Source: Halobellus litoreus (lineage in GTDB: Archaea; Halobacteriota; Halobacteria; Halobacteriales; Haloferacaceae). From it: a stretch of DNA of 64,000 nt. The notes beneath the pieces were generated by a model. The model had not been told where the DNA came from, searched no databases, and saw nothing but the letters and a program-made list of their open reading frames with translations. The DNA lies in contig NZ_JANHAW010000002.1 of the NCBI RefSeq assembly GCF_024464595.1, positions 868,001 through 932,000 of the forward strand. The letters run 5' to 3'. Below are positions 1-64,000 of the stretch, one piece after another (position 1 is the stretch's first letter; each line of letters opens with the position of its first letter). A program made the position numbers and the translations under genes.

Positions 1-2
1 TG

Positions 3-275
3 TTCCGCGGCGCGCTCGTCGGCGTTCTCGCGGCCGGCTACGACGTCTCGCCGTGGGTCTTGGCGCTCCTGTCTTCGGTCGCGTTCGGCGTCGGCCACGG
101 CGCGCAGGGGCGGATCGGAATCCTCGTCACCGGCGCGCTCGGGTTCGTTCTCGCGGCGGCGTTCGTCGCGACTGGGAGCCTGCTCGTCGTCTTCGTCGCC
201 CACTACCTCGTGAACGCGCTGGAGTTCGTCGTCCACGAGGGCCTGGACGTCGAGTGGCCGCGCGAGACGGCGTGA
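3..275 (+). CDS. CPBP (CAAX-type) intramembrane metalloprotease, C-terminal fragment
   Basis: This is the 3' end of a gene that begins before the window; the open frame runs from base 3 to the TGA at 273-275. The product is a membrane segment-rich tail containing a FGVGH motif and, further on, HYLVN. These match the second and third conserved histidine motifs of the CPBP/Abi family of membrane-embedded metalloproteases, which cleave prenylated or other membrane peptides. The first motif (EExxxR) would lie upstream and is not visible, so catalytic competence cannot be judged. The family is common and often multi-copy in haloarchaea; the substrate is unknown. Confidence 0.75.
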   Translation, partial: FRGALVGVLAAGYDVSPWVLALLSSVAFGVGHGAQGRIGILVTGALGFVLAAAFVATGSLLVVFVAHYLVNALEFVVHEGLDVEWPRETA

Positions 276-325
276 GCCGGCCATCCGCCCCGACCGTTTT
301 TGTTCCTTGGGCGCGCTCTCCCGGT

Positions 326-655
326 ATGGAACGTCGCACGCAGACGATACTCCAGTCGGTGCTCATCGGCTATCTCGTGTTGCTGCTGGCGTCGCTCGTC
401 GTCGACAACCCGGTCGTGACGACGGCCGCCGACCTCGGGTTCGCCGTCGTCGCCGGCTACTTCGGGTATGTAGTCTACGCGAACCGCTCGCCGTCGGACG
501 ACGTGCGCGTCGTCTACGTCACGGCCGCGGCGCTCGTGCTTGCCGGCCTCGCGCAGCTGCTCGCGCTGCTGCCCGGATTCGGCATCGCCGCGCTGGCCTC
601 GACCGTCTTCTTCGTCGTGGGGTTCGTGGGGTACTTTCTGCTGCGGTGGCGGTGA
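326..655 (+). CDS. Small membrane protein of unknown function (109 aa)
   Basis: The ATG at 326 starts a 109-residue protein with about four hydrophobic segments: roughly residues 8-22, 30-47, 58-77 and 82-105. There are short loops, and the C-terminus ends in LLRWR. No catalytic motif or cysteine pair is visible. It follows the CPBP protease gene by 50 bases on the same strand and could be co-transcribed, but nothing ties the two functions. A longer upstream reading frame exists in the same phase. It was not used because it would overlap the protease gene and has arginine-rich, non-halophilic composition. Confidence 0.7.
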   Translation: MERRTQTILQSVLIGYLVLLLASLVVDNPVVTTAADLGFAVVAGYFGYVVYANRSPSDDVRVVYVTAAALVLAGLAQLLALLPGFGIAALASTVFFVVGFVGYFLLRWR

Positions 656-700
656 GTTCCGAGGTCGTCTCGTCCGCGGACCCCCGTCGCACGCCCGCCA

Positions 701-1153
701 TCACTCGGATTCGATCTCCCGCAGGCGCTCCGCCACCGACGCCGGTGCACCGCCCGGCGCGTCGCGGACGCGGTGGTCCGGAACCACGAGCGGCACCGGG
801 TTCTCCGCGAGCGCGGTGCGGGCGGTTTCGACGTCCGCGGACTCGTCGGGGTCGAGACCGGCCATTCGGATCACGCGGTCGAGCGACACCGTCTCGCCGT
901 GGGGAACGTTCCGCGCGGCCTCCAGCACACGGCGGTGCTCCGTGGGCACCGTGAGTCCGATCTCGACGTCGGCGAGGTGGTCGGCCTCGCCGTCGAGGTA
1001 GGCGAAGACGCGGTCGAGAACCGGATGCTCCGCACCTGCATCGGCCGGGACGGTCTCGGGGAACGACACGCCGACGACGCGGCCGCTCGCGATGCCGATC
1101 TCGACCGCTCGACCCAGTCGCTCCGACTCGCGGGCGAAGATCCCGACGTCCAT
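701..1153 (-). CDS. Alkyltransferase-like (MGMT family) protein lacking the acceptor cysteine
   Basis: This 150-residue protein matches the DNA-binding domain of O6-alkylguanine-DNA alkyltransferases. A winged-helix region around residues 72-105 is followed by the motif that is normally PCHR. Here the motif is VPDHRV (residues 124-129), so aspartate 126 replaces the methyl-accepting cysteine. Direct suicidal dealkylation is therefore excluded. By analogy with alkyltransferase-like (Atl) proteins, it may bind alkylated bases and flag them for other repair, though the Atl family usually has tryptophan at this place. The N-terminal half (MDVGIFARES...) is typical of haloarchaeal relatives. The ATG at 1153 sets the start; longer readings run into the neighbouring regulator gene region. 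It is oriented in tandem behind the large sensor gene. Confidence 0.75.
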   Translation of the reverse strand: MDVGIFARESERLGRAVEIGIASGRVVGVSFPETVPADAGAEHPVLDRVFAYLDGEADHLADVEIGLTVPTEHRRVLEAARNVPHGETVSLDRVIRMAGLDPDESADVETARTALAENPVPLVVPDHRVRDAPGGAPASVAERLREIESE

Positions 1154-1206
1154 ACCCGCCCGTTGTGGATCCCCGGTCTTGAACCTTGACAGGTGACGCG
1201 CGCGGG

Positions 1207-1262
1207 CCACGGTGTCCGGCCCACGCGACGGTGGCCACGGTATCCGGCTCACACGACGGTGG
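1207..1262. repeat. Two tandem 28-bp units in the intergenic spacer
   Basis: Bases 1207-1234 and 1235-1262 are head-to-tail copies of a 28-base unit beginning CCACGGTGTCCGG and differing at only a few positions. They sit between the stop of the Bat-like regulator and the start of the alkyltransferase-like gene, both on the minus strand. They may be a simple slippage duplication; no function can be read from them. Confidence 0.7.
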
Positions 1263-1296
1263 CCGATGGGCGACCGACGGCCCGGGTCGGACGCGG

Positions 1297-4158
1297 CTAC
1301 GTCTCGTCGGCGTGCTCGAACGTGGCGTCCAGCAGTTTCCGCTCGGCCCTCCGGACGTGCGCGTGGAACGCCGAACTCGAGATGTCGAGAACGTCCGACA
1401 GGTCGCTCCCCGTCGATCCCTTCGGCGAGTCGAAGTACCCGCTGTGGTACGCGAGTTCGAGCACCTCCTGCTGTCGCGGCGTGAGCCGGTCGAGGACGTC
1501 GCGGCTGAACGTCCGTGAGGTCCCGTCCGAGGTCCGATCGCGCTTGGCGCGCAGCGTGGAGTCGGCGTAGCGAGTGGTGACGGCGTCGACCGCACGCCGG
1601 ACGTCGTAGGAGGTCGGAATGGTAGCCGTGACGCGACACCCCCCGCCGTCGGCGGTGATGTCCCGGAGCGTGATGCCGTGCTCCGCGAGGTACGAGCCGA
1701 TGAACTGGCTGGTGAACCGGATCTGGATGACCGAGCCCTCGTTGCTCTCGATCAACCGAGCGTTCCGAACCTCCGGGGCCTGCTCGGCACGGTCCAGGAG
1801 CGTCTCCGGGTCGGCGTCGTGGACCCGGGCGAAGACCAGCGTCGAATCGTCGGACTGGGTGATCGTTCCCTCGAGTTCGATCCGGCAGCCGACGTCCCGC
1901 GGGAACCGCAGGAAGAAACACGAGCGGTCGGTGATATCGAACTCCAGTTCGATCAGCTGAGTCGAGAGCAACGCCTGCTTGCGGTCGATCGACACGAGCG
2001 CGTGCGCGACGAGGTCTCCGAGTTCGGACAGGACCTCCCGAAGCGTCTCGTCGAACGCGGCGGACGCCGTGGCGTAGACGGTGAATACGCCCTGAAGCGA
2101 GCCTCGGTAGAGGAGCGGAACGCTCATCGCCGACTGGAATCCGCTCTCGAGGGCTGACCGCCGCCACGGCGCGTTCGTCACCTCCCGGGCCGTGTTCGAG
2201 ACGATCACCCGCTCGTGGTTCTGGACCGCTCGAACGGCCGGTTCGGCCGTCTCAGCGTCCGTGAGCGACCCGTCGAACTGTTCGAGGTACCGCTCGTTCG
2301 ACCCCGCCCAGGCCCGCGGTTCGACCGCCTCGTCGACGGGGTCGACGCCGCCGATCCACGCGAACGCGATCGGGTCGGCCTCGACCAGGTGCGAACAGAC
2401 CGCCTCGTCGATCTCGCTGCGCGTCTCCGAATCGACGATCGCGCGGGCGACGCTCCGGATCTGCGTGTTGATGGCTTCGGCGCGCTCCAGTTGGCGGGTC
2501 CGCAACTCAAGTTTGTGCTCGCGTCGCTGGAGTTCCTGCTCCCGCTCGGTCCGTTCGAGCGCCGACTCGGCGGTCGCCATCAGAATCTCCACCAGATCGA
2601 CGGTTCGCCCGTCGAACCGGTCGGATCGAACGTCGCCGACGGCCACGACGCCGTGGTTCTCGATCGGGACGACCAACTGACTCCGGATCGGCGTCTCGCC
2701 GTCGAGGAGGCTTCCGTCCGCGCCGACGTCGTTTTCGACGCCCGTTTCGCCGGTGACGAACGCGTCCCAGAGCGGTCCGCCGTCGGGACCGACGTCGCCG
2801 AGGTCACTCGGGAGTCCGTCGATCCCACCGGGAGCGTGACACTCGGTCGGGCGGAGGACGCCGTCGACGTCGTCGAAGCGGTACGCGACGACGAGCGGGA
2901 TGTCGAGGACTTCGGTGACGGTCTCGACGATCCGTTCGTCGATCGCCTGGGTCGTCCGCGCCTCGAACAGCTCCTGGGCCGCGCGGTTGAGGCCGGCCAG
3001 GGACCGTTCGTACGCGAGTTGCGCCGTGATATCGCGGAATATCCCGTAGATGACCGTGGTATCGTCGAGTTCGACGGTGGAGACGTCGATTTCGACCGGG
3101 ACACGCTCACCGTCCGCAGGGTCCAGATAGAGCTGCGACCCGTCGGGGAGCTGTCGCATCGTGCCGCCGTGCTCGACGTGGCGCTCGAACACGTCGCGGT
3201 ACGCGGCGGCGTCGTCGTCGGGGTGGAGGTCGGACTGGTGGAGACCGACGATCTCCGCTCGGGGCCGGCCGTAGAGGTCCGCGGCGGCCTCGTTCGCCTC
3301 GACGATCTCGCCCGTCTCCGCGTCGGCGACGAAGATCGGATTCGGTGCCGCCGCCAGTAACGTCCGGTAGCGCCGCTTCGTGGCCTCGAGTTCGCGTTCG
3401 GTCTCACGCTGCTCGGTGACGTCCTGCGACATCGTCATTCCGGCGACGACCTCGCCGCCGTCGTAAACCGGGACGACGCGGATTCGGAAGACCCGCCCGT
3501 CGAGCGTCTGCTCGGTCACGCTCGGTTCGCCCGCCAGCGCCCGGCGGTAGCGCGGTTCCAGGTCGCTGACGTGCTCGGGACCGAACGCGTTTTGGAGGCG
3601 TTCGCCCTCGAGGTCCGACGGCGAGCGTTCGACCCGGTCGAAGCCGTCGCCGCCGACGATTCGGTAGCGGAGGTCCTCGTCGAAGAGCGTGACCAGCCCG
3701 TTCGGGAACTGTTCGACGAGCGTCCGATAGCGACGCCGGTTCCGCGACAGCGCGCGCGTCTGCGTCTTCCGGCGCGTGACGTCCCGACCCGAACTCAGCG
3801 TGCCGGCGATCTCGCCGTCGTCGTCCCGGAGGGGCGTGTTTCGCCACTCGACGACGCGTTCGTCGCCGTCTTTCGTCAGCACCGGATTCTCGTACGTCTC
3901 GGCCGGGTCGGGCTCGACCGCGCCCGACATCACTCGATCGAACGTCGCACGGACCTCGTCGCTGACGGACGCGGGAATGCAGGCCTCGAACCAGTCCCGC
4001 CCGACCAGTTCGTCCTCCTCGTAGCCGAGCACCGAGCACGTCTCGCGGTTCACGAATTCGATGCGGCCGTCGGCGTCGAGAGCCACCACCAGTACCTGTG
4101 CGAAATCCAAGAATTCACGGGCGTCGTCGACGGCGGACGGAAACTCGAATGAGGTCAT
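1297..4158 (-). CDS. Bat-like multi-sensor transcriptional regulator (PAS-PAS-PAS-GAF-GAF-Bat-HTH)
   Basis: This 953-residue soluble protein is laid out as a sensor joined to a DNA-binding tail. Three PAS domains lie at about residues 15-130, 140-250 and 262-382. Each ends in the linker pattern DVT or DIT that marks PAC segments. GAF-like domains follow at about 390-540 and 555-710, separated by a coiled coil rich in Glu and Arg. A Bat-type domain covers about 715-880, and a bacterio-opsin-activator helix-turn-helix (LTPRQQEVLELAYHSGYF) lies near residues 890-945. The family includes Bat of Halobacterium, an oxygen/light-responsive activator. The ligand or cofactor of these PAS and GAF domains is not evident. 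It lies directly downstream of a REC-PAS-histidine kinase on the same strand, which suggests a shared signalling task without proving it. Confidence 0.88.
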   Translation of the reverse strand: MTSFEFPSAVDDAREFLDFAQVLVVALDADGRIEFVNRETCSVLGYEEDELVGRDWFEACIPASVSDEVRATFDRVMSGAVEPDPAETYENPVLTKDGDERVVEWRNTPLRDDDGEIAGTLSSGRDVTRRKTQTRALSRNRRRYRTLVEQFPNGLVTLFDEDLRYRIVGGDGFDRVERSPSDLEGERLQNAFGPEHVSDLEPRYRRALAGEPSVTEQTLDGRVFRIRVVPVYDGGEVVAGMTMSQDVTEQRETERELEATKRRYRTLLAAAPNPIFVADAETGEIVEANEAAADLYGRPRAEIVGLHQSDLHPDDDAAAYRDVFERHVEHGGTMRQLPDGSQLYLDPADGERVPVEIDVSTVELDDTTVIYGIFRDITAQLAYERSLAGLNRAAQELFEARTTQAIDERIVETVTEVLDIPLVVAYRFDDVDGVLRPTECHAPGGIDGLPSDLGDVGPDGGPLWDAFVTGETGVENDVGADGSLLDGETPIRSQLVVPIENHGVVAVGDVRSDRFDGRTVDLVEILMATAESALERTEREQELQRREHKLELRTRQLERAEAINTQIRSVARAIVDSETRSEIDEAVCSHLVEADPIAFAWIGGVDPVDEAVEPRAWAGSNERYLEQFDGSLTDAETAEPAVRAVQNHERVIVSNTAREVTNAPWRRSALESGFQSAMSVPLLYRGSLQGVFTVYATASAAFDETLREVLSELGDLVAHALVSIDRKQALLSTQLIELEFDITDRSCFFLRFPRDVGCRIELEGTITQSDDSTLVFARVHDADPETLLDRAEQAPEVRNARLIESNEGSVIQIRFTSQFIGSYLAEHGITLRDITADGGGCRVTATIPTSYDVRRAVDAVTTRYADSTLRAKRDRTSDGTSRTFSRDVLDRLTPRQQEVLELAYHSGYFDSPKGSTGSDLSDVLDISSSAFHAHVRRAERKLLDATFEHADET

Positions 4159-4359
4159 AGAAGTGGGGTCCGACCAAACATATGGACACGACCGAAGTAC
4201 TCCGAGTTAACAGTTGCCATACAGTTGTCGATGACGGTCGGCGTATCGAGAACGGGTACGCAGACGGCCGGACGGAACCGGCTGGCGATACTCAGCGTCC
4301 CGGGGTGCGGCGGGGTCACCGACGTGCCTCCGGCGGCGTCAGCGTGACGCCCGTGAGCG

Positions 4360-5757
4360 TCAGCGGAACGTAACGCCCGTGACCTCGAAGCGCACGCCGC
4401 CGGCGACCGAGTCCGACATCTCGACCTCCCAGTCGTGCTCGTGGGCGATCTGCTGGACGATCGCCAGTCCGTACCCCGTTCCCTCCGCGGCCGTCGTGAC
4501 CCCGGACTCGAAGAGGTCCTCGTCGGTGGCTGGGATCCCGCTGCCGTCGTCAGCCACGTAGAACCCCCCGTCGAGGCGGCCGACCCAGACGGTGGCGGCG
4601 TCGCCGTGTCCGTGCGCGTTCTCGAAGAGGTTCTCGAAGAGCCGCTGGAACTGGCCGGCGTCGGCCAACACGAGCGTGCCCGCCTCGATATCGGCCTCCA
4701 GTTCCATCTCCCCGGTGTCCGAGTACGACCACGCTTCGTCGACGACCTCTCGGAAGTCCACCTCGGTCGCGTCGATGTCCTCCGCGCGCGCCAGTCGGAG
4801 CAGCTCGTTGATGAGGTTCTGCATCTGGTTGTGCGCGCGGGCCACGTCTTCCAGATGGGATAGCTCGCCGGTCTCTTCGACCAGTTCCAGCCGTCCCTCG
4901 GCGACGTTCATCGGGTTCTGGAGGTCGTGTGAGAGGGTCCGAGCGACCGATTCGAGGCGTTGGTTCCGGCGTTCCAACTCGCGGATCCGCTCGCGCTTCT
5001 GCGTGATGTCCCGGAGCTGAATGAACAACCCGACGGAGACCGGGTAGGCGTGGAGTTCGATCCAGGCGTCCTCGGCATCCAGGAACAGCTCCCGCTCGAC
5101 GGTCTCGCCGGACGAGCGGACGTGTTCGAGCACCGCCTGGACGTCGGTATCGGCGATCTCGGGATAGGCCTCCCAGAGCGGTTCGCCGACGGTGTCGACG
5201 GGGTCGTAGCCGGTGCGCCGAGCCAACCACTCGTTCCAGTACGTCACGGTCCAGTCGTCGTCGACCGCCAGGAAGCCGTTGATGTGTTCGAAAATGTCGT
5301 GGAGCTGGTCGCGCGCGAGCCGCGCCCGGTGCTCCGCACGGGTGTGCGACACCGCGTTGCGGACGCGGGCGTGCAGCAGTTCGTAGCTCTCGGATCCGTC
5401 CTTCCGGAGGTAGTCGGTGACGTCGGCCTTGATCGCCCGCGAGGCGACCTCCTCGCTCCCGTGCCCGGTGAAGAGGAGGAACGGCAGGTTCGGGTAGCGT
5501 TCGCGGACCGCCTCCAGGAATTCGAGGCCGTCCTTCCCGGGCATATCGTAGTCGCTGACCACGCAGTCGATCGGTTCCGCCGAGAGGCGTTCCAAACCCA
5601 CGTCGGCGCTCTGGGCGGAGATGACCCTCATTTCGTCGTCGAGGGCCTCGAGGTAGTCCGCGACGACCGAAGTCAGGGAGGGCTCGTCGTCGACGTGCAG
5701 GACCAGCGTCGCATCAGACCGCTGGAACGTGTCAATTTCCCCAACGGTCCGTCTCAT
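4360..5757 (-). CDS. Receiver-PAS-histidine kinase hybrid
   Basis: This 465-residue soluble signalling protein has three parts. An N-terminal receiver domain (residues about 15-140) has the phospho-acceptor aspartate at 69 in VVSDYDMPG. A PAS domain follows at about 155-265. The kinase core has the H-box LSHDLQNPM, N-box ENLFENAHGH, and ATP lid motifs DDGSGIP and GTGYGLAIVQQI. The receiver-first order is typical of haloarchaeal kinases, which are thought to relay phosphate from another kinase. There is no transmembrane segment, so the signal is probably cytoplasmic. I start the gene at the ATG at 5757, giving MRRTVGEIDTF; an upstream in-frame ATG at 5829 would place coding sequence across the TATA box and the palindrome and is less likely. 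No output domain is present; the Bat-like gene downstream is a candidate partner. Confidence 0.88.
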   Translation of the reverse strand: MRRTVGEIDTFQRSDATLVLHVDDEPSLTSVVADYLEALDDEMRVISAQSADVGLERLSAEPIDCVVSDYDMPGKDGLEFLEAVRERYPNLPFLLFTGHGSEEVASRAIKADVTDYLRKDGSESYELLHARVRNAVSHTRAEHRARLARDQLHDIFEHINGFLAVDDDWTVTYWNEWLARRTGYDPVDTVGEPLWEAYPEIADTDVQAVLEHVRSSGETVERELFLDAEDAWIELHAYPVSVGLFIQLRDITQKRERIRELERRNQRLESVARTLSHDLQNPMNVAEGRLELVEETGELSHLEDVARAHNQMQNLINELLRLARAEDIDATEVDFREVVDEAWSYSDTGEMELEADIEAGTLVLADAGQFQRLFENLFENAHGHGDAATVWVGRLDGGFYVADDGSGIPATDEDLFESGVTTAAEGTGYGLAIVQQIAHEHDWEVEMSDSVAGGVRFEVTGVTFR

Positions 5758-5761
5758 ACGT

Positions 5762-5780
5762 GCGACTGTGCGACAGTCGC
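5762..5780. promoter_or_regulatory. Perfect palindrome between TATA box and kinase start codon
   Basis: GCGACTGT at 5762-5769 and its exact complement ACAGTCGC at 5773-5780 flank a 3-base centre. The palindrome lies between the kinase TATA box (5791-5800) and the ATG at 5757, over the predicted transcription start. This is a classic position for a repressor operator, or it could form a short hairpin in the 5' leader. Confidence 0.45.
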
Positions 5781-5790
5781 TTCCTGAGTA

Positions 5791-5800
5791 TGCATATAAA
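5791..5800 (-). promoter_or_regulatory. TATA box of the receiver-kinase gene
   Basis: On the minus strand the bases read TTTATATGCA, centred about 39 bases before the ATG at 5757. This predicts a transcript with a leader of roughly a dozen bases. The surrounding 5800-5900 segment is AT-rich compared with the neighbouring genes. Confidence 0.5.
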
Positions 5801-5943
5801 GAGAACGTCGCCCGTTCAAATATAAACATCAGGGTTCACATATCCAAATATATGTCGTTTGACGGTTCGTCGCTCCGGTGGCTTACGAGTCGGGTGGCCG
5901 CGCGCGGCTCATTCAGGGGATCCGCGGGACGACTGACTCGCAA

Positions 5944-5951
5944 ACCTTATG
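5944..5951 (+). promoter_or_regulatory. TATA box of the trpCBA operon
   Basis: ACCTTATG is centred about 30 bases before the trpC ATG at 5979, the spacing expected for an almost leaderless haloarchaeal transcript. With so short a leader there is no room for a classical trp attenuator, and no tryptophan-rich leader peptide is seen. Control, if any, should be at transcription initiation. Confidence 0.45.
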
Positions 5952-5978
5952 TGCAAAAGAGTCCGTTAATGAACATAG

Positions 5979-6851
5979 ATGAACGCTAGTGAGGACAAAC
6001 TTGCTCCGGCGGTGCGGTCGATACTCGCGACGGCGCGGGAGCGTTCCGGCGGTGAGCGACGACTCGACGTCGACGCCCGGTCCTTCCCCGATGCGGTCGC
6101 AGCGACGGCGGCAGCTGGACGCGTCCCCGTCGTGGCCGAGGTCAAGCCGACGAGCCCGACGACCGAGGGCGAACGGACCGACGACCCCGTAGAACTCGCC
6201 ACGGAGATGGTCGACGGCGGCGCGACGGCGCTGTCTGTGCTGACCGAACCCGAGCACTTCGGGGGCTCGGCGGAGAACCTGCGTCGCGTCCGCGACGCCG
6301 TCGACGTCCCGGTACTCCGGAAGGACTTCGTCGTGCGCGAGGCGCAACTCGACGCCATCGAGTCGGACCTTCTCCTGCTGATCGCGCGCTTCCTCGACGA
6401 GGAGGGGACGGACTCGCTCGCGACGCTGTACGAGGCGGCCCGCGAGCGCGGCTTTCAGCCGCTCGTCGAAGTACACACACGCGCGGAGCTGGAGCGCGCC
6501 CTCGACGTCGGCGCGGAGATTATCGGCGTGAACAACCGCGATCTGGGGAAGTTGGAGGTCGACCTCGGTACCTTCGAGCGGCTCGCACCGCACGTTCCCG
6601 AGGAGGTGACGCTCCTCGCCGAGAGCGGGATCACGAGCGTCGGAGACGTCCGCCGGATGCGCGCGGCGGGCGCGGACGCGCTCCTGATCGGGACGGCCAT
6701 TATGGACGGCGACGTCGAGGCCAACACCGAGCGGCTGACGACGGTCGACGCAGCACGGGCGAGCAGGGCGGGCGGAGACGCGAGCGAGGCGACGCGGACG
6801 AGCACCGAGCCGACAGATACGACACCGAGGAACACGGAGTCTACCCAATGA
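5979..6851 (+). CDS. trpC: Indole-3-glycerol-phosphate synthase
   Basis: The enzyme converts carboxyphenylamino-deoxyribulose phosphate to indole-3-glycerol phosphate, the fourth step of tryptophan synthesis. The 290-residue protein shows the (beta/alpha)8 landmarks [32 protein letters not shown] and LLAESGI. The catalytic lysine-containing strands are intact. Conserved sequence ends near residue 245. The last ~45 residues are a Thr/Ser/Asp/Glu-rich tail not found in the core fold, and the coding sequence for its end overlaps the trpB start (ATGA at 6848). The ATG at 5979 is placed by the TATA box 30 bases upstream. trpD, trpE, trpG and trpF are not in this window; in haloarchaea they are commonly in a separate cluster. 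Confidence 0.95.
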
Positions 6852-8095
6852 CACAACAGTACGCGGACGGGAAGTTCGGCGAGTACGGCGGACAGTACGT
6901 GCCGGAGGCGTTGATGCCGGCGATCGAGGAGCTGACGGACGCCTACGAGCGGTACGTCTTAGAGAACGAGGACGGCTTTATGGACGAGTTCCGGAGCCGA
7001 CTTCGGGATTTCGGCGGGCGACCGACGCCGACCCAGCACGCCGAGCGGCTCTCCGAGCGGTACGACCGCGACATCTACCTCAAGCGCGAGGACCTCCTGC
7101 ACGGCGGCGCGCACAAACTCAACAACGCGCTCGGACAGGTCCTCCTGGCGAAGTACATGGGCAAGGAGCGCATCGTCGCCGAGACCGGCGCGGGCCAGCA
7201 CGGCACCGCGACGGCGATGGCGGCCGCGCACCTGGATATGCCGTGTGAGATCTACATGGGCGAACGCGACATCAACCGCCAGCGACCCAACGTCTTCCGG
7301 ATGCGGCTCAACGGCTCGGCGGTGAACCCCGTCACCACCGGCCGCGGCACGCTGAAGGAGGCCATCTCGGAGACGATGCGCGACTGGGCAACGAACGTCG
7401 AGGACACCCACTACGTCATCGGCTCGGTCGTCGGCCCCCACCCCTTCCCCGCGATGGTCAGGGACTTCCAGGCCGTGATCTCCGAGGAGGCCCGACGACA
7501 GCTACGGGAGAAGACCGGCGGGCTGCCCGACTCGGTGCTCGCCTGCGCCGGTGGCGGGTCGAACACGATGGGCACGTTCGCGAACTTCGTCGACGACGAG
7601 TCGGTGGGGCTGTACGCCGTCGAGGCCGGGGGCTCGACCCTCGAAGTCGACGAGGAAGCGGGCGTCGCGCCCAACTCGGCGTCGCTGTCGACGGGCGAGG
7701 AGGGCGTCCTCCACGGCGCACGGACGAAGATCCTCCAGGACTCTGACGGGCAGATTATGGAGAGCCACAGCGTCTCCGCCGGCCTCGACTACGCGGGCGT
7801 CGGTCCCGAACTCGCCCGCCTCGTCGACGACCGAAGGGTGGATGCGGTCAACGTCGACGACGACGCGGCGCTGGAAGCGTTCCACCGGCTCTCGCAGTTG
7901 GAGGGGATCATCCCCGCGCTCGAAACGGCGCACGCGTTCGGCTACCTCGAAGAGCACTACGAGGAACTCGGCGACGTCGTGGTGGTGAACGTCTCCGGTC
8001 GCGGCGACAAGGACCTCGAAACCGTCATCGAGGAGACCGAGAAGCGCGACATCGAAGCCGCGCCGTCGCTCGCAGAGTTCTCGGGGGGGATCTGA
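6848..8095 (+). CDS. trpB: Tryptophan synthase beta chain
   Basis: TrpB condenses indole with serine using pyridoxal phosphate and forms an alpha2-beta2 complex with TrpA in the cytoplasm. The 415-residue protein has the cofactor lysine at position 90 in [12 protein letters not shown], the GAGQHG loop, and the phosphate-binding GGGSNTMG motif. Length and motifs fit the standard TrpB1 family that works with an alpha subunit. It overlaps trpC by four bases (ATGA) and is followed one base later by trpA, so the three are translationally coupled. Confidence 0.97.
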
Positions 8096-8096
8096 G

Positions 8097-8954
8097 ATGG
8101 CGTCTGATCCCGTTCGCGACTCCGACCTCGACGCCGCCTTCGCCGACGGCCCAGCGTTCGTCCCCTACCTCGCCGCCGGCGACCCCGACTACGAGTCCTC
8201 CCTCGAGTACGTCGAGGCGCTCGAACGCGGCGGCGCGGACGTCATCGAACTCGGCCTGCCCTTCTCGGAACCGATCGCTGAGGGCCCGACGATCCAGAGC
8301 GCCGTCGTGCGCTCGCTGGAGGGCGGGATGACGCCTGACCGGTTCTTCGAGTTCGTTGAGGACCTCTCGGTCGACGTGCCGTTAGTGTGTATGACGTACT
8401 ACAATCTGATCTATCAATACGGAGCCGAACACGGGCCCCGACCGTTCGTCGAGCGCGCGGCCGAGGTCGGCCTGTCGGGCTTCGTCGTCCCCGACCTCCC
8501 CGCCGAGGAGGCCGACCCGCTCCGGGAGGCCTGCGACGAGTTCGGCCTCGACCTCGTGTTCATCGTCGCGCCGACGACTCGCGGCGACCGACTGGAGCGG
8601 ATCATGTCGCAGGTGTCCGGCTACGTCTACGTGCAGGCCCGCCTGGGCGTCACCGGCGCGCAGGAGGACGTCTCCGGGCAGACCGAGGAGAGCCTCGAAC
8701 GCCTCGCCGGCTACGACGTGCCGAAGGCCGTCGGCTTCGGGATCAAGACCGGCGAGCACGCCGAGCGGATCGTCGGGGCGGGCGCGGACGGCATCATCGT
8801 CGGGAGCGCGCTCGTGGACATCGTCGCCGAGGGCGCGGAGGCGGGCGACCCGGTCGAGGAGGTCGCTGCGCGCCTCGAATCGAAGGCCCGTGAGCTGAAG
8901 CAGGGTGCCCTCCGCGGGTACGAACAACGTGTGCCCCAAGCGGAAGGCAAATAA
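8097..8954 (+). CDS. trpA: Tryptophan synthase alpha chain
   Basis: TrpA cleaves indole-3-glycerol phosphate to indole and glyceraldehyde 3-phosphate and channels indole to TrpB. The 285-residue TIM-barrel protein carries the first catalytic acid at E51 ([11 protein letters not shown]). The second catalytic position, an aspartate (D60 in Salmonella numbering) in bacterial enzymes, is glutamate 62 here (AEGPTIQ). The phosphate-binding region near [11 protein letters not shown] and IIVGSALVD is normal. The gene begins one base after the trpB stop and ends 27 bases before the next gene, so it belongs to the same operon. Confidence 0.95.
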
Positions 8955-8981
8955 CCGACGGTTGCCACAGTCTCTCACACG

Positions 8982-9776
8982 ATGAACGCAGGACTCTCGG
9001 CGCGGCTCGACCGCGTCTCGACAGGGGGGCGATACCTCGTCGTCCCGATGGACCACGGCATCACACTGGGGGCCGTAAAGGGCCTCGTCGACCTCGAATC
9101 GACGGTCGACTCGATCACGCGCGGCGGCGCGGACGCCGTCCTCACGCAGAAGGGCGTCGCCCCGCGCGTCCACCCGAACAAGAACGGGAAGGGCTACATC
9201 GTCCACCTCAACGGCTCGACCGTCATCGGCCCCGACGAGGAGGACAAGCGGCGGACCGGCTCGGTCGAGGCGGCGCTCCGCGCCGGCGCGGACGCGGTGT
9301 CGTTCCACATCAACGTCGGTAGCGACCACGAACCGGATCAGCTGACCGAACTCGGCGAGTTGACCGAGACGGCGCACCGACTCGGCGTCCCGGTGCTCGC
9401 GATGAGCTACGCGCGCGGGCCGGGCGTCGACGAACACGACGCCGGGAGCCTCTCGCACGCCGTCCGAATCGCCGAGGAGTTGGGCGCGGACGTCGTGAAG
9501 ACCGCCTACTCCGGCGACGCCGGCTCCTTCGAGCGCGTCTGCGAGGCGACCCGCCTGCCGGTCGTCATCGCGGGCGGCAGCCGCGGAACCGACCTGGAGA
9601 CCGCGAAGATGGTCCGCGGCGCGATGGACGCCGGTGCGGCCGGCGTGTCGATGGGGCGGTCGATCTTCCAGCACGACGACCCGGAGGCGATCACGCGCGC
9701 CGTCAGCGCGATCATCCACGACGACGCCGACGTCGACGACGCCATCGAGACCGCGGGCCTGGGACTCGAAGCGTAG
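8982..9776 (+). CDS. 2-amino-3,7-dideoxy-D-threo-hept-6-ulosonate synthase
   Basis: This is the aldolase-type enzyme that opens the archaeal route to dehydroquinate. It condenses 6-deoxy-5-ketofructose 1-phosphate with aspartate semialdehyde in place of the DAHP synthase reaction. The 264-residue protein is of the FbaB/DeoC-like class I aldolase family, with VVPMDHGIT near residue 20 and the Schiff-base lysine at 173 in VVKTAYSGD. The phosphate-binding GGSRG and GVSMGRSIF motifs are near the end. It lies 27 bases after trpA and is probably co-transcribed. The usual partner, dehydroquinate synthase II, is not adjacent here. Confidence 0.93.
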   Translation: MNAGLSARLDRVSTGGRYLVVPMDHGITLGAVKGLVDLESTVDSITRGGADAVLTQKGVAPRVHPNKNGKGYIVHLNGSTVIGPDEEDKRRTGSVEAALRAGADAVSFHINVGSDHEPDQLTELGELTETAHRLGVPVLAMSYARGPGVDEHDAGSLSHAVRIAEELGADVVKTAYSGDAGSFERVCEATRLPVVIAGGSRGTDLETAKMVRGAMDAGAAGVSMGRSIFQHDDPEAITRAVSAIIHDDADVDDAIETAGLGLEA

Positions 9777-9876
9777 ATCACGCGGCGACGGCTCGAAACG
9801 TAGCTTACGGCGGGTGACAGCCACCGGGCGCTTCCGAGCCCGCGCGCTTATCACCGTGGCGGGCCAACCCGGAGAT

Positions 9877-10035
9877 ATGCCAACGACGCTCGAAGTTCGA
9901 TGCGCAAACGACGAGTGCGAACTCGATATGTTCGAGCTTCACTACACGTACGATATGCCCGACAGCGTCGGCGTCGCAGACTTCGTCTGCCCGTACTGCC
10001 GTGAGGGCGACTCTCTGGAGGCGATCGAACTATGA
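9877..10035 (+). CDS. Small zinc-ribbon protein (52 aa)
   Basis: A 52-residue protein starts at the ATG at 9877 and has two cysteine pairs: RCANDEC near residue 8 and FVCPYC near residue 38. Together they could bind one zinc ion. The spacing is typical of the zinc-finger micro-proteins that are abundant in haloarchaea, several of which have growth or stress phenotypes in Haloferax. Its stop codon overlaps the start of the Hsp20 gene (ATGA at 10032), so the two are translationally coupled. This suggests a role in protein quality control, but that is only inferred from position. Confidence 0.75.
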   Translation: MPTTLEVRCANDECELDMFELHYTYDMPDSVGVADFVCPYCREGDSLEAIEL

Positions 10036-10463
10036 GCGGCTTCGAACGACTCGACGGCGGCGACGCCCCCGAACGGCTGAAAGAACTCGGCGAGTCGATC
10101 GCCGAGAACGCGCTCGAACGCGTCGGACGCGGCGTCGCCCGGGTGCAGGAACGGACGCCGCTGCCGTACGACCTCCTGGAGAGCGACGACGCGTACCTCG
10201 TCGTCTTCGACGCGCCCGGCATCCGTCGCAAGGACGTGCAGGTCCGCTTCGTCGACCGCGAGGTCCGCGTCACGATCGACCGGTTCCGAACCTTCCACGA
10301 GGGCTTCGAGATGCGCTTCCCCGGCCGCGGACTGTCTCTGGACGGCGCAGCGCCGCTTCCCGAGGGCGTCGCCGTCGACCCCGAAAGTGCCACCGCGACG
10401 GTCACCGAGGCCGGGACGCTACAGGTGGAGATCCCCAAACGCGGCGGCGACGTCGAGGCGTGA
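10032..10463 (+). CDS. Hsp20 / alpha-crystallin family protein
   Basis: This is a 143-residue small heat-shock protein. The alpha-crystallin domain spans about residues 45-135, with the beta-strand pattern YLVVFDAPGIRRKDVQVRF and the closing strand TLQVEIPKRG. The usual A-x-x-x-N-G-V/I-L motif is altered to SATATVTEAGTLQVEI, as is common in divergent haloarchaeal members. Such proteins hold unfolded clients in oligomers without ATP. The start overlaps the upstream zinc-ribbon gene by four bases. The stretch 10464-10552 separates it from the convergent Nudix gene. Confidence 0.88.
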   Translation: MSGFERLDGGDAPERLKELGESIAENALERVGRGVARVQERTPLPYDLLESDDAYLVVFDAPGIRRKDVQVRFVDREVRVTIDRFRTFHEGFEMRFPGRGLSLDGAAPLPEGVAVDPESATATVTEAGTLQVEIPKRGGDVEA

Positions 10464-10552
10464 GGGACCCGGCCGCTGTCAGGCTTGGTTCTGTCGACGT
10501 CTTGGACGCGTAATCACTCTCGTCCGTATACGCTCTCAGCCCCGCAACCCAC

Positions 10553-11152
10553 TCAGACCGGCAGCTCCGCGTCAGGGTCGACGACGCGGTCCGGCTCCTC
10601 GGGCGCCGTCCACCCGGTCGTCAGTTCGAGCAACTGCAGCAGCATCACGCCGGTCGCGCCCCAGACGGTGTAGCCGTCGACGTGGAAGAAGTGGATGCGG
10701 CGCGGGCCGTACGTGGGATGTTCGCGGCGCTCGGACTCGTAGTTGTCGAGGTCTGTCAGCTCCGCGACCGAGAGCGCGACGACCTCGGCGACCTCGCGCT
10801 CGTCGGGGTCGTACGAGCGGTCCGGTACCTCGGCGACGAACGGCCGCACCGAGTAGTCGGTGACCGTCCGGATGTCGTCGAGTCGACCGACGACGCTCGT
10901 CTCGGTGGCGCGGAGTCCGATCTCTTCGTCGGCTTCCCTGAGCGCCGTGGCGCGCAGATCCGCGTCCGCCGGCTCCCGCGACCCGCCGGGGAAGCTCATC
11001 TGGCCGGGGTGTTCGCCCAGGTGGTCCGCGCGCCGCGTGAACAGGACGTACTCCTCGCCGTCCCGATAGAGGATCGGCGCGAGGACCGCCGCCTGCTGAC
11101 CCGCGTCGTCGACCGCGTCCGCCGCGTGTCCCGACACCCCCGAGAGATCCAT
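10553..11152 (-). CDS. Nudix hydrolase, coenzyme A pyrophosphatase type
   Basis: The 199-residue protein contains a complete Nudix box between about residues 55 and 79: GGSREP followed by READEEIGL, giving the GX5EX7REUXEEXGU pattern with the metal-binding glutamates. The preceding LFTRRADHLGEHPGQMSFPGG segment matches the CoA pyrophosphatase signature (NudL/CoAse group), which would hydrolyse CoA or oxidised CoA to 4'-phosphopantetheine. Substrate assignment is by family resemblance only. It is a single gene facing the Hsp20 gene, with the next minus-strand gene ending 85 bases upstream. Confidence 0.88.
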   Translation of the reverse strand: MDLSGVSGHAADAVDDAGQQAAVLAPILYRDGEEYVLFTRRADHLGEHPGQMSFPGGSREPADADLRATALREADEEIGLRATETSVVGRLDDIRTVTDYSVRPFVAEVPDRSYDPDEREVAEVVALSVAELTDLDNYESERREHPTYGPRRIHFFHVDGYTVWGATGVMLLQLLELTTGWTAPEEPDRVVDPDAELPV

Positions 11153-11236
11153 ACTCGGAGAGACGTAGGACCCCGGGAGGCTTATACTGTCTGCTGAGGA
11201 TTCGTGAAGGATTCGGGCCCTCCGGGTCGACCGCAG

Positions 11237-11713
11237 TTACGCGTCCAGTTCGTCGTCGAGTCGCGCCCGGAGGTCGTCGACGTCGACCGCGTCCGACCAG
11301 ACGGCGATGTCGTACGTCACGTCCAGGAGCCGTCGCATCGCGGACTCGTCCCCCTCGGCGACCGCGCGTGCGGCCTCGGTTCTGAGCCGCTCGGCGACCG
11401 CTCGTGCGGCGGCCTCGCGGTCGACGTCCCGCTCCCGGATTTCGAGGATGTGCGGCAGGTCTTCGGCGTTCTCCGGGAGAGTCGGGAACGCCGCTGGGCC
11501 GGGCACCAAGAGCGTGGTTCCCTCCCGGTCGTACCGAACCAGCGCGTAGGACGCCACCGCGTCCTCGATAGCGGTCGCGAGCCCCGATTCGTCGACTTCC
11601 GAGCCCTGCTTGAACGCCAACTCTTCCAGCGCGCGTTCGAGTTCCGCCGGGGTGAGCGCGCCGAAGAGATCGACGACGCCGGCCAGTTGGTCCGACTGGA
11701 GTGCGGTCGTCAC
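11237..11713 (-). CDS. Conserved haloarchaeal protein of unknown function (158 aa)
   Basis: This gene starts with a GTG at 11711-11713 that overlaps the stop codon of the glucosyl-3-phosphoglycerate synthase gene (GTGA), so translation is coupled to it. The product is acidic and helical. It begins with a conserved-looking VVDLFGALTPAELERALEELAFKQG segment (residues about 13-37) and has no transmembrane segment, cysteine or catalytic motif. It resembles a haloarchaeal DUF family (possibly DUF7109), but I cannot confirm this. The constant coupling would suggest an accessory role to the glycosyltransferase; this is inference only. Confidence 0.75.
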   Translation of the reverse strand: MTTALQSDQLAGVVDLFGALTPAELERALEELAFKQGSEVDESGLATAIEDAVASYALVRYDREGTTLLVPGPAAFPTLPENAEDLPHILEIRERDVDREAAARAVAERLRTEAARAVAEGDESAMRRLLDVTYDIAVWSDAVDVDDLRARLDDELDA

Positions 11714-12855
11714 TCTCCGAACCCCGTCGCATCGGCGGCTGCGACGCCGGTGCGGCCCGCGTCGGCCGCCTCGTCGGCGTCCGCTTCGGCCGCCGCGACC
11801 ACCGCGTCCGCGGAGAGCGGCGCGTCCTCCCAGGCGGGGAGTCGGTCGTCGGCCCCGGACGGTTCCGCGACAGCGGCGGCGTACTGCGACACTTGAGACA
11901 GTTCGTGATCGCGATCGAACCGGAAGTCGTTGAACGCGGCGTCGAGTGCGTACTGATCCACCAGCGTGTTCGCCGTCTCCCGGTAGCGCCTCGGGAGCGT
12001 CGCGAAATCCGGCTCGATCCCGTGCTCGCCGACGGTCCGCAGGAGCGTCTCGCCGACCGATCGGCTCATATCCGAGAGCCCGGCCGAGCCCTCGACGGTT
12101 CGGTGGTCGTGTTCGTAGCGGCCGAGGTCGACCTGGGCCGTCCCCTCGAACCCGGCGACGTCGAACGCGTCGCCGAGCGTCCCGACCTCGAGCCCCCACT
12201 TTCGGGGCGTCTGGATCCGGCGCGCCATCTCGGCGGTCGCGGCGAACTCGCCGGCGAGCGCGTACCGGAACGCGTCGAGGTACGCGAGGTACGGTTCCGG
12301 GTGTTCGTCGACCAGAGCCCTGACGAGCGGAACGTAGAAGAGACGGAAGAGCCGCCCGTAGAGGGAGTCGTCCTCGACGCGAGCGTAGTACCCCTTCGAG
12401 AAGTCGTAGCCTCGCGTGAGCGGGAACAGCAGCCGGCGGACGAACGACTCGTCGTACGTCGTCGTGTCGGCGTCGTGGACGACGACGAACTCCTCCTCGG
12501 TGGCCCGCCCGAGTCCCAGCCACACGTCGCGTCCCTTGCCGCGGCCGCCGTCGAGACCGGCCTCCGAGAGGAGCGACGCGACTCGCGGCCCGTCACACCA
12601 CAGCAGGTCCAGGGCGAGGTCGTACCCCGAGAGCCACTCACGAACGGGACCGACTCGATCCGGCGCGGCGCGGAGCGGCACGACGACGCGCGCCGGCTCG
12701 AGGCCCTCGAGGACGCGTAGCACGCGGTTCGCGGCGTCGGTCTCGTACTCGCGCTCCGTCATCGGGACGACGACCGCCGTGCGGTCCGTCGGCGCGGCCG
12801 GCAGCGGGTCCGAGAGGTCGTGGAGCGTCGCTACACGCGTTTGCACGTACTCCAT
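11710..12855 (-). CDS. gpgS: Glucosyl-3-phosphoglycerate synthase-like glycosyltransferase
   Basis: The 381-residue protein is a GT-A fold glycosyltransferase. It has a nucleotide-sugar binding start (AVVVPMTEREYE), a DxD-type metal site (VVVHDADT near residue 124), and the GPGS-like segments KGYYARVEDDSLYGR and PRKWGLEVG. The family transfers glucose from an NDP-glucose to 3-phosphoglycerate, the first step to glucosylglycerate, a compatible solute; whether this haloarchaeon makes it is not shown by the sequence. The start ATG at 12855 avoids a long arginine-rich upstream extension. A TATA-like TATATAAA on the minus strand lies near 12965-12972, which would give a leader of about 85 bases. 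The downstream DUF gene overlaps its stop. Confidence 0.85.
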   Translation of the reverse strand: MEYVQTRVATLHDLSDPLPAAPTDRTAVVVPMTEREYETDAANRVLRVLEGLEPARVVVPLRAAPDRVGPVREWLSGYDLALDLLWCDGPRVASLLSEAGLDGGRGKGRDVWLGLGRATEEEFVVVHDADTTTYDESFVRRLLFPLTRGYDFSKGYYARVEDDSLYGRLFRLFYVPLVRALVDEHPEPYLAYLDAFRYALAGEFAATAEMARRIQTPRKWGLEVGTLGDAFDVAGFEGTAQVDLGRYEHDHRTVEGSAGLSDMSRSVGETLLRTVGEHGIEPDFATLPRRYRETANTLVDQYALDAAFNDFRFDRDHELSQVSQYAAAVAEPSGADDRLPAWEDAPLSADAVVAAAEADADEAADAGRTGVAAADATGFGE

Positions 12856-13166
12856 CGAAGTCCCCTCAGGGCGGGACGAGCAAAAGCGCGGGGGTTCCGG
12901 CGGTCGAGACCACGCGCCGCTCGGCGCCGATACCGAGCGGAGGTCATCGCCGCCGGTACGTGAGTTTATATACGAACCCGCGGCCAGCGACCCTGTGATC
13001 TGAGAGCCACCCCGCGTCGGGCCGCGGTTGCTCGGCACGTCGACGCGGGGAGCGACGGCGGCGACGCGGTCGGCGGTGCGGAAGCCGACGGCGTCGCTGG
13101 GGGACCCCCGTCGCGAGCGGCGTGCCGACTGTTCGCCACGCGTGATCGCCGACGCGACTGGCTCCG
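12856..13166. other. Gene-free spacer upstream of gpgS
   Basis: This 311-base stretch separates gpgS from the MFS transporter on the same strand. The only clear signal is the TATATAAA-like box on the minus strand at about 12965-12972. The remainder is G+C-rich, with no ORF of halophilic composition and no tRNA or repeat seen. Confidence 0.5.
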
Positions 13167-14345
13167 TCACTCGCGGGTCGCCGACTGTGGCAACCGACCG
13201 CTGCGCTGGAGGACGAGGAGGCCGACGACGACGACGGCGAGTCCAAGCGCCAGCCGCGAGAAGATGCGGTCGTACGCCAGCCCCGTTTCGCGGAGCGCGC
13301 CGACGGCCGAGGAGCCGGTGGCCTGGACGACCATCATCCCGCCGGAGTACCACGCGTACGCGCTCGCTCGCGTCCCGTCGGGGAGCGTATCGAGCAGGTA
13401 CGTGTCGATCGCCGGGAACAGGCTGTGGAGCACGTACCCGATCAGCGCCGTCAGGACGATCAGCGGCACGAGACCGGACGTGACCGTCAAGACGAGGACG
13501 CAGACGGTGAAGGAGCCGACGATCGAGAGGATGTACGGAACCCGGGGCAGCGTGTCTGCCAGCCGGCCCGACACGAAGAACGCCGGCACTCCGGCGGCGA
13601 AGATCACCGTGAGAAGGTTCCTCGCGGTCGTGTCGGAGAGCCCCTTCGTGCTCATATACAGCTCGTAGAAGTTGAACAGCCCCTGCCAGACGAATCCGGT
13701 CGTGCCCACGACGGCGACGCTGAGTCCCACGACCCGCCATTCGGCACGGATCGCGCCGATCAGGTCTCTGTCGTCGGCGCCGGCGTCGGGGAGGTCGGTC
13801 GACCGGGCCGCGGAGAACAGCGCGAGCGTGACGGCGGCGGCGGCGACGGCGACGGCGACGAACACGAGCCGCCAGTCGACGAACACGGTGAGGACGAGCG
13901 TCACCAGCGGCGCGGCCGCGACGGCCGCCACCTGGCTCGACATCCCGTGGACGCCCAGCGCCCAGCCGACGCGCTCCGGGTAGAGTTCGCTGACGAGCGG
14001 GTTCGCCGCGACGAAGTAGATGCCGGAGGCCAGACCCATCAACAGCGCGCCGACGGCGACCATCGCGACCGACGTCGCGCCGGCGGTGAACGTCGCCGCG
14101 CCGGCGAGGAGCCCACCCGTCACCAGAATGACTCGGTGGCGGGGGACCCGCGTGAGGATCCACCCGGTCGGGACGCGCAACAGCGCGCTGCCCAGCCACG
14201 CCGCCGTCGCGATCAGGCCGGCAGTCCCCTCGCCGATCTGAAACACCACGATGAACTCCTGGAGCAGCGGCGCGAAGACGACCCTCGCGAGGTTGACCAG
14301 GAAGATCATCGAACAGAGCGTACCGAAGAGTCGGCCCCGAGACAC
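13167..14345 (-). CDS. Major facilitator superfamily transporter
   Basis: The 392-residue integral membrane protein has about twelve hydrophobic segments in two halves of six. The loop after helix 2 has the MFS signature in the form GWILTRVPRHRVIL. The substrate cannot be read from the sequence; the second-half loop (SGRLADTLPRVPYI) is the corresponding repeat. The start is a GTG at 14343-14345. It is divergent from the zinc-finger micro-protein gene at 14442 and followed in tandem, after a 311-base spacer, by gpgS. A role in exporting or importing a small organic solute is possible but unproven. Confidence 0.85.
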   Translation of the reverse strand: MSRGRLFGTLCSMIFLVNLARVVFAPLLQEFIVVFQIGEGTAGLIATAAWLGSALLRVPTGWILTRVPRHRVILVTGGLLAGAATFTAGATSVAMVAVGALLMGLASGIYFVAANPLVSELYPERVGWALGVHGMSSQVAAVAAAPLVTLVLTVFVDWRLVFVAVAVAAAAVTLALFSAARSTDLPDAGADDRDLIGAIRAEWRVVGLSVAVVGTTGFVWQGLFNFYELYMSTKGLSDTTARNLLTVIFAAGVPAFFVSGRLADTLPRVPYILSIVGSFTVCVLVLTVTSGLVPLIVLTALIGYVLHSLFPAIDTYLLDTLPDGTRASAYAWYSGGMMVVQATGSSAVGALRETGLAYDRIFSRLALGLAVVVVGLLVLQRSGRLPQSATRE

Positions 14346-14405
14346 GGATGGACTTGACCGTCGGAGCGTTCAATTGTTGCGGTCTGAAACGGGTCTACAT
14401 ACCGG

Positions 14406-14414
14406 TCTTTTTAC
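14406..14414 (+). promoter_or_regulatory. TATA box of the HVO_0758-type zinc finger gene
   Basis: CTTTTTACC is centred about 32 bases before the ATG at 14442. It is the only T-rich element in the divergent spacer and predicts a leader of only a few bases. Confidence 0.4.
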
Positions 14415-14441
14415 CCTGCGGGCCCAAGGGACGAGGTGGTT

Positions 14442-14612
14442 ATGAAGACGACCCGGAAGGGCCTACGGGACGGGGAATTAGAGAAAGACACGTACGGGCG
14501 GCTAAACTGCGCCGAGTGCGGGGAGACGCTGAACACCGAGAACGATCCCGACGAAGTGTACACGGTTCGGCGGTGCGCAAACTGCGAGCGCGAGTGGAAA
14601 GAGCTCCGGTAG
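14442..14612 (+). CDS. HVO_0758-family zinc finger micro-protein (56 aa)
   Basis: The 56-residue protein begins MKTTRKGLRDGELEKDTYGR and has two cysteine pairs, NCAEC near residue 23 and RCANC near residue 45, which together form a single zinc site. Sequence and length match the HVO_0758 family of small zinc-finger proteins described in Haloferax volcanii. Family members are thought to act through protein contacts; no molecular role is settled. The 96 bases to the next gene carry no other signal. It is too short to be found by length-based gene calling but has halophilic codon usage and a good promoter. Confidence 0.85.
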   Translation: MKTTRKGLRDGELEKDTYGRLNCAECGETLNTENDPDEVYTVRRCANCEREWKELR

Positions 14613-14708
14613 TCCGGAGAATCAGCTCGGCCGGAGAGTCCGTTAATCGAGGCGAAACCACGATCGGGGGCGGCCGACAGCGATCAGGCGACACCGCACG
14701 CGACGCAG

Positions 14709-15803
14709 TTATTCGAAGACGGCGTCGAACGCCCGCGCACCCAATGGCTCGAACGTCCCGGCGGCGACGTTCTCTGGGACGTGTGCCGGGGAACTCGTTC
14801 CGACGAGCGCGGTCGTGACGCCCGGCGCGCTCCGCGCGAAGTTGATCGCCCGCTGCGCCGGCGTCTCCCCCCGTAACTCCGCGTCGACCGCCGCCGGAAT
14901 CGACGCTGCGAGGTCGCCCTGGGCGAGCGTCGCGCTCGCGACGACGTCGAGGCCGGCAGACTGGGCGTACTCGAGCGCGCTGACGTCTCTGTCCTCCTCG
15001 GGGTGTCGGTGCGCTGCCACGGTGAACGCGTCGGCCATCGCGACGTTGAACGGTAACTGAACGGCGATGAGGCCGCAGTCGTCGACGCCGACCGTCTCGG
15101 CGGCAGACTCGGCGCGGGAAACGACCTCGGGGAGCGAGAGGTAGGCGTCGTGCGACCGGGGCACGCGAAACGCCTCCCAGGTCGCGACGCCGTAGCCGCC
15201 GACGTCGCCGGCGGCCCGTCTGCGTTCCAGGCGCTCGAAGGCCGCCTCCAGCGCGTCGTAGACCGCCTCTCGGCTTCGGGCCTGCAGTTGCGTCTCGGGG
15301 TTGTGGACGTAGTAGCAGTCGACCGCGTCGACTGCGAGGTTCGACAGGGACCGATCGAGCATCGCCTCGATGAAGTCGGGCGCGATCGCGTGGCTCCCGC
15401 GCGCGAGGTCGTCCGGAGCGACGAGGCCGGAATCGACGAACTCCGACCGGACGTACGCGGCCGGGTCGTCGGGTCGAGCGCCGTCGAACGGGACGAACCC
15501 GCCTTTCGTGGCGACGACGACTTCCTCGCGATCGACGTCTGCGGCGTCGAGCGCTTCGCCGACGAGGCGCTCGCTCCGCTGGTGCCGGTAGTTGATCGCC
15601 GTGTCGACGACGTTGACGCCCGCCGAGAGCGCTTCGACGATCGATTCGCGGTAGCCCTCGTCGACCGCGTCGGTCGGCGTTCCGAGGTACGTCCCGAGAC
15701 CGATGCTGGACACGACGCCCGGTCCGAACCGACGGAAGTAGGTGCGCGCGAAGGCGTCGCCGAAGCGTTCGCGGTAGCCCCAGGTCCCCTGACTCGTCGC
15801 CAT
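14709..15803 (-). CDS. Aldo-keto reductase family oxidoreductase
   Basis: The 364-residue protein is a (beta/alpha)8 NAD(P)H-dependent oxidoreductase. The catalytic tetrad is visible in part: the aspartate in NVVDTAINYRHQRSE (tyrosine two residues on), the lysine in VVVATKGGF, and the histidine in CYYVHNPE. The cofactor-binding tail is represented by SSPAHVPENVAAG. An insertion of about 40 residues after the lysine strand (PFDGARPDDPAAYVRSEFVD region) distinguishes it from short AKRs and is typical of the D-threo-aldose/L-fucose dehydrogenase-like branch. The physiological substrate is unknown. It stands alone, 75 bases from the DHH gene. Confidence 0.88.
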   Translation of the reverse strand: MATSQGTWGYRERFGDAFARTYFRRFGPGVVSSIGLGTYLGTPTDAVDEGYRESIVEALSAGVNVVDTAINYRHQRSERLVGEALDAADVDREEVVVATKGGFVPFDGARPDDPAAYVRSEFVDSGLVAPDDLARGSHAIAPDFIEAMLDRSLSNLAVDAVDCYYVHNPETQLQARSREAVYDALEAAFERLERRRAAGDVGGYGVATWEAFRVPRSHDAYLSLPEVVSRAESAAETVGVDDCGLIAVQLPFNVAMADAFTVAAHRHPEEDRDVSALEYAQSAGLDVVASATLAQGDLAASIPAAVDAELRGETPAQRAINFARSAPGVTTALVGTSSPAHVPENVAAGTFEPLGARAFDAVFE

Positions 15804-15878
15804 ACCCGAAGTAGGCCCTACGGAGATAAACGGGCGTCGGATCGGTGCGGACAGAGCGTGGACTCGACCGGCACCGGG

Positions 15879-17072
15879 TCACACCTCGCCGGACATCGAC
15901 TCGAAGAGTCGTTCGGCGAGGTCCTCCCGGGAGAGCGTCCCGCCGAACTCGGTCCGGATCGCGCCGTCGTTCAGGGGGAGTTGGCCGCCGCCCATCCGCG
16001 CGTGTCCGCCCGCAGATCCGTCCTGGACGTCCGACATCGCCGAATCGAGCGTCCGCCCCATATGCACCCGGTCGTCGCGAGACCGACCGGAGAGGTGGAC
16101 GACGCCGTTGCACTCGCCGAGGACCACGACCGCGGTGACGCCCTCCAGTTGGACGAGTTCGTCCGCCGCCTGCGGGATGGCGTCGACGTTCGAGACGCGG
16201 CCGACGTCGCTGACGGCGAACGGGCCGCGGACGTCGCGGCCGGCGATCGCCCGCGCCTTCAATTCGAGCACTTCTCTGGACACCGCCGGGTTCGCGATCC
16301 GATCCAGTCGTTCCTCGTCGACGCCGGGGTACAGGAACCCGGCGGCCTGGAAGTCGGCGGCCGAGCACCCCGAAGTCAGCCGCTTCGTGTCGGTCAAGAT
16401 CCCGTACAGGAGTCCGGTCGCGACGGTCGATGGGACGGTGTAGGGCGCGTCCACCTCGCTGGCGTGTTTCGCCGAGGGAACGGGCTTTGCCCCCACGTTC
16501 TCGAAGTACTCGGCGACGATGCTGGCGGTCGCCCCGTAATCGGTTCGGACGTCGGTGAACACCTCGCCGGTGCCGTCGCCGGGGTGGTGATCGACGACCG
16601 CGAAAGGGAGCACACTGTCGGACCCGGCGAACCCCCGCGGACGGTTGTGATCGACGAGGACGACGTGTTCGGCGGCGACGTCGCTGACGTGATCGATCTG
16701 TTCGATGTCGAGTTCCAGCACCGTCTCGAAGGCGCGGTTCTCCTGGTGACGGACTTGCCCGGCGAACTGGACCGTCGGGTCAGTCCCGACCTGCTCTGCG
16801 AGGCTTGCGACGGCGATGCCCGTCGCCATCGCGTCCGGATCCGGGTTCGGATGGAGCAGCACCGCGACTTCGTCGATGTCCTTCAGTTTCTCCAGAAAAC
16901 GCGTCCCCATCGGCCGTTCGAACCGGCGAAGGGCGTACAGGCCGACGACAGTCGCGAGGACCGCGACGACGATAGTGGCCGCGACGGCCGGATAGGCCAT
17001 CACGAGCGATCGGACGCGGTCGAGTAGCTCCGGGGGGAGGCTCTGTGCCGCTCCGGAGCGCGCGCTGCCCAT
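15879..17072 (-). CDS. Membrane-anchored DHH family phosphoesterase
   Basis: The 397-residue protein has one predicted transmembrane helix at about residues 25-48, then a DHH domain with the Mn-binding motifs HPNPDPDA (74-81), VDHN and VDHHPGD. The C-terminal DHHA1 domain has the GGHARMGGGQL motif. The layout resembles other haloarchaeal DHH/RecJ-like phosphoesterases that hydrolyse small phosphodiesters such as pApA or nanoRNA. The usual TrkA-like RCK domain of the larger family members is absent. The start at 17072 gives MGSARSGAAQ; a longer in-frame reading to 17195 looks like non-coding spacer. The specific substrate is unknown. Confidence 0.85.
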   Translation of the reverse strand: MGSARSGAAQSLPPELLDRVRSLVMAYPAVAATIVVAVLATVVGLYALRRFERPMGTRFLEKLKDIDEVAVLLHPNPDPDAMATGIAVASLAEQVGTDPTVQFAGQVRHQENRAFETVLELDIEQIDHVSDVAAEHVVLVDHNRPRGFAGSDSVLPFAVVDHHPGDGTGEVFTDVRTDYGATASIVAEYFENVGAKPVPSAKHASEVDAPYTVPSTVATGLLYGILTDTKRLTSGCSAADFQAAGFLYPGVDEERLDRIANPAVSREVLELKARAIAGRDVRGPFAVSDVGRVSNVDAIPQAADELVQLEGVTAVVVLGECNGVVHLSGRSRDDRVHMGRTLDSAMSDVQDGSAGGHARMGGGQLPLNDGAIRTEFGGTLSREDLAERLFESMSGEV

Positions 17073-17205
17073 ACCTTTCGCCTCAAGATGCACACCCAAG
17101 AAGATTCCCTCGTCTATTCCGACTGTTGACACGATCGGCGGGGTGTAGTGCAGGCAACCGCGGACGAGAGACGGATAGCGATGAGTCGTACTCACTTCGC
17201 GGACG

Positions 17206-17266
17206 GTGACGGCTCGGCCGCGTCGGTGCGAGCGACTGTGACGGCTCAGCCGCGTCGGTGCGAGCG
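17206..17266. repeat. Two near-identical 29-bp direct repeats
   Basis: GTGACGGCTCGGCCGCGTCG begins the copy at 17206-17234. A second copy with one mismatch is at 17238-17266, separated by ACT, so the period is 32 bases. They lie in the 282-base spacer 17073-17354 between the epimerase and DHH genes, which otherwise shows no gene. They may be a slippage duplication or paired protein-binding sites upstream of the DHH gene. Confidence 0.65.
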
Positions 17267-17354
17267 GGGATCAGACCCCGCCGCTGGGAGCGGCCGCTCG
17301 GTCAGTTTTCCGGAAGCAGACGGACCGCGAGCCGTCGGCGACGGCGGGTGCCAC

Positions 17355-18266
17355 TCAGATCGACGCCGCGTCCGCACCCGAGCGATAGGCCTCGATCGCC
17401 GCCCGGTAGCCGTCGCGATAGGTCGGATAGGCGAACTCGTAGCCGAGCGACCGCAGACGGTCGTTCGAACAGCGCTTGCTGGTCTGGAGGCGGCGGCGCG
17501 CCGCCGCCGAGAGGTCCGGATCGGACAGGCGCTCGTCGATCGTCCGCTTCGGCGGGGACGGCACGTCGCACTCCGCGGCCAGCCAGTCGGCGAACGTCCA
17601 CTTGTCGACCGGCTCGTCGTCGACGACGAGGACGACGTCGTCGCGGGCGAGATCCGATTCGAGGAGGAACGCGACCGCGCCGGCGGCGTCGTCGCGGTGG
17701 ACCATATTCAGATAGCCCTCGGTGACCGGTCCCTCGAGATAGCGGTCGAGCCGATAGCGGTTCGGGCCGTACAGCCCCGCGAAGCGTGTCACCGTGCCGT
17801 CGATGCCGGCGGCGGCCGCCTCTTCGCGGGCGACACGCTCGGCTTCGGCGAGCACGCGAGTCTTCTCCGTCGTGGGGTCGACCGGCGTCTCCTCGTCGAC
17901 GAAGTCGCCGTCGTGGTCGCCGTAGACGCCGGTCGAGGAGGTGTAGACGAGGCGGTCCGGCGGCGACGAGCGGCCGCCGTACGCCTCGATTACGTTCCGG
18001 AGCCCCTCGACGTAGACCCGGCGGGCGGCGTCGGCGCCGCGACCGCCGGAACTGGCGGCGAAGACGACCCAGTCGGCGTCCGGAAGCGCGGACAGCGTGT
18101 CGGGGTCGGCGGCGTCGGCGCGCTGTGCGTCGAGGCCGGCGGCGGCGACGGCGTCGAGTCCCTCGTCAGAGCGGCGGACGCCGGTCACGTCGTGGTCGGC
18201 CTCGCGGAGCCGTCGGCCGAGTTCGAGGCCGACGTAGCCGCAGCCGACGATGACGACTCGGGACAT
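17355..18266 (-). CDS. NAD-dependent epimerase/dehydratase family protein
   Basis: The 303-residue protein opens with a Rossmann dinucleotide site, VVIVGCGYVGLELGRRL, and continues as an extended short-chain dehydrogenase. SSTGVYGD supplies the serine and tyrosine, but the usual YxxxK is replaced by a TEKT segment, as in YeeZ-like atypical members. It therefore may not be a classical sugar epimerase. Its start overlaps by one base the stop of the 143-residue gene upstream (TGATG at 18266), so the two are co-translated. The substrate cannot be assigned. Confidence 0.85.
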   Translation of the reverse strand: MSRVVIVGCGYVGLELGRRLREADHDVTGVRRSDEGLDAVAAAGLDAQRADAADPDTLSALPDADWVVFAASSGGRGADAARRVYVEGLRNVIEAYGGRSSPPDRLVYTSSTGVYGDHDGDFVDEETPVDPTTEKTRVLAEAERVAREEAAAAGIDGTVTRFAGLYGPNRYRLDRYLEGPVTEGYLNMVHRDDAAGAVAFLLESDLARDDVVLVVDDEPVDKWTFADWLAAECDVPSPPKRTIDERLSDPDLSAAARRRLQTSKRCSNDRLRSLGYEFAYPTYRDGYRAAIEAYRSGADAASI

Positions 18267-18697
18267 CAGCGGTCGTTGCGTTCGGCGAGGTACTGCTGGA
18301 TCGCCGCGAGCTGGGCGAGCGTCATCGCCGTCCGGCCCTCCAGCGCCTGCTGGATCTCCTGTCCGGAGAGGTCCAGATCGACGTTCGAGGCGATCGTATC
18401 GACGTCGACGACGCCGGTCGTCATCGCCATCAGGAGGTGATCGCGGAGTTCCAAGACGATCGCCTCCGCGTCGGGCCGACTCTCGTCGAGCGCGAGCACC
18501 GCCGCGGCGTCCTCGACGCGAAACTGCGGCACGGATCCGTCGGCGAGCGATTCGAGGAGGTCGGCGTCGACGTCAGTGTCGGCCGCGACGGCTGCGACGC
18601 CGCGGTCGGCCACGACGGCTCTGAGTTGTGCTTCGTACGCCTCGCGGAGTTCCGTCGGCGTCAGGCGTGCGGGGTCGTCGGCCGCGTCGTACAGCAT
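18266..18697 (-). CDS. Conserved haloarchaeal protein, probably DUF5791 family
   Basis: The 143-residue acidic helical protein begins MLYDAADDPARLTPTELREA and ends with LAQLAAIQQYLAERNDR. A helix-turn-helix-like stretch (residues about 40-75, ADTDVDADLLESLADGS) looks like a degenerate Cro/XRE fold, so it might bind DNA or a partner protein, but no DNA-contact pattern is clear. I recognise it as a haloarchaeal family usually labelled DUF5791, with moderate certainty. It shares an operon with the atypical epimerase downstream and is divergent from the ferritin-like gene. Confidence 0.75.
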   Translation of the reverse strand: MLYDAADDPARLTPTELREAYEAQLRAVVADRGVAAVAADTDVDADLLESLADGSVPQFRVEDAAAVLALDESRPDAEAIVLELRDHLLMAMTTGVVDVDTIASNVDLDLSGQEIQQALEGRTAMTLAQLAAIQQYLAERNDR

Positions 18698-18758
18698 ACC
18701 ACAATTCGCCGCCGAGGCGGCAAAACGGTTTCCGAACCGGCTCGCGCGCGAGGGAACC

Positions 18759-18765
18759 GCTTAAG
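18759..18765 (+). promoter_or_regulatory. TATA box in front of the ferritin-like / SirR operon
   Basis: GCTTAAG is centred about 28 bases before the ATG at 18790, not before the ferritin-like start at 18828. It therefore predicts a transcript that begins at or next to the short upstream ORF. No metal-box palindrome could be recognised nearby. Confidence 0.45.
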
Positions 18766-18789
18766 TCCGTCACTACCCACCGCTACAGT

Positions 18790-18831
18790 ATGAACCGCGT
18801 GTCGCCCGCGAACCGGGAGGGACGACCGTGA
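18790..18831 (+). CDS. Possible 13-codon leaderless upstream ORF
   Basis: The ATG at 18790 opens MNRVSPANREGRP and stops with TGA at 18829-18831, overlapping the GTG start of the ferritin-like gene (GTGA). The TATA box lies 28 bases before this ATG, so it would be the very 5' end of the mRNA. A Shine-Dalgarno GGGAGG (18815-18820) lies inside it, seven bases before the main GTG. Translation of this peptide could regulate or prime the downstream gene; there is no evidence that the peptide itself matters. Confidence 0.35.
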   Translation: MNRVSPANREGRP

Positions 18832-19322
18832 GCGTGGGTCACCAGGTGACCTCCGATCACCAGCTCGCGCGCCTCCTCCAGATCGGAATCGTGCTGGAGG
18901 AAGTGGTGGAGGCCCGTTCGTACCACCACTACCAGTCCCTCGACGACGCCCCGAAACTCGACTCGGAGATCGAGACGCTCTTAGAGCACGCCGCGTCCGA
19001 GTCGGCCGAACACCGCGAGCGGCTCGAAGCGCTCGTCGACGAACTCGACGCCGAGAGCATTCCGTTCGACGAGATCGAGGCGCTCGTCCAGGCCCAGTAC
19101 GGAGGAACCGAACCGGAGGACTTCGACGACATCCTCTACGATCAGCTCTGTAACGAGGAGACGGCGTACAAGTTCTACGACGATCTCATCGGTGCGCTCC
19201 GGGCGTCGGAGGCCACGTTCGGGATCGATCGCGACCGACTCATCGACACCCTCGTCGAGATCCGCGAGGAAGAAGCCGAGGGCGTCGAGGAAGTGACGAA
19301 AGTTATGAACGACCGCCAATGA
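18828..19322 (+). CDS. Ferritin-like domain protein
   Basis: The 164-residue four-helix protein has ferritin/rubrerythrin-type carboxylate-histidine ligands: EEVVEARSYHHY near residue 25, ASESAEHRERL near residue 60 and CNEETAYKFYDDL near residue 107. It has no rubredoxin domain. A function in iron storage, oxidation or peroxide handling is expected from the fold. The GTG at 18828 is supported by GGGAGG seven bases upstream and by where the conserved sequence begins. The adjacent metal-responsive regulator 31 bases downstream supports a role in metal homeostasis. Confidence 0.82.
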   Translation: MSVGHQVTSDHQLARLLQIGIVLEEVVEARSYHHYQSLDDAPKLDSEIETLLEHAASESAEHRERLEALVDELDAESIPFDEIEALVQAQYGGTEPEDFDDILYDQLCNEETAYKFYDDLIGALRASEATFGIDRDRLIDTLVEIREEEAEGVEEVTKVMNDRQ

Positions 19323-19353
19323 GACGACACACGACGAACCACGGAGGACGGAG

Positions 19354-19806
19354 ATGAACACGGCCGACCAGTACGTGAAGGCGATCTACCTCCTCCAGCA
19401 GATGGAGAACGGTCCCGCCTCGACCGGGGCGCTCGCGGACCGTCTGGGCGTGAGTCCCGCGAGCGCGAACGAGATGATCGGGAAACTCGAATCGCGGGGG
19501 CTCGCAGAGCACGAGAAGTACAAGGGCGTCGCCCTCACCGACGAGGGGATCGTCCGCGCCCGCGACGCCCTCCAGACGTACTGCATCATCGAACGCTTCC
19601 TCTCGAACGTGCTCTCGGTCGAGGAGTTCCGCGCGGAAGCCCGCGAACTCGAACCGGTCATCGACGACCTGGTCGCCGAGCGACTCGACACGATCATCGA
19701 CCGGAGTTCGGAGTGCCCGGACTGTTTCGATCCGGAGACCGACGCGTGCTGTCACCTCGACGTCCCGACCGAGACCGTCGACACCGAGGAGCAGCACGCG
19801 GACTGA
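19354..19806 (+). CDS. sirR: SirR/DtxR-type metal-dependent transcriptional regulator
   Basis: The 150-residue protein has an N-terminal winged helix-turn-helix (NTADQYVKAIYLLQQ; SPASANEMIGKLESRGL near residues 35-52). A dimerisation and metal-binding domain follows, with C/H/E ligands around CIIERFLSNVL, then a cysteine-rich tail SSECPDCFDPETDACCH. Members repress metal uptake genes when Fe(II) or Mn(II) is bound. A clear Shine-Dalgarno GGAGGAC lies just before the ATG at 19354. It is cotranscribed with the ferritin-like gene, whose expression it may control; that link is inferred from position. Confidence 0.9.
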   Translation: MNTADQYVKAIYLLQQMENGPASTGALADRLGVSPASANEMIGKLESRGLAEHEKYKGVALTDEGIVRARDALQTYCIIERFLSNVLSVEEFRAEARELEPVIDDLVAERLDTIIDRSSECPDCFDPETDACCHLDVPTETVDTEEQHAD

Positions 19807-19829
19807 TACTGACTGCCGTACCTCGAGCC

Positions 19830-19889
19830 ACGGTTGCAGCTGCGTACACAGCCGATCGCACGCCGGCGTGCGATCGCGTGCGCGAAGAC
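19830..19889. repeat. Degenerate copy of the MITE-like palindrome found at 56867-56950
   Basis: Aligned without gaps, these 60 bases match 44 of 60 positions of 56874-56933, including the central palindrome arms CGATCGCACG and CGTGCGATCG. The outer terminal repeats are not preserved. It lies in the 216-base spacer after sirR, just beyond a TGATACTGACTGCC stretch. I take it as a decayed member of the same repeat family. Confidence 0.6.
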
Positions 19890-20022
19890 GGGCTACCGCT
19901 GCGCCGAGTATCGGCGACAGATCGCTTGCTGACCGACCGTCGCGAGGGGCGACGACATCCCGTCTCGCTCCGTGCAGAACCAAAGCCCACATCTTCAAGT
20001 CGCTTCCATCGTACGGAACCGT

Positions 20023-20259
20023 ATGGATGGGACAGCGGCGATCGACCGCCTTCTCGCGCTCGCGGGATTGGGACCCCAAGAGCGGACGAAGGCGACGGAG
20101 CGACGGCGTCCGTACGTCTGTCTGGGCTGCGAGTCGACGTACGACGTACAGTATCACGTCTGTCCAAACTGTGGCGGATTCTCGGTCGAATCGAGGGGAT
20201 CGACGGGGCCGCACGGGGATCGGCGTCCGACAGTTAGCGACGGGTCGGCCGCCGAATAG
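20023..20259 (+). CDS. Small haloarchaeal zinc-ribbon protein (78 aa)
   Basis: The ATG at 20023 starts a 78-residue protein. Its centre has two cysteine pairs, YVCLGC (near residue 32) and HVCPNC (near residue 45), set in a YDVQYHVCPNCGG context. The N-terminal helix (DRLLALAGLG) and the serine-rich tail are poorly structured. It resembles the short zinc-binding proteins labelled DUF7129 in haloarchaea, with moderate certainty. No function is known. It is separated from tRNA-Gln by 75 bases. Confidence 0.7.
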   Translation: MDGTAAIDRLLALAGLGPQERTKATERRRPYVCLGCESTYDVQYHVCPNCGGFSVESRGSTGPHGDRRPTVSDGSAAE

Positions 20260-20334
20260 CGGACCGATACCGATCACGTGCGGGCCATCGTAACCCGATG
20301 GGTTTTCAAAGACTCCGCTGCGAGTAGCACGTGC

Positions 20335-20407
20335 AGTCCCGTGGTGTAGTGGCCAATCATATGGGCCTTTGGAGCCCATGACGGCGGTTCGAATCCGCCC
20401 GGGACTA
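20335..20407 (+). tRNA. tRNA-Gln (anticodon UUG)
   Basis: The 73-base sequence folds as a tRNA. The acceptor arm AGTCCCG pairs with CGGGACT, followed by discriminator A at 20407. The anticodon stem TGGGC/GCCCA encloses the loop CTTTGGA, giving anticodon TTG. The T arm GGCGG-TTCGAAT-CCGCC is perfect. There is no intron and CCA is not encoded. Archaeal tRNA genes are frequent integration sites, and the DNA just downstream is gene-free and of unusual composition. Confidence 0.95.
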
Positions 20408-20848
20408 TTTCCTCGGATATGCGATTCTTGAGGTGTGCTCCCAGATCGGCTCGGCCCCTCTAACTCATTCAGAGAACTAGGCCGACTGCTTAGACCACTT
20501 CCGAGGCTACGGAACTCGGAATAACACGTCTGGATCCGATATAGAGGAGAGACGGGTTGCCAGCAACGAGGGACTACTCCACGCGAAGTCGATATAGCGC
20601 TTTGGGCTATCGAAGAGTCGTTTCGATGGCCTGCTCAGCAACGATTCGAACTTCCAAAGTGTACTGCCGGCCGGTGAGACTCAAAATTCATACAGACTCC
20701 CTAGCCTGGCGTAGTGTTCAGATAAGCAGTTGTTGGCCGATAATTGACATCCGGTAGGGCTGAGGCCCGCCGCTCCGCTTCTGCCTCGTCTGCACTGTAC
20801 TAGCCGATCAAGCGAGGACTCAAGTCACTCGACGAAGAGGTCGTAGAC
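20408..20848. other. Gene-free, atypical stretch next to tRNA-Gln
   Basis: These 441 bases contain stops in every frame and only a 66-codon ORF without halophilic composition. Base usage is visibly more AT-rich than the flanking genes, for example around 20640-20760. I found no second copy of the tRNA 3' end, no integrase and no inverted repeats. It looks like the decayed remains of something once inserted at the tRNA. Confidence 0.45.
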
Positions 20849-21580
20849 GTGACCATAGAGGACAACGTCGCCCTCGTCACGGGGGCTAGCGCTGGAATCG
20901 GTGAAGCGACGGTGCGCGCTCTCGCACGCGAGGGAGCGAATGTCGCCCTCGCAGCGCGGCGGCGAGAACGACTCGAAGAGATCGCCGACGAGCTCGAATC
21001 GTCGTTTGACGCCGAGACGCTCGTCGTCCCGACAGACGTTCGCGACGAGACGGCGGTTAAGTCGATGGTCGAGACGACGGTCGAGACGTTCGGCCGACTC
21101 GACATCCTCGTGAATAACGCGGGGCTCGGCGTCGGCGGCGACGTTGAAGAGACGACGAGCGAGGAGTACCGCCTGATGATGGAGACGAACGTCGACGGCG
21201 TCTTCTTCGCGACGCAGGCGGCGGTACCGCATTTACGAAAGACGAGTGGGAACCTCGTGTTCGTCGGGAGTTTCGCGGGGCAGTACCCCCGACCCACGAA
21301 TCCGATGTACGCGGCGACGAAGTGGTGGGTCCGCGGCTTCGCACACAGCGTCGAGGGGCAGATCGGTCCGGACGGCATCGGCGTCAGCGTCGTCAACCCC
21401 ACCGAGGTCCGGACCGAGTTCGGCAGCGAAGAGGGCGATTCGCTCGAAGAACGGTTCGAACCCGAAGAGGTTACCGAACCCGAAGAGATCGCGAACGCCA
21501 TAGTCTTCGCCGCGTCCCAAGATCGATCGACGGTCCACGAGATCGATCTGTACCGGCGCGATAAGTTCGAAGGGTGGTGA
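20849..21580 (+). CDS. Short-chain dehydrogenase/reductase
   Basis: The 243-residue protein is a classical SDR. It has the cofactor site VTGASAGIGEA (residues about 10-20), NNAG near residue 89, catalytic serine in FVGSFAGQY and the YAATKWW motif supplying tyrosine and lysine. An arginine-rich segment after strand 2 (ALAARRRERLEE) favours NADP(H). The substrate is unknown. The GTG at 20849 gives VTIEDNVALVTG; the frame stays open 45 bases upstream but without ATG. It stands isolated between the tRNA-side scar and the surface glycoprotein spacer, and so could be part of accessory DNA. Confidence 0.85.
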   Translation: MTIEDNVALVTGASAGIGEATVRALAREGANVALAARRRERLEEIADELESSFDAETLVVPTDVRDETAVKSMVETTVETFGRLDILVNNAGLGVGGDVEETTSEEYRLMMETNVDGVFFATQAAVPHLRKTSGNLVFVGSFAGQYPRPTNPMYAATKWWVRGFAHSVEGQIGPDGIGVSVVNPTEVRTEFGSEEGDSLEERFEPEEVTEPEEIANAIVFAASQDRSTVHEIDLYRRDKFEGW

Positions 21581-22119
21581 GCGAACTGGCTCTCGGTCGC
21601 CGGAGAGGCCAGAGTAAACCTCACTGAGTGCCGATCGGTCGGTTTCAGAAGGCAGCTATCGCGTGTCTGACGAAAGCGTCGGTGCCGCCGTAGTCGCTAC
21701 CAAGATCCGAACGTCGGACGCCGCCTGGGACACCTCGCGACGTGGGTCGGACACCAGTCGGTACTCGACCGGTGCTTCGACGGCATCGAACGCTCAAGGG
21801 TTCTCGACACGCTCTATTTTCATAGCAACAGATTTAAAATTATTACAGCCAGACAATTAAAATATCACTACTGAGAATTAAAAACGAGGCTACTTATACG
21901 GAATTTTATTCGGTCTAGATAGGTTGAAAATCGACAGACAAGAGCGGACTCTCAGCCGCGCACGTGTGCTGCTGGGCAACTGGGCGGCGCTCAGGTGCTA
22001 TCAGCGATGGTCACGCCAGCCGTTGTATTCGAGCGCCGGTGACCGACGGGAGTCGAGCGACCCGGCGATGGAATGTGCAGAGCAGTTTCGCCGACTGTGG
22101 ATTTTTTGCCGATCAATGT
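21581..22119. other. Long spacer upstream of the surface glycoprotein gene
   Basis: This is a 539-base region without a convincing gene. Bases 21820-21925 are very AT-rich and contain TTAAAA/TTTTAT tracts and TATA-like CTTATACGG near 21893. These could serve as a distal promoter giving a 5' leader of about 200 bases for the glycoprotein mRNA. No hairpin with a strong stem was recognised by eye. Confidence 0.4.
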
Positions 22120-25100
22120 ATGACAGGAGATTCGAACCGCGTTCGTGCAGCAGTTCTCGTGACGATTCTGACTCTCGGCCTTCTCGGTGGGACAGGCGTG
22201 TTTTCCGCGTCCGTCGCCGCCGAACAGGGGAGCATTAGCTTCGGCGCGACGACGTACGCAGGCGGGGACACCGTCACTGTCGTCGTCGACGATGCGGATC
22301 TGTCGACGGCAGAGGATTATGTCGTCAACATCGAATCAGATACCGAATTGCAGGAAAGCATTCTTAGTGAGGATATCGCAGATGGAACTAGACAGGTTAC
22401 TACAAATCATTCGGTGGCCGATGTCAACGGAGACAATAAGATAACAAATTCAGATTTTGTATACAGTAATAATTTGGATGGCTCCGGAGGTATTTCAAGT
22501 ATATCAAGAAATAGTGATGGAACTGTCAATTTAGAACTAGCTTTTGACTCTGATGAAGATGATTCGATCGGATATACACGTGGAGAGACTGTTAATGTTT
22601 CATATAGCGTGGACAGTCGTTTTGAAGGTAGCTTTAAAATAAATGAATCAGACAGTAATGGAGTTCTACATATTACGAATGGAGATACAATTACTGGAAC
22701 GTACTCTGATGAAAGTGAGAACGAAGATCGAACAACAACTGCATCTATTGGTGATGAGACCACCGACGAAGACCCAGGGCCGCTCACGCTGGGTTCGGTA
22801 ACGCAGTTCACCACCGCCAACCTCGCGGGAACGGCGCTGACCCACTCCGAGAGCGTCGTCGAAATTCCCTTCAGTGAAGACGTCTCGAAGGCGAGCGGCG
22901 AATCGGGGGCGCTGACGCTCGCGGACAACCTCACCGTGACGGTCGACGGAGCCGACGTGACCGACCGATACACGCTCGACGCGAACGGGTCGACCGACGG
23001 GCAGGTCCTATTGAGTTCGGGGACACCGGTGGATCCGCGATCGAAGATGACCGTCGAGATCGACGCCGTGAACGACTCGATCGACACCGAGACGATCGAA
23101 CCGGGATCGGTGGACGTGACCGTCGCGGGCGCGGCCGTCGGCGAGGACGACGGGGAGGCGAGCGCCTACGCGGGAACGACACTGGCGTTGGTCACGGACG
23201 ACGGCTCCGTCGATACGAATCAGACGTTCGCGGTCGAAGACGGGAGCGGGACGGTCGTCTTCTCCGGGCAGACCGGAGCAGGCAGCCAAGTGTTCGCGTT
23301 CGACACGGCGGCGCGCGACTGGAGCGGGAACTACACGATCGAGACCGCGCTGGAAGACGGATCGGTCGACCGGAGACTCGACGTGGCGCTCCCCGAACTG
23401 GACCTGACTGCCGACGTCGCGGACCGAACCGTCACGACTGCCGACCCCATCGAGGGAACGGTCGACGCGGACGCCGCCGGTCGCGTCCTCGAAGTCGTCC
23501 TCCGTTCGGACGACGACGGCTCCGATGTCGTCGAGCGAACGGACGTGACGCTCGGCGACGACGGGACCGCGCGGTTCGAGTTCGCGGCCACGACGGTCGC
23601 GGATGCGGGACCCGGAAGCTACACGGTCGAGGTGGTCGACGCCGGATCCGGCGCGACGGTCGAGTCCGCTCGTATCCGCGTGGACGATGCGGAGGAGACG
23701 TCGTTGTCTCCGTCGCCGCCGGTAGTCGAGGACCCCGCCGAGGAGCTGAACGCGTCGTTCCGGTCTCCCGTCGTGGAGGAGCACGCCGGCGACGTCGCCG
23801 CCTTCGCCGTCGAATTGGACAACACCGAGACCGCGGCCGTGACCGTCGGCAGCGACGCGAACGGGTTCCGTGCGAACGCGACGGTCGTCGACGGCAACGG
23901 GGACGGCACCGTCGGAGTGCGGTTCAACACCGCCGCGGCGGCGGGGGCGGAGACGATCCCGACCGACGGCGGTGCGGTCTTCGGAGCGATCCGGGAGAAC
24001 GCGTCCGGCGACGAAGGCACCGACGCGATCCGCGGGGCCGAGTTCGCAGACGGTCACAACCTGGCGGAGTCGATCGAACCGGGGAACTACAGCCTCGCGG
24101 TCCGACCGGGAACGGACTCGAACGCGACCGTCACCGACACCGGGACGCTGGTCGTCCTCCCGGCCGCGCCGACGAACCTCACTACCTGGGTCGCGCCGGC
24201 CGGGTCGGCGTTTTCGACCCGCGACGTCGTTGCGGAGGCGATCGACCGGCACCGACTCACGAGGACCGCCGAGGTCGCGGTCGGCGACGTCGTCGTCCAT
24301 CGGGTGGTCGTCCCCGGCCTCGCCGGCGAGTTCGCTCGCCGGCCCGGAACGCCGACCGAAGCGTTCTTCGCGCTCTCGGGAGCGGGCGACGACTCGCTGT
24401 ACGCGTTCGACGTCGCTCGCGTCGAGACGAGCGAGGGCAACCTCACCGGGCGAACGGCATCGTCGAGTGACGACGGGGGCCGGTACGTGCCGGACGAGGG
24501 CAACGCGAGCGTGGTCGCCGATCCGGCAAACGACACCTACGTCATCGCCTACGAGAGCACCGAGGCGGTCGGTCTCCGGGCCGGCGAGTCGCGCGCCGCC
24601 GCGTTCACGGTGGCCGCCGGCTGGCCCTACAACGGACAGAGTGTCGAGAACCGGACGCTCACCGGGGAGTACGAACTCCTCGACGCCGGGGTGTCGACCG
24701 TCGACGACCCGATCGTCGTCGAGAACGCGACGAACCAGTCCATCGGGGGAACGACGAACGTCGCCCCCGGGACCGAGTTCGAACTCCGGATTCGCTCGGC
24801 GAACGGGACCGACCGGCAGTTGCTGAAGACCAAGCGGGCCGTCGTGGGCCCGAGCGGAGCGTGGAACGTGAGCGTCGACTTCGACACGCAGCGACGGGGC
24901 GATCGGTTCACCTTGACCTCCGCGGTCGACGTGATCGCACCCGGAGACGAACTCCTCGTCGACGGCGTGGTCGGGGCCGTCGTGCCGAACGCGTCCGTGG
25001 TCACCTCGACGAACCGAATGGTAGGTGGCGGCGGTGGCCAGGGCGGAGGCAACGGCGGGAGCGGAGGCGGTGCGGCGGCCGCAGCGGACAGCGCGAGCGC

Positions 25101-25314
25101 GACGCCGACGGCGCAACCCGCGACGCCGAGCGGAGAGGCCGATTCCGGGGGGTCCGTACTCGATTCGACGCGGCGGTTCCTCGGTGGCGTGCTTGGAACC
25201 TTCGTCGACGACGCGGGCGAGGAGACGCTGCGAAGTCGGCTGTTTGGCTTCGACGTCCTCGTCTCGGCGGGCGCGTTGACGACGGTGGCGCTGTTCGTCT
25301 CCCGTCGACAGTGA
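22120..25314 (+). CDS. Large secreted cell-surface glycoprotein with AT-rich internal cassette
   Basis: The 1064-residue protein is exported and probably N-glycosylated. The ATG at 22120 gives a Sec signal peptide (hydrophobic core VLVTILTLGLLGG) likely cut after A34 (SVAA|EQGS). The mature chain is rich in beta-type Thr/Val/Asp repeats and Asn-X-Ser/Thr sequons. An EF-hand/dockerin-like calcium loop DVNGDNKITNSD lies at 101-112. The segment near residues 865-960 (GGTTNVAPGTEFELRIRS) resembles haloarchaeal BGTF/DUF7827 surface domains. A Gly-rich linker (residues about 968-985) and a Ser/Thr/Pro stretch precede a final hydrophobic helix ending SRRQ, which should anchor it; the usual PGF tripeptide is missing. 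Codons for residues about 67-213 are far more AT-rich than the rest, implying mosaic origin. Confidence 0.8.
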   Translation: MTGDSNRVRAAVLVTILTLGLLGGTGVFSASVAAEQGSISFGATTYAGGDTVTVVVDDADLSTAEDYVVNIESDTELQESILSEDIADGTRQVTTNHSVADVNGDNKITNSDFVYSNNLDGSGGISSISRNSDGTVNLELAFDSDEDDSIGYTRGETVNVSYSVDSRFEGSFKINESDSNGVLHITNGDTITGTYSDESENEDRTTTASIGDETTDEDPGPLTLGSVTQFTTANLAGTALTHSESVVEIPFSEDVSKASGESGALTLADNLTVTVDGADVTDRYTLDANGSTDGQVLLSSGTPVDPRSKMTVEIDAVNDSIDTETIEPGSVDVTVAGAAVGEDDGEASAYAGTTLALVTDDGSVDTNQTFAVEDGSGTVVFSGQTGAGSQVFAFDTAARDWSGNYTIETALEDGSVDRRLDVALPELDLTADVADRTVTTADPIEGTVDADAAGRVLEVVLRSDDDGSDVVERTDVTLGDDGTARFEFAATTVADAGPGSYTVEVVDAGSGATVESARIRVDDAEETSLSPSPPVVEDPAEELNASFRSPVVEEHAGDVAAFAVELDNTETAAVTVGSDANGFRANATVVDGNGDGTVGVRFNTAAAAGAETIPTDGGAVFGAIRENASGDEGTDAIRGAEFADGHNLAESIEPGNYSLAVRPGTDSNATVTDTGTLVVLPAAPTNLTTWVAPAGSAFSTRDVVAEAIDRHRLTRTAEVAVGDVVVHRVVVPGLAGEFARRPGTPTEAFFALSGAGDDSLYAFDVARVETSEGNLTGRTASSSDDGGRYVPDEGNASVVADPANDTYVIAYESTEAVGLRAGESRAAAFTVAAGWPYNGQSVENRTLTGEYELLDAGVSTVDDPIVVENATNQSIGGTTNVAPGTEFELRIRSANGTDRQLLKTKRAVVGPSGAWNVSVDFDTQRRGDRFTLTSAVDVIAPGDELLVDGVVGAVVPNASVVTSTNRMVGGGGGQGGGNGGSGGGAAAAADSASATPTAQPATPSGEADSGGSVLDSTRRFLGGVLGTFVDDAGEETLRSRLFGFDVLVSAGALTTVALFVSRRQ
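22320..22760 (+). other. AT-rich cassette inside the surface glycoprotein gene
   Basis: In one hand-counted 120-base piece (22441-22560) only 38 bases are G or C, about a third, while flanking coding DNA is visibly about two-thirds G+C. The reading frame is unbroken across both edges, and codons such as AGA, ATA and TTA appear only here. The encoded part (residues about 67-213) includes the EF-hand-like loop. Confidence 0.75.
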
Positions 25315-25447
25315 CGAGGTCGAGCGGGGTGGAACTGTCGGCGTTCGGGGAGCAATTCGTACGCGGTGCCACGCGAAACGATCACCCCCCGCAGATCGGT
25401 CTGTGAGGCCCGATTCGGGGACGGCGGCGCGCTCCCCTCGTCGTAAC

Positions 25448-25455
25448 GCCTAAGA
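25448..25455 (+). promoter_or_regulatory. TATA-like box before the HD-domain gene
   Basis: GCCTAAGA is centred about 28 bases before the ATG at 25480, which opens a short ORF. The true HD-protein start lies 64 bases further on. The box therefore predicts an mRNA that begins at the short ORF. Confidence 0.4.
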
Positions 25456-25479
25456 ACCGAAGAGCCATTCTATCGGGTA

Positions 25480-25554
25480 ATGAACTCGAACGCGAATGCG
25501 GACGTCGTGGGACCCCCCACCAACGGGGAACGGAGGTGGTCCCGTGGGCGTTGA
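25480..25554 (+). CDS. Possible 24-codon leaderless upstream ORF
   Basis: The ATG at 25480 starts MNSNANADVVGPPTNGERRW, followed by four more residues, and stops with TGA at 25552-25554, inside the HD gene and out of frame with it. A Shine-Dalgarno GGAGGT (25532-25537) embedded in it lies six bases before the HD gene GTG at 25544. Ribosomes translating this ORF would cover the main start, so it could couple or inhibit initiation. Confidence 0.35.
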   Translation: MNSNANADVVGPPTNGERRWSRGR

Positions 25555-26242
25555 AATCAAGGAGTCGACGGTCGACGGCGAGGAATTCGAGGAGATGAAG
25601 CGGTTCGTCCGCGACTACCTCGCCGCGAGCGTCGAGAGCGAAGACCACGGCGGTCGGATGCGGTGGTACCCCTGGCACAGCGCCGAGTACCGCTTCAATC
25701 ACATCCTGAACGTCGTCGACATCGCGACCCGGATCGCCGAGCGCGAGGGCGCGGACGTCGACGTCGTCCGCGTCGCCGCGCTCTTTCACGACATCTCGAA
25801 GCTCGAAGCCGACCAGGAGGTCCACGCCGAGGAGGGCGCACGCGTCGCGCGCGAGTACCTGGAGGCCCACGGCGACTTCCCGCAGTCGTTCGTCGAGCAG
25901 GTGTGTCAGGTCGTCGCCGACCACTCCTACCAGGGGCCGCTCGCGGACGTCTCTCTCGAGACCCAGAGCCTCATCGAGGCCGACATCCTCGACAAGGTCG
26001 GCGCGAACGGCACGGCGCTGATGCTGCTCCGGATGGGCTACGAGGCCCGGACGCACATGGACGCCGCCGAGATGGTCGAGCGCGTGCTCGAACGCGGCCA
26101 CGACGCCACGGAGCGGGTCAACTCCGACGCCGCAGAGAGCATCGCCCACAAGCGGCTCACGCGCGTCAAGTGGTTCCGCGAGTGGCTCGAAGCCGAAGTG
26201 CCGGAGATGGACCACGGGGTCGACGACGACCCCCAAACCTGA
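25544..26242 (+). CDS. HD domain phosphohydrolase
   Basis: The 232-residue protein has an HD-superfamily metal site. The first histidine lies in YRFNHILNVV, the doublet in ALFHDISKLE, and later ligands in VVADHSYQG and EADILDKVGANG. This arrangement resembles the YedJ/predicted HD hydrolases acting on nucleotides or phosphate esters; the substrate is unknown. I choose the GTG at 25544 because the protein then begins VGVEIKES and a GGAGGT Shine-Dalgarno stands six bases ahead. An ATG at 25496 in the same frame would add a Pro/Gly-rich 16-residue extension that looks like leader sequence. There is no clear partner gene. Confidence 0.85.
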   Translation: MGVEIKESTVDGEEFEEMKRFVRDYLAASVESEDHGGRMRWYPWHSAEYRFNHILNVVDIATRIAEREGADVDVVRVAALFHDISKLEADQEVHAEEGARVAREYLEAHGDFPQSFVEQVCQVVADHSYQGPLADVSLETQSLIEADILDKVGANGTALMLLRMGYEARTHMDAAEMVERVLERGHDATERVNSDAAESIAHKRLTRVKWFREWLEAEVPEMDHGVDDDPQT

Positions 26243-26354
26243 CGGAACGGACGCCCGACGGTGACGACGAACGGGGACGCGCCGGTCGGTCCGGATCCGC
26301 CGGGCCGCGGGCGACGCCGGAGTGACGGCGGCCACAGCCGCGGGCACGGAAAAC

Positions 26355-26363
26355 CTACTTATC
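26355..26363 (+). promoter_or_regulatory. TATA box of the small membrane protein gene
   Basis: CTACTTATC is centred 27 bases before the ATG at 26386, the usual spacing of a leaderless transcript. Confidence 0.5.
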
Positions 26364-26385
26364 GCTGTGGCCGAAATCGCGCGCT

Positions 26386-26820
26386 ATGCCCTCCGAGTTT
26401 CCACCACCGCTGTCCGACCGCGTCAAACTCGCCGCCGCCGTCGTCCTCCTCGTCACGTTCGTGTACAGTTTCGTCATCGCGGCACAGATCCTCCTGTGGT
26501 TCGTCCTCGTCGGGATCGCCGCCGGTATCTACATCGCCTGGCTGCTCGTCCTCGCGGTGTTCCGCCTGGTCGAGGCGGTCGAGCGCCTCGCCGCCGCGAA
26601 GGAGGACGAGGTCCGCGACCGACGGGAGATGGCCGGCATCGAGGCCGAGCGCGCGAGCCGGGAGCACGTCGCGGGTGCGGAACCCGATCCGGACGCGTCC
26701 GTCGGGGCGGCCAGTGGAGGGATCGGCCGCGACAGAGCCGGGGATGGAACCGAAGAGGAGCCTGAAAACGACGGCCCCGACGAAGAGCCTGACCGGGACG
26801 GCCCCGACGAGGAGCGCTGA
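26386..26820 (+). CDS. Small membrane protein with acidic tail (144 aa)
   Basis: The product has two adjacent hydrophobic segments at about residues 12-32 and 36-60. A charged helix (VEAVERLAAAKEDEVRDRREM) follows, then an extremely acidic low-complexity tail rich in D, E, G and P. No enzyme motif is present. Such proteins may scaffold at the cytoplasmic membrane face; the function is unknown. The diphthine-ammonia ligase gene follows after 39 bases and could be cotranscribed. Confidence 0.7.
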   Translation: MPSEFPPPLSDRVKLAAAVVLLVTFVYSFVIAAQILLWFVLVGIAAGIYIAWLLVLAVFRLVEAVERLAAAKEDEVRDRREMAGIEAERASREHVAGAEPDPDASVGAASGGIGRDRAGDGTEEEPENDGPDEEPDRDGPDEER

Positions 26821-26859
26821 ACCGGTGTCCGTTTGTACGCCGGCGACGAAGCGGGAGCA

Positions 26860-27585
26860 ATGACCGACTCCGGATCCTGGGTGAGCCTCTTCTCCGGCGG
26901 CAAGGACTCCTCGTGGGCGCTCTATCGCGCGCTTGCGGAGGGACTGAACGTCTCGCACCTCCTGACGGTTCATCCCGGCGAGGACTCGTATATGTACCAC
27001 GTCCCCGAGACGCGGCTGGCCGGCCTCGCGGCCGAGAGCATCGGCATCGACCTCGTGGAGGTCGATCCGGGCGATCTCGACGCCGCCGACGTCGACGACG
27101 CGGGCGCGCAGGGCGATAGAGAGTTGGAACCGCTCGAAGCCGCGCTCGTCGAACTCGACGCTGGCCTCGACGGCGACCTGGCAGGCGTCACGGCCGGCGC
27201 CGTCGAGAGCGAGTTCCAGACCTCGCGGATTCGCGGGATGTGCGACCGCCTGGGCATCGATCTCTTCGCGCCGCTGTGGCAGCGCGATCCACGGGAATTG
27301 GCCGACGAGATGCTCGACGCCGGCTTCGAGATCCGGATCGTCCAGGTGGCCGCGCGCGGCCTCGACGAGTCGTGGCTGGGTCGGACGCTCGACGCCGACG
27401 CGCTCGCGGAACTGACAGCGCTCAACGAAGAGTACGGCGTGCACGTCCTCGGCGAGGGCGGCGAGTTCGAGACGCTCGTCACCGACGGGCCGCACATGGA
27501 CCGCCCGATCGAACTGGAGTACGAGACGGTGTGGGAGGGGACGCGCGGACATATCCGCGTGACGGACGCACGGCTCGGGGAGTGA
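26860..27585 (+). CDS. dph6: Diphthine--ammonia ligase
   Basis: The 241-residue protein catalyses the last, ATP-dependent amidation of diphthine to diphthamide on elongation factor aEF2. It begins with the PP-loop SLFSGGKDSSWAL and carries the family signature EGGEFETLVTDGP near residue 195, together with HVLGEG. Size and motifs match archaeal Dph6. The ATG at 26860 follows a GGGAG ribosome-binding sequence; an upstream reading from 26833 lacks support. No other diphthamide gene is nearby. Confidence 0.9.
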   Translation: MTDSGSWVSLFSGGKDSSWALYRALAEGLNVSHLLTVHPGEDSYMYHVPETRLAGLAAESIGIDLVEVDPGDLDAADVDDAGAQGDRELEPLEAALVELDAGLDGDLAGVTAGAVESEFQTSRIRGMCDRLGIDLFAPLWQRDPRELADEMLDAGFEIRIVQVAARGLDESWLGRTLDADALAELTALNEEYGVHVLGEGGEFETLVTDGPHMDRPIELEYETVWEGTRGHIRVTDARLGE

Positions 27586-27680
27586 CGCTCGTCGGCGAGA
27601 GCGACGGCAGCGAGCTCAGGAGCTCGGGAATTCGGGAGTTCGGAAACCCCGAATGAAGGCGTTTCAAACTCCACCCGGCC

Positions 27681-27690
27681 GACTATACCG
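27681..27690 (+). promoter_or_regulatory. TATA box of the cupin gene
   Basis: GACTATACCG is centred about 26 bases before the ATG at 27711, consistent with a leaderless transcript. Confidence 0.45.
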
Positions 27691-27710
27691 ATCTGTATCG
27701 AAGTAGCGGT

Positions 27711-28106
27711 ATGGACGCCGATTACAGCGTCGTCGACCCCGAAACGATCGAGGCCGAACGGTTCCCCGAATCCGGGAATCTCCACCGGAAGCTCACCGAC
27801 GCGCTGGGCTGCACCGAGATGCGCGTGAACACGGTCACGCTCGAACCGGGGGAGGAGACGACTCCGCACGCCCACGAACGGCAGGAAGAGGTGTACGTGG
27901 CCCTCGACGGCGGATCGGTCGAAGTCGACGGGGAGAGCTACGACGTCGCGCCGGGCGGCGTCGTCCGCATCGGTCCGGAGCCGACCCGGAGCGTCCGCAA
28001 CGAGAGCGACGACGCCGCGCAGACGTGGGTGATGTTCGGTGCGCCGCCGCTGGGCACGGTCGACGATTTCGGCGAGTACACGGTGCCCGACGACGGACGG
28101 GAGTAA
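27711..28106 (+). CDS. Cupin domain protein
   Basis: The 131-residue protein has a single cupin beta-barrel. The metal-ligand histidines lie in TTPHAHERQEEVYVAL (residues about 52-67), with the usual glutamate after them. The second motif PGGVVRIGPEPTRSVRN has lost its histidine. It may bind a metal or a small sugar or organic acid; no reaction can be assigned. The gene is convergent with the nucleotidyltransferase gene, 53 bases away. Confidence 0.82.
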   Translation: MDADYSVVDPETIEAERFPESGNLHRKLTDALGCTEMRVNTVTLEPGEETTPHAHERQEEVYVALDGGSVEVDGESYDVAPGGVVRIGPEPTRSVRNESDDAAQTWVMFGAPPLGTVDDFGEYTVPDDGRE

Positions 28107-28159
28107 CGGGTCCGGATCGCCGGAAGAGAAACTTCGGTCGAGTGGCGACGCGCGGCGCG

Positions 28160-29119
28160 CTATTCGAGATGCGAGTGCGCGCCGATCAGCGCGTTCGAGA
28201 GGTCGAGGTTCTCGATGTGGGTGTCCTTATCGACGATGGTGTTCCGGATGTCGGCGTCGCGGATGACGGCGTCCGAGAAGACGACCGACCGTTCGAGGCG
28301 GGAGTCCGTCACCGACGCGCCGGCCATCACGTGGACGTTGGCCCCGAGTTCGGAGTTCTCGACGGTGGCGTCGTCGTGGACGTACGTCTCGCCGCCGAGG
28401 TGCCACGACACCGCCTCGAGGTAGCTCTCCGGCGTCCCGATGTCGAACCACGCGCCGTCGAACGTGAACGCCTTGACCGTCCCGTGCTCCTGGAGCCACT
28501 TCAGGAACCACCCGGGCTCGTCGGGGTTGTTGCCGTCCGCGAGGTAGGTCTCGAAGTCCGGGAGGGTCTCGGCGGGGAACGCGTAGCAGGCGATGGAGAC
28601 GAGCGTGCTCTGGGGGTCGTCGGGCTTCTCCTGGAAGTCGATCACGCGGTCGCCATCCAACTGGACGAGCCCGTAGGACTTCGCCCGCTCCTTCGAGCCA
28701 ACGTCGTAGGCGGCGAGACACGGAGTCCCGCTCGACTCGAAGAAGTCGACGAACTCCGAGACGTCGAAGGAGAGGAGATTGTCGCCGGCGATGACCACGA
28801 GGTCGTCCTCGACGCCCTCGCGCTCGATGAGCTGGGCGAGCGCGCCGACGACGCCGAACTTCTCGTCCTCCGCGACGGTCTCCTCGACCGACACCGTCGG
28901 TTTCTCGTAGGGGGCGTCCGCGAGGAACGCCTCGAAATCGTCGGCGAAGCGCTCGTTGGTGCTCACGAACACCTCGTCGATTCGGTCGTCGGTCTCGAGG
29001 TCGTCGAAGATGATGTCGATGACGGTGCCGTCGCCGACCGGGAGAAACATCTTCGGCCGGTCTTTGGTGATCGGCCACATACGCGTCGCGTACCCGCCTG
29101 CGAGGACGACAGCCTTCAT
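28160..29119 (-). CDS. Sugar-phosphate nucleotidyltransferase
   Basis: The 319-residue protein has an N-terminal NDP-sugar pyrophosphorylase domain beginning KAVVLAGGYATRMWPITKDR (signature GGxxTRxxPxTxxxPK). VIAGDNL supplies the metal-binding aspartate, FDIGTPESYLEA follows, and the C-terminal part is a left-handed beta-helix of short hexapeptide turns (residues about 240-319). Such enzymes form UDP- or dTDP-glucose or related nucleotide sugars for surface glycan and glycoprotein synthesis. The exact nucleotide and sugar cannot be told. The ATG at 29119 is the conserved start; further in-frame sequence upstream is not conserved in composition. Confidence 0.88.
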   Translation of the reverse strand: MKAVVLAGGYATRMWPITKDRPKMFLPVGDGTVIDIIFDDLETDDRIDEVFVSTNERFADDFEAFLADAPYEKPTVSVEETVAEDEKFGVVGALAQLIEREGVEDDLVVIAGDNLLSFDVSEFVDFFESSGTPCLAAYDVGSKERAKSYGLVQLDGDRVIDFQEKPDDPQSTLVSIACYAFPAETLPDFETYLADGNNPDEPGWFLKWLQEHGTVKAFTFDGAWFDIGTPESYLEAVSWHLGGETYVHDDATVENSELGANVHVMAGASVTDSRLERSVVFSDAVIRDADIRNTIVDKDTHIENLDLSNALIGAHSHLE

Positions 29120-29274
29120 ATCTGAACTCTCTGTCCGGAGTGTCAAGTGTGTTTCCCAAGGCACCGAGACGGGGTCCAGCGACGTCGAGGCGGTTCCGTT
29201 TCGGCGGTCGAGTGCCGGGGACCGTATTCGGTTGGCCGCGTCGAACGCGACCGAGAGTCGCGGTCGAGGCCCAC

Positions 29275-29285
29275 AGTATATATCC
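29275..29285 (+). promoter_or_regulatory. TATA box of the small regulator gene
   Basis: AGTATATATCC is centred about 26 bases before the ATG at 29306. It is a strong match to the haloarchaeal promoter and predicts a leaderless mRNA. Confidence 0.6.
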
Positions 29286-29305
29286 GTCGCACCCCTTCGA
29301 CGAGT

Positions 29306-29608
29306 ATGGTCGAACCGGGCGAGGAGGCGACGACACGGCAACTGATCGCGGACACGCTTCGGACGGGGCCGCACGATGCGCCCGAACTCTCGACTGCGGT
29401 GGGGATTCCGAAATCCGCCGTCTACCGGCACGTCGAACACGTCGCGCAGACGATCGGAAGCGCCGACTCCGACGAGCAGTTCCTGGTCGCGCCGCCAGAG
29501 TGCCGCGCGTGCGGCTTCGACGGCTTCGACGACGCGCTGAACGACCCCTCGCGGTGTCCGGAGTGCCGCTCGGAGCGGGTCGCCGAACCGCAGTTCCTGA
29601 TCGAGTGA
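29306..29608 (+). CDS. Small HTH plus zinc-ribbon transcriptional regulator
   Basis: The 100-residue protein has a helix-turn-helix at about residues 12-48 (LSTAVGIPKSAVYRHVEHVA). A zinc ribbon follows, with CRAC and CPEC cysteine pairs in PECRACGFDGF and SRCPECRSERV. The pattern is that of a family of short haloarchaeal regulators of unknown target. It is divergent from the nucleotidyltransferase gene with a shared 186-base promoter region, so that gene is the natural candidate target. Confidence 0.8.
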   Translation: MVEPGEEATTRQLIADTLRTGPHDAPELSTAVGIPKSAVYRHVEHVAQTIGSADSDEQFLVAPPECRACGFDGFDDALNDPSRCPECRSERVAEPQFLIE

Positions 29609-29744
29609 CCGGCGGGCGGACCCGCGCCGGCCGCCTGCGGGTCACCGTCGAGGCGGCCGTTCGGCGCGTCCGCCTCGGAACCGGAGCGCCGCTCTCGTAG
29701 TGAGTCCGCGGCGCTTGCAGAGCCCGGTGTCTCGGCGGTTCCCC

Positions 29745-31055
29745 TCACACCTCCTGCCGCGGGTCGAGCGCGTCTCTGAGGGCGTCGCCGAGGAAGTTGA
29801 ACGCCAGGATCGTCGCGAACAGGAACAGCCCGGGGACCGTCGAGATCCACCACGCGGTCCCGAGGTCGCCGCGGCCCGCGGCGATCGTCTGCCCCCACGA
29901 GGGGAGCGTCACGTCGCCGAGACCGATGAACGACAGCGCCGCCTCCGAGAGGACGAGGAACGGAATGTTCAGCGTCGCCGCGGTGACGATCGAGTTCGAG
30001 ACGTTCGGGACGACGTGCCGACGGATCACCGACAGCGACGAGGCACCCGAGATCCGCGCCGCGTCGACGTAACCCTCTTCCCGGCGCTGGAGCGCCTCGC
30101 TGCGGACGATTCGGGCGATTCCTCCCCAGCCGGTCACGCCGAAGATCAGGATCAACACGAACAGGCTCCCGCCGAAGAGGTACGCGAGAAACAGGAACAG
30201 GAAGAACGTCGGGAAGGTCTGCTGAACGTCGACGTAGCGCATCAGGGCCTCGTCGACCCATCCGCCGGTGTAGGCGGCCGTCGTCCCCACGGCCGTCGCG
30301 ATCGTGATCGAGATCAGCGTCGCGATCAGTCCGACCTGCATACTGACGCGCATTCCGTAGATCGCGAGCGTCAGGAGTCCCCTCCCGTTTCCCGTCGTTC
30401 CGAGCGGATACGTCCAGGTGCCGCGACACCGACCCTCGACGACGGGACCGACGCATTCGGTGGGGACCGAGGCGTCGACGCTCAGGAAGACGGGCGGCTG
30501 GTACGCGGCCGCGACGTCGAGCGACGGCTGGTCGATGACGACCGTCCCGACGGTTCCGAGCGCGAAGATCGCGAGGAGATACCAGAGGCTGAGCACCGCG
30601 GGCGTGTGCCGCCGGAACCGCCGCCAGTAGTGCGCGGTCAGTCGCCGGTTCCGCGCCAGCGGCGCGAGCGAGAAGCCGGCGACCAGCAGCGTCGCGACGA
30701 ACAGCCAGTCGACGGCGGTCACGTCCCAGACGAGGCTCGCGCCGGCCGCGCGCCACGGAACGCCCGCGTCGAAGGCGACCGTCGGGTCCGCGCCGGCGAC
30801 GACCAGGTCGTAGGCGAGTGCGAGCGCGTAGAGGCCGACAGCGACGCCCGCAGCGAGTCGAGTCCGCGTGACGCCGCCGGTGTCCTCGCCGATCGCGTCC
30901 CAGTCGACGTCTTCGAAGCGTTCGCGACGTGGGTCGTCGGGGTCCGCGGAGCGTTCGCGTCCCGAGTCGTCTGACTCCGAGGAGCGTTCGCGACCTGAGT
31001 CGTCGGTGCCCCGCGAGTCGTCTCCGTCGAAGCGGTCGACGCCGTCGTCACTCAT
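29745..31055 (-). CDS. ABC transporter permease, peptide/nickel type (DppC-like)
   Basis: The 436-residue protein is the second permease of a peptide/nickel-type importer. It has an acidic cytoplasmic N-terminal tail of about 60 residues containing two near-repeats of DDSGRERS. Six or so membrane segments follow, with the binding-protein-dependent transport signature in YVDAARISGASSLSVIRRHV (EAA loop). Its start overlaps the stop of the partner permease (ATGA at 31052), so the two are cotranslated. No ATPase gene lies downstream; the next gene is convergent. Confidence 0.9.
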   Translation of the reverse strand: MSDDGVDRFDGDDSRGTDDSGRERSSESDDSGRERSADPDDPRRERFEDVDWDAIGEDTGGVTRTRLAAGVAVGLYALALAYDLVVAGADPTVAFDAGVPWRAAGASLVWDVTAVDWLFVATLLVAGFSLAPLARNRRLTAHYWRRFRRHTPAVLSLWYLLAIFALGTVGTVVIDQPSLDVAAAYQPPVFLSVDASVPTECVGPVVEGRCRGTWTYPLGTTGNGRGLLTLAIYGMRVSMQVGLIATLISITIATAVGTTAAYTGGWVDEALMRYVDVQQTFPTFFLFLFLAYLFGGSLFVLILIFGVTGWGGIARIVRSEALQRREEGYVDAARISGASSLSVIRRHVVPNVSNSIVTAATLNIPFLVLSEAALSFIGLGDVTLPSWGQTIAAGRGDLGTAWWISTVPGLFLFATILAFNFLGDALRDALDPRQEV

Positions 31056-32038
31056 CGGCGATCACCGTACTCGATGCGCGGGTCGAGGACCGCGTACGCG
31101 AGGTCCTGCAGGAGGTTGCCGATCACCGCGACGAACACCGGAACGAGGGTCGTGCCGAGCACGAGGGCGGTGTCCTGCCGCCGGATGGCTTCGAGGCTGA
31201 GTCGGCCGAGACCGGGGATGCCGAAGACGACCTCCACGAGGTACGACGCCGAGAGCACCACGCCGAGGAGGTCGCCGACGAGGATCGTCGAGAGCGGCAC
31301 GAGCGTCGGCCTGAGGACGTGGCGCGTGAGAACCCGCCACTCGTGTGCCCCCTTCGCTCGCGCGGTCTTGACGAACGCCGCGCGGACGTACTCCAGCGCC
31401 TCGGCGCGGGCGTAGCGCATCGTGCTCGCGATCGCGCTCGTCGCGAGGACGAAGACCGGGAGCGCCAGTTGTCGGGCGTTCGCCAGCGAGAACGTCCGCG
31501 TGCGGGCCAGTTCCGCGTCGAACAGGACGGGAACCCAGCCGAGGTAGACCGCGAAGAGCAGGAGCAACACGATCCCGAACCAGAAGTTGGGGATGCTGAC
31601 GCCGAAGAACGCGACGAACGTGGCCGCGTAGTCGGCTTTCGTGTACTGATTGAACGCCGAGTACAGGCCGATCGCGATGCCGAGCGTCGTCGAGACGAGG
31701 ACCGCGGGAACGGTGTACATCAGCGAGTAGGGGAGCGCCGTCAGGATCGCCTCGGCGACCGGCTGTGATCGGGTGTCCGACCAGCCCCAGTCACCGCTCG
31801 CGAGGTTCGCGAGGTATTCGAGGTAGCGCTCCCACAGCGGTCCGTCGAGGCCTCGCCGCCGGGCGTACGCGTCCGCGGCGGCCTCGGCGCTCTCACCGCT
31901 CGCGGCCGCCCGGAACTGCACTCGGGCCAACTGCGAGTCGGGGGCGAGTTCGAGGAGGACGAACGTGATCGTCAGGATCAGGAGGGCGACGACGCCCGCC
32001 CACGCGATCCGACGCGCGGTGTACCGTTTCAGTCCCAT
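31052..32038 (-). CDS. ABC transporter permease, peptide/nickel type (DppB-like)
   Basis: The 328-residue membrane protein has about six transmembrane segments and the EAA loop VKTARAKGAHEWRVLTRHVL, which contacts the ATPase. The start MGLKRYTARRIAWAG is the usual beginning of DppB-type subunits. It pairs with the following permease and the preceding binding protein in a three-gene operon. A cognate ATPase is required for transport and must be encoded elsewhere or shared. Confidence 0.92.
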   Translation of the reverse strand: MGLKRYTARRIAWAGVVALLILTITFVLLELAPDSQLARVQFRAAASGESAEAAADAYARRRGLDGPLWERYLEYLANLASGDWGWSDTRSQPVAEAILTALPYSLMYTVPAVLVSTTLGIAIGLYSAFNQYTKADYAATFVAFFGVSIPNFWFGIVLLLLFAVYLGWVPVLFDAELARTRTFSLANARQLALPVFVLATSAIASTMRYARAEALEYVRAAFVKTARAKGAHEWRVLTRHVLRPTLVPLSTILVGDLLGVVLSASYLVEVVFGIPGLGRLSLEAIRRQDTALVLGTTLVPVFVAVIGNLLQDLAYAVLDPRIEYGDRR

Positions 32039-32077
32039 CTGTGATTCGCTCTCGGTCCGGTGTCTGCTGCGCTCAGT

Positions 32078-38880: not shown

Positions 38881-40402
38881 CGCCATCGCGCTGCTCGTGG
38901 TCGTCCCGATCGTGCTCTCGCTGGGGCCGATCGCCGTCGGGACCGCGTGGAACCGGAGCGGCTGGGTCGCGGCCGCGCTAGGTGCGCTCGTTCACCTGGG
39001 CCTGTCGCTGACGGTCGCGGCTCGGGTGTTCGCCACCGGCTCGTTCTCCTACGCCGTCGGCGGCTACGCGCCGCCGTTCGGCATCGAACTCGTCGCCGAC
39101 GGCGTCTCGGCGACGCTCGTCCTCCTCGTCTCCGCCGTGACGCTCGCGGTCGTCGTCTACGCGCGGACGGCCGGGCCGCACACCAGCGGGTTCTACAGCG
39201 GCCTGCTGCTGCTCACGGCGGGGGTTTCGGGCGTCTTCGTCACCGGCGACCTGTTCAATCTGTACGTGTTCATCGAGATCACGGGTCTCGCGACGTACGC
39301 CCTGGTCGCGACCGGACGCTCGCCCGCCGCGGCGATGGCGAGCCTGAAGTACCTGCTCGTCGGGACGATCGGCGCGTCGCTGTACCTGCTCGGCGTCGGC
39401 TACCTCTACATCTCGACGGGGACGCTGAACATGGCCGACCTCGCGGCGACGATCCCTTCGGTCGGCTACGACTCGCCGCTGGTGCTGACCGGCTTCGGCC
39501 TCCTCGTCGTCGGCCTCGCGGTGAAGGCCGCGCTCTTCCCGCTGCACACGTGGCAGCCCGGTGCCTACGCGGAGTCGCCCGACAGCGTCACCGCCTACAT
39601 CTCCGCGCTCGTCTCGACGGCGGCCGCGTACGCGCTGTTCCGCGTGATATACGCGGTGTTCACGCCCGCCTTCGACGCCGCGGTCCCCTTCGCGCTCGAC
39701 GCGCTCGTGATCCTCGCCGCCGTGAGCGTCGTCGTCGGCTCGGTGCTCGCCGTGCTCCAGTCGGACCTCAAGCGGATGCTGGCGTACTCCTCCGTCGCGC
39801 AGTTCGGCCTGGTGATCGCCGGCTTCGCCATCGCGAACACGACGGCCGTGACCGGCGGGCTGATTCACCTGGTCGGCCACGCGGTTATGAAGGCCGGCCT
39901 CTTCGTCGGCGTCGGCGCGCTCGCGGGCGTCGCGGGCGGTCGCACCGTCGACGACTTCGCCGGCCTCGCCGACCGCGCGCCGGTCGTGAGCGCCGCGTTC
40001 GCGGTCCTGGCCTTCGCCCTGGTCGGCGTCCCGCCCGCGGTCGGCTTCGCCGGCAAGTGGCACATCGTCCTCGGCGCGGTCGAGGGCGGCCGCTGGGGCG
40101 TCGCGAGCGTCGCCGTCGTGAGCACGCTGCTCACGCTGGCGTACTTCGCCCGCGTCGTCGAGCGGATGTACTTCCGGGACGCGCCCGAGGCTGTCGACGC
40201 CGACGCGTCCGCTGACGCCGCGGGCGACGGCGTGCTGGCCTCCGACGGCGGTTCGGAGGCGACCCCGTCGGCGGGCTCGGGGATATCGACCGAGGCCCGC
40301 CTCGTCGTCGTCGCCGCCGCGGTCGGCGCGGTGGTCCTCGGGCTGTTCGCGTCCGATCTCGTTTCCGTCTTCGAACCGGTTCTGGAGGTGTACTTCGAAT
40401 GA
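38873..40402 (+). CDS. mrpD: Na+/H+ antiporter subunit D (MrpD-like, first of three)
   Basis: The 509-residue, about 14-helix protein belongs to the NuoL/M/N family of proton channels. The key helix-7/8 residues are present: FIEITGLATYALVATGRSPA supplies the glutamate, and LVVGLAVKAALFPLHTWQPG the lysine and histidine. Overlap with neighbours on both sides (mrpC, and ATGA at 40399) places it in the middle of the operon. Three proteins of this family in one complex give several ion-transport paths. Confidence 0.93.
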   Translation: MTDAIALLVVVPIVLSLGPIAVGTAWNRSGWVAAALGALVHLGLSLTVAARVFATGSFSYAVGGYAPPFGIELVADGVSATLVLLVSAVTLAVVVYARTAGPHTSGFYSGLLLLTAGVSGVFVTGDLFNLYVFIEITGLATYALVATGRSPAAAMASLKYLLVGTIGASLYLLGVGYLYISTGTLNMADLAATIPSVGYDSPLVLTGFGLLVVGLAVKAALFPLHTWQPGAYAESPDSVTAYISALVSTAAAYALFRVIYAVFTPAFDAAVPFALDALVILAAVSVVVGSVLAVLQSDLKRMLAYSSVAQFGLVIAGFAIANTTAVTGGLIHLVGHAVMKAGLFVGVGALAGVAGGRTVDDFAGLADRAPVVSAAFAVLAFALVGVPPAVGFAGKWHIVLGAVEGGRWGVASVAVVSTLLTLAYFARVVERMYFRDAPEAVDADASADAAGDGVLASDGGSEATPSAGSGISTEARLVVVAAAVGAVVLGLFASDLVSVFEPVLEVYFE

Positions 40403-42405
40403 GCGAAATCGACTCTCTCAGGCCGCTTGCGGCGGTGTTGCTCCCCGCTTTCGGCATTCTCACGATCGTCGCATCGCACCGGAGACCCAACGTCCGAGAG
40501 GGCTTCACGATCCTCACCGCGCTCGCGACGTTCGGCATCGTCGCCAGCCTCGTGCCCGCGGCGCTGTCGGGGACGGTGCACGTCTCGCGGCTGGGGACGT
40601 TCGTCCCCGGCGTCGACCTCACGCTGAGCGCGGACCCGCTCGGGATGATCTTCGCGCTCTTGGCGAGCGCGCTCTGGCTGATCACGAGCTTCTACAGCAT
40701 CGGCTATATGCGCGGCCTCGACGAGCACTCCCAGACGCGGTACTTCGCGGCGTTCGCCGGCAGCGTCGGGGCGGCGCTCGGCGTCGCGTTCGCGTCGAAC
40801 CTCGTCGCGCTGTACGTCTTCTACGAGCTGCTGACCGTCGCGACGTACCCGCTCGTCGCCCACGACGAGAGCGACACCGCGCGCGCCGCGGGGCGGAAGT
40901 ACCTCACCTACACCTTCGGCGGCGGCGTCGCGGTGCTGGCGGGGACGGTGCTGGTCTTCTGGACGACCGGCACGGTCGCGTTCACGCCGGGCGGCATCGC
41001 CGACCTGGCGGCCGCCGATCCCCTCCTCGCCCGCGCGGCGTTCGCGCTGCTGGCGGGCGGGTTCGGCGTGAAGGCCGCGCTCATCCCCGTCCACTCGTGG
41101 CTCCCGGACGCGATGGTCGCGCCGACGCCCGTCTCGGGGCTGCTGCACGCGGTCGCGGTCGTCAAGAGCGGCGTCTTCGGAATCGCTCGCGTGGTCCTCG
41201 ACGTGTTCGGTCCGGAAACCGTCGCCCAACTCGGCGTCGGCCTCCCGCTCGCGGCGCTCGCGGCGGTGACCATCGTCGTGTCGAGCGTCATCGCGCTCAG
41301 ACAGGACAACCTGAAGCGCCGGCTGGCGTACTCGACGATCAGTCAGCTCTCCTACATCGTCCTGGGGTTGGGACTGCTCTCGCCCGCCGCCCTGATCGGC
41401 GGCCTGCTGCACATCCCGGCGCACGCGTTTATGAAGCTCACCCTGTTCTTCTGTGCGGGCGCGATCCACGTCGAGACCCACACCGACGACATCAGCGATA
41501 TGGCCGGAATCGGAAAGCGAATGCCGCTGACGATGGCCGCCTTCGGCGTCGCCAGCCTCGGGATGGCCGGCCTCCCGCTGCTCGCCGGGTTCGTGAGCAA
41601 GTGGTATCTCCTGATCGGGAGCATCGACAGCGGAACCGCGATCTTCGCGCTGGTCTTGCTCACCTCGGGGCTCCTGAACATCGGCTACTTCTGGCCGATC
41701 GTCTACCAGGCGTTCTTCCAGACGCCCGAGGACTCGGACGCCAAGCCGCTCGTCGAGTTCCCGATCGGCGGGGCGCGGCTTCGCGCCGACGGCGGGGAGC
41801 GGCCGAGCGACGATTCGGACGGCGTCGACGACGCCAGCGACGAACGGAACGACAGCAGCACCACCGACGAACGGACCGACCGCGACGCCACCGGTGGCCC
41901 GACCGCCGCCGACGAAGTCGACGGGCGGACCGCCGACGGCACCCTCGACGATCAGGAGATCGACCCCGAGGCGTTCGTCGACACGCCAGAGGAGTCCGGG
42001 TCGGGGGTCCCGGTCGACGCCGCCGGACGGGTCGAGCCGGACGTCGAACCGTCCGAGGAGGAGAGCCAGGTCGAGATCGAGGCCCGAATCGAGGGCGACT
42101 ACGCGGTCGACCGGAATCCGAGCGATCACCTCGACGCGGATTCCGACGACGACGCGGCCCGGGAAGCTGAGGCGGACCACGACGTCGACGATCACGACGA
42201 TCACGACGACCACGACCACCACGGCGGTCCGCCGGCCTCGGGCTGGGAGCGCCGCGTACTCGGCGCGGAGAGCACCTGGTTCATGCTCGGCCCGATCACC
42301 GCGGCCGTCGCCGGGGCCGTCGCGCTCGGCGTCGCCCCCCGCGGGATGGTGTTCCTCGCGCTGGTCGAGCGCGTCGTCTTCGAGGTCACGGGGGTGGTCT
42401 TCTGA
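40399..42405 (+). CDS. MrpD/NuoM-family subunit with acidic His-rich insertion (second)
   Basis: The 668-residue protein has a NuoL/M/N core of about 14 helices (residues 1-445) with YVFYELLTVATYPLVA and GFGVKAALIPVHSWLPDA motifs. An insertion of about 170 residues then occurs before the last two helices. That insertion is extremely acidic and ends in an alternating Asp/His cluster (EADHDVDDHDDHDDHDHH near residues 592-609) that could bind divalent metals. Two C-terminal membrane helices follow (residues about 630-668). Its start overlaps mrpD (ATGA) and its stop overlaps the next subunit by one base. Confidence 0.9.
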   Translation: MSEIDSLRPLAAVLLPAFGILTIVASHRRPNVREGFTILTALATFGIVASLVPAALSGTVHVSRLGTFVPGVDLTLSADPLGMIFALLASALWLITSFYSIGYMRGLDEHSQTRYFAAFAGSVGAALGVAFASNLVALYVFYELLTVATYPLVAHDESDTARAAGRKYLTYTFGGGVAVLAGTVLVFWTTGTVAFTPGGIADLAAADPLLARAAFALLAGGFGVKAALIPVHSWLPDAMVAPTPVSGLLHAVAVVKSGVFGIARVVLDVFGPETVAQLGVGLPLAALAAVTIVVSSVIALRQDNLKRRLAYSTISQLSYIVLGLGLLSPAALIGGLLHIPAHAFMKLTLFFCAGAIHVETHTDDISDMAGIGKRMPLTMAAFGVASLGMAGLPLLAGFVSKWYLLIGSIDSGTAIFALVLLTSGLLNIGYFWPIVYQAFFQTPEDSDAKPLVEFPIGGARLRADGGERPSDDSDGVDDASDERNDSSTTDERTDRDATGGPTAADEVDGRTADGTLDDQEIDPEAFVDTPEESGSGVPVDAAGRVEPDVEPSEEESQVEIEARIEGDYAVDRNPSDHLDADSDDDAAREAEADHDVDDHDDHDDHDHHGGPPASGWERRVLGAESTWFMLGPITAAVAGAVALGVAPRGMVFLALVERVVFEVTGVVF

Positions 42406-44219
42406 TGACCGCCGCGCTGTCGTCGGCGCTGGCCACGACGACGATCCTCGCCAGCGAGCCGTCGGTGTCGATTCCGACCGCCGACGTGCCCACGGCGATC
42501 CCACCTGCGTTCGTCATCCTCGCTGTCGCGCTCGTGATGCCGGTGCTCTCGCGAAAGCTCGGGCACGCGCTGGGCGTCCTCGCGACCGGCGGCGTCGCCG
42601 TCTGGGCGCTCCTAGCACCCGCGGGGACCTACCTCCCCGTCACCTTCCTCGGCTTCGACGCCGTGCTGTTCAACGTCGACGCCTTCTCGAAGCTGATGGG
42701 CGTCATCTTCGGACTCATCGGCGCGGCCGCCGTGCTGTACTCGTACTCCTCGGACGCCGAGAACCGACAGACCGCCTTCGCGCTCGGCTACGTCGGGACC
42801 AGCGTCGGGGCCGTCTTCGCCGGCGACTGGCTGACGATGGTGTTCTTCTGGGAACTGATGGCCGTTACCAGCACGCTCCTGGTGTGGGACTACGGCGGCG
42901 AGGCCGTCCGCGCGGGCTTCCGCTACGCCATCTACCACGGCCTCGGCGGCAGCCTGCTGATGGCCGCGGTCGTCTGGCACTACACCAGCGTCGGCTCCTT
43001 CCTCTTCAGCGCCAGCGACGGCATCGTCGCCGGCATTCCGGCCGTCCTGGCGGCGATCGGCATCGGCGTCAACGTCGGCTTCGTCGGCCTGCACACCTGG
43101 CTCCCCGACACCTACCCGCGGCCGCACGTCGCCGCCAGCGTCTTTCTCTCGGTGTACACCACGAAAACGGGCGTCTACGGGCTCGCGCGAGCCTTCCCCG
43201 AGGGCAACCTCGCGATCGCGTATATGGGCGCGGCGATGGCGCTCGTCGGCGTCGTCTACGCACTCTTACAGAACGATATGCGACGGCTGCTCTCGTATCA
43301 CATCCAGTCGCAGGTCGGTTACATGGTCGCGGGCGTCGGCGTCGGGACGGCGCTCGCGACCGCCGGCGCGTTCGCGCACGTGTTCAACCACATCCTCTAC
43401 AAGGCGCTGCTCTTTATGACCGCGGGCGTCGTGATCGCGCGGACGGACGAGCAGAGCCTGAAGTACCTCGGCGGCCTCGGGCGGGCGCTGCCGGTGACCG
43501 CGCTGGCTTTCACCGTCGCGGCGCTGTCGATCAGCGGCTTCCCCGGCTTCAACGGCTTCGTGAGCAAGGGGATGATCACCGCGGCGGCGCACAAGGAACA
43601 CCTCGACGGCATCTTCTACATCCTGCTCGCGGCGGGCGTGGGGACGTTTATGTCGTTCATCAAGTTCGGCTACTACGCGTTCCTCAAGGAGAGCACGGGC
43701 ACCTGGAACCTCAAGCAGTCGATCACCGGCCAGCGGGTCGCGATGCTGGGCGTCGCCGCCCTCTGCGTGGTGCTCGGGCTCTACCCTGACGCGCTGTTCG
43801 CGCTCCTCCCGGGAAGTACCGCCGACGCCCACCCGTTCACGCTGGGACACCTCGGAGAAGGGTTCGCGTTGGCGGCCCTCGGCGTCGTCGGCTTCGCGGT
43901 CCTCAAGAAGCCGCTGTCGAAGGTCGGTCCCGGGATCGACGTCGACGCCGTGATCGAGCCGGCGACGTTCTACGGGATGCGCGGTCTCGTGCGAGGCGTC
44001 ACCGACCTCTTCGCCGCCGTCGATCGGCTGGCCGTCGAGACCGCCGAGCGGACGCTGGCCGCGGCCGGTGACCCGTACGGTTCGATCCGCGGGCCGTTGG
44101 TCGCGCTCGTCGGCAGCGACGGGGACGCGCTCCGTCCGGGGAGCCTCCGGGCGAGCATCGCCACGAGCGTCCTCCTCGTGCTCGTCGTGCTCGCGGCGAC
44201 GCTCGTCGGACTGCTCTGA
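42405..44219 (+). CDS. MrpA/NuoL-family antiporter subunit (third)
   Basis: The 604-residue membrane protein is a NuoL/MrpA-like subunit. TMVFFWELMAVTSTLLVWDY supplies the helix-5 glutamate, VNVGFVGLHTWLPDTYPRPH the loop histidines, and FNHILYKALLFMTAGVV the channel lysine region. The long C-terminal extension (after residue 500) has an amphipathic stretch and a final helix, as in NuoL. It starts one base inside the stop of the preceding gene and is the last gene of the nine-gene operon. The order E-F-G-DUF4040-B-C-D-D-D matches archaeal Mrp clusters rather than the bacterial A-to-G order. Confidence 0.92.
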   Translation: MTAALSSALATTTILASEPSVSIPTADVPTAIPPAFVILAVALVMPVLSRKLGHALGVLATGGVAVWALLAPAGTYLPVTFLGFDAVLFNVDAFSKLMGVIFGLIGAAAVLYSYSSDAENRQTAFALGYVGTSVGAVFAGDWLTMVFFWELMAVTSTLLVWDYGGEAVRAGFRYAIYHGLGGSLLMAAVVWHYTSVGSFLFSASDGIVAGIPAVLAAIGIGVNVGFVGLHTWLPDTYPRPHVAASVFLSVYTTKTGVYGLARAFPEGNLAIAYMGAAMALVGVVYALLQNDMRRLLSYHIQSQVGYMVAGVGVGTALATAGAFAHVFNHILYKALLFMTAGVVIARTDEQSLKYLGGLGRALPVTALAFTVAALSISGFPGFNGFVSKGMITAAAHKEHLDGIFYILLAAGVGTFMSFIKFGYYAFLKESTGTWNLKQSITGQRVAMLGVAALCVVLGLYPDALFALLPGSTADAHPFTLGHLGEGFALAALGVVGFAVLKKPLSKVGPGIDVDAVIEPATFYGMRGLVRGVTDLFAAVDRLAVETAERTLAAAGDPYGSIRGPLVALVGSDGDALRPGSLRASIATSVLLVLVVLAATLVGLL

Positions 44220-44408
44220 ACCGGCCCGCCTGACTCACGGTTCTCCGTCTCGTCGACCTCCGGGTGGCTAGTGCCGGTCGTCTCTGCTGGGTGTCGAGGA
44301 TAGCGACCGCTGTAGAATTATATCGGATCGATAAATTATGTAGAATCTGAGGACAGATCGACAATCACACGCAATATTTAACCGGTTCTGTCCGCTACCG
44401 TCGAGTAC
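44220..44408. other. Spacer between Mrp operon and amino-acid permease unit
   Basis: This AT-rich spacer shows TATATCGGATCGATA near 44318-44332 as an imperfect palindrome and the TATA box at 44373-44380. No gene is seen. Confidence 0.4.
44373..44380 (+). promoter_or_regulatory. TATA box of the amino-acid permease unit
   Basis: AATATTTA is centred about 32 bases before the GTG at 44409 and more than 230 bases before the permease start at 44610. The transcript would begin near 44403 and contain two short ORFs in its leader. Confidence 0.5.
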
Positions 44409-44450
44409 GTGACTGCCACGAGTGCCGTCCCGTGTGACACGACACGATGA
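44409..44450 (+). CDS. Possible 13-codon upstream ORF (GTG start)
   Basis: The GTG at 44409 opens a frame ending ...CDTTR with TGA at 44448-44450. It overlaps an ATG at 44447 that opens the next short ORF (ATGA). It lies at the predicted 5' end of the permease mRNA. Confidence 0.3.
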   Translation: MTATSAVPCDTTR

Positions 44451-44608
44451 GAGGACACACACCTGCCGACGACGGCCGCACCGACGTCGAGTCGGCCGCG
44501 GCACCGACACCTGTGGTACAGTGGACCGGTCGACGGCGTCCCTGCGGAACGCTTGGCCGCGGGCGACCGGCGATGCCAGGCGGACGCACTCCGACGGCGG
44601 TGAGGTGA
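44447..44608 (+). CDS. Possible 53-codon leader ORF before the amino-acid permease
   Basis: The ATG at 44447 starts MRGHTPADDGRTDVESAAAP and runs to TGA at 44606-44608, one base before the permease GTG at 44610. The peptide is Arg- and Pro-rich in its second half and not halophilic in charge, so it may be translated for regulation only, or not at all. It would form the second step of a chain of coupled ORFs. Confidence 0.3.
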   Translation: MRGHTPADDGRTDVESAAAPTPVVQWTGRRRPCGTLGRGRPAMPGGRTPTAVR

Positions 44609-44609
44609 C

Positions 44610-46823
44610 GTGACGAAGGAACTCGAACGCGACCTCGGGCTCTACGCGGTTCTGGCGATCAGCATCGGCGCGATGGTCGGCAGCGGCATCTTCATCCTTC
44701 CCGCTCTGGCGGTCGACATCGCCGGCCCGGCCGTCGTCCTCGCGTACGTCGTCGCCGGCGTGCTCGTGCTCCCGGCGGCGCTCTCGAAGTCGGAGATGGC
44801 GACCGCGATGCCGGAGGCCGGCGGGACCTACCTGTTCATCGAGCGGGGGATGGGCCCGCTCCTCGGCACCGTCGCGGGCATCGGCACGTGGTTCGCGCTG
44901 TCGTTCAAGGGCGCGCTTGCGCTCGTCGGCGGCGTCCCGTACCTGCTGCTCCTCTTCGACGTCCCGCCGAGCGTCACCACGCCGGTCGCGCTCGCGCTGG
45001 CGGCGCTCCTCGTCGTCGTCAACGTCCTCGGCGCGAAACAGACTGGTCGGCTACAGGTCGGCATCGTCGTCGTGATGCTCGCCGCGCTCGTCTGGTTCGT
45101 GCTCGGCGGCGTTCCCTCCCTGCAGGGATCGAACTACACGCCGTTCCTCCGCGGCGGCGTCGGCGGCCTGCTGGAGGCGACCGGCCTCGTGTTCGTCTCC
45201 TACGCCGGCGTCACGAAGGTCGCCAGCGTCGCCGAGGAGGTCGCAGACCCCGACCGGAACATCCCGATCGGCATCCTTGGGTCGCTGGCGTTCACGACGG
45301 TCCTCTACGCGCTCATCGTGACGGTGATGCTCGGCGTCACCGATCCGGCGGGGATCGCCGACAGCGCCACCCCGGTCGCGGTCGCCGCGGAGGCGACGCT
45401 CGGAACCGCCGGCGTCGCTGCCGTGGTCCTGGCGGCGATCCTCGCGCTCGTGAGCACCGCGAACGCCGGGATCCTCTCCTCGTCCCGCTACCCGTTCGCG
45501 ATGGCCCGCGACGACCTCGTTCCGGAGCTGATGGCGTCGATCAGCGACCGCTTCGGGACGCCGTCGAACTCGATCACGCTCACCGGCGTCGTGCTGCTGC
45601 TCCTCATCGCGTTCGTCCCCCTGCTGGAGATCGCGAAACTCGCGAGCGCGTTCCAGATCCTCGTCTTCGTCCTCATCAACCTCGCCGTCGTGGCGTTCCG
45701 CGAGGGGAGCGCGGCGTACGAACCGTCGTTCACCGCCCCGCTGTACCCCTGGATACAGATCTTCGGCGTCGTCAGTGGACTCGTGTTGCTGACGCAGATG
45801 GGGACCGTCCCGCTCGTCGGCGCGATCGTGATGACCGCGGCCGGAATCGGCTGGTTCGGCGTCTACGGTCGGGGACGCGTCGACCGTGAGGGCGCGGCGG
45901 TCGACGCCGTCCGCCGTCAGGTCGGCCGCAGCGCCGTCGATCGGACGCGAGAGACGATCGACGGACCCAGCAGCGACTACCGCGTGCTGGTCGCGCTGGA
46001 TCACGAGGTCACGAAAGACGAGGAGCGCTCGTTCGTCCGCGTCGCGGCCGAGATCGCCGACGCGAACGACGGCGAGGTCGTCGTCGCCCGGTTCGAACAG
46101 GTCCCAGATCAGGTGTCGCTGACGTACGCCTCCGAGACGGAGTCGCCCGCGGACGTGCAGTTCGAGGCGCAGACGAGCGAACTCGGGTCCGAGTTCGACG
46201 TTCCGGTGAACAGCGGGACAATCGTCTGTCACGACGTGCGACACGCGGTCGTGAATTACGCCGACCACGAGGGAGCGGATATGCTCCTGATGGAGGATGC
46301 CTCGCCCGCGTCGGGGCTCCGGGGCCTCCTGTTCGGTTCGGACGTGGAGTGGGTGCTCCGCCACGCCCCCTGCGACGTGGCGCTTCTGAACGCGGGACCG
46401 GCCGGCCTGGACGGGTTCGAGGTCGTCGGCGTCCTCTCGGACGAGGGGCCCTACGACCCGACGAAAATCGCCGCCGCGGACGCGCTCGCCGCCTCCGCGG
46501 GCGGATCTGTCACGCTGGCGTACGCGGGGCGAGCGGACGCTTCTGAGATCGCCGGAAAGACGCTTGAGGACTATCACGCGGCGGTCGCCGCGCTCTGTTC
46601 GGTGCCGGTGCGGAGTTGCGTCCCGTTCGGAGCCTCGTCGGGTTCGGATCCAGGGCCGGACCTCGGCGAGGCGGACCTCACCGTCGTCAGCGCGTCGGAG
46701 CGGGCCAACGACGCAATCGCCGCGTATCTCACCGGAACGGACCGCCCTGTGCTCCTCGTCCACCAGCAGGAGTCCGAACTGCGCGGTCGGATCGCTCGGA
46801 CGGTCGAGCGACGGCTCTTCTGA
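44610..46823 (+). CDS. APC-family amino-acid permease with two C-terminal Usp domains
   Basis: The 737-residue protein joins a 12-helix APC superfamily transporter (residues about 10-425) to two universal-stress-protein domains, roughly 450-595 and 605-735. The permease carries the GAMVGSGIFILPA unwound-helix motif. The Usp domains may sense ATP or adenylates, but their binding motifs are degenerate; they probably regulate transport. The GTG at 44610 follows a GAGGTGA ribosome-binding sequence. A Lrp/AsnC-type regulator follows after 72 bases, in keeping with control of amino-acid transport. The specific amino acid is unknown. Confidence 0.88.
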   Translation: MTKELERDLGLYAVLAISIGAMVGSGIFILPALAVDIAGPAVVLAYVVAGVLVLPAALSKSEMATAMPEAGGTYLFIERGMGPLLGTVAGIGTWFALSFKGALALVGGVPYLLLLFDVPPSVTTPVALALAALLVVVNVLGAKQTGRLQVGIVVVMLAALVWFVLGGVPSLQGSNYTPFLRGGVGGLLEATGLVFVSYAGVTKVASVAEEVADPDRNIPIGILGSLAFTTVLYALIVTVMLGVTDPAGIADSATPVAVAAEATLGTAGVAAVVLAAILALVSTANAGILSSSRYPFAMARDDLVPELMASISDRFGTPSNSITLTGVVLLLLIAFVPLLEIAKLASAFQILVFVLINLAVVAFREGSAAYEPSFTAPLYPWIQIFGVVSGLVLLTQMGTVPLVGAIVMTAAGIGWFGVYGRGRVDREGAAVDAVRRQVGRSAVDRTRETIDGPSSDYRVLVALDHEVTKDEERSFVRVAAEIADANDGEVVVARFEQVPDQVSLTYASETESPADVQFEAQTSELGSEFDVPVNSGTIVCHDVRHAVVNYADHEGADMLLMEDASPASGLRGLLFGSDVEWVLRHAPCDVALLNAGPAGLDGFEVVGVLSDEGPYDPTKIAAADALAASAGGSVTLAYAGRADASEIAGKTLEDYHAAVAALCSVPVRSCVPFGASSGSDPGPDLGEADLTVVSASERANDAIAAYLTGTDRPVLLVHQQESELRGRIARTVERRLF

Positions 46824-46866
46824 GCCGGGTGTAGGACCCGAACTTCGCCGGAGAGGAGCACAACAC

Positions 46867-46875
46867 CTATTTAGG
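46867..46875 (+). promoter_or_regulatory. TATA box of the AsnC-type regulator gene
   Basis: CCTATTTAG is centred about 25 bases before the ATG at 46896. It gives the regulator its own leaderless transcript despite the short gap to the permease gene. Confidence 0.55.
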
Positions 46876-46895
46876 GTTCGATTTCCACACAGTGT

Positions 46896-47393
46896 ATGGC
46901 CGCCGTCGACCTCGACGACCTCGATCGATACATCGTCTACGCGCTTCAGAAAGACGCCAGACACACGTCCAGCAGCGACATCGCGGAGGCGAAGGGCGTC
47001 TCGGCGAGCACCGTCAGGAACCGCATCTCGAAGCTCGAATCGGAGGGGATCATCCGCGGGACCCACGTCGACGTCGACTACGAGCGGATGGGCTATCAAC
47101 TCTACACGATCATCTTCTGCACCGCCCCGATCCCCGAACGCGAACGGCTGGCAGAGCGCGCGCTCGACGTCGAGGGCGTGATCTCCGTCCGAGAGATTAT
47201 GACTGGCGAGGAGAACGTCCACATCACCGCCGTCGGCCGCGACAGCGACGACCTGAGCCGCATCGGCCGTGAACTCAACTCGCTCGGGTTCGAGATCGTC
47301 GAAGAGGAGATCATCAGAAACGAGTACACGAACCCCTACAGCGCGTTCGATTCCTGCGGTTCCGAGGACGACGGCGACGACCCCGGCGAGTGA
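46896..47393 (+). CDS. Lrp/AsnC-family transcriptional regulator
   Basis: The 165-residue protein has an N-terminal winged helix (LDRYIVYALQKDARHTSSSD; SASTVRNRISKLESEGII) and a RAM/ligand-binding domain (residues about 65-145). An acidic tail ends ...DDGDDPGE. Such regulators respond to amino acids and often control neighbouring transport genes. The location next to the APC permease fits. It may form dimers or octamers, as in the family. Confidence 0.9.
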   Translation: MAAVDLDDLDRYIVYALQKDARHTSSSDIAEAKGVSASTVRNRISKLESEGIIRGTHVDVDYERMGYQLYTIIFCTAPIPERERLAERALDVEGVISVREIMTGEENVHITAVGRDSDDLSRIGRELNSLGFEIVEEEIIRNEYTNPYSAFDSCGSEDDGDDPGE

Positions 47394-47414
47394 GGGCGGA
47401 GGTCCCGCACGACC

Positions 47415-48614
47415 TCAAGCCGGGAGTTCGCCGGCGAGGCGCGCCGCGATCTCGACGCCGAGTTCCGCCTTCGTCCCCGCGAACTCGACGGCCTCCTCCG
47501 CGTCGACGAACAGCGTCCGCGTCCCGTCCTCGCCCATCACGGCGGCGTCGTTGGCGACCACGAAGGCGAGATCTGACCGCGTCAGGATTCCGCGCGCGGC
47601 CTCGATCATCTCCTCGTCGTCGCCCGACGTCTCGGCCTTGAAGCCGACGATCGGGAGGTCGGGGTACGCCTCCCGCACGCCGTCGATGAGCTTCGGCGTC
47701 GGTTCGAGATCGAGCGTCCGCGACTCCCCCGAGCGGAGTTTCTCGTCGGCGCGCTCGACGGTGTAATCGGAGATCGCCGCCGCCGAGACGAGCGCGTCGG
47801 CGGACGGGGCGCCTGCGGCGTCTCCACCGCGGTCCCCGACGTCGTCACCGACAGCGTCGAGGACGGCCTCGCGCATCTCGGCCGCGGACTCGACGGTCAC
47901 GGTATCGGCGTAGTGGACGTCGCCGCCGTCGTGGACGAGCGTGACGTCGGCCCCGCGGACGTGGCACGCGCGGGCGACCGCGCGGCCGGTCTTTCCCGAG
48001 GCGCGGTTGGTGATGATCCGCACGGGGTCGATCGACTCGGCCGTCGCCCCCGACGTGACGACGACGTGTCGCCCCGCGAGGGACTGCTCGGTGGTCGCGC
48101 GGGCGACGGCGGTCACGATCGCCGCCTCGGTCGCGACCTTCGCCTTCCCCTCCTCGATCCGCGGGTCGACGAAGTCGACGCCCCAGGACTCGACGCGCTC
48201 GATGGCGTCCAGCACGCCGGGGTGGTCGTACATCGGTTCGTGCATCGCGGGCGCGACGACGACGGGCAGGTCCGCGCCGAGCGCGGTCGTAGCGCAGGTC
48301 GTCACGGGTGTGTCGTCGACGGCGCTCGCGATCTTGCCGACGGTGTTGGCCGTCGCGGGCGCGAGCAGCAGGACGTCGGCCCATCCCTCGCGACCGCAGA
48401 GTTCGACGTGCTCGACGCTCCCGGTCAGTTCGGTGACCACGTCGTTCCCGGTGGCGAACTCGACGGCCCAGGGATGAACGATTCCCCGCGCGCTCTCGGT
48501 CATCACGCCGCGAACCGCCGCGCCCTGCCGTCGCAACTCGTGGGCGAGTTCGACCACTTTCACGGCCGCAATGCTGCCCGAGACCCCGAGCGCGACGTTG
48601 ACCCCGTCTAACAT
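47415..48614 (-). CDS. coaBC: Bifunctional phosphopantothenoylcysteine decarboxylase / phosphopantothenate-cysteine ligase
   Basis: The 399-residue fusion enzyme performs two steps of coenzyme A synthesis. The N-terminal CoaC flavoprotein domain (residues about 1-180) starts VALGVSGSIAAVKVVELAHE and contains LLLAPATANT and APAMHEPMYDHP. The C-terminal CoaB domain (about 188-395) has VVTSGATAESIDPVR, RIITNRASGK, and AAISDYTVE. Both domains are complete. It stands alone, convergent with the AsnC gene. A 297-base AT-rich spacer lies upstream. Confidence 0.95.
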   Translation of the reverse strand: MLDGVNVALGVSGSIAAVKVVELAHELRRQGAAVRGVMTESARGIVHPWAVEFATGNDVVTELTGSVEHVELCGREGWADVLLLAPATANTVGKIASAVDDTPVTTCATTALGADLPVVVAPAMHEPMYDHPGVLDAIERVESWGVDFVDPRIEEGKAKVATEAAIVTAVARATTEQSLAGRHVVVTSGATAESIDPVRIITNRASGKTGRAVARACHVRGADVTLVHDGGDVHYADTVTVESAAEMREAVLDAVGDDVGDRGGDAAGAPSADALVSAAAISDYTVERADEKLRSGESRTLDLEPTPKLIDGVREAYPDLPIVGFKAETSGDDEEMIEAARGILTRSDLAFVVANDAAVMGEDGTRTLFVDAEEAVEFAGTKAELGVEIAARLAGELPA

Positions 48615-48911
48615 CGGTCAACCCTTCGGCGGCACGCGTGTAAAACTCCCCGTTCCGTCGGGGGAGCGAGTCGGGACCCGCTCGGACGGAACGAGAGCCG
48701 ATCCCGAGCCCCCGCGCCGCCGGCGGAGGGAACGCTGATTTTATTAGTTAGGTACATAACCGCCGCTCCGATCGAACAGAAAGAAAAGAACGAATTCATT
48801 ATCCCGCTTTTATTCCATTTTACTAAAGAAATTTGGATAGTAAGTATTGTACAAAGAATATAATGGCTTTATAACCAAACATTTATCAAAAATAGTGTTC
48901 TACCTGTGGGT
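48615..48911. other. AT-rich divergent promoter region
   Basis: The spacer between coaBC and the HTH regulator is strongly AT-rich from 48737 to 48900, with several T/A tracts. For the plus strand a TATA box ATTTATCAA is at 48881-48889, 27 bases before the ATG at 48912. No ORF is present. Confidence 0.5.
48881..48889 (+). promoter_or_regulatory. TATA box of the HTH regulator gene
   Basis: ATTTATCAA is centred 27 bases before the ATG at 48912, an ideal leaderless promoter. Confidence 0.6.
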
Positions 48912-49445
48912 ATGTCGACGCCACAGCTGAGTTCGAGTCAAAAGCGCATCCTCACCTCGCTCGTCAATCTGGCCGACGGAGAAGCCCGTGCGGTACGGGG
49001 GAAAGAGATCGCCGAGGAGATCGACCGGAACCCCGGGACGATTCGCAACCAGATGCAGAGCCTACGCGCACTGCAGTTAGTCGAGGGCATCCCCGGTCCG
49101 AAGGGAGGGTACAAACCCACCGCGACGGCCTACAAGACGCTCGATATAGAGGAGATGGACGAACCCGCGCAGGTCCCAGTCGAAAACAACGGCGGACGCG
49201 TCGACGGGGTCAACGTAGAGGAGATCGATCTCGCCACCGTTCACAACCCGGACCGCTGCCGGGCGGAAGTCACGCTTCGCGGGTCGGTGCGGCACTTCTC
49301 GGAGAGCGACCGCGTGACGGTCGGCCCGACGCCCTCCACCGGGCTCCGTCTGTCGGGCACCGTCGACGCGGTAGACGCAGACGAGAACACGCTGATCCTC
49401 CGGATCGGAACGATGAATACGGCACCGGAGCGGTCCGCGGGCTGA
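48912..49445 (+). CDS. HTH-type transcriptional regulator (Rrf2/TrmB-like N-terminus)
   Basis: The 177-residue protein has a winged helix-turn-helix at about residues 8-68 (SSQKRILTSLVNLADGE; NPGTIRNQMQSLRALQLVEG). A linker follows, then a C-terminal beta-rich domain (residues about 95-170, VTLRGSVRHFSESDRVTVGP) of unknown type. No cysteine cluster for Fe-S binding is seen. The role is unknown; an internal ligand or metal sensor is possible. Its AT-rich upstream region could hold its own binding sites. Confidence 0.8.
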   Translation: MSTPQLSSSQKRILTSLVNLADGEARAVRGKEIAEEIDRNPGTIRNQMQSLRALQLVEGIPGPKGGYKPTATAYKTLDIEEMDEPAQVPVENNGGRVDGVNVEEIDLATVHNPDRCRAEVTLRGSVRHFSESDRVTVGPTPSTGLRLSGTVDAVDADENTLILRIGTMNTAPERSAG

Positions 49446-49508
49446 GTGCCGGTAGCGCAGTCTCGGGACTGTTTTTCACGACCAGCCTGGACCCGAACGC
49501 CCGGTGGT

Positions 49509-50300
49509 TCACTCGTCGAGTCGGCCCAGTTCGTCGTCGACGAGGCTCGGGTGGGTCCGCTGCGGTTCCGGATGCGGCCCCGCGAACGCCTCGCGTATCC
49601 GCTCGCGGGCGTCGGCGTCGCGGCGTTCGCGCTCGGCGGCGTCGATCTCCTCGCACCCGGGCGGGACCTCGCGCCCGCGGTCGGTGAAGTACCCCTCCGG
49701 GGTCACCCAGTCGTGGTAGTACGGGATCTCCGAGTCGTGGACGACCGTCAGCCCGACCTCCGCGCCGTGGCCCGCGGCGACGACGGCCTGGTGGTACTTC
49801 TCGGTGAGGCGACCCGCCGCGTAGACGCCGTCGACGTCCGTTCGTCCGAGGTCGTCGACGACGACGTACGTCTTCGACCCGGCGTCGCGGGTCTCCACGC
49901 CGAGTCCGTCCAGGTAGGAGGCGTCCGACCACGACGCCGCGACGACGGCGTCGGCTCGGTACGTCCGCGTCTCGTCGTCGTTCCCGACGGCGCTGATATC
50001 GAAGGCCTCGGTGTCGCTGCCGGATCGCTCGACGCCGGTGACGCGACCAGTCTCCCGCCGAACGTCGTTCTCCTCGGCCTGTTCCGCGAGGAGGTCCAGA
50101 AACCGGCGGGCGTTGATCCCACCGGGGAACCCGGGAACGTTCTCCAGGTGAGCGTTCCTCGCGAGGATGCTCTCGTCGGCGTCGACGACGAGGGTGTCGA
50201 GTCCGGCGCGGGCGGTGAACGTCGCGGCCGTCAGCCCGGCGACGCCGCCGCCGACGATCAGGACGTCCGCGGGTTCGGAGCCGGTCGCTGGTGCAGACAT
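49509..50300 (-). CDS. FAD-dependent oxidoreductase, thioredoxin-reductase-like, lacking CxxC
   Basis: The 263-residue protein opens with the FAD Rossmann motif VLIVGGGVAGLTAATFTARA. The second half holds the GVYAAGRLTEKYHQAVVAAG FAD-binding motif of the thioredoxin reductase fold. The redox-active CxxC pair is missing, and the central NAD(P)H domain is shortened. It is therefore unlikely to reduce thioredoxin and may act on another electron acceptor. The start ATG at 50300 fits conserved beginnings. It lies 79 bases after the end of the gene at 50380 on the same strand. Confidence 0.82.
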   Translation of the reverse strand: MSAPATGSEPADVLIVGGGVAGLTAATFTARAGLDTLVVDADESILARNAHLENVPGFPGGINARRFLDLLAEQAEENDVRRETGRVTGVERSGSDTEAFDISAVGNDDETRTYRADAVVAASWSDASYLDGLGVETRDAGSKTYVVVDDLGRTDVDGVYAAGRLTEKYHQAVVAAGHGAEVGLTVVHDSEIPYYHDWVTPEGYFTDRGREVPPGCEEIDAAERERRDADARERIREAFAGPHPEPQRTHPSLVDDELGRLDE

Positions 50301-50379
50301 ACTCGTGAGAAGGTGAGCAGTCCTCCTGAGCCTCACGGTTCGCACCGTACCGGAGAACCGCGCCGTCGAGACCCTCCCG

Positions 50380-51264
50380 TCAGTACTCGGAGTCGGTGTC
50401 GTACAGCCGCTCGTCGTCGGTGGCGTCGACCGAGACGAGACCGTCCGGCTCGCCGCCGACGTCGACGCGGAGTCGCCAGCGGCGGTCCCCGAGCGGCGTC
50501 GCCGCCGCGAACCGGAACGCCGTGTCCGGAAGCCGTCTCGCCAGGGCGACCGAGATCGGGAGCGTCGGGAGCCGGCCCGTCCGCTCCGCGAGCGCGTAGT
50601 CGCCGAACGTCAGGATCCAGGTGCCGTCGTCGATTCCCGCGGCGACGGTCGCCCGGTCGACGAAGCCGACGCGTTCGAGTTCCGCCATCGTCGCGCGGAT
50701 CCCCTCGTCGGGCCGCACCGCCGTCCCGGCGTTCGGACAGCGGAGCGACCGGGCGGCGTCGTCGACGACCGTCGCCTGCTGTCGCCGCGAGGCGCGGTAG
50801 GCGAGTTCGCTCATTATGCTCCACAGCAGCGTGAGACAGAAGTCGTCGCGGTCGTCGACGACCTCCGCGAGCGTCAGGTGCGTCTCCATCGCCGCGGTTT
50901 CGACCTCGCGAAGCCCCCGGTCGGAGAGGGCCTCGAACGTCGCGCCCGCGACGTCGTGACAGAAGGAGAGATAGCGCAGGCGGGCGTCGGCCTCGGCCGC
51001 GGAGGCGACGCCCCCGGGACCGTCCTCGATGTCGTGGACCAGCGGTTCGTAGAACGGCACCTGCGGATCGTACTGCCTGAGCGTCGCGCGGTACTCCGCG
51101 GTGGCCTCCGCCGCCTCCGCCGCGGTGTCGCGGTCGTCGAACCGGCGTCCGGAGACGGGGTGGGGTTCACAGCCGGTCCGACCGCAGACGACAGCGTAGG
51201 GACCGCCCGGTGCCGCGAGGCAGTCGACGTGCCTGCTGATATCACGGAGGGTAGCCCCGACCAT
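50380..51264 (-). CDS. Conserved haloarchaeal protein, probably DUF7551 family
   Basis: The 294-residue cytoplasmic protein begins MVGATLRDISRHVDCLAAPG. The first third (PYAVVCGRTGCEPHPVSGRRF and the YDPQVPFYEPL patch) is followed by a helical segment (SFCHDVAGATFEALSDRGL). A winged-helix-like or strand-rich C-terminal part completes it. No catalytic motif can be identified. I associate it, with moderate confidence, with the haloarchaeal DUF7551 family; function unknown. It is cotranscribed with the FAD protein gene downstream, so the two may work together. Confidence 0.72.
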   Translation of the reverse strand: MVGATLRDISRHVDCLAAPGGPYAVVCGRTGCEPHPVSGRRFDDRDTAAEAAEATAEYRATLRQYDPQVPFYEPLVHDIEDGPGGVASAAEADARLRYLSFCHDVAGATFEALSDRGLREVETAAMETHLTLAEVVDDRDDFCLTLLWSIMSELAYRASRRQQATVVDDAARSLRCPNAGTAVRPDEGIRATMAELERVGFVDRATVAAGIDDGTWILTFGDYALAERTGRLPTLPISVALARRLPDTAFRFAAATPLGDRRWRLRVDVGGEPDGLVSVDATDDERLYDTDSEY

Positions 51265-51411
51265 CGTCCCGAATATGATCGCTCTTCAACAAGTACGTTC
51301 CGGTCGCACACCTCCCGTGTGGTCCGGTCTCAGTGACCGTGAACCCCGAACGCACGGGAACGGAACGCCACCGCCCGCAACGCTTTCCTCACCGGCGTCC
51401 TACCGGTCGCC

Positions 51412-51945
51412 GTGGACGAACTCGTCGTCAGCACGGTGGTCTACCTCCCGGCCGACGAGGCCTACGAATTCCTCGTCGATTTCCCCCGGTACGCTGCGTA
51501 CTCGAAGCACCTCAAGAACGTAGTCAGACGCAGCGGCGACGGCGGAGCGGGAACGCGCTACGCGATGCGGTTCGCCTGGTGGAAACTCACCTACACGGTC
51601 GAGTCGGAGGTGACTGCGGTCGATCCGCCCGAGCGGGTCGAGTGGGAGGTCGTGAAGAACCTCGACGCGAGCGGGCGCTGGCTGATCGAGGAACTGGACG
51701 AACTCCCCGAGGACGCCCCGGACGGCGTCGAGGCCGCCTCGCGGGTCTCCTTCGAGGTGTCGTACGATCCGCGGTCGGCGAACGAGCGCGGGATCGACCT
51801 CCCGCGGTTCGTCTCCCTGGGCTGGGTCATCGAGAAGATCAAGCCCGCGATCACGAGCGAGGCCGAGCGCATCGTCGAGCGCGTCGTCGCCGATCTGGAG
51901 GGCGAACCCCGTTCGGTCGATCTCACGGTCGAACGGCGGTCCTGA
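51412..51945 (+). CDS. SRPBCC (START/coenzyme Q-binding-like) family protein
   Basis: The 177-residue protein begins VDELVVSTVVYLPADEAYEF and has the helix-grip fold of polyketide cyclase/COQ10-type proteins. The FPRYAAYSKHLKNV strand marks the start of the ligand cavity. Such proteins bind hydrophobic ligands, for example quinones or lipids; the ligand is unknown. The GTG at 51412 is the only start near the conserved beginning, 147 bases from the divergent gene. Confidence 0.8.
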   Translation: MDELVVSTVVYLPADEAYEFLVDFPRYAAYSKHLKNVVRRSGDGGAGTRYAMRFAWWKLTYTVESEVTAVDPPERVEWEVVKNLDASGRWLIEELDELPEDAPDGVEAASRVSFEVSYDPRSANERGIDLPRFVSLGWVIEKIKPAITSEAERIVERVVADLEGEPRSVDLTVERRS

Positions 51946-51997
51946 GCGGTATCCTGCCTGGCTGCGGCAGGGATAGGAGTCGAGACCGATGCCGAAA

Positions 51998-52007
51998 GAG
52001 AAATACC
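51998..52007 (+). promoter_or_regulatory. TATA box of the trkA-trkH operon
   Basis: GAGAAATACC is centred about 30 bases before the ATG at 52033, which opens a nine-codon ORF, and 50 bases before the trkA GTG at 52053. Confidence 0.45.
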
Positions 52008-52032
52008 TCCGCGCCAGGCACACTCTGAAAGG

Positions 52033-52062
52033 ATGAATCCGGGTGGTCCCTCGTGCGCGTAG
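52033..52062 (+). CDS. Possible nine-codon upstream ORF of trkA
   Basis: The ATG at 52033 encodes MNPGGPSCA and stops at TAG 52060-52062, overlapping out of frame with the trkA GTG at 52053. A GGGTGGT ribosome-binding-like sequence (52041-52047) lies inside it. It is at the 5' end predicted from the TATA box. Confidence 0.35.
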   Translation: MNPGGPSCA

Positions 52063-53390
52063 TCATCGTCGGTGCAGGGCAGGTCGGATCGAGCATCGCG
52101 GCCGACCTCGCGGACACGCACGAGGTGATCGTCGTCGACTGCGACGGCGAACGGGTCGAGGAACTGAACTACTCCTACGACGTCCTCGGCGTGACCGGTG
52201 ACGGCACGTCAGTCTCGACTCTCGAAGAGGCCGGGATCGAGGAGACGGATATGGTGATCGCCTCGACCGACAACGACGAGACGAACATCGTCGTCTGCTC
52301 GACGGTCAAGGCGATCTCCGACGCGTTCACCATCGCCCGGGTGAAAAACACCGAGTATCTCAGGACGTGGGAGCGCTCCGAGCGCGCCTTCGGCGTCGAC
52401 TTCATGGTCTGTACGAACCTGCTGGCCGCGAAGTCGATCGTCCGGATGATCGGCCTCCCCGCCGCGCGCGACGTCGACCCCTTCGCCGGCGGGAAAGTCC
52501 AGATGGCCGAGTTCGAGGTCGACGCCGACAGCCCGGTCGCGAACCAGACCGTCGCGGAGGCCGACCGGTTCGACTCGCTGACGTTCGTCGCGATCCTGCG
52601 GAACGGCTGCGTGGAGATCGCCCGCGGGGAGACGGTCATCAAACCGGGCGACAGGGCCGTGGTCATCGGCTCGCCCACGAGCGTCCAGGAGTTCGCGCGC
52701 TCGGTCGCGCCCGAGGAGTCGCCGGGGACCGCAGAAGAGGTCGTCGTCGTCGGCGGGTCGGAGATCGGCTATCACGTCGCGCGCCTGCTCGAAGAGCGCG
52801 GCTTCCGGCCGCGACTCGTGGAGCGCGACAGGGAGCGCGCCCGCGACCTCGCGGAGCGCCTGCCGAAGACGGTCGTGATGGAATCGGACGCGACCGACAT
52901 CGAGTTCCTCGAACGCGAGCACATCGGCGACGCGGACGTGGCGGTCTCGACGCTGGACTCCGACGAGAAGAACCTCCTCGTCTCGCTTCTCGCCTCCCGG
53001 ATGGGCGTCGAGCGGACCATCGCGATCATCGACACGGCCGACTACGTCGACCTCTTCGAGACCGTCGGCGTCGACGTGGGGGTGAGCCCCCGCAGCGTCG
53101 TCGCCGAGGAGATCTCGCGGTTCACCCGCGACGGCGAGGCCGAGAACATCGCGCTGATCGAGTCCGACAAGGCCGAGGTGCTGGAGATCGAGGTCGACTC
53201 CGACAGCATCCTCGCCGGGCGGCCGATCCGCGAATCGATGCAGGACCTCCCGGACGGCGTCGTGATCGGCGCGATCACCCGCGACCGGGAGTTCATCACC
53301 CCCCGCGGCGACACGGTCGTTGAGATCGGAGACCACGTGGTCGTCTTCGGCGACATCGAAATCGTCGACGACGTCGCCCCCCGGCTGTGA
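52053..53390 (+). CDS. trkA: Trk potassium uptake protein TrkA
   Basis: The 445-residue cytoplasmic regulator has two tandem RCK units. The first runs over about residues 1-222, with the Rossmann start VVIVGAGQVGSSIAADLADT and acidic residue after strand 2 typical of NAD(H) binding. The second covers about 228-445 with the start VVVGGSEIGYHVARLLEERG. TrkA-C segments close each unit. It gates K+ uptake through TrkH in response to NAD(H) or ATP. The GTG at 52053 starts the conserved VRVVIVGAGQVG. Its stop overlaps trkH (GTGA at 53387). Confidence 0.93.
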   Translation: MRVVIVGAGQVGSSIAADLADTHEVIVVDCDGERVEELNYSYDVLGVTGDGTSVSTLEEAGIEETDMVIASTDNDETNIVVCSTVKAISDAFTIARVKNTEYLRTWERSERAFGVDFMVCTNLLAAKSIVRMIGLPAARDVDPFAGGKVQMAEFEVDADSPVANQTVAEADRFDSLTFVAILRNGCVEIARGETVIKPGDRAVVIGSPTSVQEFARSVAPEESPGTAEEVVVVGGSEIGYHVARLLEERGFRPRLVERDRERARDLAERLPKTVVMESDATDIEFLEREHIGDADVAVSTLDSDEKNLLVSLLASRMGVERTIAIIDTADYVDLFETVGVDVGVSPRSVVAEEISRFTRDGEAENIALIESDKAEVLEIEVDSDSILAGRPIRESMQDLPDGVVIGAITRDREFITPRGDTVVEIGDHVVVFGDIEIVDDVAPRL

Positions 53391-54994
53391 CGATGGCGGT
53401 CCGTGTCGACACGAGGGCCAGCCTCAGCCTCGTCGGATCGGTGCTGAAGTACCTCGCCGTGCCGCTCTGTTTCCCGCTGCTCGTCGCGCTCTACTACGGC
53501 GAATCCGTCGCGCCGTTCCTGGCGACGATCGCCCTCACGGTCACCGTCGGCGTGGGGCTCCAGCGCCTCGACCCCGACCCCGACCTGCGGACGCGGGAAG
53601 GGCTCCTGATGGTGTCTCTCACCTGGGCCGTCGTCGCCGTCGTCGGCGCGGTTCCGTACCTGATCGAGGCCCACGGGCTGCCGATGGTCGTCGCCCCGCC
53701 ACATCCCGAATCGACGCTCGGCAACCCGGTGAACGCGCTCTTCGAGTCCACGAGCGGCTTCACGACGACCGGCGCGACCGTCCTCGGTTCGATCGATCTG
53801 GAGACGCACACGCGGTCGATTATGCTGTGGCGACAGCTCACCCAGTGGCTCGGCGGGATGGGAATCGTCGTCCTCGCGGTCGCGATCCTGCCGGAGCTGT
53901 CGGTCGGGGGCGCACAGCTGATGGACGCCGAAGCGCCGGGGCCCGGAATCGAGAAGCTCACTCCCAGAATCGCCGAGACCGCCCGGGCGCTGTGGGGCGC
54001 GTACCTCGGCCTGACCGTCCTGGAGGCGGTGCTGCTGTACTCGCTTTCGATTACGGGCGTCGATCCCGGGATGACGCTGTACAACGCCGTGGCGCACGCG
54101 CTCACGACGATGCCGACCGGCGGATTCTCGCCGGAGGCCCGGAGCATCGAGGCGTTCAGCGCCGCCGCGCAGTGGATCATCATCCCGTTCATGATCGCGG
54201 CGGGGACGAACTTCGCGCTGTTCTGGCACGTCCTCACGGGAGACCGGACGCGGCTGTTCCGCGACTCCGAGTTCAAGTTCTACCTCGGGGTGCTAGCCGT
54301 TATTACGGCCGTTCTCGCGTCGATTCTGTTCACCGGCGGCTTCGCCACGGGCGCGCCCGCCGGCGGCACGTACGACGCGGCGTACCTCGAAACCGTTCGC
54401 GGCGACATCGTCGGCCACGTCGAACCCGCGCTCCGCCACGCGCTGTTCCAGGCGGCCGCGCTCGTGACGACGACGGGATACGCGAGTATGGACTTCAACG
54501 CGTGGGGGCCCGCCGCCAAGGGCGTCCTGTTCTTCGCGATGTTCATCGGCGGGTCCGCGGGGTCGACCGGCGGTGCGGTGAAGATCGTCCGCTGGTACGT
54601 GATCCTCAAGTCCGTCCGGCGGGAGCTGTTCACGACGGCGCACCCCGAGGCGGTGCGCCCGGTCAGACTCGGCGGGAACCCGATCGACGAGCGGGCGCTC
54701 CGCGGGATCTACGGCTTCACGTTCCTCTATCTCGCCATCTTCGTCGCCTCCGCGATTCTGCTCTTTCTGGACGCACAGCGAGTCGGGCTCGACGTCAGCG
54801 TCCTGGAGATGCTCTCGACGGCCGCGACGGCGATCGGTAACGTCGGCCCCGCGTTCGGGCAGTTCGGACCGATGGGCGGGTACCTCTCGCTCTCGGAGCC
54901 GAGCAAGCTCTACGTCGTCTTCCTGATGTGGATCGGCCGCCTGGAGATCTTCCCCGTGCTCGTGCTGTTGACGCCGGAGTACTGGCGGCGCTAG
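53387..54994 (+). CDS. trkH: Trk potassium uptake protein TrkH
   Basis: The 535-residue membrane protein has four membrane-loop-membrane repeats forming the K+ channel. The selectivity-loop-like motifs appear as TSGFTTTGATV, TTMPTGGFS, TTTGYASMD and GNVGPAFGQFGPMG. With TrkA it imports potassium, central to salt-in osmoadaptation in halophiles. The GTG at 53387 overlaps trkA; an ATG six bases on (53393) is an alternative. It is the last gene of the operon. Confidence 0.93.
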   Translation: MTMAVRVDTRASLSLVGSVLKYLAVPLCFPLLVALYYGESVAPFLATIALTVTVGVGLQRLDPDPDLRTREGLLMVSLTWAVVAVVGAVPYLIEAHGLPMVVAPPHPESTLGNPVNALFESTSGFTTTGATVLGSIDLETHTRSIMLWRQLTQWLGGMGIVVLAVAILPELSVGGAQLMDAEAPGPGIEKLTPRIAETARALWGAYLGLTVLEAVLLYSLSITGVDPGMTLYNAVAHALTTMPTGGFSPEARSIEAFSAAAQWIIIPFMIAAGTNFALFWHVLTGDRTRLFRDSEFKFYLGVLAVITAVLASILFTGGFATGAPAGGTYDAAYLETVRGDIVGHVEPALRHALFQAAALVTTTGYASMDFNAWGPAAKGVLFFAMFIGGSAGSTGGAVKIVRWYVILKSVRRELFTTAHPEAVRPVRLGGNPIDERALRGIYGFTFLYLAIFVASAILLFLDAQRVGLDVSVLEMLSTAATAIGNVGPAFGQFGPMGGYLSLSEPSKLYVVFLMWIGRLEIFPVLVLLTPEYWRR

Positions 54995-55094
54995 GCGGCA
55001 GTTTCGGAGCAGGGAAAGCGAGAAGTGAAAGCTGAAACGAGGGGCGCGGCGACGATGGTTACGCGACGGGACGACTACCTGACGGCGACGACGA

Positions 55095-56408
55095 TTACGC
55101 TTCGACAGCGGAGGCCGCCCGCACGATCGCTTCCTCGCCGAACTTCGGGCCGATCAGTTGCAGGCCGACCGGCAGGCCGTCGACCTCGCCGGCGGGCACC
55201 GAGATGGCGGGCAGGTTCGCGAGGTTCACCGGCACCGTGTTGGCGTCCATCAGGTACAGCTGCAGCGGGTCGTCGAGGCTCTCGCCCAGTCGGGGCGGCA
55301 GGACGGGCATCGTCGGCGTCGCGAGCACGTCCGCCGCCTCGAGGGCGTCGTCGAAGTCGCGCTTCACCCACGCACGGGCGTCCTGGGCCTTTTTGTAATA
55401 CTTGTCGTGATAGCCGGCCGAGAGCGCGTAGGTCCCGAGCAGGATCCGGCGCTTGACCTCCTCGCCGAAGCCCTCCTCGCGGGCGCGGGCGAAGGCGTCG
55501 TTCCAGTTGCCCTCGTAGCCGCCGGACGTTCCATATCGAACGCCGTCGAACCGCGCGAGGTTCGATGAGGCCTCCGACATCGCGATGACGTAGTACGCCT
55601 GCACGGCGTGTTCGACGGAGTCGAGCGACACTTCGACGGTCTCCGCGCCCCGCGCGCGGAGGTCGTCGAGGGCGGCCTCGAACGTCTCGACGACGCGGTC
55701 GTCCGCGCCGTCGAGCAGGTCCGTGACGACGCCGATCGTCGTGCCGTCGACGTCGCCGTCGGCCGCGGCGGCGTAGTTCGAGTCCGTCGCGGGGTGGGTC
55801 GGTTGGCCTTCCGCGTCCCCTTCACCGCCGACGTCGAACCGCGTTGTCGAATCCTTCGGATCCGGCCCCGAGATGACGTCCAGGAGCGCCGCGGCGTCCT
55901 CGACGGTGTTCGCGATCGGCCCGATCTGTTCGAGGGAGTTCGCGTAGGCGACGAGGCCGTATCGGGAGACGAGCCCGTAGGTCGGCTTGATTCCGACGAC
56001 GCCGCAGAACGCCGCCGGGTTGCGGACGGAGCCGCCCGTGTCGGAACCGAGCGCGAGGTCCGCCTCGCCCGCCGCGACGGCGGCCGCGGAGCCGCCGGAG
56101 GAGCCGCCCGGGACGCGCGCCTCGTCGACGGGGTTCTTCACCGCGCCGTAGGCGGACGTCTCGGTGGTGCCTCCCATCCCGAACTCGTCCATATTCGCCT
56201 TGCCGACGATGGTCGCCCCGGCGTCCTTCAGGCGGTCGACCACGGTCGCGTCGTAGGGCGGCACGTAGGTTTCGAGCATCGCTGAGCCGCAGGTCGTCCG
56301 GACGCCCTCGGTGCTGATGTTGTCCTTGACGGCGACGCTCTTCCCCGAGAGCGGCCCCTCGGCGTCGCTCTCGATCGTCTCCTCGGTGATGAACGCGTTC
56401 AGGCTCAT
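55095..56408 (-). CDS. gatA: Aspartyl/glutamyl-tRNA amidotransferase subunit A
   Basis: The 437-residue amidase subunit carries the amidase-signature catalytic triad (KDNISTEG lysine; GGSSGGSAA serines). With GatB (not here) and GatC it converts misacylated Asp-tRNA-Asn (or Glu-tRNA-Gln) to the amide. The start overlaps the gatC stop (TGATG at 56408; a GTG one codon earlier is possible), so the pair is translationally coupled. Length is slightly shorter than bacterial GatA, as usual in archaea. Confidence 0.95.
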   Translation of the reverse strand: MSLNAFITEETIESDAEGPLSGKSVAVKDNISTEGVRTTCGSAMLETYVPPYDATVVDRLKDAGATIVGKANMDEFGMGGTTETSAYGAVKNPVDEARVPGGSSGGSAAAVAAGEADLALGSDTGGSVRNPAAFCGVVGIKPTYGLVSRYGLVAYANSLEQIGPIANTVEDAAALLDVISGPDPKDSTTRFDVGGEGDAEGQPTHPATDSNYAAAADGDVDGTTIGVVTDLLDGADDRVVETFEAALDDLRARGAETVEVSLDSVEHAVQAYYVIAMSEASSNLARFDGVRYGTSGGYEGNWNDAFARAREEGFGEEVKRRILLGTYALSAGYHDKYYKKAQDARAWVKRDFDDALEAADVLATPTMPVLPPRLGESLDDPLQLYLMDANTVPVNLANLPAISVPAGEVDGLPVGLQLIGPKFGEEAIVRAASAVEA

Positions 56409-56686
56409 CACGACACCCGCGGGCCTTTGAAGAAGCCGTCCTCGGTCTCTGCGGCGTTCGCGAGCGCTTCGTCCTGGTCGAGGCTCGCCTCGACCTCGTC
56501 GGGGCGCATCACGTTCACCAGGTCGGCGTCGCTTTCGATTTCGGGCACCTCGTCGAGGGCCTCGAAATACTCGAGGATCTCGGCGAACTGCGCCGAAAAC
56601 GCGTCGACCTCGTCGTCAGCGAGATCGACGCGCGCCAGCTCCGCGACGCGTTCGACCTCCTCGGCGTCGACAGCCGTCTCGCTCAT
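56408..56686 (-). CDS. gatC: Aspartyl/glutamyl-tRNA amidotransferase subunit C
   Basis: The 92-residue protein has the GatC pattern VERVAELARVDLADDEVDAF near the start and ends FFKGPRVS, the typical tail that wraps around GatA. It helps assemble the GatCAB complex. The ATG at 56686 gives MSETAVDAEE. It is the first gene of the gatC-gatA pair; gatB is not in the window. Confidence 0.92.
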   Translation of the reverse strand: MSETAVDAEEVERVAELARVDLADDEVDAFSAQFAEILEYFEALDEVPEIESDADLVNVMRPDEVEASLDQDEALANAAETEDGFFKGPRVS

Positions 56687-56736
56687 ATCCGAGTGGAACC
56701 GTGGCCCGGGAGTAAGGGTTTCGGTGCACACCCACC

Positions 56737-56770
56737 TTTTGCTGCGGGCGGCTTCGCCGCCCTGGCAAAA
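56737..56770. repeat. Hairpin with TTTTGC/GCAAAA outer stem
   Basis: TTTTGC (56737-56742) and GCAAAA (56765-56770) flank an inner six-base stem GGGCGG (56746-56751) with CCGCCC (56757-56762). It looks like a stem-loop in the spacer, with no promoter or gene content of its own. Confidence 0.55.
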
Positions 56771-56792
56771 GCTGGACCAAAAGCACTGCGTC

Positions 56793-56827
56793 ACCCTCTC
56801 AGCGCGGCGGCGCCGCGCTGAGAGGGT
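56793..56827. repeat. Perfect palindrome with 16-bp arms
   Basis: ACCCTCTCAGCGCGGC at 56793-56808 pairs exactly with its complement at 56812-56827, leaving a 3-base loop. Such a strong hairpin could stall or end transcription, or be the core of a palindromic repeat. Confidence 0.65.
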
Positions 56828-56866
56828 TCCTTGGCCCGCTCGCTCACTGCGTTCGCTCGCGGTAGG

Positions 56867-56950
56867 TATAGTAGCGTTTGCAACTGATTGCTCATCCGAT
56901 CGCACGCAGTCGTGCGATCGAGTGAGTAGGGACTTGCAAACGCTACTATA
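56867..56950. mobile_element. MITE-like element with 17-bp terminal inverted repeats
   Basis: TATAGTAGCGTTTGCAA (56867-56883) is exactly complementary to 56934-56950. The 50 bases between contain a further palindrome CGATCGCACG-CAGT-CGTGCGATCG. The element has no coding capacity. A decayed relative is at 19830-19889, so the sequence is repeated in this genome. A target-site duplication could not be identified. Confidence 0.6.
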
Positions 56951-57053
56951 GGTCACCTGTTCGATCAGTCCACCGTGGCCCGTGCTCGCGACGCTTCTGC
57001 CGCTGTCGAGTTCGAACAGTAAGAGCCACCTGTACGCCGCCGCATCGGCGGGT

Positions 57054-57557
57054 ATGGAGACGACGCGTCACTTCACGGCGACGGTCTACATCGTCGAGAG
57101 CGGGGCGGTCGCCCTGCACCGCCACGAGCGACTCGGAATCCGCATCCCGCCCGGCGGCCACGTCGACCGCGACGAACTCCCGCACGAGGCCGGACTGCGC
57201 GAGGTCCGCGAGGAGACCGGTCTCGACGCCGAACTGGTGGACGGGACCGGGGAAATCGACGCGCCCGCCGGACGCGCCCTCCCGCGACCGCGACACCAGA
57301 TGCTCTACGACATCAACGTCGACGGCGACGGGGCCGTGGGCCACCAGCACATCGACCACGTCTACTACGCCCGCGTCGGCTCCCGCGAGATCGACCCCGA
57401 CGGCGACGACGAGGCCGACGCCGACGTCTGGGCGTGGTACGACGAGTCGGACCTGCGGGCGAGCGACGTCGACCCCGACACGGTGCAGTTCTCGCTGGAG
57501 GCGATCGAGGCCGCGGCGGGCGAAGCGCTCCCCGAGCACGCCGCCGGGGACGGTTAG
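57054..57557 (+). CDS. Nudix hydrolase
   Basis: The 167-residue protein has a full Nudix box GGHVDRDELPHEAGLREVRE followed by ETGL, within residues about 36-60. Upstream TATVYIVESG and the following GHQHIDHVYYARV segment resemble Nudix enzymes acting on nucleoside diphosphate derivatives. The substrate is not identifiable. The ATG at 57054 starts the conserved METTRHFTATVYIV; longer upstream reading is spacer. Its 3' end overlaps by four bases the convergent asparagine-synthase-like gene (57554). Confidence 0.85.
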   Translation: METTRHFTATVYIVESGAVALHRHERLGIRIPPGGHVDRDELPHEAGLREVREETGLDAELVDGTGEIDAPAGRALPRPRHQMLYDINVDGDGAVGHQHIDHVYYARVGSREIDPDGDDEADADVWAWYDESDLRASDVDPDTVQFSLEAIEAAAGEALPEHAAGDG

Positions 57558-58771
57558 TCGCCGGAGCCAGATCCGCCCGCCTCGTCGCCGGGCGGCCGGA
57601 CGGGGCCGTCGCCGACGAGTTCGCGGACGTAGCGCTCGACGTGATTTTCCATCCGGCGTTTGAACCCCGCGCGACGGGCCAACCGATCCAGCTCCCGGGA
57701 GACATAGGTCCCGTACTGGACCGCTTTCTTGTCGGCCGTCCGAACCGACTCCGGAACCACGTCGCGAGCGGCCGCCCGCAGCGCGACTTTCCGCTGCCCG
57801 TCGTCGACCAGCAGGTGGCCCGGGAGCTCCAGCGCCGCCGACACGACGTCGTCGTGGAGCAGCGGCGTGACCGGGTCGACGCCGGCGGCGCGGAGCGCGA
57901 CCACGTCGCGGTCGATCTGGTTGGGGATCGTCGTCAGGACCTCCCGGCGCGCACCGCGGACCGTGTCGGCGTCGACGCGCGGGTCCGCCGGGGCCTTCTC
58001 GACCTTGGCGTATCCGCCGAACAGTTCGTCCGCGCCCTGCCCGAGCGCGAGGCGGTCGAAGCCGTCGGCCGCGGCGCGCTCGCCGACGAGGTAGAGCGGC
58101 AGGGCGATCGAGAGGTCCATCGGGTTCGTTCGGCCGATCGCCGCGACGAGGTCCGGGATCGTCTCACGGAGGTCGTCGTGCGTGAGTTCGACGACGCGGA
58201 GGTCCCGGTCCATCGCCGCGGCCGCCTCACGCGCGGCCGCGACGTCGTGACAGCCCTCGAAGCCGGCGACGTAACACGGCGCGTCCGGGACGCCGGCGGC
58301 GACGACCGCGGAGTCGACGCCCCCGGAGAAGGCCACGGCCACGTCGGCCGGATCCCCCGCAGTGTCCGATCGGACACCGACGGCCCGCGTCCGATCCAGC
58401 ACCGCCTCCCGGACCGCGCGGAGCGCGCCGCCGTCGTCGCCGTTCGGTTCGGGGTCGGGAAGCGTCCAGAAGCGAGCGTCGCCGTCCGGCGTGTCGGCCG
58501 GGAAAGCCCCGAGCGGAGTGACTGTCCCCGCCGGGACGGGGACAGGATCCGAGCGCGTCCCCGGGTCGAACGCCCACGACGAGCGGTCGTCGCGCTCGAC
58601 GTACAGCGGCCGCCGGCCGAGCGCGTCGCGGACGAGTCGGCCGTCGACGACGCCCGCGAACCCCCCAGTGCCGGGCAGCGGCTCACCCGTTTCGATGGCG
58701 GTTCGAACCGTGTCCGGATCGGCCCCGTCGAGCGCCGGGCGGTGGGCCGGCGGTCCGCGGTCGCCCGACAT
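57554..58771 (-). CDS. Asparagine-synthase-like protein with degenerate glutaminase domain
   Basis: The 405-residue protein has an intact C-terminal synthetase domain. The PP-loop AFSGGVDSAVVAAG (residues about 147-160) binds ATP, and GQGADELFGGYAKV is the second conserved loop. The N-terminal glutamine amidotransferase domain is reduced to a remnant (about residues 35-80, VRDALGRRPLYVE resembling the end of the Ntn fold). It lacks the N-terminal cysteine nucleophile. The enzyme should therefore use free ammonia or an unidentified amine and may not make asparagine. It follows directly on the PHP-domain gene upstream, zero bases apart. Confidence 0.85.
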   Translation of the reverse strand: MSGDRGPPAHRPALDGADPDTVRTAIETGEPLPGTGGFAGVVDGRLVRDALGRRPLYVERDDRSSWAFDPGTRSDPVPVPAGTVTPLGAFPADTPDGDARFWTLPDPEPNGDDGGALRAVREAVLDRTRAVGVRSDTAGDPADVAVAFSGGVDSAVVAAGVPDAPCYVAGFEGCHDVAAAREAAAAMDRDLRVVELTHDDLRETIPDLVAAIGRTNPMDLSIALPLYLVGERAAADGFDRLALGQGADELFGGYAKVEKAPADPRVDADTVRGARREVLTTIPNQIDRDVVALRAAGVDPVTPLLHDDVVSAALELPGHLLVDDGQRKVALRAAARDVVPESVRTADKKAVQYGTYVSRELDRLARRAGFKRRMENHVERYVRELVGDGPVRPPGDEAGGSGSGD

Positions 58772-59455
58772 CTACACGAGGTCCGAGACGGTGCGCTTGA
58801 TCCGGCGCTTGACCCCGCCGCCGAACTGGCGGAAGGAGATCCGCCAGGGCGTCCGGCTTCCGACGACGCTCGTCTTCCCCGCGACGATAGCGTCGAGGAT
58901 CCCCTCGGCGGAGCGGTCGTCGGTCGCGACCTCGGTGACGGCCTGTCCGACCATCTCGCCGATGTGGGCGTCGCTGCCGGCGGTCATCGGCAGTTCGCGG
59001 GCGGTCGCGAAGCGCTTGGCCTTCCGGTTGGCCCAGCCCGTGAACAGCCGGGAGTTGTACACTTCGATGGCGTCGGCGGCGGCGAGTTGGTCGCGGCTGA
59101 TGTGGGCGGCGACGCCGTGTCGAGAGGACTGAAACGGATGCGGGACGACGGCGATGCCGCCCTGTCCGTGGATGCGGTCGAGCGTCTCGTCGTACGAGAG
59201 ACCGGCGGGGACGAGTTCCTCGATACCGAACGCGAGAACGTGTCCCGCGGCGGACGTCACTTCCATCGCCGGAATCCCGACGAGCCCGTACTCCGGGGCC
59301 AGTTCCGCGGCTTCGAGGCTCGCGTCGATCTCGTCGTGGTCCGTGACCGCCAGCGCGTCGAGCCCGACCGCCTGCGCCTGCGCTAAGAGCAGTTCGACGG
59401 GGTCGCGGCCGTCGTACGACAGCGACGAGTGCGCGTGCAGCTCGACCGATAGCAC
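58772..59455 (-). CDS. PHP domain phosphoesterase
   Basis: The 227-residue protein has metal-binding motifs of the PHP superfamily: ELHAHSSLSYDG near the start, VTDHDEID, VPHPF, and GSDAHIGE. These ligands would hold a trinuclear metal site for phosphoester hydrolysis. The start codon is GTG (59453-59455). It is in an operon with the asparagine-synthase-like gene; no link of function is established. The substrate is unknown. Confidence 0.85.
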   Translation of the reverse strand: MLSVELHAHSSLSYDGRDPVELLLAQAQAVGLDALAVTDHDEIDASLEAAELAPEYGLVGIPAMEVTSAAGHVLAFGIEELVPAGLSYDETLDRIHGQGGIAVVPHPFQSSRHGVAAHISRDQLAAADAIEVYNSRLFTGWANRKAKRFATARELPMTAGSDAHIGEMVGQAVTEVATDDRSAEGILDAIVAGKTSVVGSRTPWRISFRQFGGGVKRRIKRTVSDLV

Positions 59456-59591
59456 AGCCGAGGATAGTCGTCGAGATTAAAAAAGCGACCCGATCCGCTC
59501 GTCGGCGTCGCGCGCCCGGGTCCCCGCCGGACAGCGGCGTCGCTGGCGAGCCGTCAATCGCGAGTAGAATACACGTCCGTGCACACAGAAA

Positions 59592-59601
59592 AGCATTAAT
59601 C
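59592..59601 (+). promoter_or_regulatory. TATA box of purL
   Basis: AGCATTAATC is centred about 29 bases before the purL ATG at 59626; it predicts a leaderless mRNA. Confidence 0.5.
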
Positions 59602-59625
59602 TGCCCTTCTTGAACAGGGAAGTGA

Positions 59626-61755
59626 ATGAGCCTGCCGGACTCTGATCGCGAACTCGTCACGGCCGAACTCGGGCGTGACCCCACCTCGACGGAAGCCGCG
59701 CTGTTCGAGAACCTCTGGAGCGAACACTGCGCGTACCGCTCGTCGCGACCCCTCCTCTCCGCGTTCTCCTCGGAGGGCGACCAGGTCGTCGTCGGCCCGG
59801 GCGACGACGCCGCCGTCGTCCGCCTCCCGGACAACGACGGCGAATCCGATTCGGAGACGTACGTCACGATGGGGATCGAGAGCCACAACCACCCCTCGTA
59901 CGTCGACCCCTACGACGGCGCGGCGACGGGCGTCGGCGGCATCGTCCGCGACACGCTCTCGATGGGCGCGTATCCGATCGCCCTGACGGACAGTCTCTAC
60001 TTCGGCGGCTTCGACCGCGAACACACCCGCTACCTCCTCGACGGCGTCGTCGAGGGGATCGCCGACTACGGCAACGCCATCGGCGTTCCCACCGTGGGCG
60101 GCAGCGTCGAGTTCCACGACGATTACGAGGGCAACCCGCTGGTCAACGTCGCCTGCGTCGGTCTGGTCGACGAGGAGCGACTCGTGACCGCCGAGGCGCA
60201 GGCGGCGGGCAACAAACTCGTGCTCGTCGGGAACGCGACCGGCCGCGACGGCCTCGGCGGAGCCTCGTTCGCCAGCGAGGACCTTGCAGAGGACGCCGAG
60301 ACGGAGGATCGGCCGGCCGTCCAGGTCGGCGACCCCTACTCGGAGAAACTGCTGATCGAAGCCAACGAGGACCTGATCGACGCCGGCCTGATCCAGTCGG
60401 CACGCGACCTGGGCGCGGCCGGTCTCGGCGGCGCGTCCTCCGAACTCGTCGCGAAGGGCGGCTTCGGCGCGCGGATCGACCTCGACCGGGTCCACCAGCG
60501 CGAGCCGAATATGAATCCGCTGGAAATCGTCCTCGCGGAGTCCCAAGAGCGGATGTGTTACGAGGTCCGACCGGAAGACGTCGACGCCGTCGCGGACATC
60601 GCCGAGCGCTACGACCTCGGCTGCTCGGTCATCGGCGAGGTCTCCGAGGGGAACTACGTATGTCGCTTCAACAGTGAGACGGTCGTCGACGTGCCGCCGG
60701 AGTTCCTCGCGGACGGCGCGCCGATGAACGACCTCGACTCCGTCGAACCGACCCAGCCCGAACCCGACCGCCCCGATGTCGACGTCGAATCCGCGTTCGA
60801 GGCGGTCGTGAGCGCGCCCAACACGGCCTCGAAGCGCTGGGTCTACCGCCAGTACGACCACGAGGTCGGCGCGCGGACGGCGCTGCTCCCCGGCGACGAC
60901 GCCGCGGTGCTCGCGATCCGGGAGGCGGGGACGGGCCTCACAATTTCAGCGGGAGCGGTTCCCGCGTGGACCGACTGCGCGCCCTACGACGGTGCCCGCG
61001 CCGTCGCCTTGGAGAACGCGACGAACCTCGCCGCCAAGGGCGCGACGCCGTTGGCGGCGGTCGACTGTCTGAACGGCGGCAACCCCGAGAAACCGGACGT
61101 CTACGGCGGTTTCAAGGGAATCGTCGACGGGCTCGCGGATATGTGCCGCGACCTCTCGGTCCCGGTGGTCGGTGGGAACGTCTCGCTGTACAACGATTCC
61201 GTCGCCGGCCCGATCCCGCCGACCCCGACGCTCGCGATGGTCGGCGCGAAGGAGGGCTACGACGCCCCGCCGGCCGCCTTCGACGGTGAGGGGACGGTCC
61301 TCCTGGTCGGCGACGAGAGCGACGCGCTCGGCGGCTCGGAACTGCTCGCACAGGTGGGTGGATCGGATCGGTTCCCGACGCTGCCGGAGAACGCCAGCGA
61401 CGTCGTCACGACGCTCGCGTCGGTCGCCGACGCCGACCCGACGCTCGCCGTTCACGACGTGAGCAACGGCGGCCTCGCGGTCGCGCTCGCGGAGATGGTC
61501 ACGGCCGAGAGCGGGGCGGACGTCGCCGTCGAGGACCCTGTGGCGCTCTTCGAGGAGACACCCGGACGGGCGATCGTCGAGACCACAGACCCCGACGCGG
61601 TCGAAGAGGCTTTCGACGGCGTCGCGCCGGTAACGACGCTGGGCGAAGCGACGGAGGACGGAACGCTGTCGCTCTCGGTTGACGGGACGAAGCTCGCGGT
61701 CGACGCCGAGACGATCGCGTCACTGCGCGACGTGCTCGCGACGGAACTGGACTGA
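59626..61755 (+). CDS. purL: Phosphoribosylformylglycinamidine synthase II
   Basis: The 709-residue enzyme carries out the ATP-dependent amidation of FGAR to FGAM in purine synthesis and works with PurS and PurQ (not in the window). Motifs include the nucleotide-binding GDDAAVVRL, the [20 protein letters not shown] loop, and the matching second half with GDDAAVLAI and [10 protein letters not shown]. Length is that of the small (archaeal/Gram-positive) type without a glutaminase domain. It stands alone, followed after 36 bases by a convergent small gene. Confidence 0.96.
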
Positions 61756-61791
61756 CTCGGACGAAAACGGGGATCGCTCGTTCGCGCCGGT

Positions 61792-61962
61792 TCAGCCGAG
61801 GAGGAACGGAACGCCGAAGACGACTGCCAGACCCACGACGAGGACGAGAAGCCCCGTCGTGACCTGGCTCATCCCGAACTGCTGCATCGGCGAGGTGACG
61901 CGTACGTCCACCAGTTCGCTCCCGTGGGTATCGTCGTGTCCGTGATCGTCGTGATCGGCCAT
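61792..61962 (-). CDS. Small His/Asp-rich tail-anchored membrane protein (56 aa)
   Basis: The 56-residue protein has an N-terminal His/Asp cluster (MADHDDHGHDDTHGSE), a short polar middle and one C-terminal hydrophobic segment (TGLLVLVVGLAVVFGVPFLL). It resembles a haloarchaeal small membrane protein family (possibly DUF7550). The histidines could bind metal. The ATG at 61962 follows the spacer with the purL gene convergent, and its own promoter lies in 61963-62065. Confidence 0.72.
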   Translation of the reverse strand: MADHDDHGHDDTHGSELVDVRVTSPMQQFGMSQVTTGLLVLVVGLAVVFGVPFLLG

Positions 61963-62035
61963 ACCCGACGTGTAGACCACCGCCTACTAAAGTGCTCCCG
62001 AATCGGCGTCGAGCGTGCGGCGTCGAACCAGCCAC

Positions 62036-62045
62036 ACCTAATTAT
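62036..62045 (+). promoter_or_regulatory. TATA box of the alpha-glucosidase gene
   Basis: ACCTAATTAT is centred about 26 bases before the ATG at 62066. Confidence 0.5.
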
Positions 62046-62065
62046 CGCCGGCGTGTTGCGGGCGT

Positions 62066-63883
62066 ATGACCGACAGAGACCGCGACGACGGAGTCGGGGA
62101 ATCCGGCGGGAACGCAGACGAGGCCGAGACACTTCCGAACGGCGAAACCCGGCGGTGGTGGAAGGAGGCGGTCGTCTATCAGATCTATCCCAGATCCTTC
62201 AACGACAGCGACGGCGACGGCGTCGGCGACATCCCGGGCATCCTTCGAAGGGTGGACTACCTCGACGACCTCGGCGTCGACGTCGTCTGGCTCAACCCCG
62301 TCTACGAATCGCCGAACGCCGACAACGGCTACGACATCGCGGACTACCGTTCGATCGCGTCTGAGTTCGGGGAGATGGCCGACTGGGAGGCCCTCCTCGC
62401 TGAACTCCACGATCGGGACATCCGGCTCGTGATGGACCTCGTCGTGAATCACACGTCCGACGAGCACGCGTGGTTTCGACAGTCGAGAGAGTCGCGGGAG
62501 AGCGAGTACCGGGACTGGTACTTCTGGCGCGAGGGAAGGGATGCCGAGGCCGTTCCGTGGTCGGCAGAAGCGGGTCCCGACGGGGAGGCACCGCCGAACG
62601 ACTGGGAGTCGTTCTTCGGCGGCCCCGCCTGGACCTACGACGAGGCGACGGGAGAGTGGTACCTCCACCTGTTCGACGAGAAGCAACCGGACCTCGACTG
62701 GACGAACGAACGAGTCCGCGAGGAGGTGTTCGACACGATGGCGTGGTGGCTCGAGAAGGGCATCGACGGGTTCCGAATGGACGTCATCAATCTCATCTCG
62801 AAGCCGCCGGGGCTCCCGTCGACCGACCCCGACCGGGGGATCGAAACGATCGATCGGGTTACGAACGGTCCCCGCGTCCACGAGTACCTCCGGGAGATGC
62901 GCGAGGCCGTGCTCTCTCCGGACCTCCTCACCGTCGGCGAGATGGTCGGCGAGGAACTCCCGATGAAAGACGCCCGGCAATACGTGGGACAGGGACCGGA
63001 CCGCGACGGCCTCTCGATGCTGTTTCACTTCGAGCATATGCTCCTCGACCGGGGCGAAGAGCTGTGGGAGACGAGCGAGTGGGATCTCACCGATCTGAAG
63101 GCCGTCTTCGACCGATGGCAGGACGGGCTCGCCGACGAGGGATGGAATTCGCTGTACTTCGCCAACCACGACCAGCCGCGCGCGGTGTCGCGCTTCGGCG
63201 ACGACGGGGAGTACCGTCGGGAGTCGGCGAAGCTCCTGGCGACGCTGCTCCACACGCTCCGGGGAACGCCCTACGTCTACCAGGGCGAGGAACTCGGGAT
63301 GACGAACGTCCCCTTCGAGTCGCTCTCGGAGTTCCGCGACGTCGACACGCTGAATCCGGTCCGACGGGCGATCGAGCGCGGCGAGATCGACTCCTTCGAG
63401 AGCGTGGCCGAAGGCGTCCGCGCGAACAGCCGCGACAACGCTCGAACCCCGATGCAGTGGTCTGACGGGGCTGACGCCGGCTTCACCGACGGGGAGCCGT
63501 GGATCAAGGTGAACCCGAACCACGCGGAGATCAACGTCGCCGACGAGCGCGACGATCCGGACTCGGTGTGGCACTACTACCGGCGGCTGATCGAGTTGCG
63601 GGCGGAACACGACGTGATGGTCTACGGCGACTACGACCCCTACCTGCGGGAGCACGAATCGGTCTGGGCGTACACCCGAACGCTCGGCGAGGAGCGCTGG
63701 CTGGTGACCCTCAACTTCTCCGGGACGGCGACCGAGTTCGAACTCCCGGCAGACATCGTCGCCGACGCGGACCCGAGCGTCGTGATCGCGAACTACGACT
63801 TGGACGGGACGGACCGCGTTCGGAGCGCGGCGACCGGATCCTTCGATCTTCGACCGTGGGAGGCGCGCGTCTACGACCTCTAA
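62066..63883 (+). CDS. GH13 alpha-glucosidase (oligo-1,6-glucosidase-like)
   Basis: The 605-residue protein is a retaining GH13 glycosidase. The catalytic residues are D239 (GFRMDVIN), E292 (VGEMVGEE) and D369 (ANHDQPR). Region I is DLVVNHTS near residue 124. The order and the QIYPRSFNDSDGDGVGDIPG start match the alpha-glucosidase/oligo-1,6-glucosidase/sucrose isomerase group rather than alpha-amylase. It would release glucose from the ends of malto- or isomalto-oligosaccharides. No signal peptide is present, so it acts inside the cell. It is the last complete gene; 63884-64000 holds nothing recognisable. Confidence 0.92.
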   Translation: MTDRDRDDGVGESGGNADEAETLPNGETRRWWKEAVVYQIYPRSFNDSDGDGVGDIPGILRRVDYLDDLGVDVVWLNPVYESPNADNGYDIADYRSIASEFGEMADWEALLAELHDRDIRLVMDLVVNHTSDEHAWFRQSRESRESEYRDWYFWREGRDAEAVPWSAEAGPDGEAPPNDWESFFGGPAWTYDEATGEWYLHLFDEKQPDLDWTNERVREEVFDTMAWWLEKGIDGFRMDVINLISKPPGLPSTDPDRGIETIDRVTNGPRVHEYLREMREAVLSPDLLTVGEMVGEELPMKDARQYVGQGPDRDGLSMLFHFEHMLLDRGEELWETSEWDLTDLKAVFDRWQDGLADEGWNSLYFANHDQPRAVSRFGDDGEYRRESAKLLATLLHTLRGTPYVYQGEELGMTNVPFESLSEFRDVDTLNPVRRAIERGEIDSFESVAEGVRANSRDNARTPMQWSDGADAGFTDGEPWIKVNPNHAEINVADERDDPDSVWHYYRRLIELRAEHDVMVYGDYDPYLREHESVWAYTRTLGEERWLVTLNFSGTATEFELPADIVADADPSVVIANYDLDGTDRVRSAATGSFDLRPWEARVYDL

Positions 63884-64000
63884 CGCCGACTATCGGACCG
63901 ACAGAGCGTCCGCTCCGTTTGGGCGAACAGGCGACACGGGACCGTCGCGGCGCGGTGTGTCGCGCACCCGCTACTCGCGCCGCGGCCGAGGTCAACTCAC

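Follow-up and report, generated by a model that had tools for sequence, protein, structure and literature searches.

That haloarchaeal surface genes recombine and turn over is already known. Deep allele classes that are older than the species carrying them, located in an exposed recognition domain, are known from the dimorphism of Plasmodium merozoite surface proteins and from the trans-species polymorphism of the MHC, both in eukaryotic sexual populations. In the genomic island GI1 of Haloquadratum walsbyi, a 48% GC genome, surface genes are exchanged by recombination and virus evasion has been proposed, whole genes and islands being turned over (PMC3119063, PMC4535781). For Haloferax, the portion of the S-layer study drawn on here describes S-layer proteins that diverge between relatives and have undergone some recombination within the gene, in a mostly vertical history of two whole-protein types, and that portion mentions neither a trans-species cassette dimorphism nor a maintained low-GC segment (PMC5867893). 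VARTIG of the Thermococcales is, according to the part of the report used here, a large archaeal protein in which one domain, a C-terminal Ig domain, has become hypervariable by recombination between relatives and which is followed by polymorphic-toxin-like downstream genes; a role in self/non-self recognition or conflict was proposed, the authors saw no counterpart in other archaea, and that part states no composition anomaly (PMC8416519).

The gene described here comes from the haploid archaeon Halobellus litoreus and lies in a window of 64 kb, the whole stretch of DNA that was analysed. Unlike in H. walsbyi, the locus keeps its synteny and is stable, exchange is confined to about 440 bp within one gene, and the contrast in composition is far stronger. 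Unlike in the Plasmodium and MHC cases, the exchanged segment has a base composition of its own. It differs from the VARTIG module in that the variable part is N-terminal and the gene directly downstream encodes a conserved HD-domain protein, in a neighbourhood that is largely conserved in Halobellus.

The gene (22120..25314, plus strand, as are all parts of it given below) encodes an S-layer-like cell surface glycoprotein of 1064 amino acids, recognized by its open reading frame (likely start ATG at 22120, end at 25314), Pfam and NCBIfam domains, orthologs and synteny; it is a single-copy gene with a conserved chromosomal place in Halobellus. A predicted signal peptide (residues 1-34, 22120..22221), with basic N-end, hydrophobic stretch and SASVAA, is of a type conserved in the orthologs and is followed by a conserved N-terminal edge (residues 35-76, 22222..22347) ending in YVVNIESDTELQ, which was delimited by breakpoints and by its tracking of the species. 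Further downstream a DUF7827 domain (PF25162; residues 540-663, 23737..24108) passes the Pfam gathering score with 72.5 bits against 27, and a BGTF surface domain (NF045517; residues 862-936, 24703..24927) passes the NCBIfam cut-off with 62 bits against 40. A putative C-terminal hydrophobic anchor (residues 1038-1064, 25231..25311) was read from the sequence; the pattern LxGFDVLVSxxALTTVxLFxxRR is conserved in the orthologs. The C-terminus (LFGFDVLVSAGALTTVALFVSRRQ) has no PGF motif, there was no PGF-CTERM match among the NCBIfam results, and most close orthologs have LLGFD at this place. By the model NF041335 for ArtA-dependent haloarchaeal S-layer glycoproteins the protein is a relative of this family and not a member, because its score of 205.6 bits (E 1e-60, residues 153-962) is far below the curated cut-off of 1100.

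Several other features of the window and the genome were recorded. ARAGORN calls a tRNA-Cys at 24599-24689 (plus strand) within the coding sequence of the surface glycoprotein, which is probably a false positive. A tRNA-Gln gene (20335-20407) is followed by about 400 bp of lower GC (~0.52; 20420-20800) without an obvious gene, and, of the other Halobellus neighbourhoods that were compared, that of the surface gene in genome G005 alone contained a match to the SDR gene at 20849-21580. The archaeal type IV pilin-like gene at 34912-35427 (minus strand) coincides with a regional GC dip and has a normal fourfold-site GC (0.82); the GC of the window is second lowest at 48701-49000 (0.47). Another S-layer-like cluster of the same genome is found at G000:C2:1287481-1298272.

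The original prediction had counted 38 G+C at 22441-22560, which was exactly reproduced, and had placed a low-GC stretch in the open frame of a surface glycoprotein gene, which is also correct: the GC of 22320-22760 is 0.379, the minimum among all windows of 441 bp (mean over the 64 kb 0.679, sd 0.043, minimum 0.381 at 22321), the next lowest non-overlapping one having a GC of 0.50. The edges are sharp, GC3 dropping from about 0.7 to 0.3 at residues 67-75 and recovering at residues 211-240. The low-GC cassette was assigned to residues 71-216 (22330..22767; GC 0.38) and has a fourfold-site GC of only 0.19 (residues 77-212). It does not begin exactly at the mature N-terminus, as had been supposed, some 36-40 conserved, GC-richer residues intervening between the predicted signal peptide and the cassette. 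No repeats and no promoter or terminator patterns were found at its edges.

From diagnostic columns and identities the cassette can be divided into a dimorphic core (residues 77-149, 22348..22566), which in this genome is of class A, a hypervariable tail (residues 150-211, 22567..22752), delimited by comparing identities between sister and between unrelated species, and an insertion specific for class A (residues 212-215, 22753..22764) that is absent in class B. The core contains one putative calcium loop of the EF-hand/dockerin type, DVNGDNKITNSDF (residues 101-113, 22420..22458), the only such loop present; it is suggested by the alignment, in which both allele classes have a related form, and by matches that remain below cut-off (Dockerin_1 with 15.2 bits against 22.9, E 0.025; EF-hand likewise). 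The AlphaFold model of the N-domain has a mean pLDDT of 56 and matched no PDB fold at E <= 0.001, and a sequence search of solved structures yielded nothing significant.

Full-length orthologs with 49-66% identity are present in 12 genomes of the genus, the window's own included, Halobellus rufus and H. captivus being two of the closest named relatives. In all 12 the segment is bounded by the same edges, YVVNIESDTE and DPxPLTLGPxTEF, and has a GC of 0.36-0.47 and a GC3 of 0.24-0.48 (flank GC3 0.78-0.91). A recent foreign low-GC insertion was rejected because all 12 orthologs hold the same low-GC segment and because substitutions in it still tend to low GC (see below). No copy of the cassette was found in IMG/VR (cassette-only profiles included), among PLSDB plasmids or among INPHARED phages, and there is no donor copy within the genomes, the domain being single-copy in each of the 12. 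Of the domain replacement envisaged in the original prediction, the in-frame exchange between the same edges at the exposed end has thus stood the comparison, cassette and flank trees conflicting decisively, and the low-GC donor, mobile element or virus has not.

A further 153 genomes of the family gave no match to the N-terminal domain. Five Haloquadratum-like low-GC genomes (rpoB GC3 0.39-0.52) carry this domain. The homolog in G014 (1225 aa, start at 261086) has an N-domain, a TP-rich linker and an S-layer-like part, as in Halobellus, and lies directly upstream of an 822-aa ORF, which is the reported size of the S-layer protein Csg Hqrw_1237. Matched by position, it would be a gene of the surface island GI1 of H. 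walsbyi C23, reported at 260966-269209 (PMC3119063). Some low-GC relatives have several copies of the domain near the surface gene: at G016:C1:2653839-2663919 and G015:C1:382683-384114 at least two lie beside it, with differing central parts between similar edges, and could be a cassette store.

With one genome per Halobellus species (n = 12), the cassettes fall into two classes, A in the window, L006, L007, L010, L011 and L014, and B in L004, L005, L008, L009, L012 and L013. The gene tree is not homogeneous over the whole protein. In the cassette tree A and B are split with 100/100 support; in the flank tree they are interleaved with 5 changes, and the rpoB tree, which requires at least 4, agrees with the flanks in its sister groups. 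The AU test rejected a clade of class A for the flanks (p 2.6e-72) and, for the cassette, four clades of the flank tree (p <= 1.8e-4). All 27 columns diagnostic for A or B are in the cassette, 23 of them at residues 79-149 and the others at residues 212-215, and none elsewhere in the protein; other 6/6 splits have at most 5 diagnostic columns inside the cassette. The dimorphic core is 0.58-0.62 identical within a class and 0.36 between classes. Outside the cassette, sister species that differ in allele class are 0.72-0.79 identical, the value for residues 36-70 being 0.79; at residues 150-211 they are 0.44 identical, unrelated species 0.43-0.46. The left breakpoints fall at residues 76-79 in three independent sister contrasts, the right ones vary from 167 to 210. 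That the cassette has been exchanged as a mosaic across species is, judged from these alignments and trees, very probable.

Within a class the cassette follows the flanks, the ratio of cassette to flank distance being 1.02 in A (Mantel r 0.64, p 0.03) and 1.03 in B (Mantel r 0.78, p 0.002); between A and B the cassette distance is about 1.16 regardless of the flank distance (r 0.11). Because the within-class distances match those of the flanks and the synonymous divergence of same-allele pairs is at least as high in the cassette as in the flanks, we take the dimorphism to be older than the sampled species and consider no swap with a sampled donor to be recent. With one genome per species, the clustering of the alleles and the age of the split have the pattern of a trans-species polymorphism.

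The low GC is a property of the cassette throughout the genus, its fourfold-site GC being 0.19-0.36 in 11 of the 12 species and 0.52 in L009, that of the flanks 0.79-0.92. Third-position changes were polarised in the sister pair L004/L005 (both class B), and gave an equilibrium GC3 of 0.19-0.29 for the cassette and of 0.63-0.77 for the flanks, the ranges reflecting the choice of the outgroup; the difference is significant (Fisher p 0.002 and 0.0007, outgroup L008). Bootstrap values were 0.12-0.49 for the cassette and 0.47-0.82 for the flanks, and in 74 flank windows of equal length the equilibrium GC3 was always at least 0.60. From mutation accumulation in Halobacterium salinarum, a GC of about 20% is expected at mutational equilibrium (PMC9997560), a value to which the fourfold sites of the cassette come close; the fixation bias B estimated from it is about 0 for the cassette, compared with 2.7-3.4 for the flanks. 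Because the recent substitutions in L004/L005 tend to low GC3, the composition is probably maintained in place and not ameliorating, a test based mainly on this single sister pair, with about 25 changes polarised in the cassette. Fast evolution alone was rejected as the cause, since the gene has other variable windows in which the species signal is retained and which remain GC-rich (GC4 0.82), and a protein constraint forcing low GC was rejected by the fourfold sites and by a homologous domain in another family (G290), which is GC-rich (0.84-0.89).

Low GC was also seen elsewhere. In the S-layer paralogs L023 (G002) and L024 (G006) the N-terminal 200-400 codons have a GC3 of mostly 0.53-0.7 (up to 0.8) and the codons further downstream of 0.8-0.95; other S-layer-like genes may thus hold milder versions of the effect and its cause may be broader than the cassette. 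The Halobellus HsdS genes L096, L098, L099 and L102 have, partly or throughout, a fourfold-site GC of about 0.1-0.5; their target-recognition domains, considered as an independent comparison of heterology with GC, are few cases, of low GC in several, and the genes may be imports.

We propose that the cassette is an exchangeable element with two balanced classes that misses the recombination-linked GC drive, an explanation that as a whole we hold to be slightly better than an even bet. Strains or species that undergo homologous recombination with one another in the conserved flanks would swap the cassette in frame, which is possible because the edges track the species tree while the cassette tracks the allele class; the mosaic pattern is observed, the route through the flanks is what we infer from it. 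The dimorphism would be a variation of a surface antigen that balancing selection maintains, most likely versus viruses or other surface-recognising agents. Viruses are proposed because in haloarchaea they bind to S-layer proteins or have their fusion triggered by them (PMC9973310, PMC8875312); as read from the sequence, the cassette is near the N-terminus of a protein with a predicted C-terminal anchor. Frequency-dependent selection by viruses would account most economically for the persistence of two classes, and that viruses select for them has in our estimate an even chance.

The GC-raising force would be weak or absent over the ~440 bp of the cassette, because the synonymous sites are near mutational equilibrium and still evolving there. 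A and B alleles may be too different to pair, and the unpaired segment would then miss a GC drive linked to recombination, be it biased gene conversion or selection that recombination renders effective; selection that loses its efficacy because recombination is low would yield the same pattern. We put this recombination-linked cause forward with somewhat less than even confidence. Against it counts an experiment with Haloferax volcanii in which the direction of gene conversion did not depend on GC (PMC8223754). The GC4 of 0.52 in L009, by which the cassette is not uniform in GC, counts against the explanation, and the GC3 of 0.53-0.6 in N-terminal parts of some S-layer paralogs counts against a cause specific for the cassette.

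The two cassette types could also be the result of plain old swaps between species, without balancing selection, and now be fixed per species; this would take no more than four to five changes along the species tree, and recombination between species occurs in haloarchaea, as stated in the portion of the Haloferax study drawn on here (PMC5867893). Within a class, however, the cassette is in lockstep with the species, and the same-allele synonymous divergence, not lower than in the flanks, speaks against a recent swap with a sampled donor; we regard this reading as rather doubtful. A recurrent import from a low-GC gene pool (Haloquadratum-like relatives, unseen viruses or plasmids) would explain why low-GC sister lineages share the domain, often in several copies beside the surface gene, why it is absent from the other family genomes searched, and why the H. 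walsbyi homolog is in GI1, a site of recombination and virus action (PMC4535781, PMC3119063). The Halobellus and Haloquadratum cassettes, however, are only 35-38% identical over the domain and form separate branches, and the fourfold-site GC of 0.19-0.24 in L001 and L004-L006 is below that of the Haloquadratum cassettes (0.36) and of their rpoB (0.39-0.50). Because of this higher fourfold-site GC and the distant sequence, the Haloquadratum-like cassettes appear to be poor candidates as current donors. As within-class distances follow the Halobellus species and the viral, phage and plasmid collections hold no copy, such an import is unlikely.

Selection for AT-rich, rare codons, e.g. for slowed translation during secretion or folding or for an open mRNA, is more improbable still. 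Codons that are rare in neighbouring genes make up 48% of the cassette and 5% of the flank, a pattern conserved across the 12 species, but the composition fits a neutral equilibrium without an extra push to AT, the segment begins about 200 bp into the gene, unlike the placement expected of a secretion signal, and it stops where the heterology between the alleles stops; moreover, the GC-rich G290 homolog indicates that the domain does not need AT-rich codons. An assembly chimera or hidden paralogy has a negligible probability and was refuted by 12 independent genomes with the same structure, one copy each and the same synteny; there is no A/B signal in the flanks, and nothing was found in its favour.

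What appears to be new is a two-class dimorphism within a gene, extending across species and tied exactly to a segment near pure mutational equilibrium. In our preferred reading, the exchangeable balanced cassette, this segment would be a short island beyond the recombination-linked GC drive, and thus a natural knock-out of the GC-raising force, which we offer as a tentative possibility. With a GC4 of 0.8-0.9 on both sides of the cassette in the same transcript, it is an internal control for the long-standing question of what keeps the GC of prokaryotic genomes higher than mutation alone would make it: effects of codon selection, stability or ultraviolet light should be alike in cassette and flanks, those of a recombination-linked drive need not. 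If true, the natural knock-out would link the GC-raising force with recombination rather than with codon choice, DNA stability or ultraviolet resistance. The cassette is a candidate for a recognition domain that virus-host tests in Halobellus could address, and it may help to explain why haloarchaea are GC-rich.
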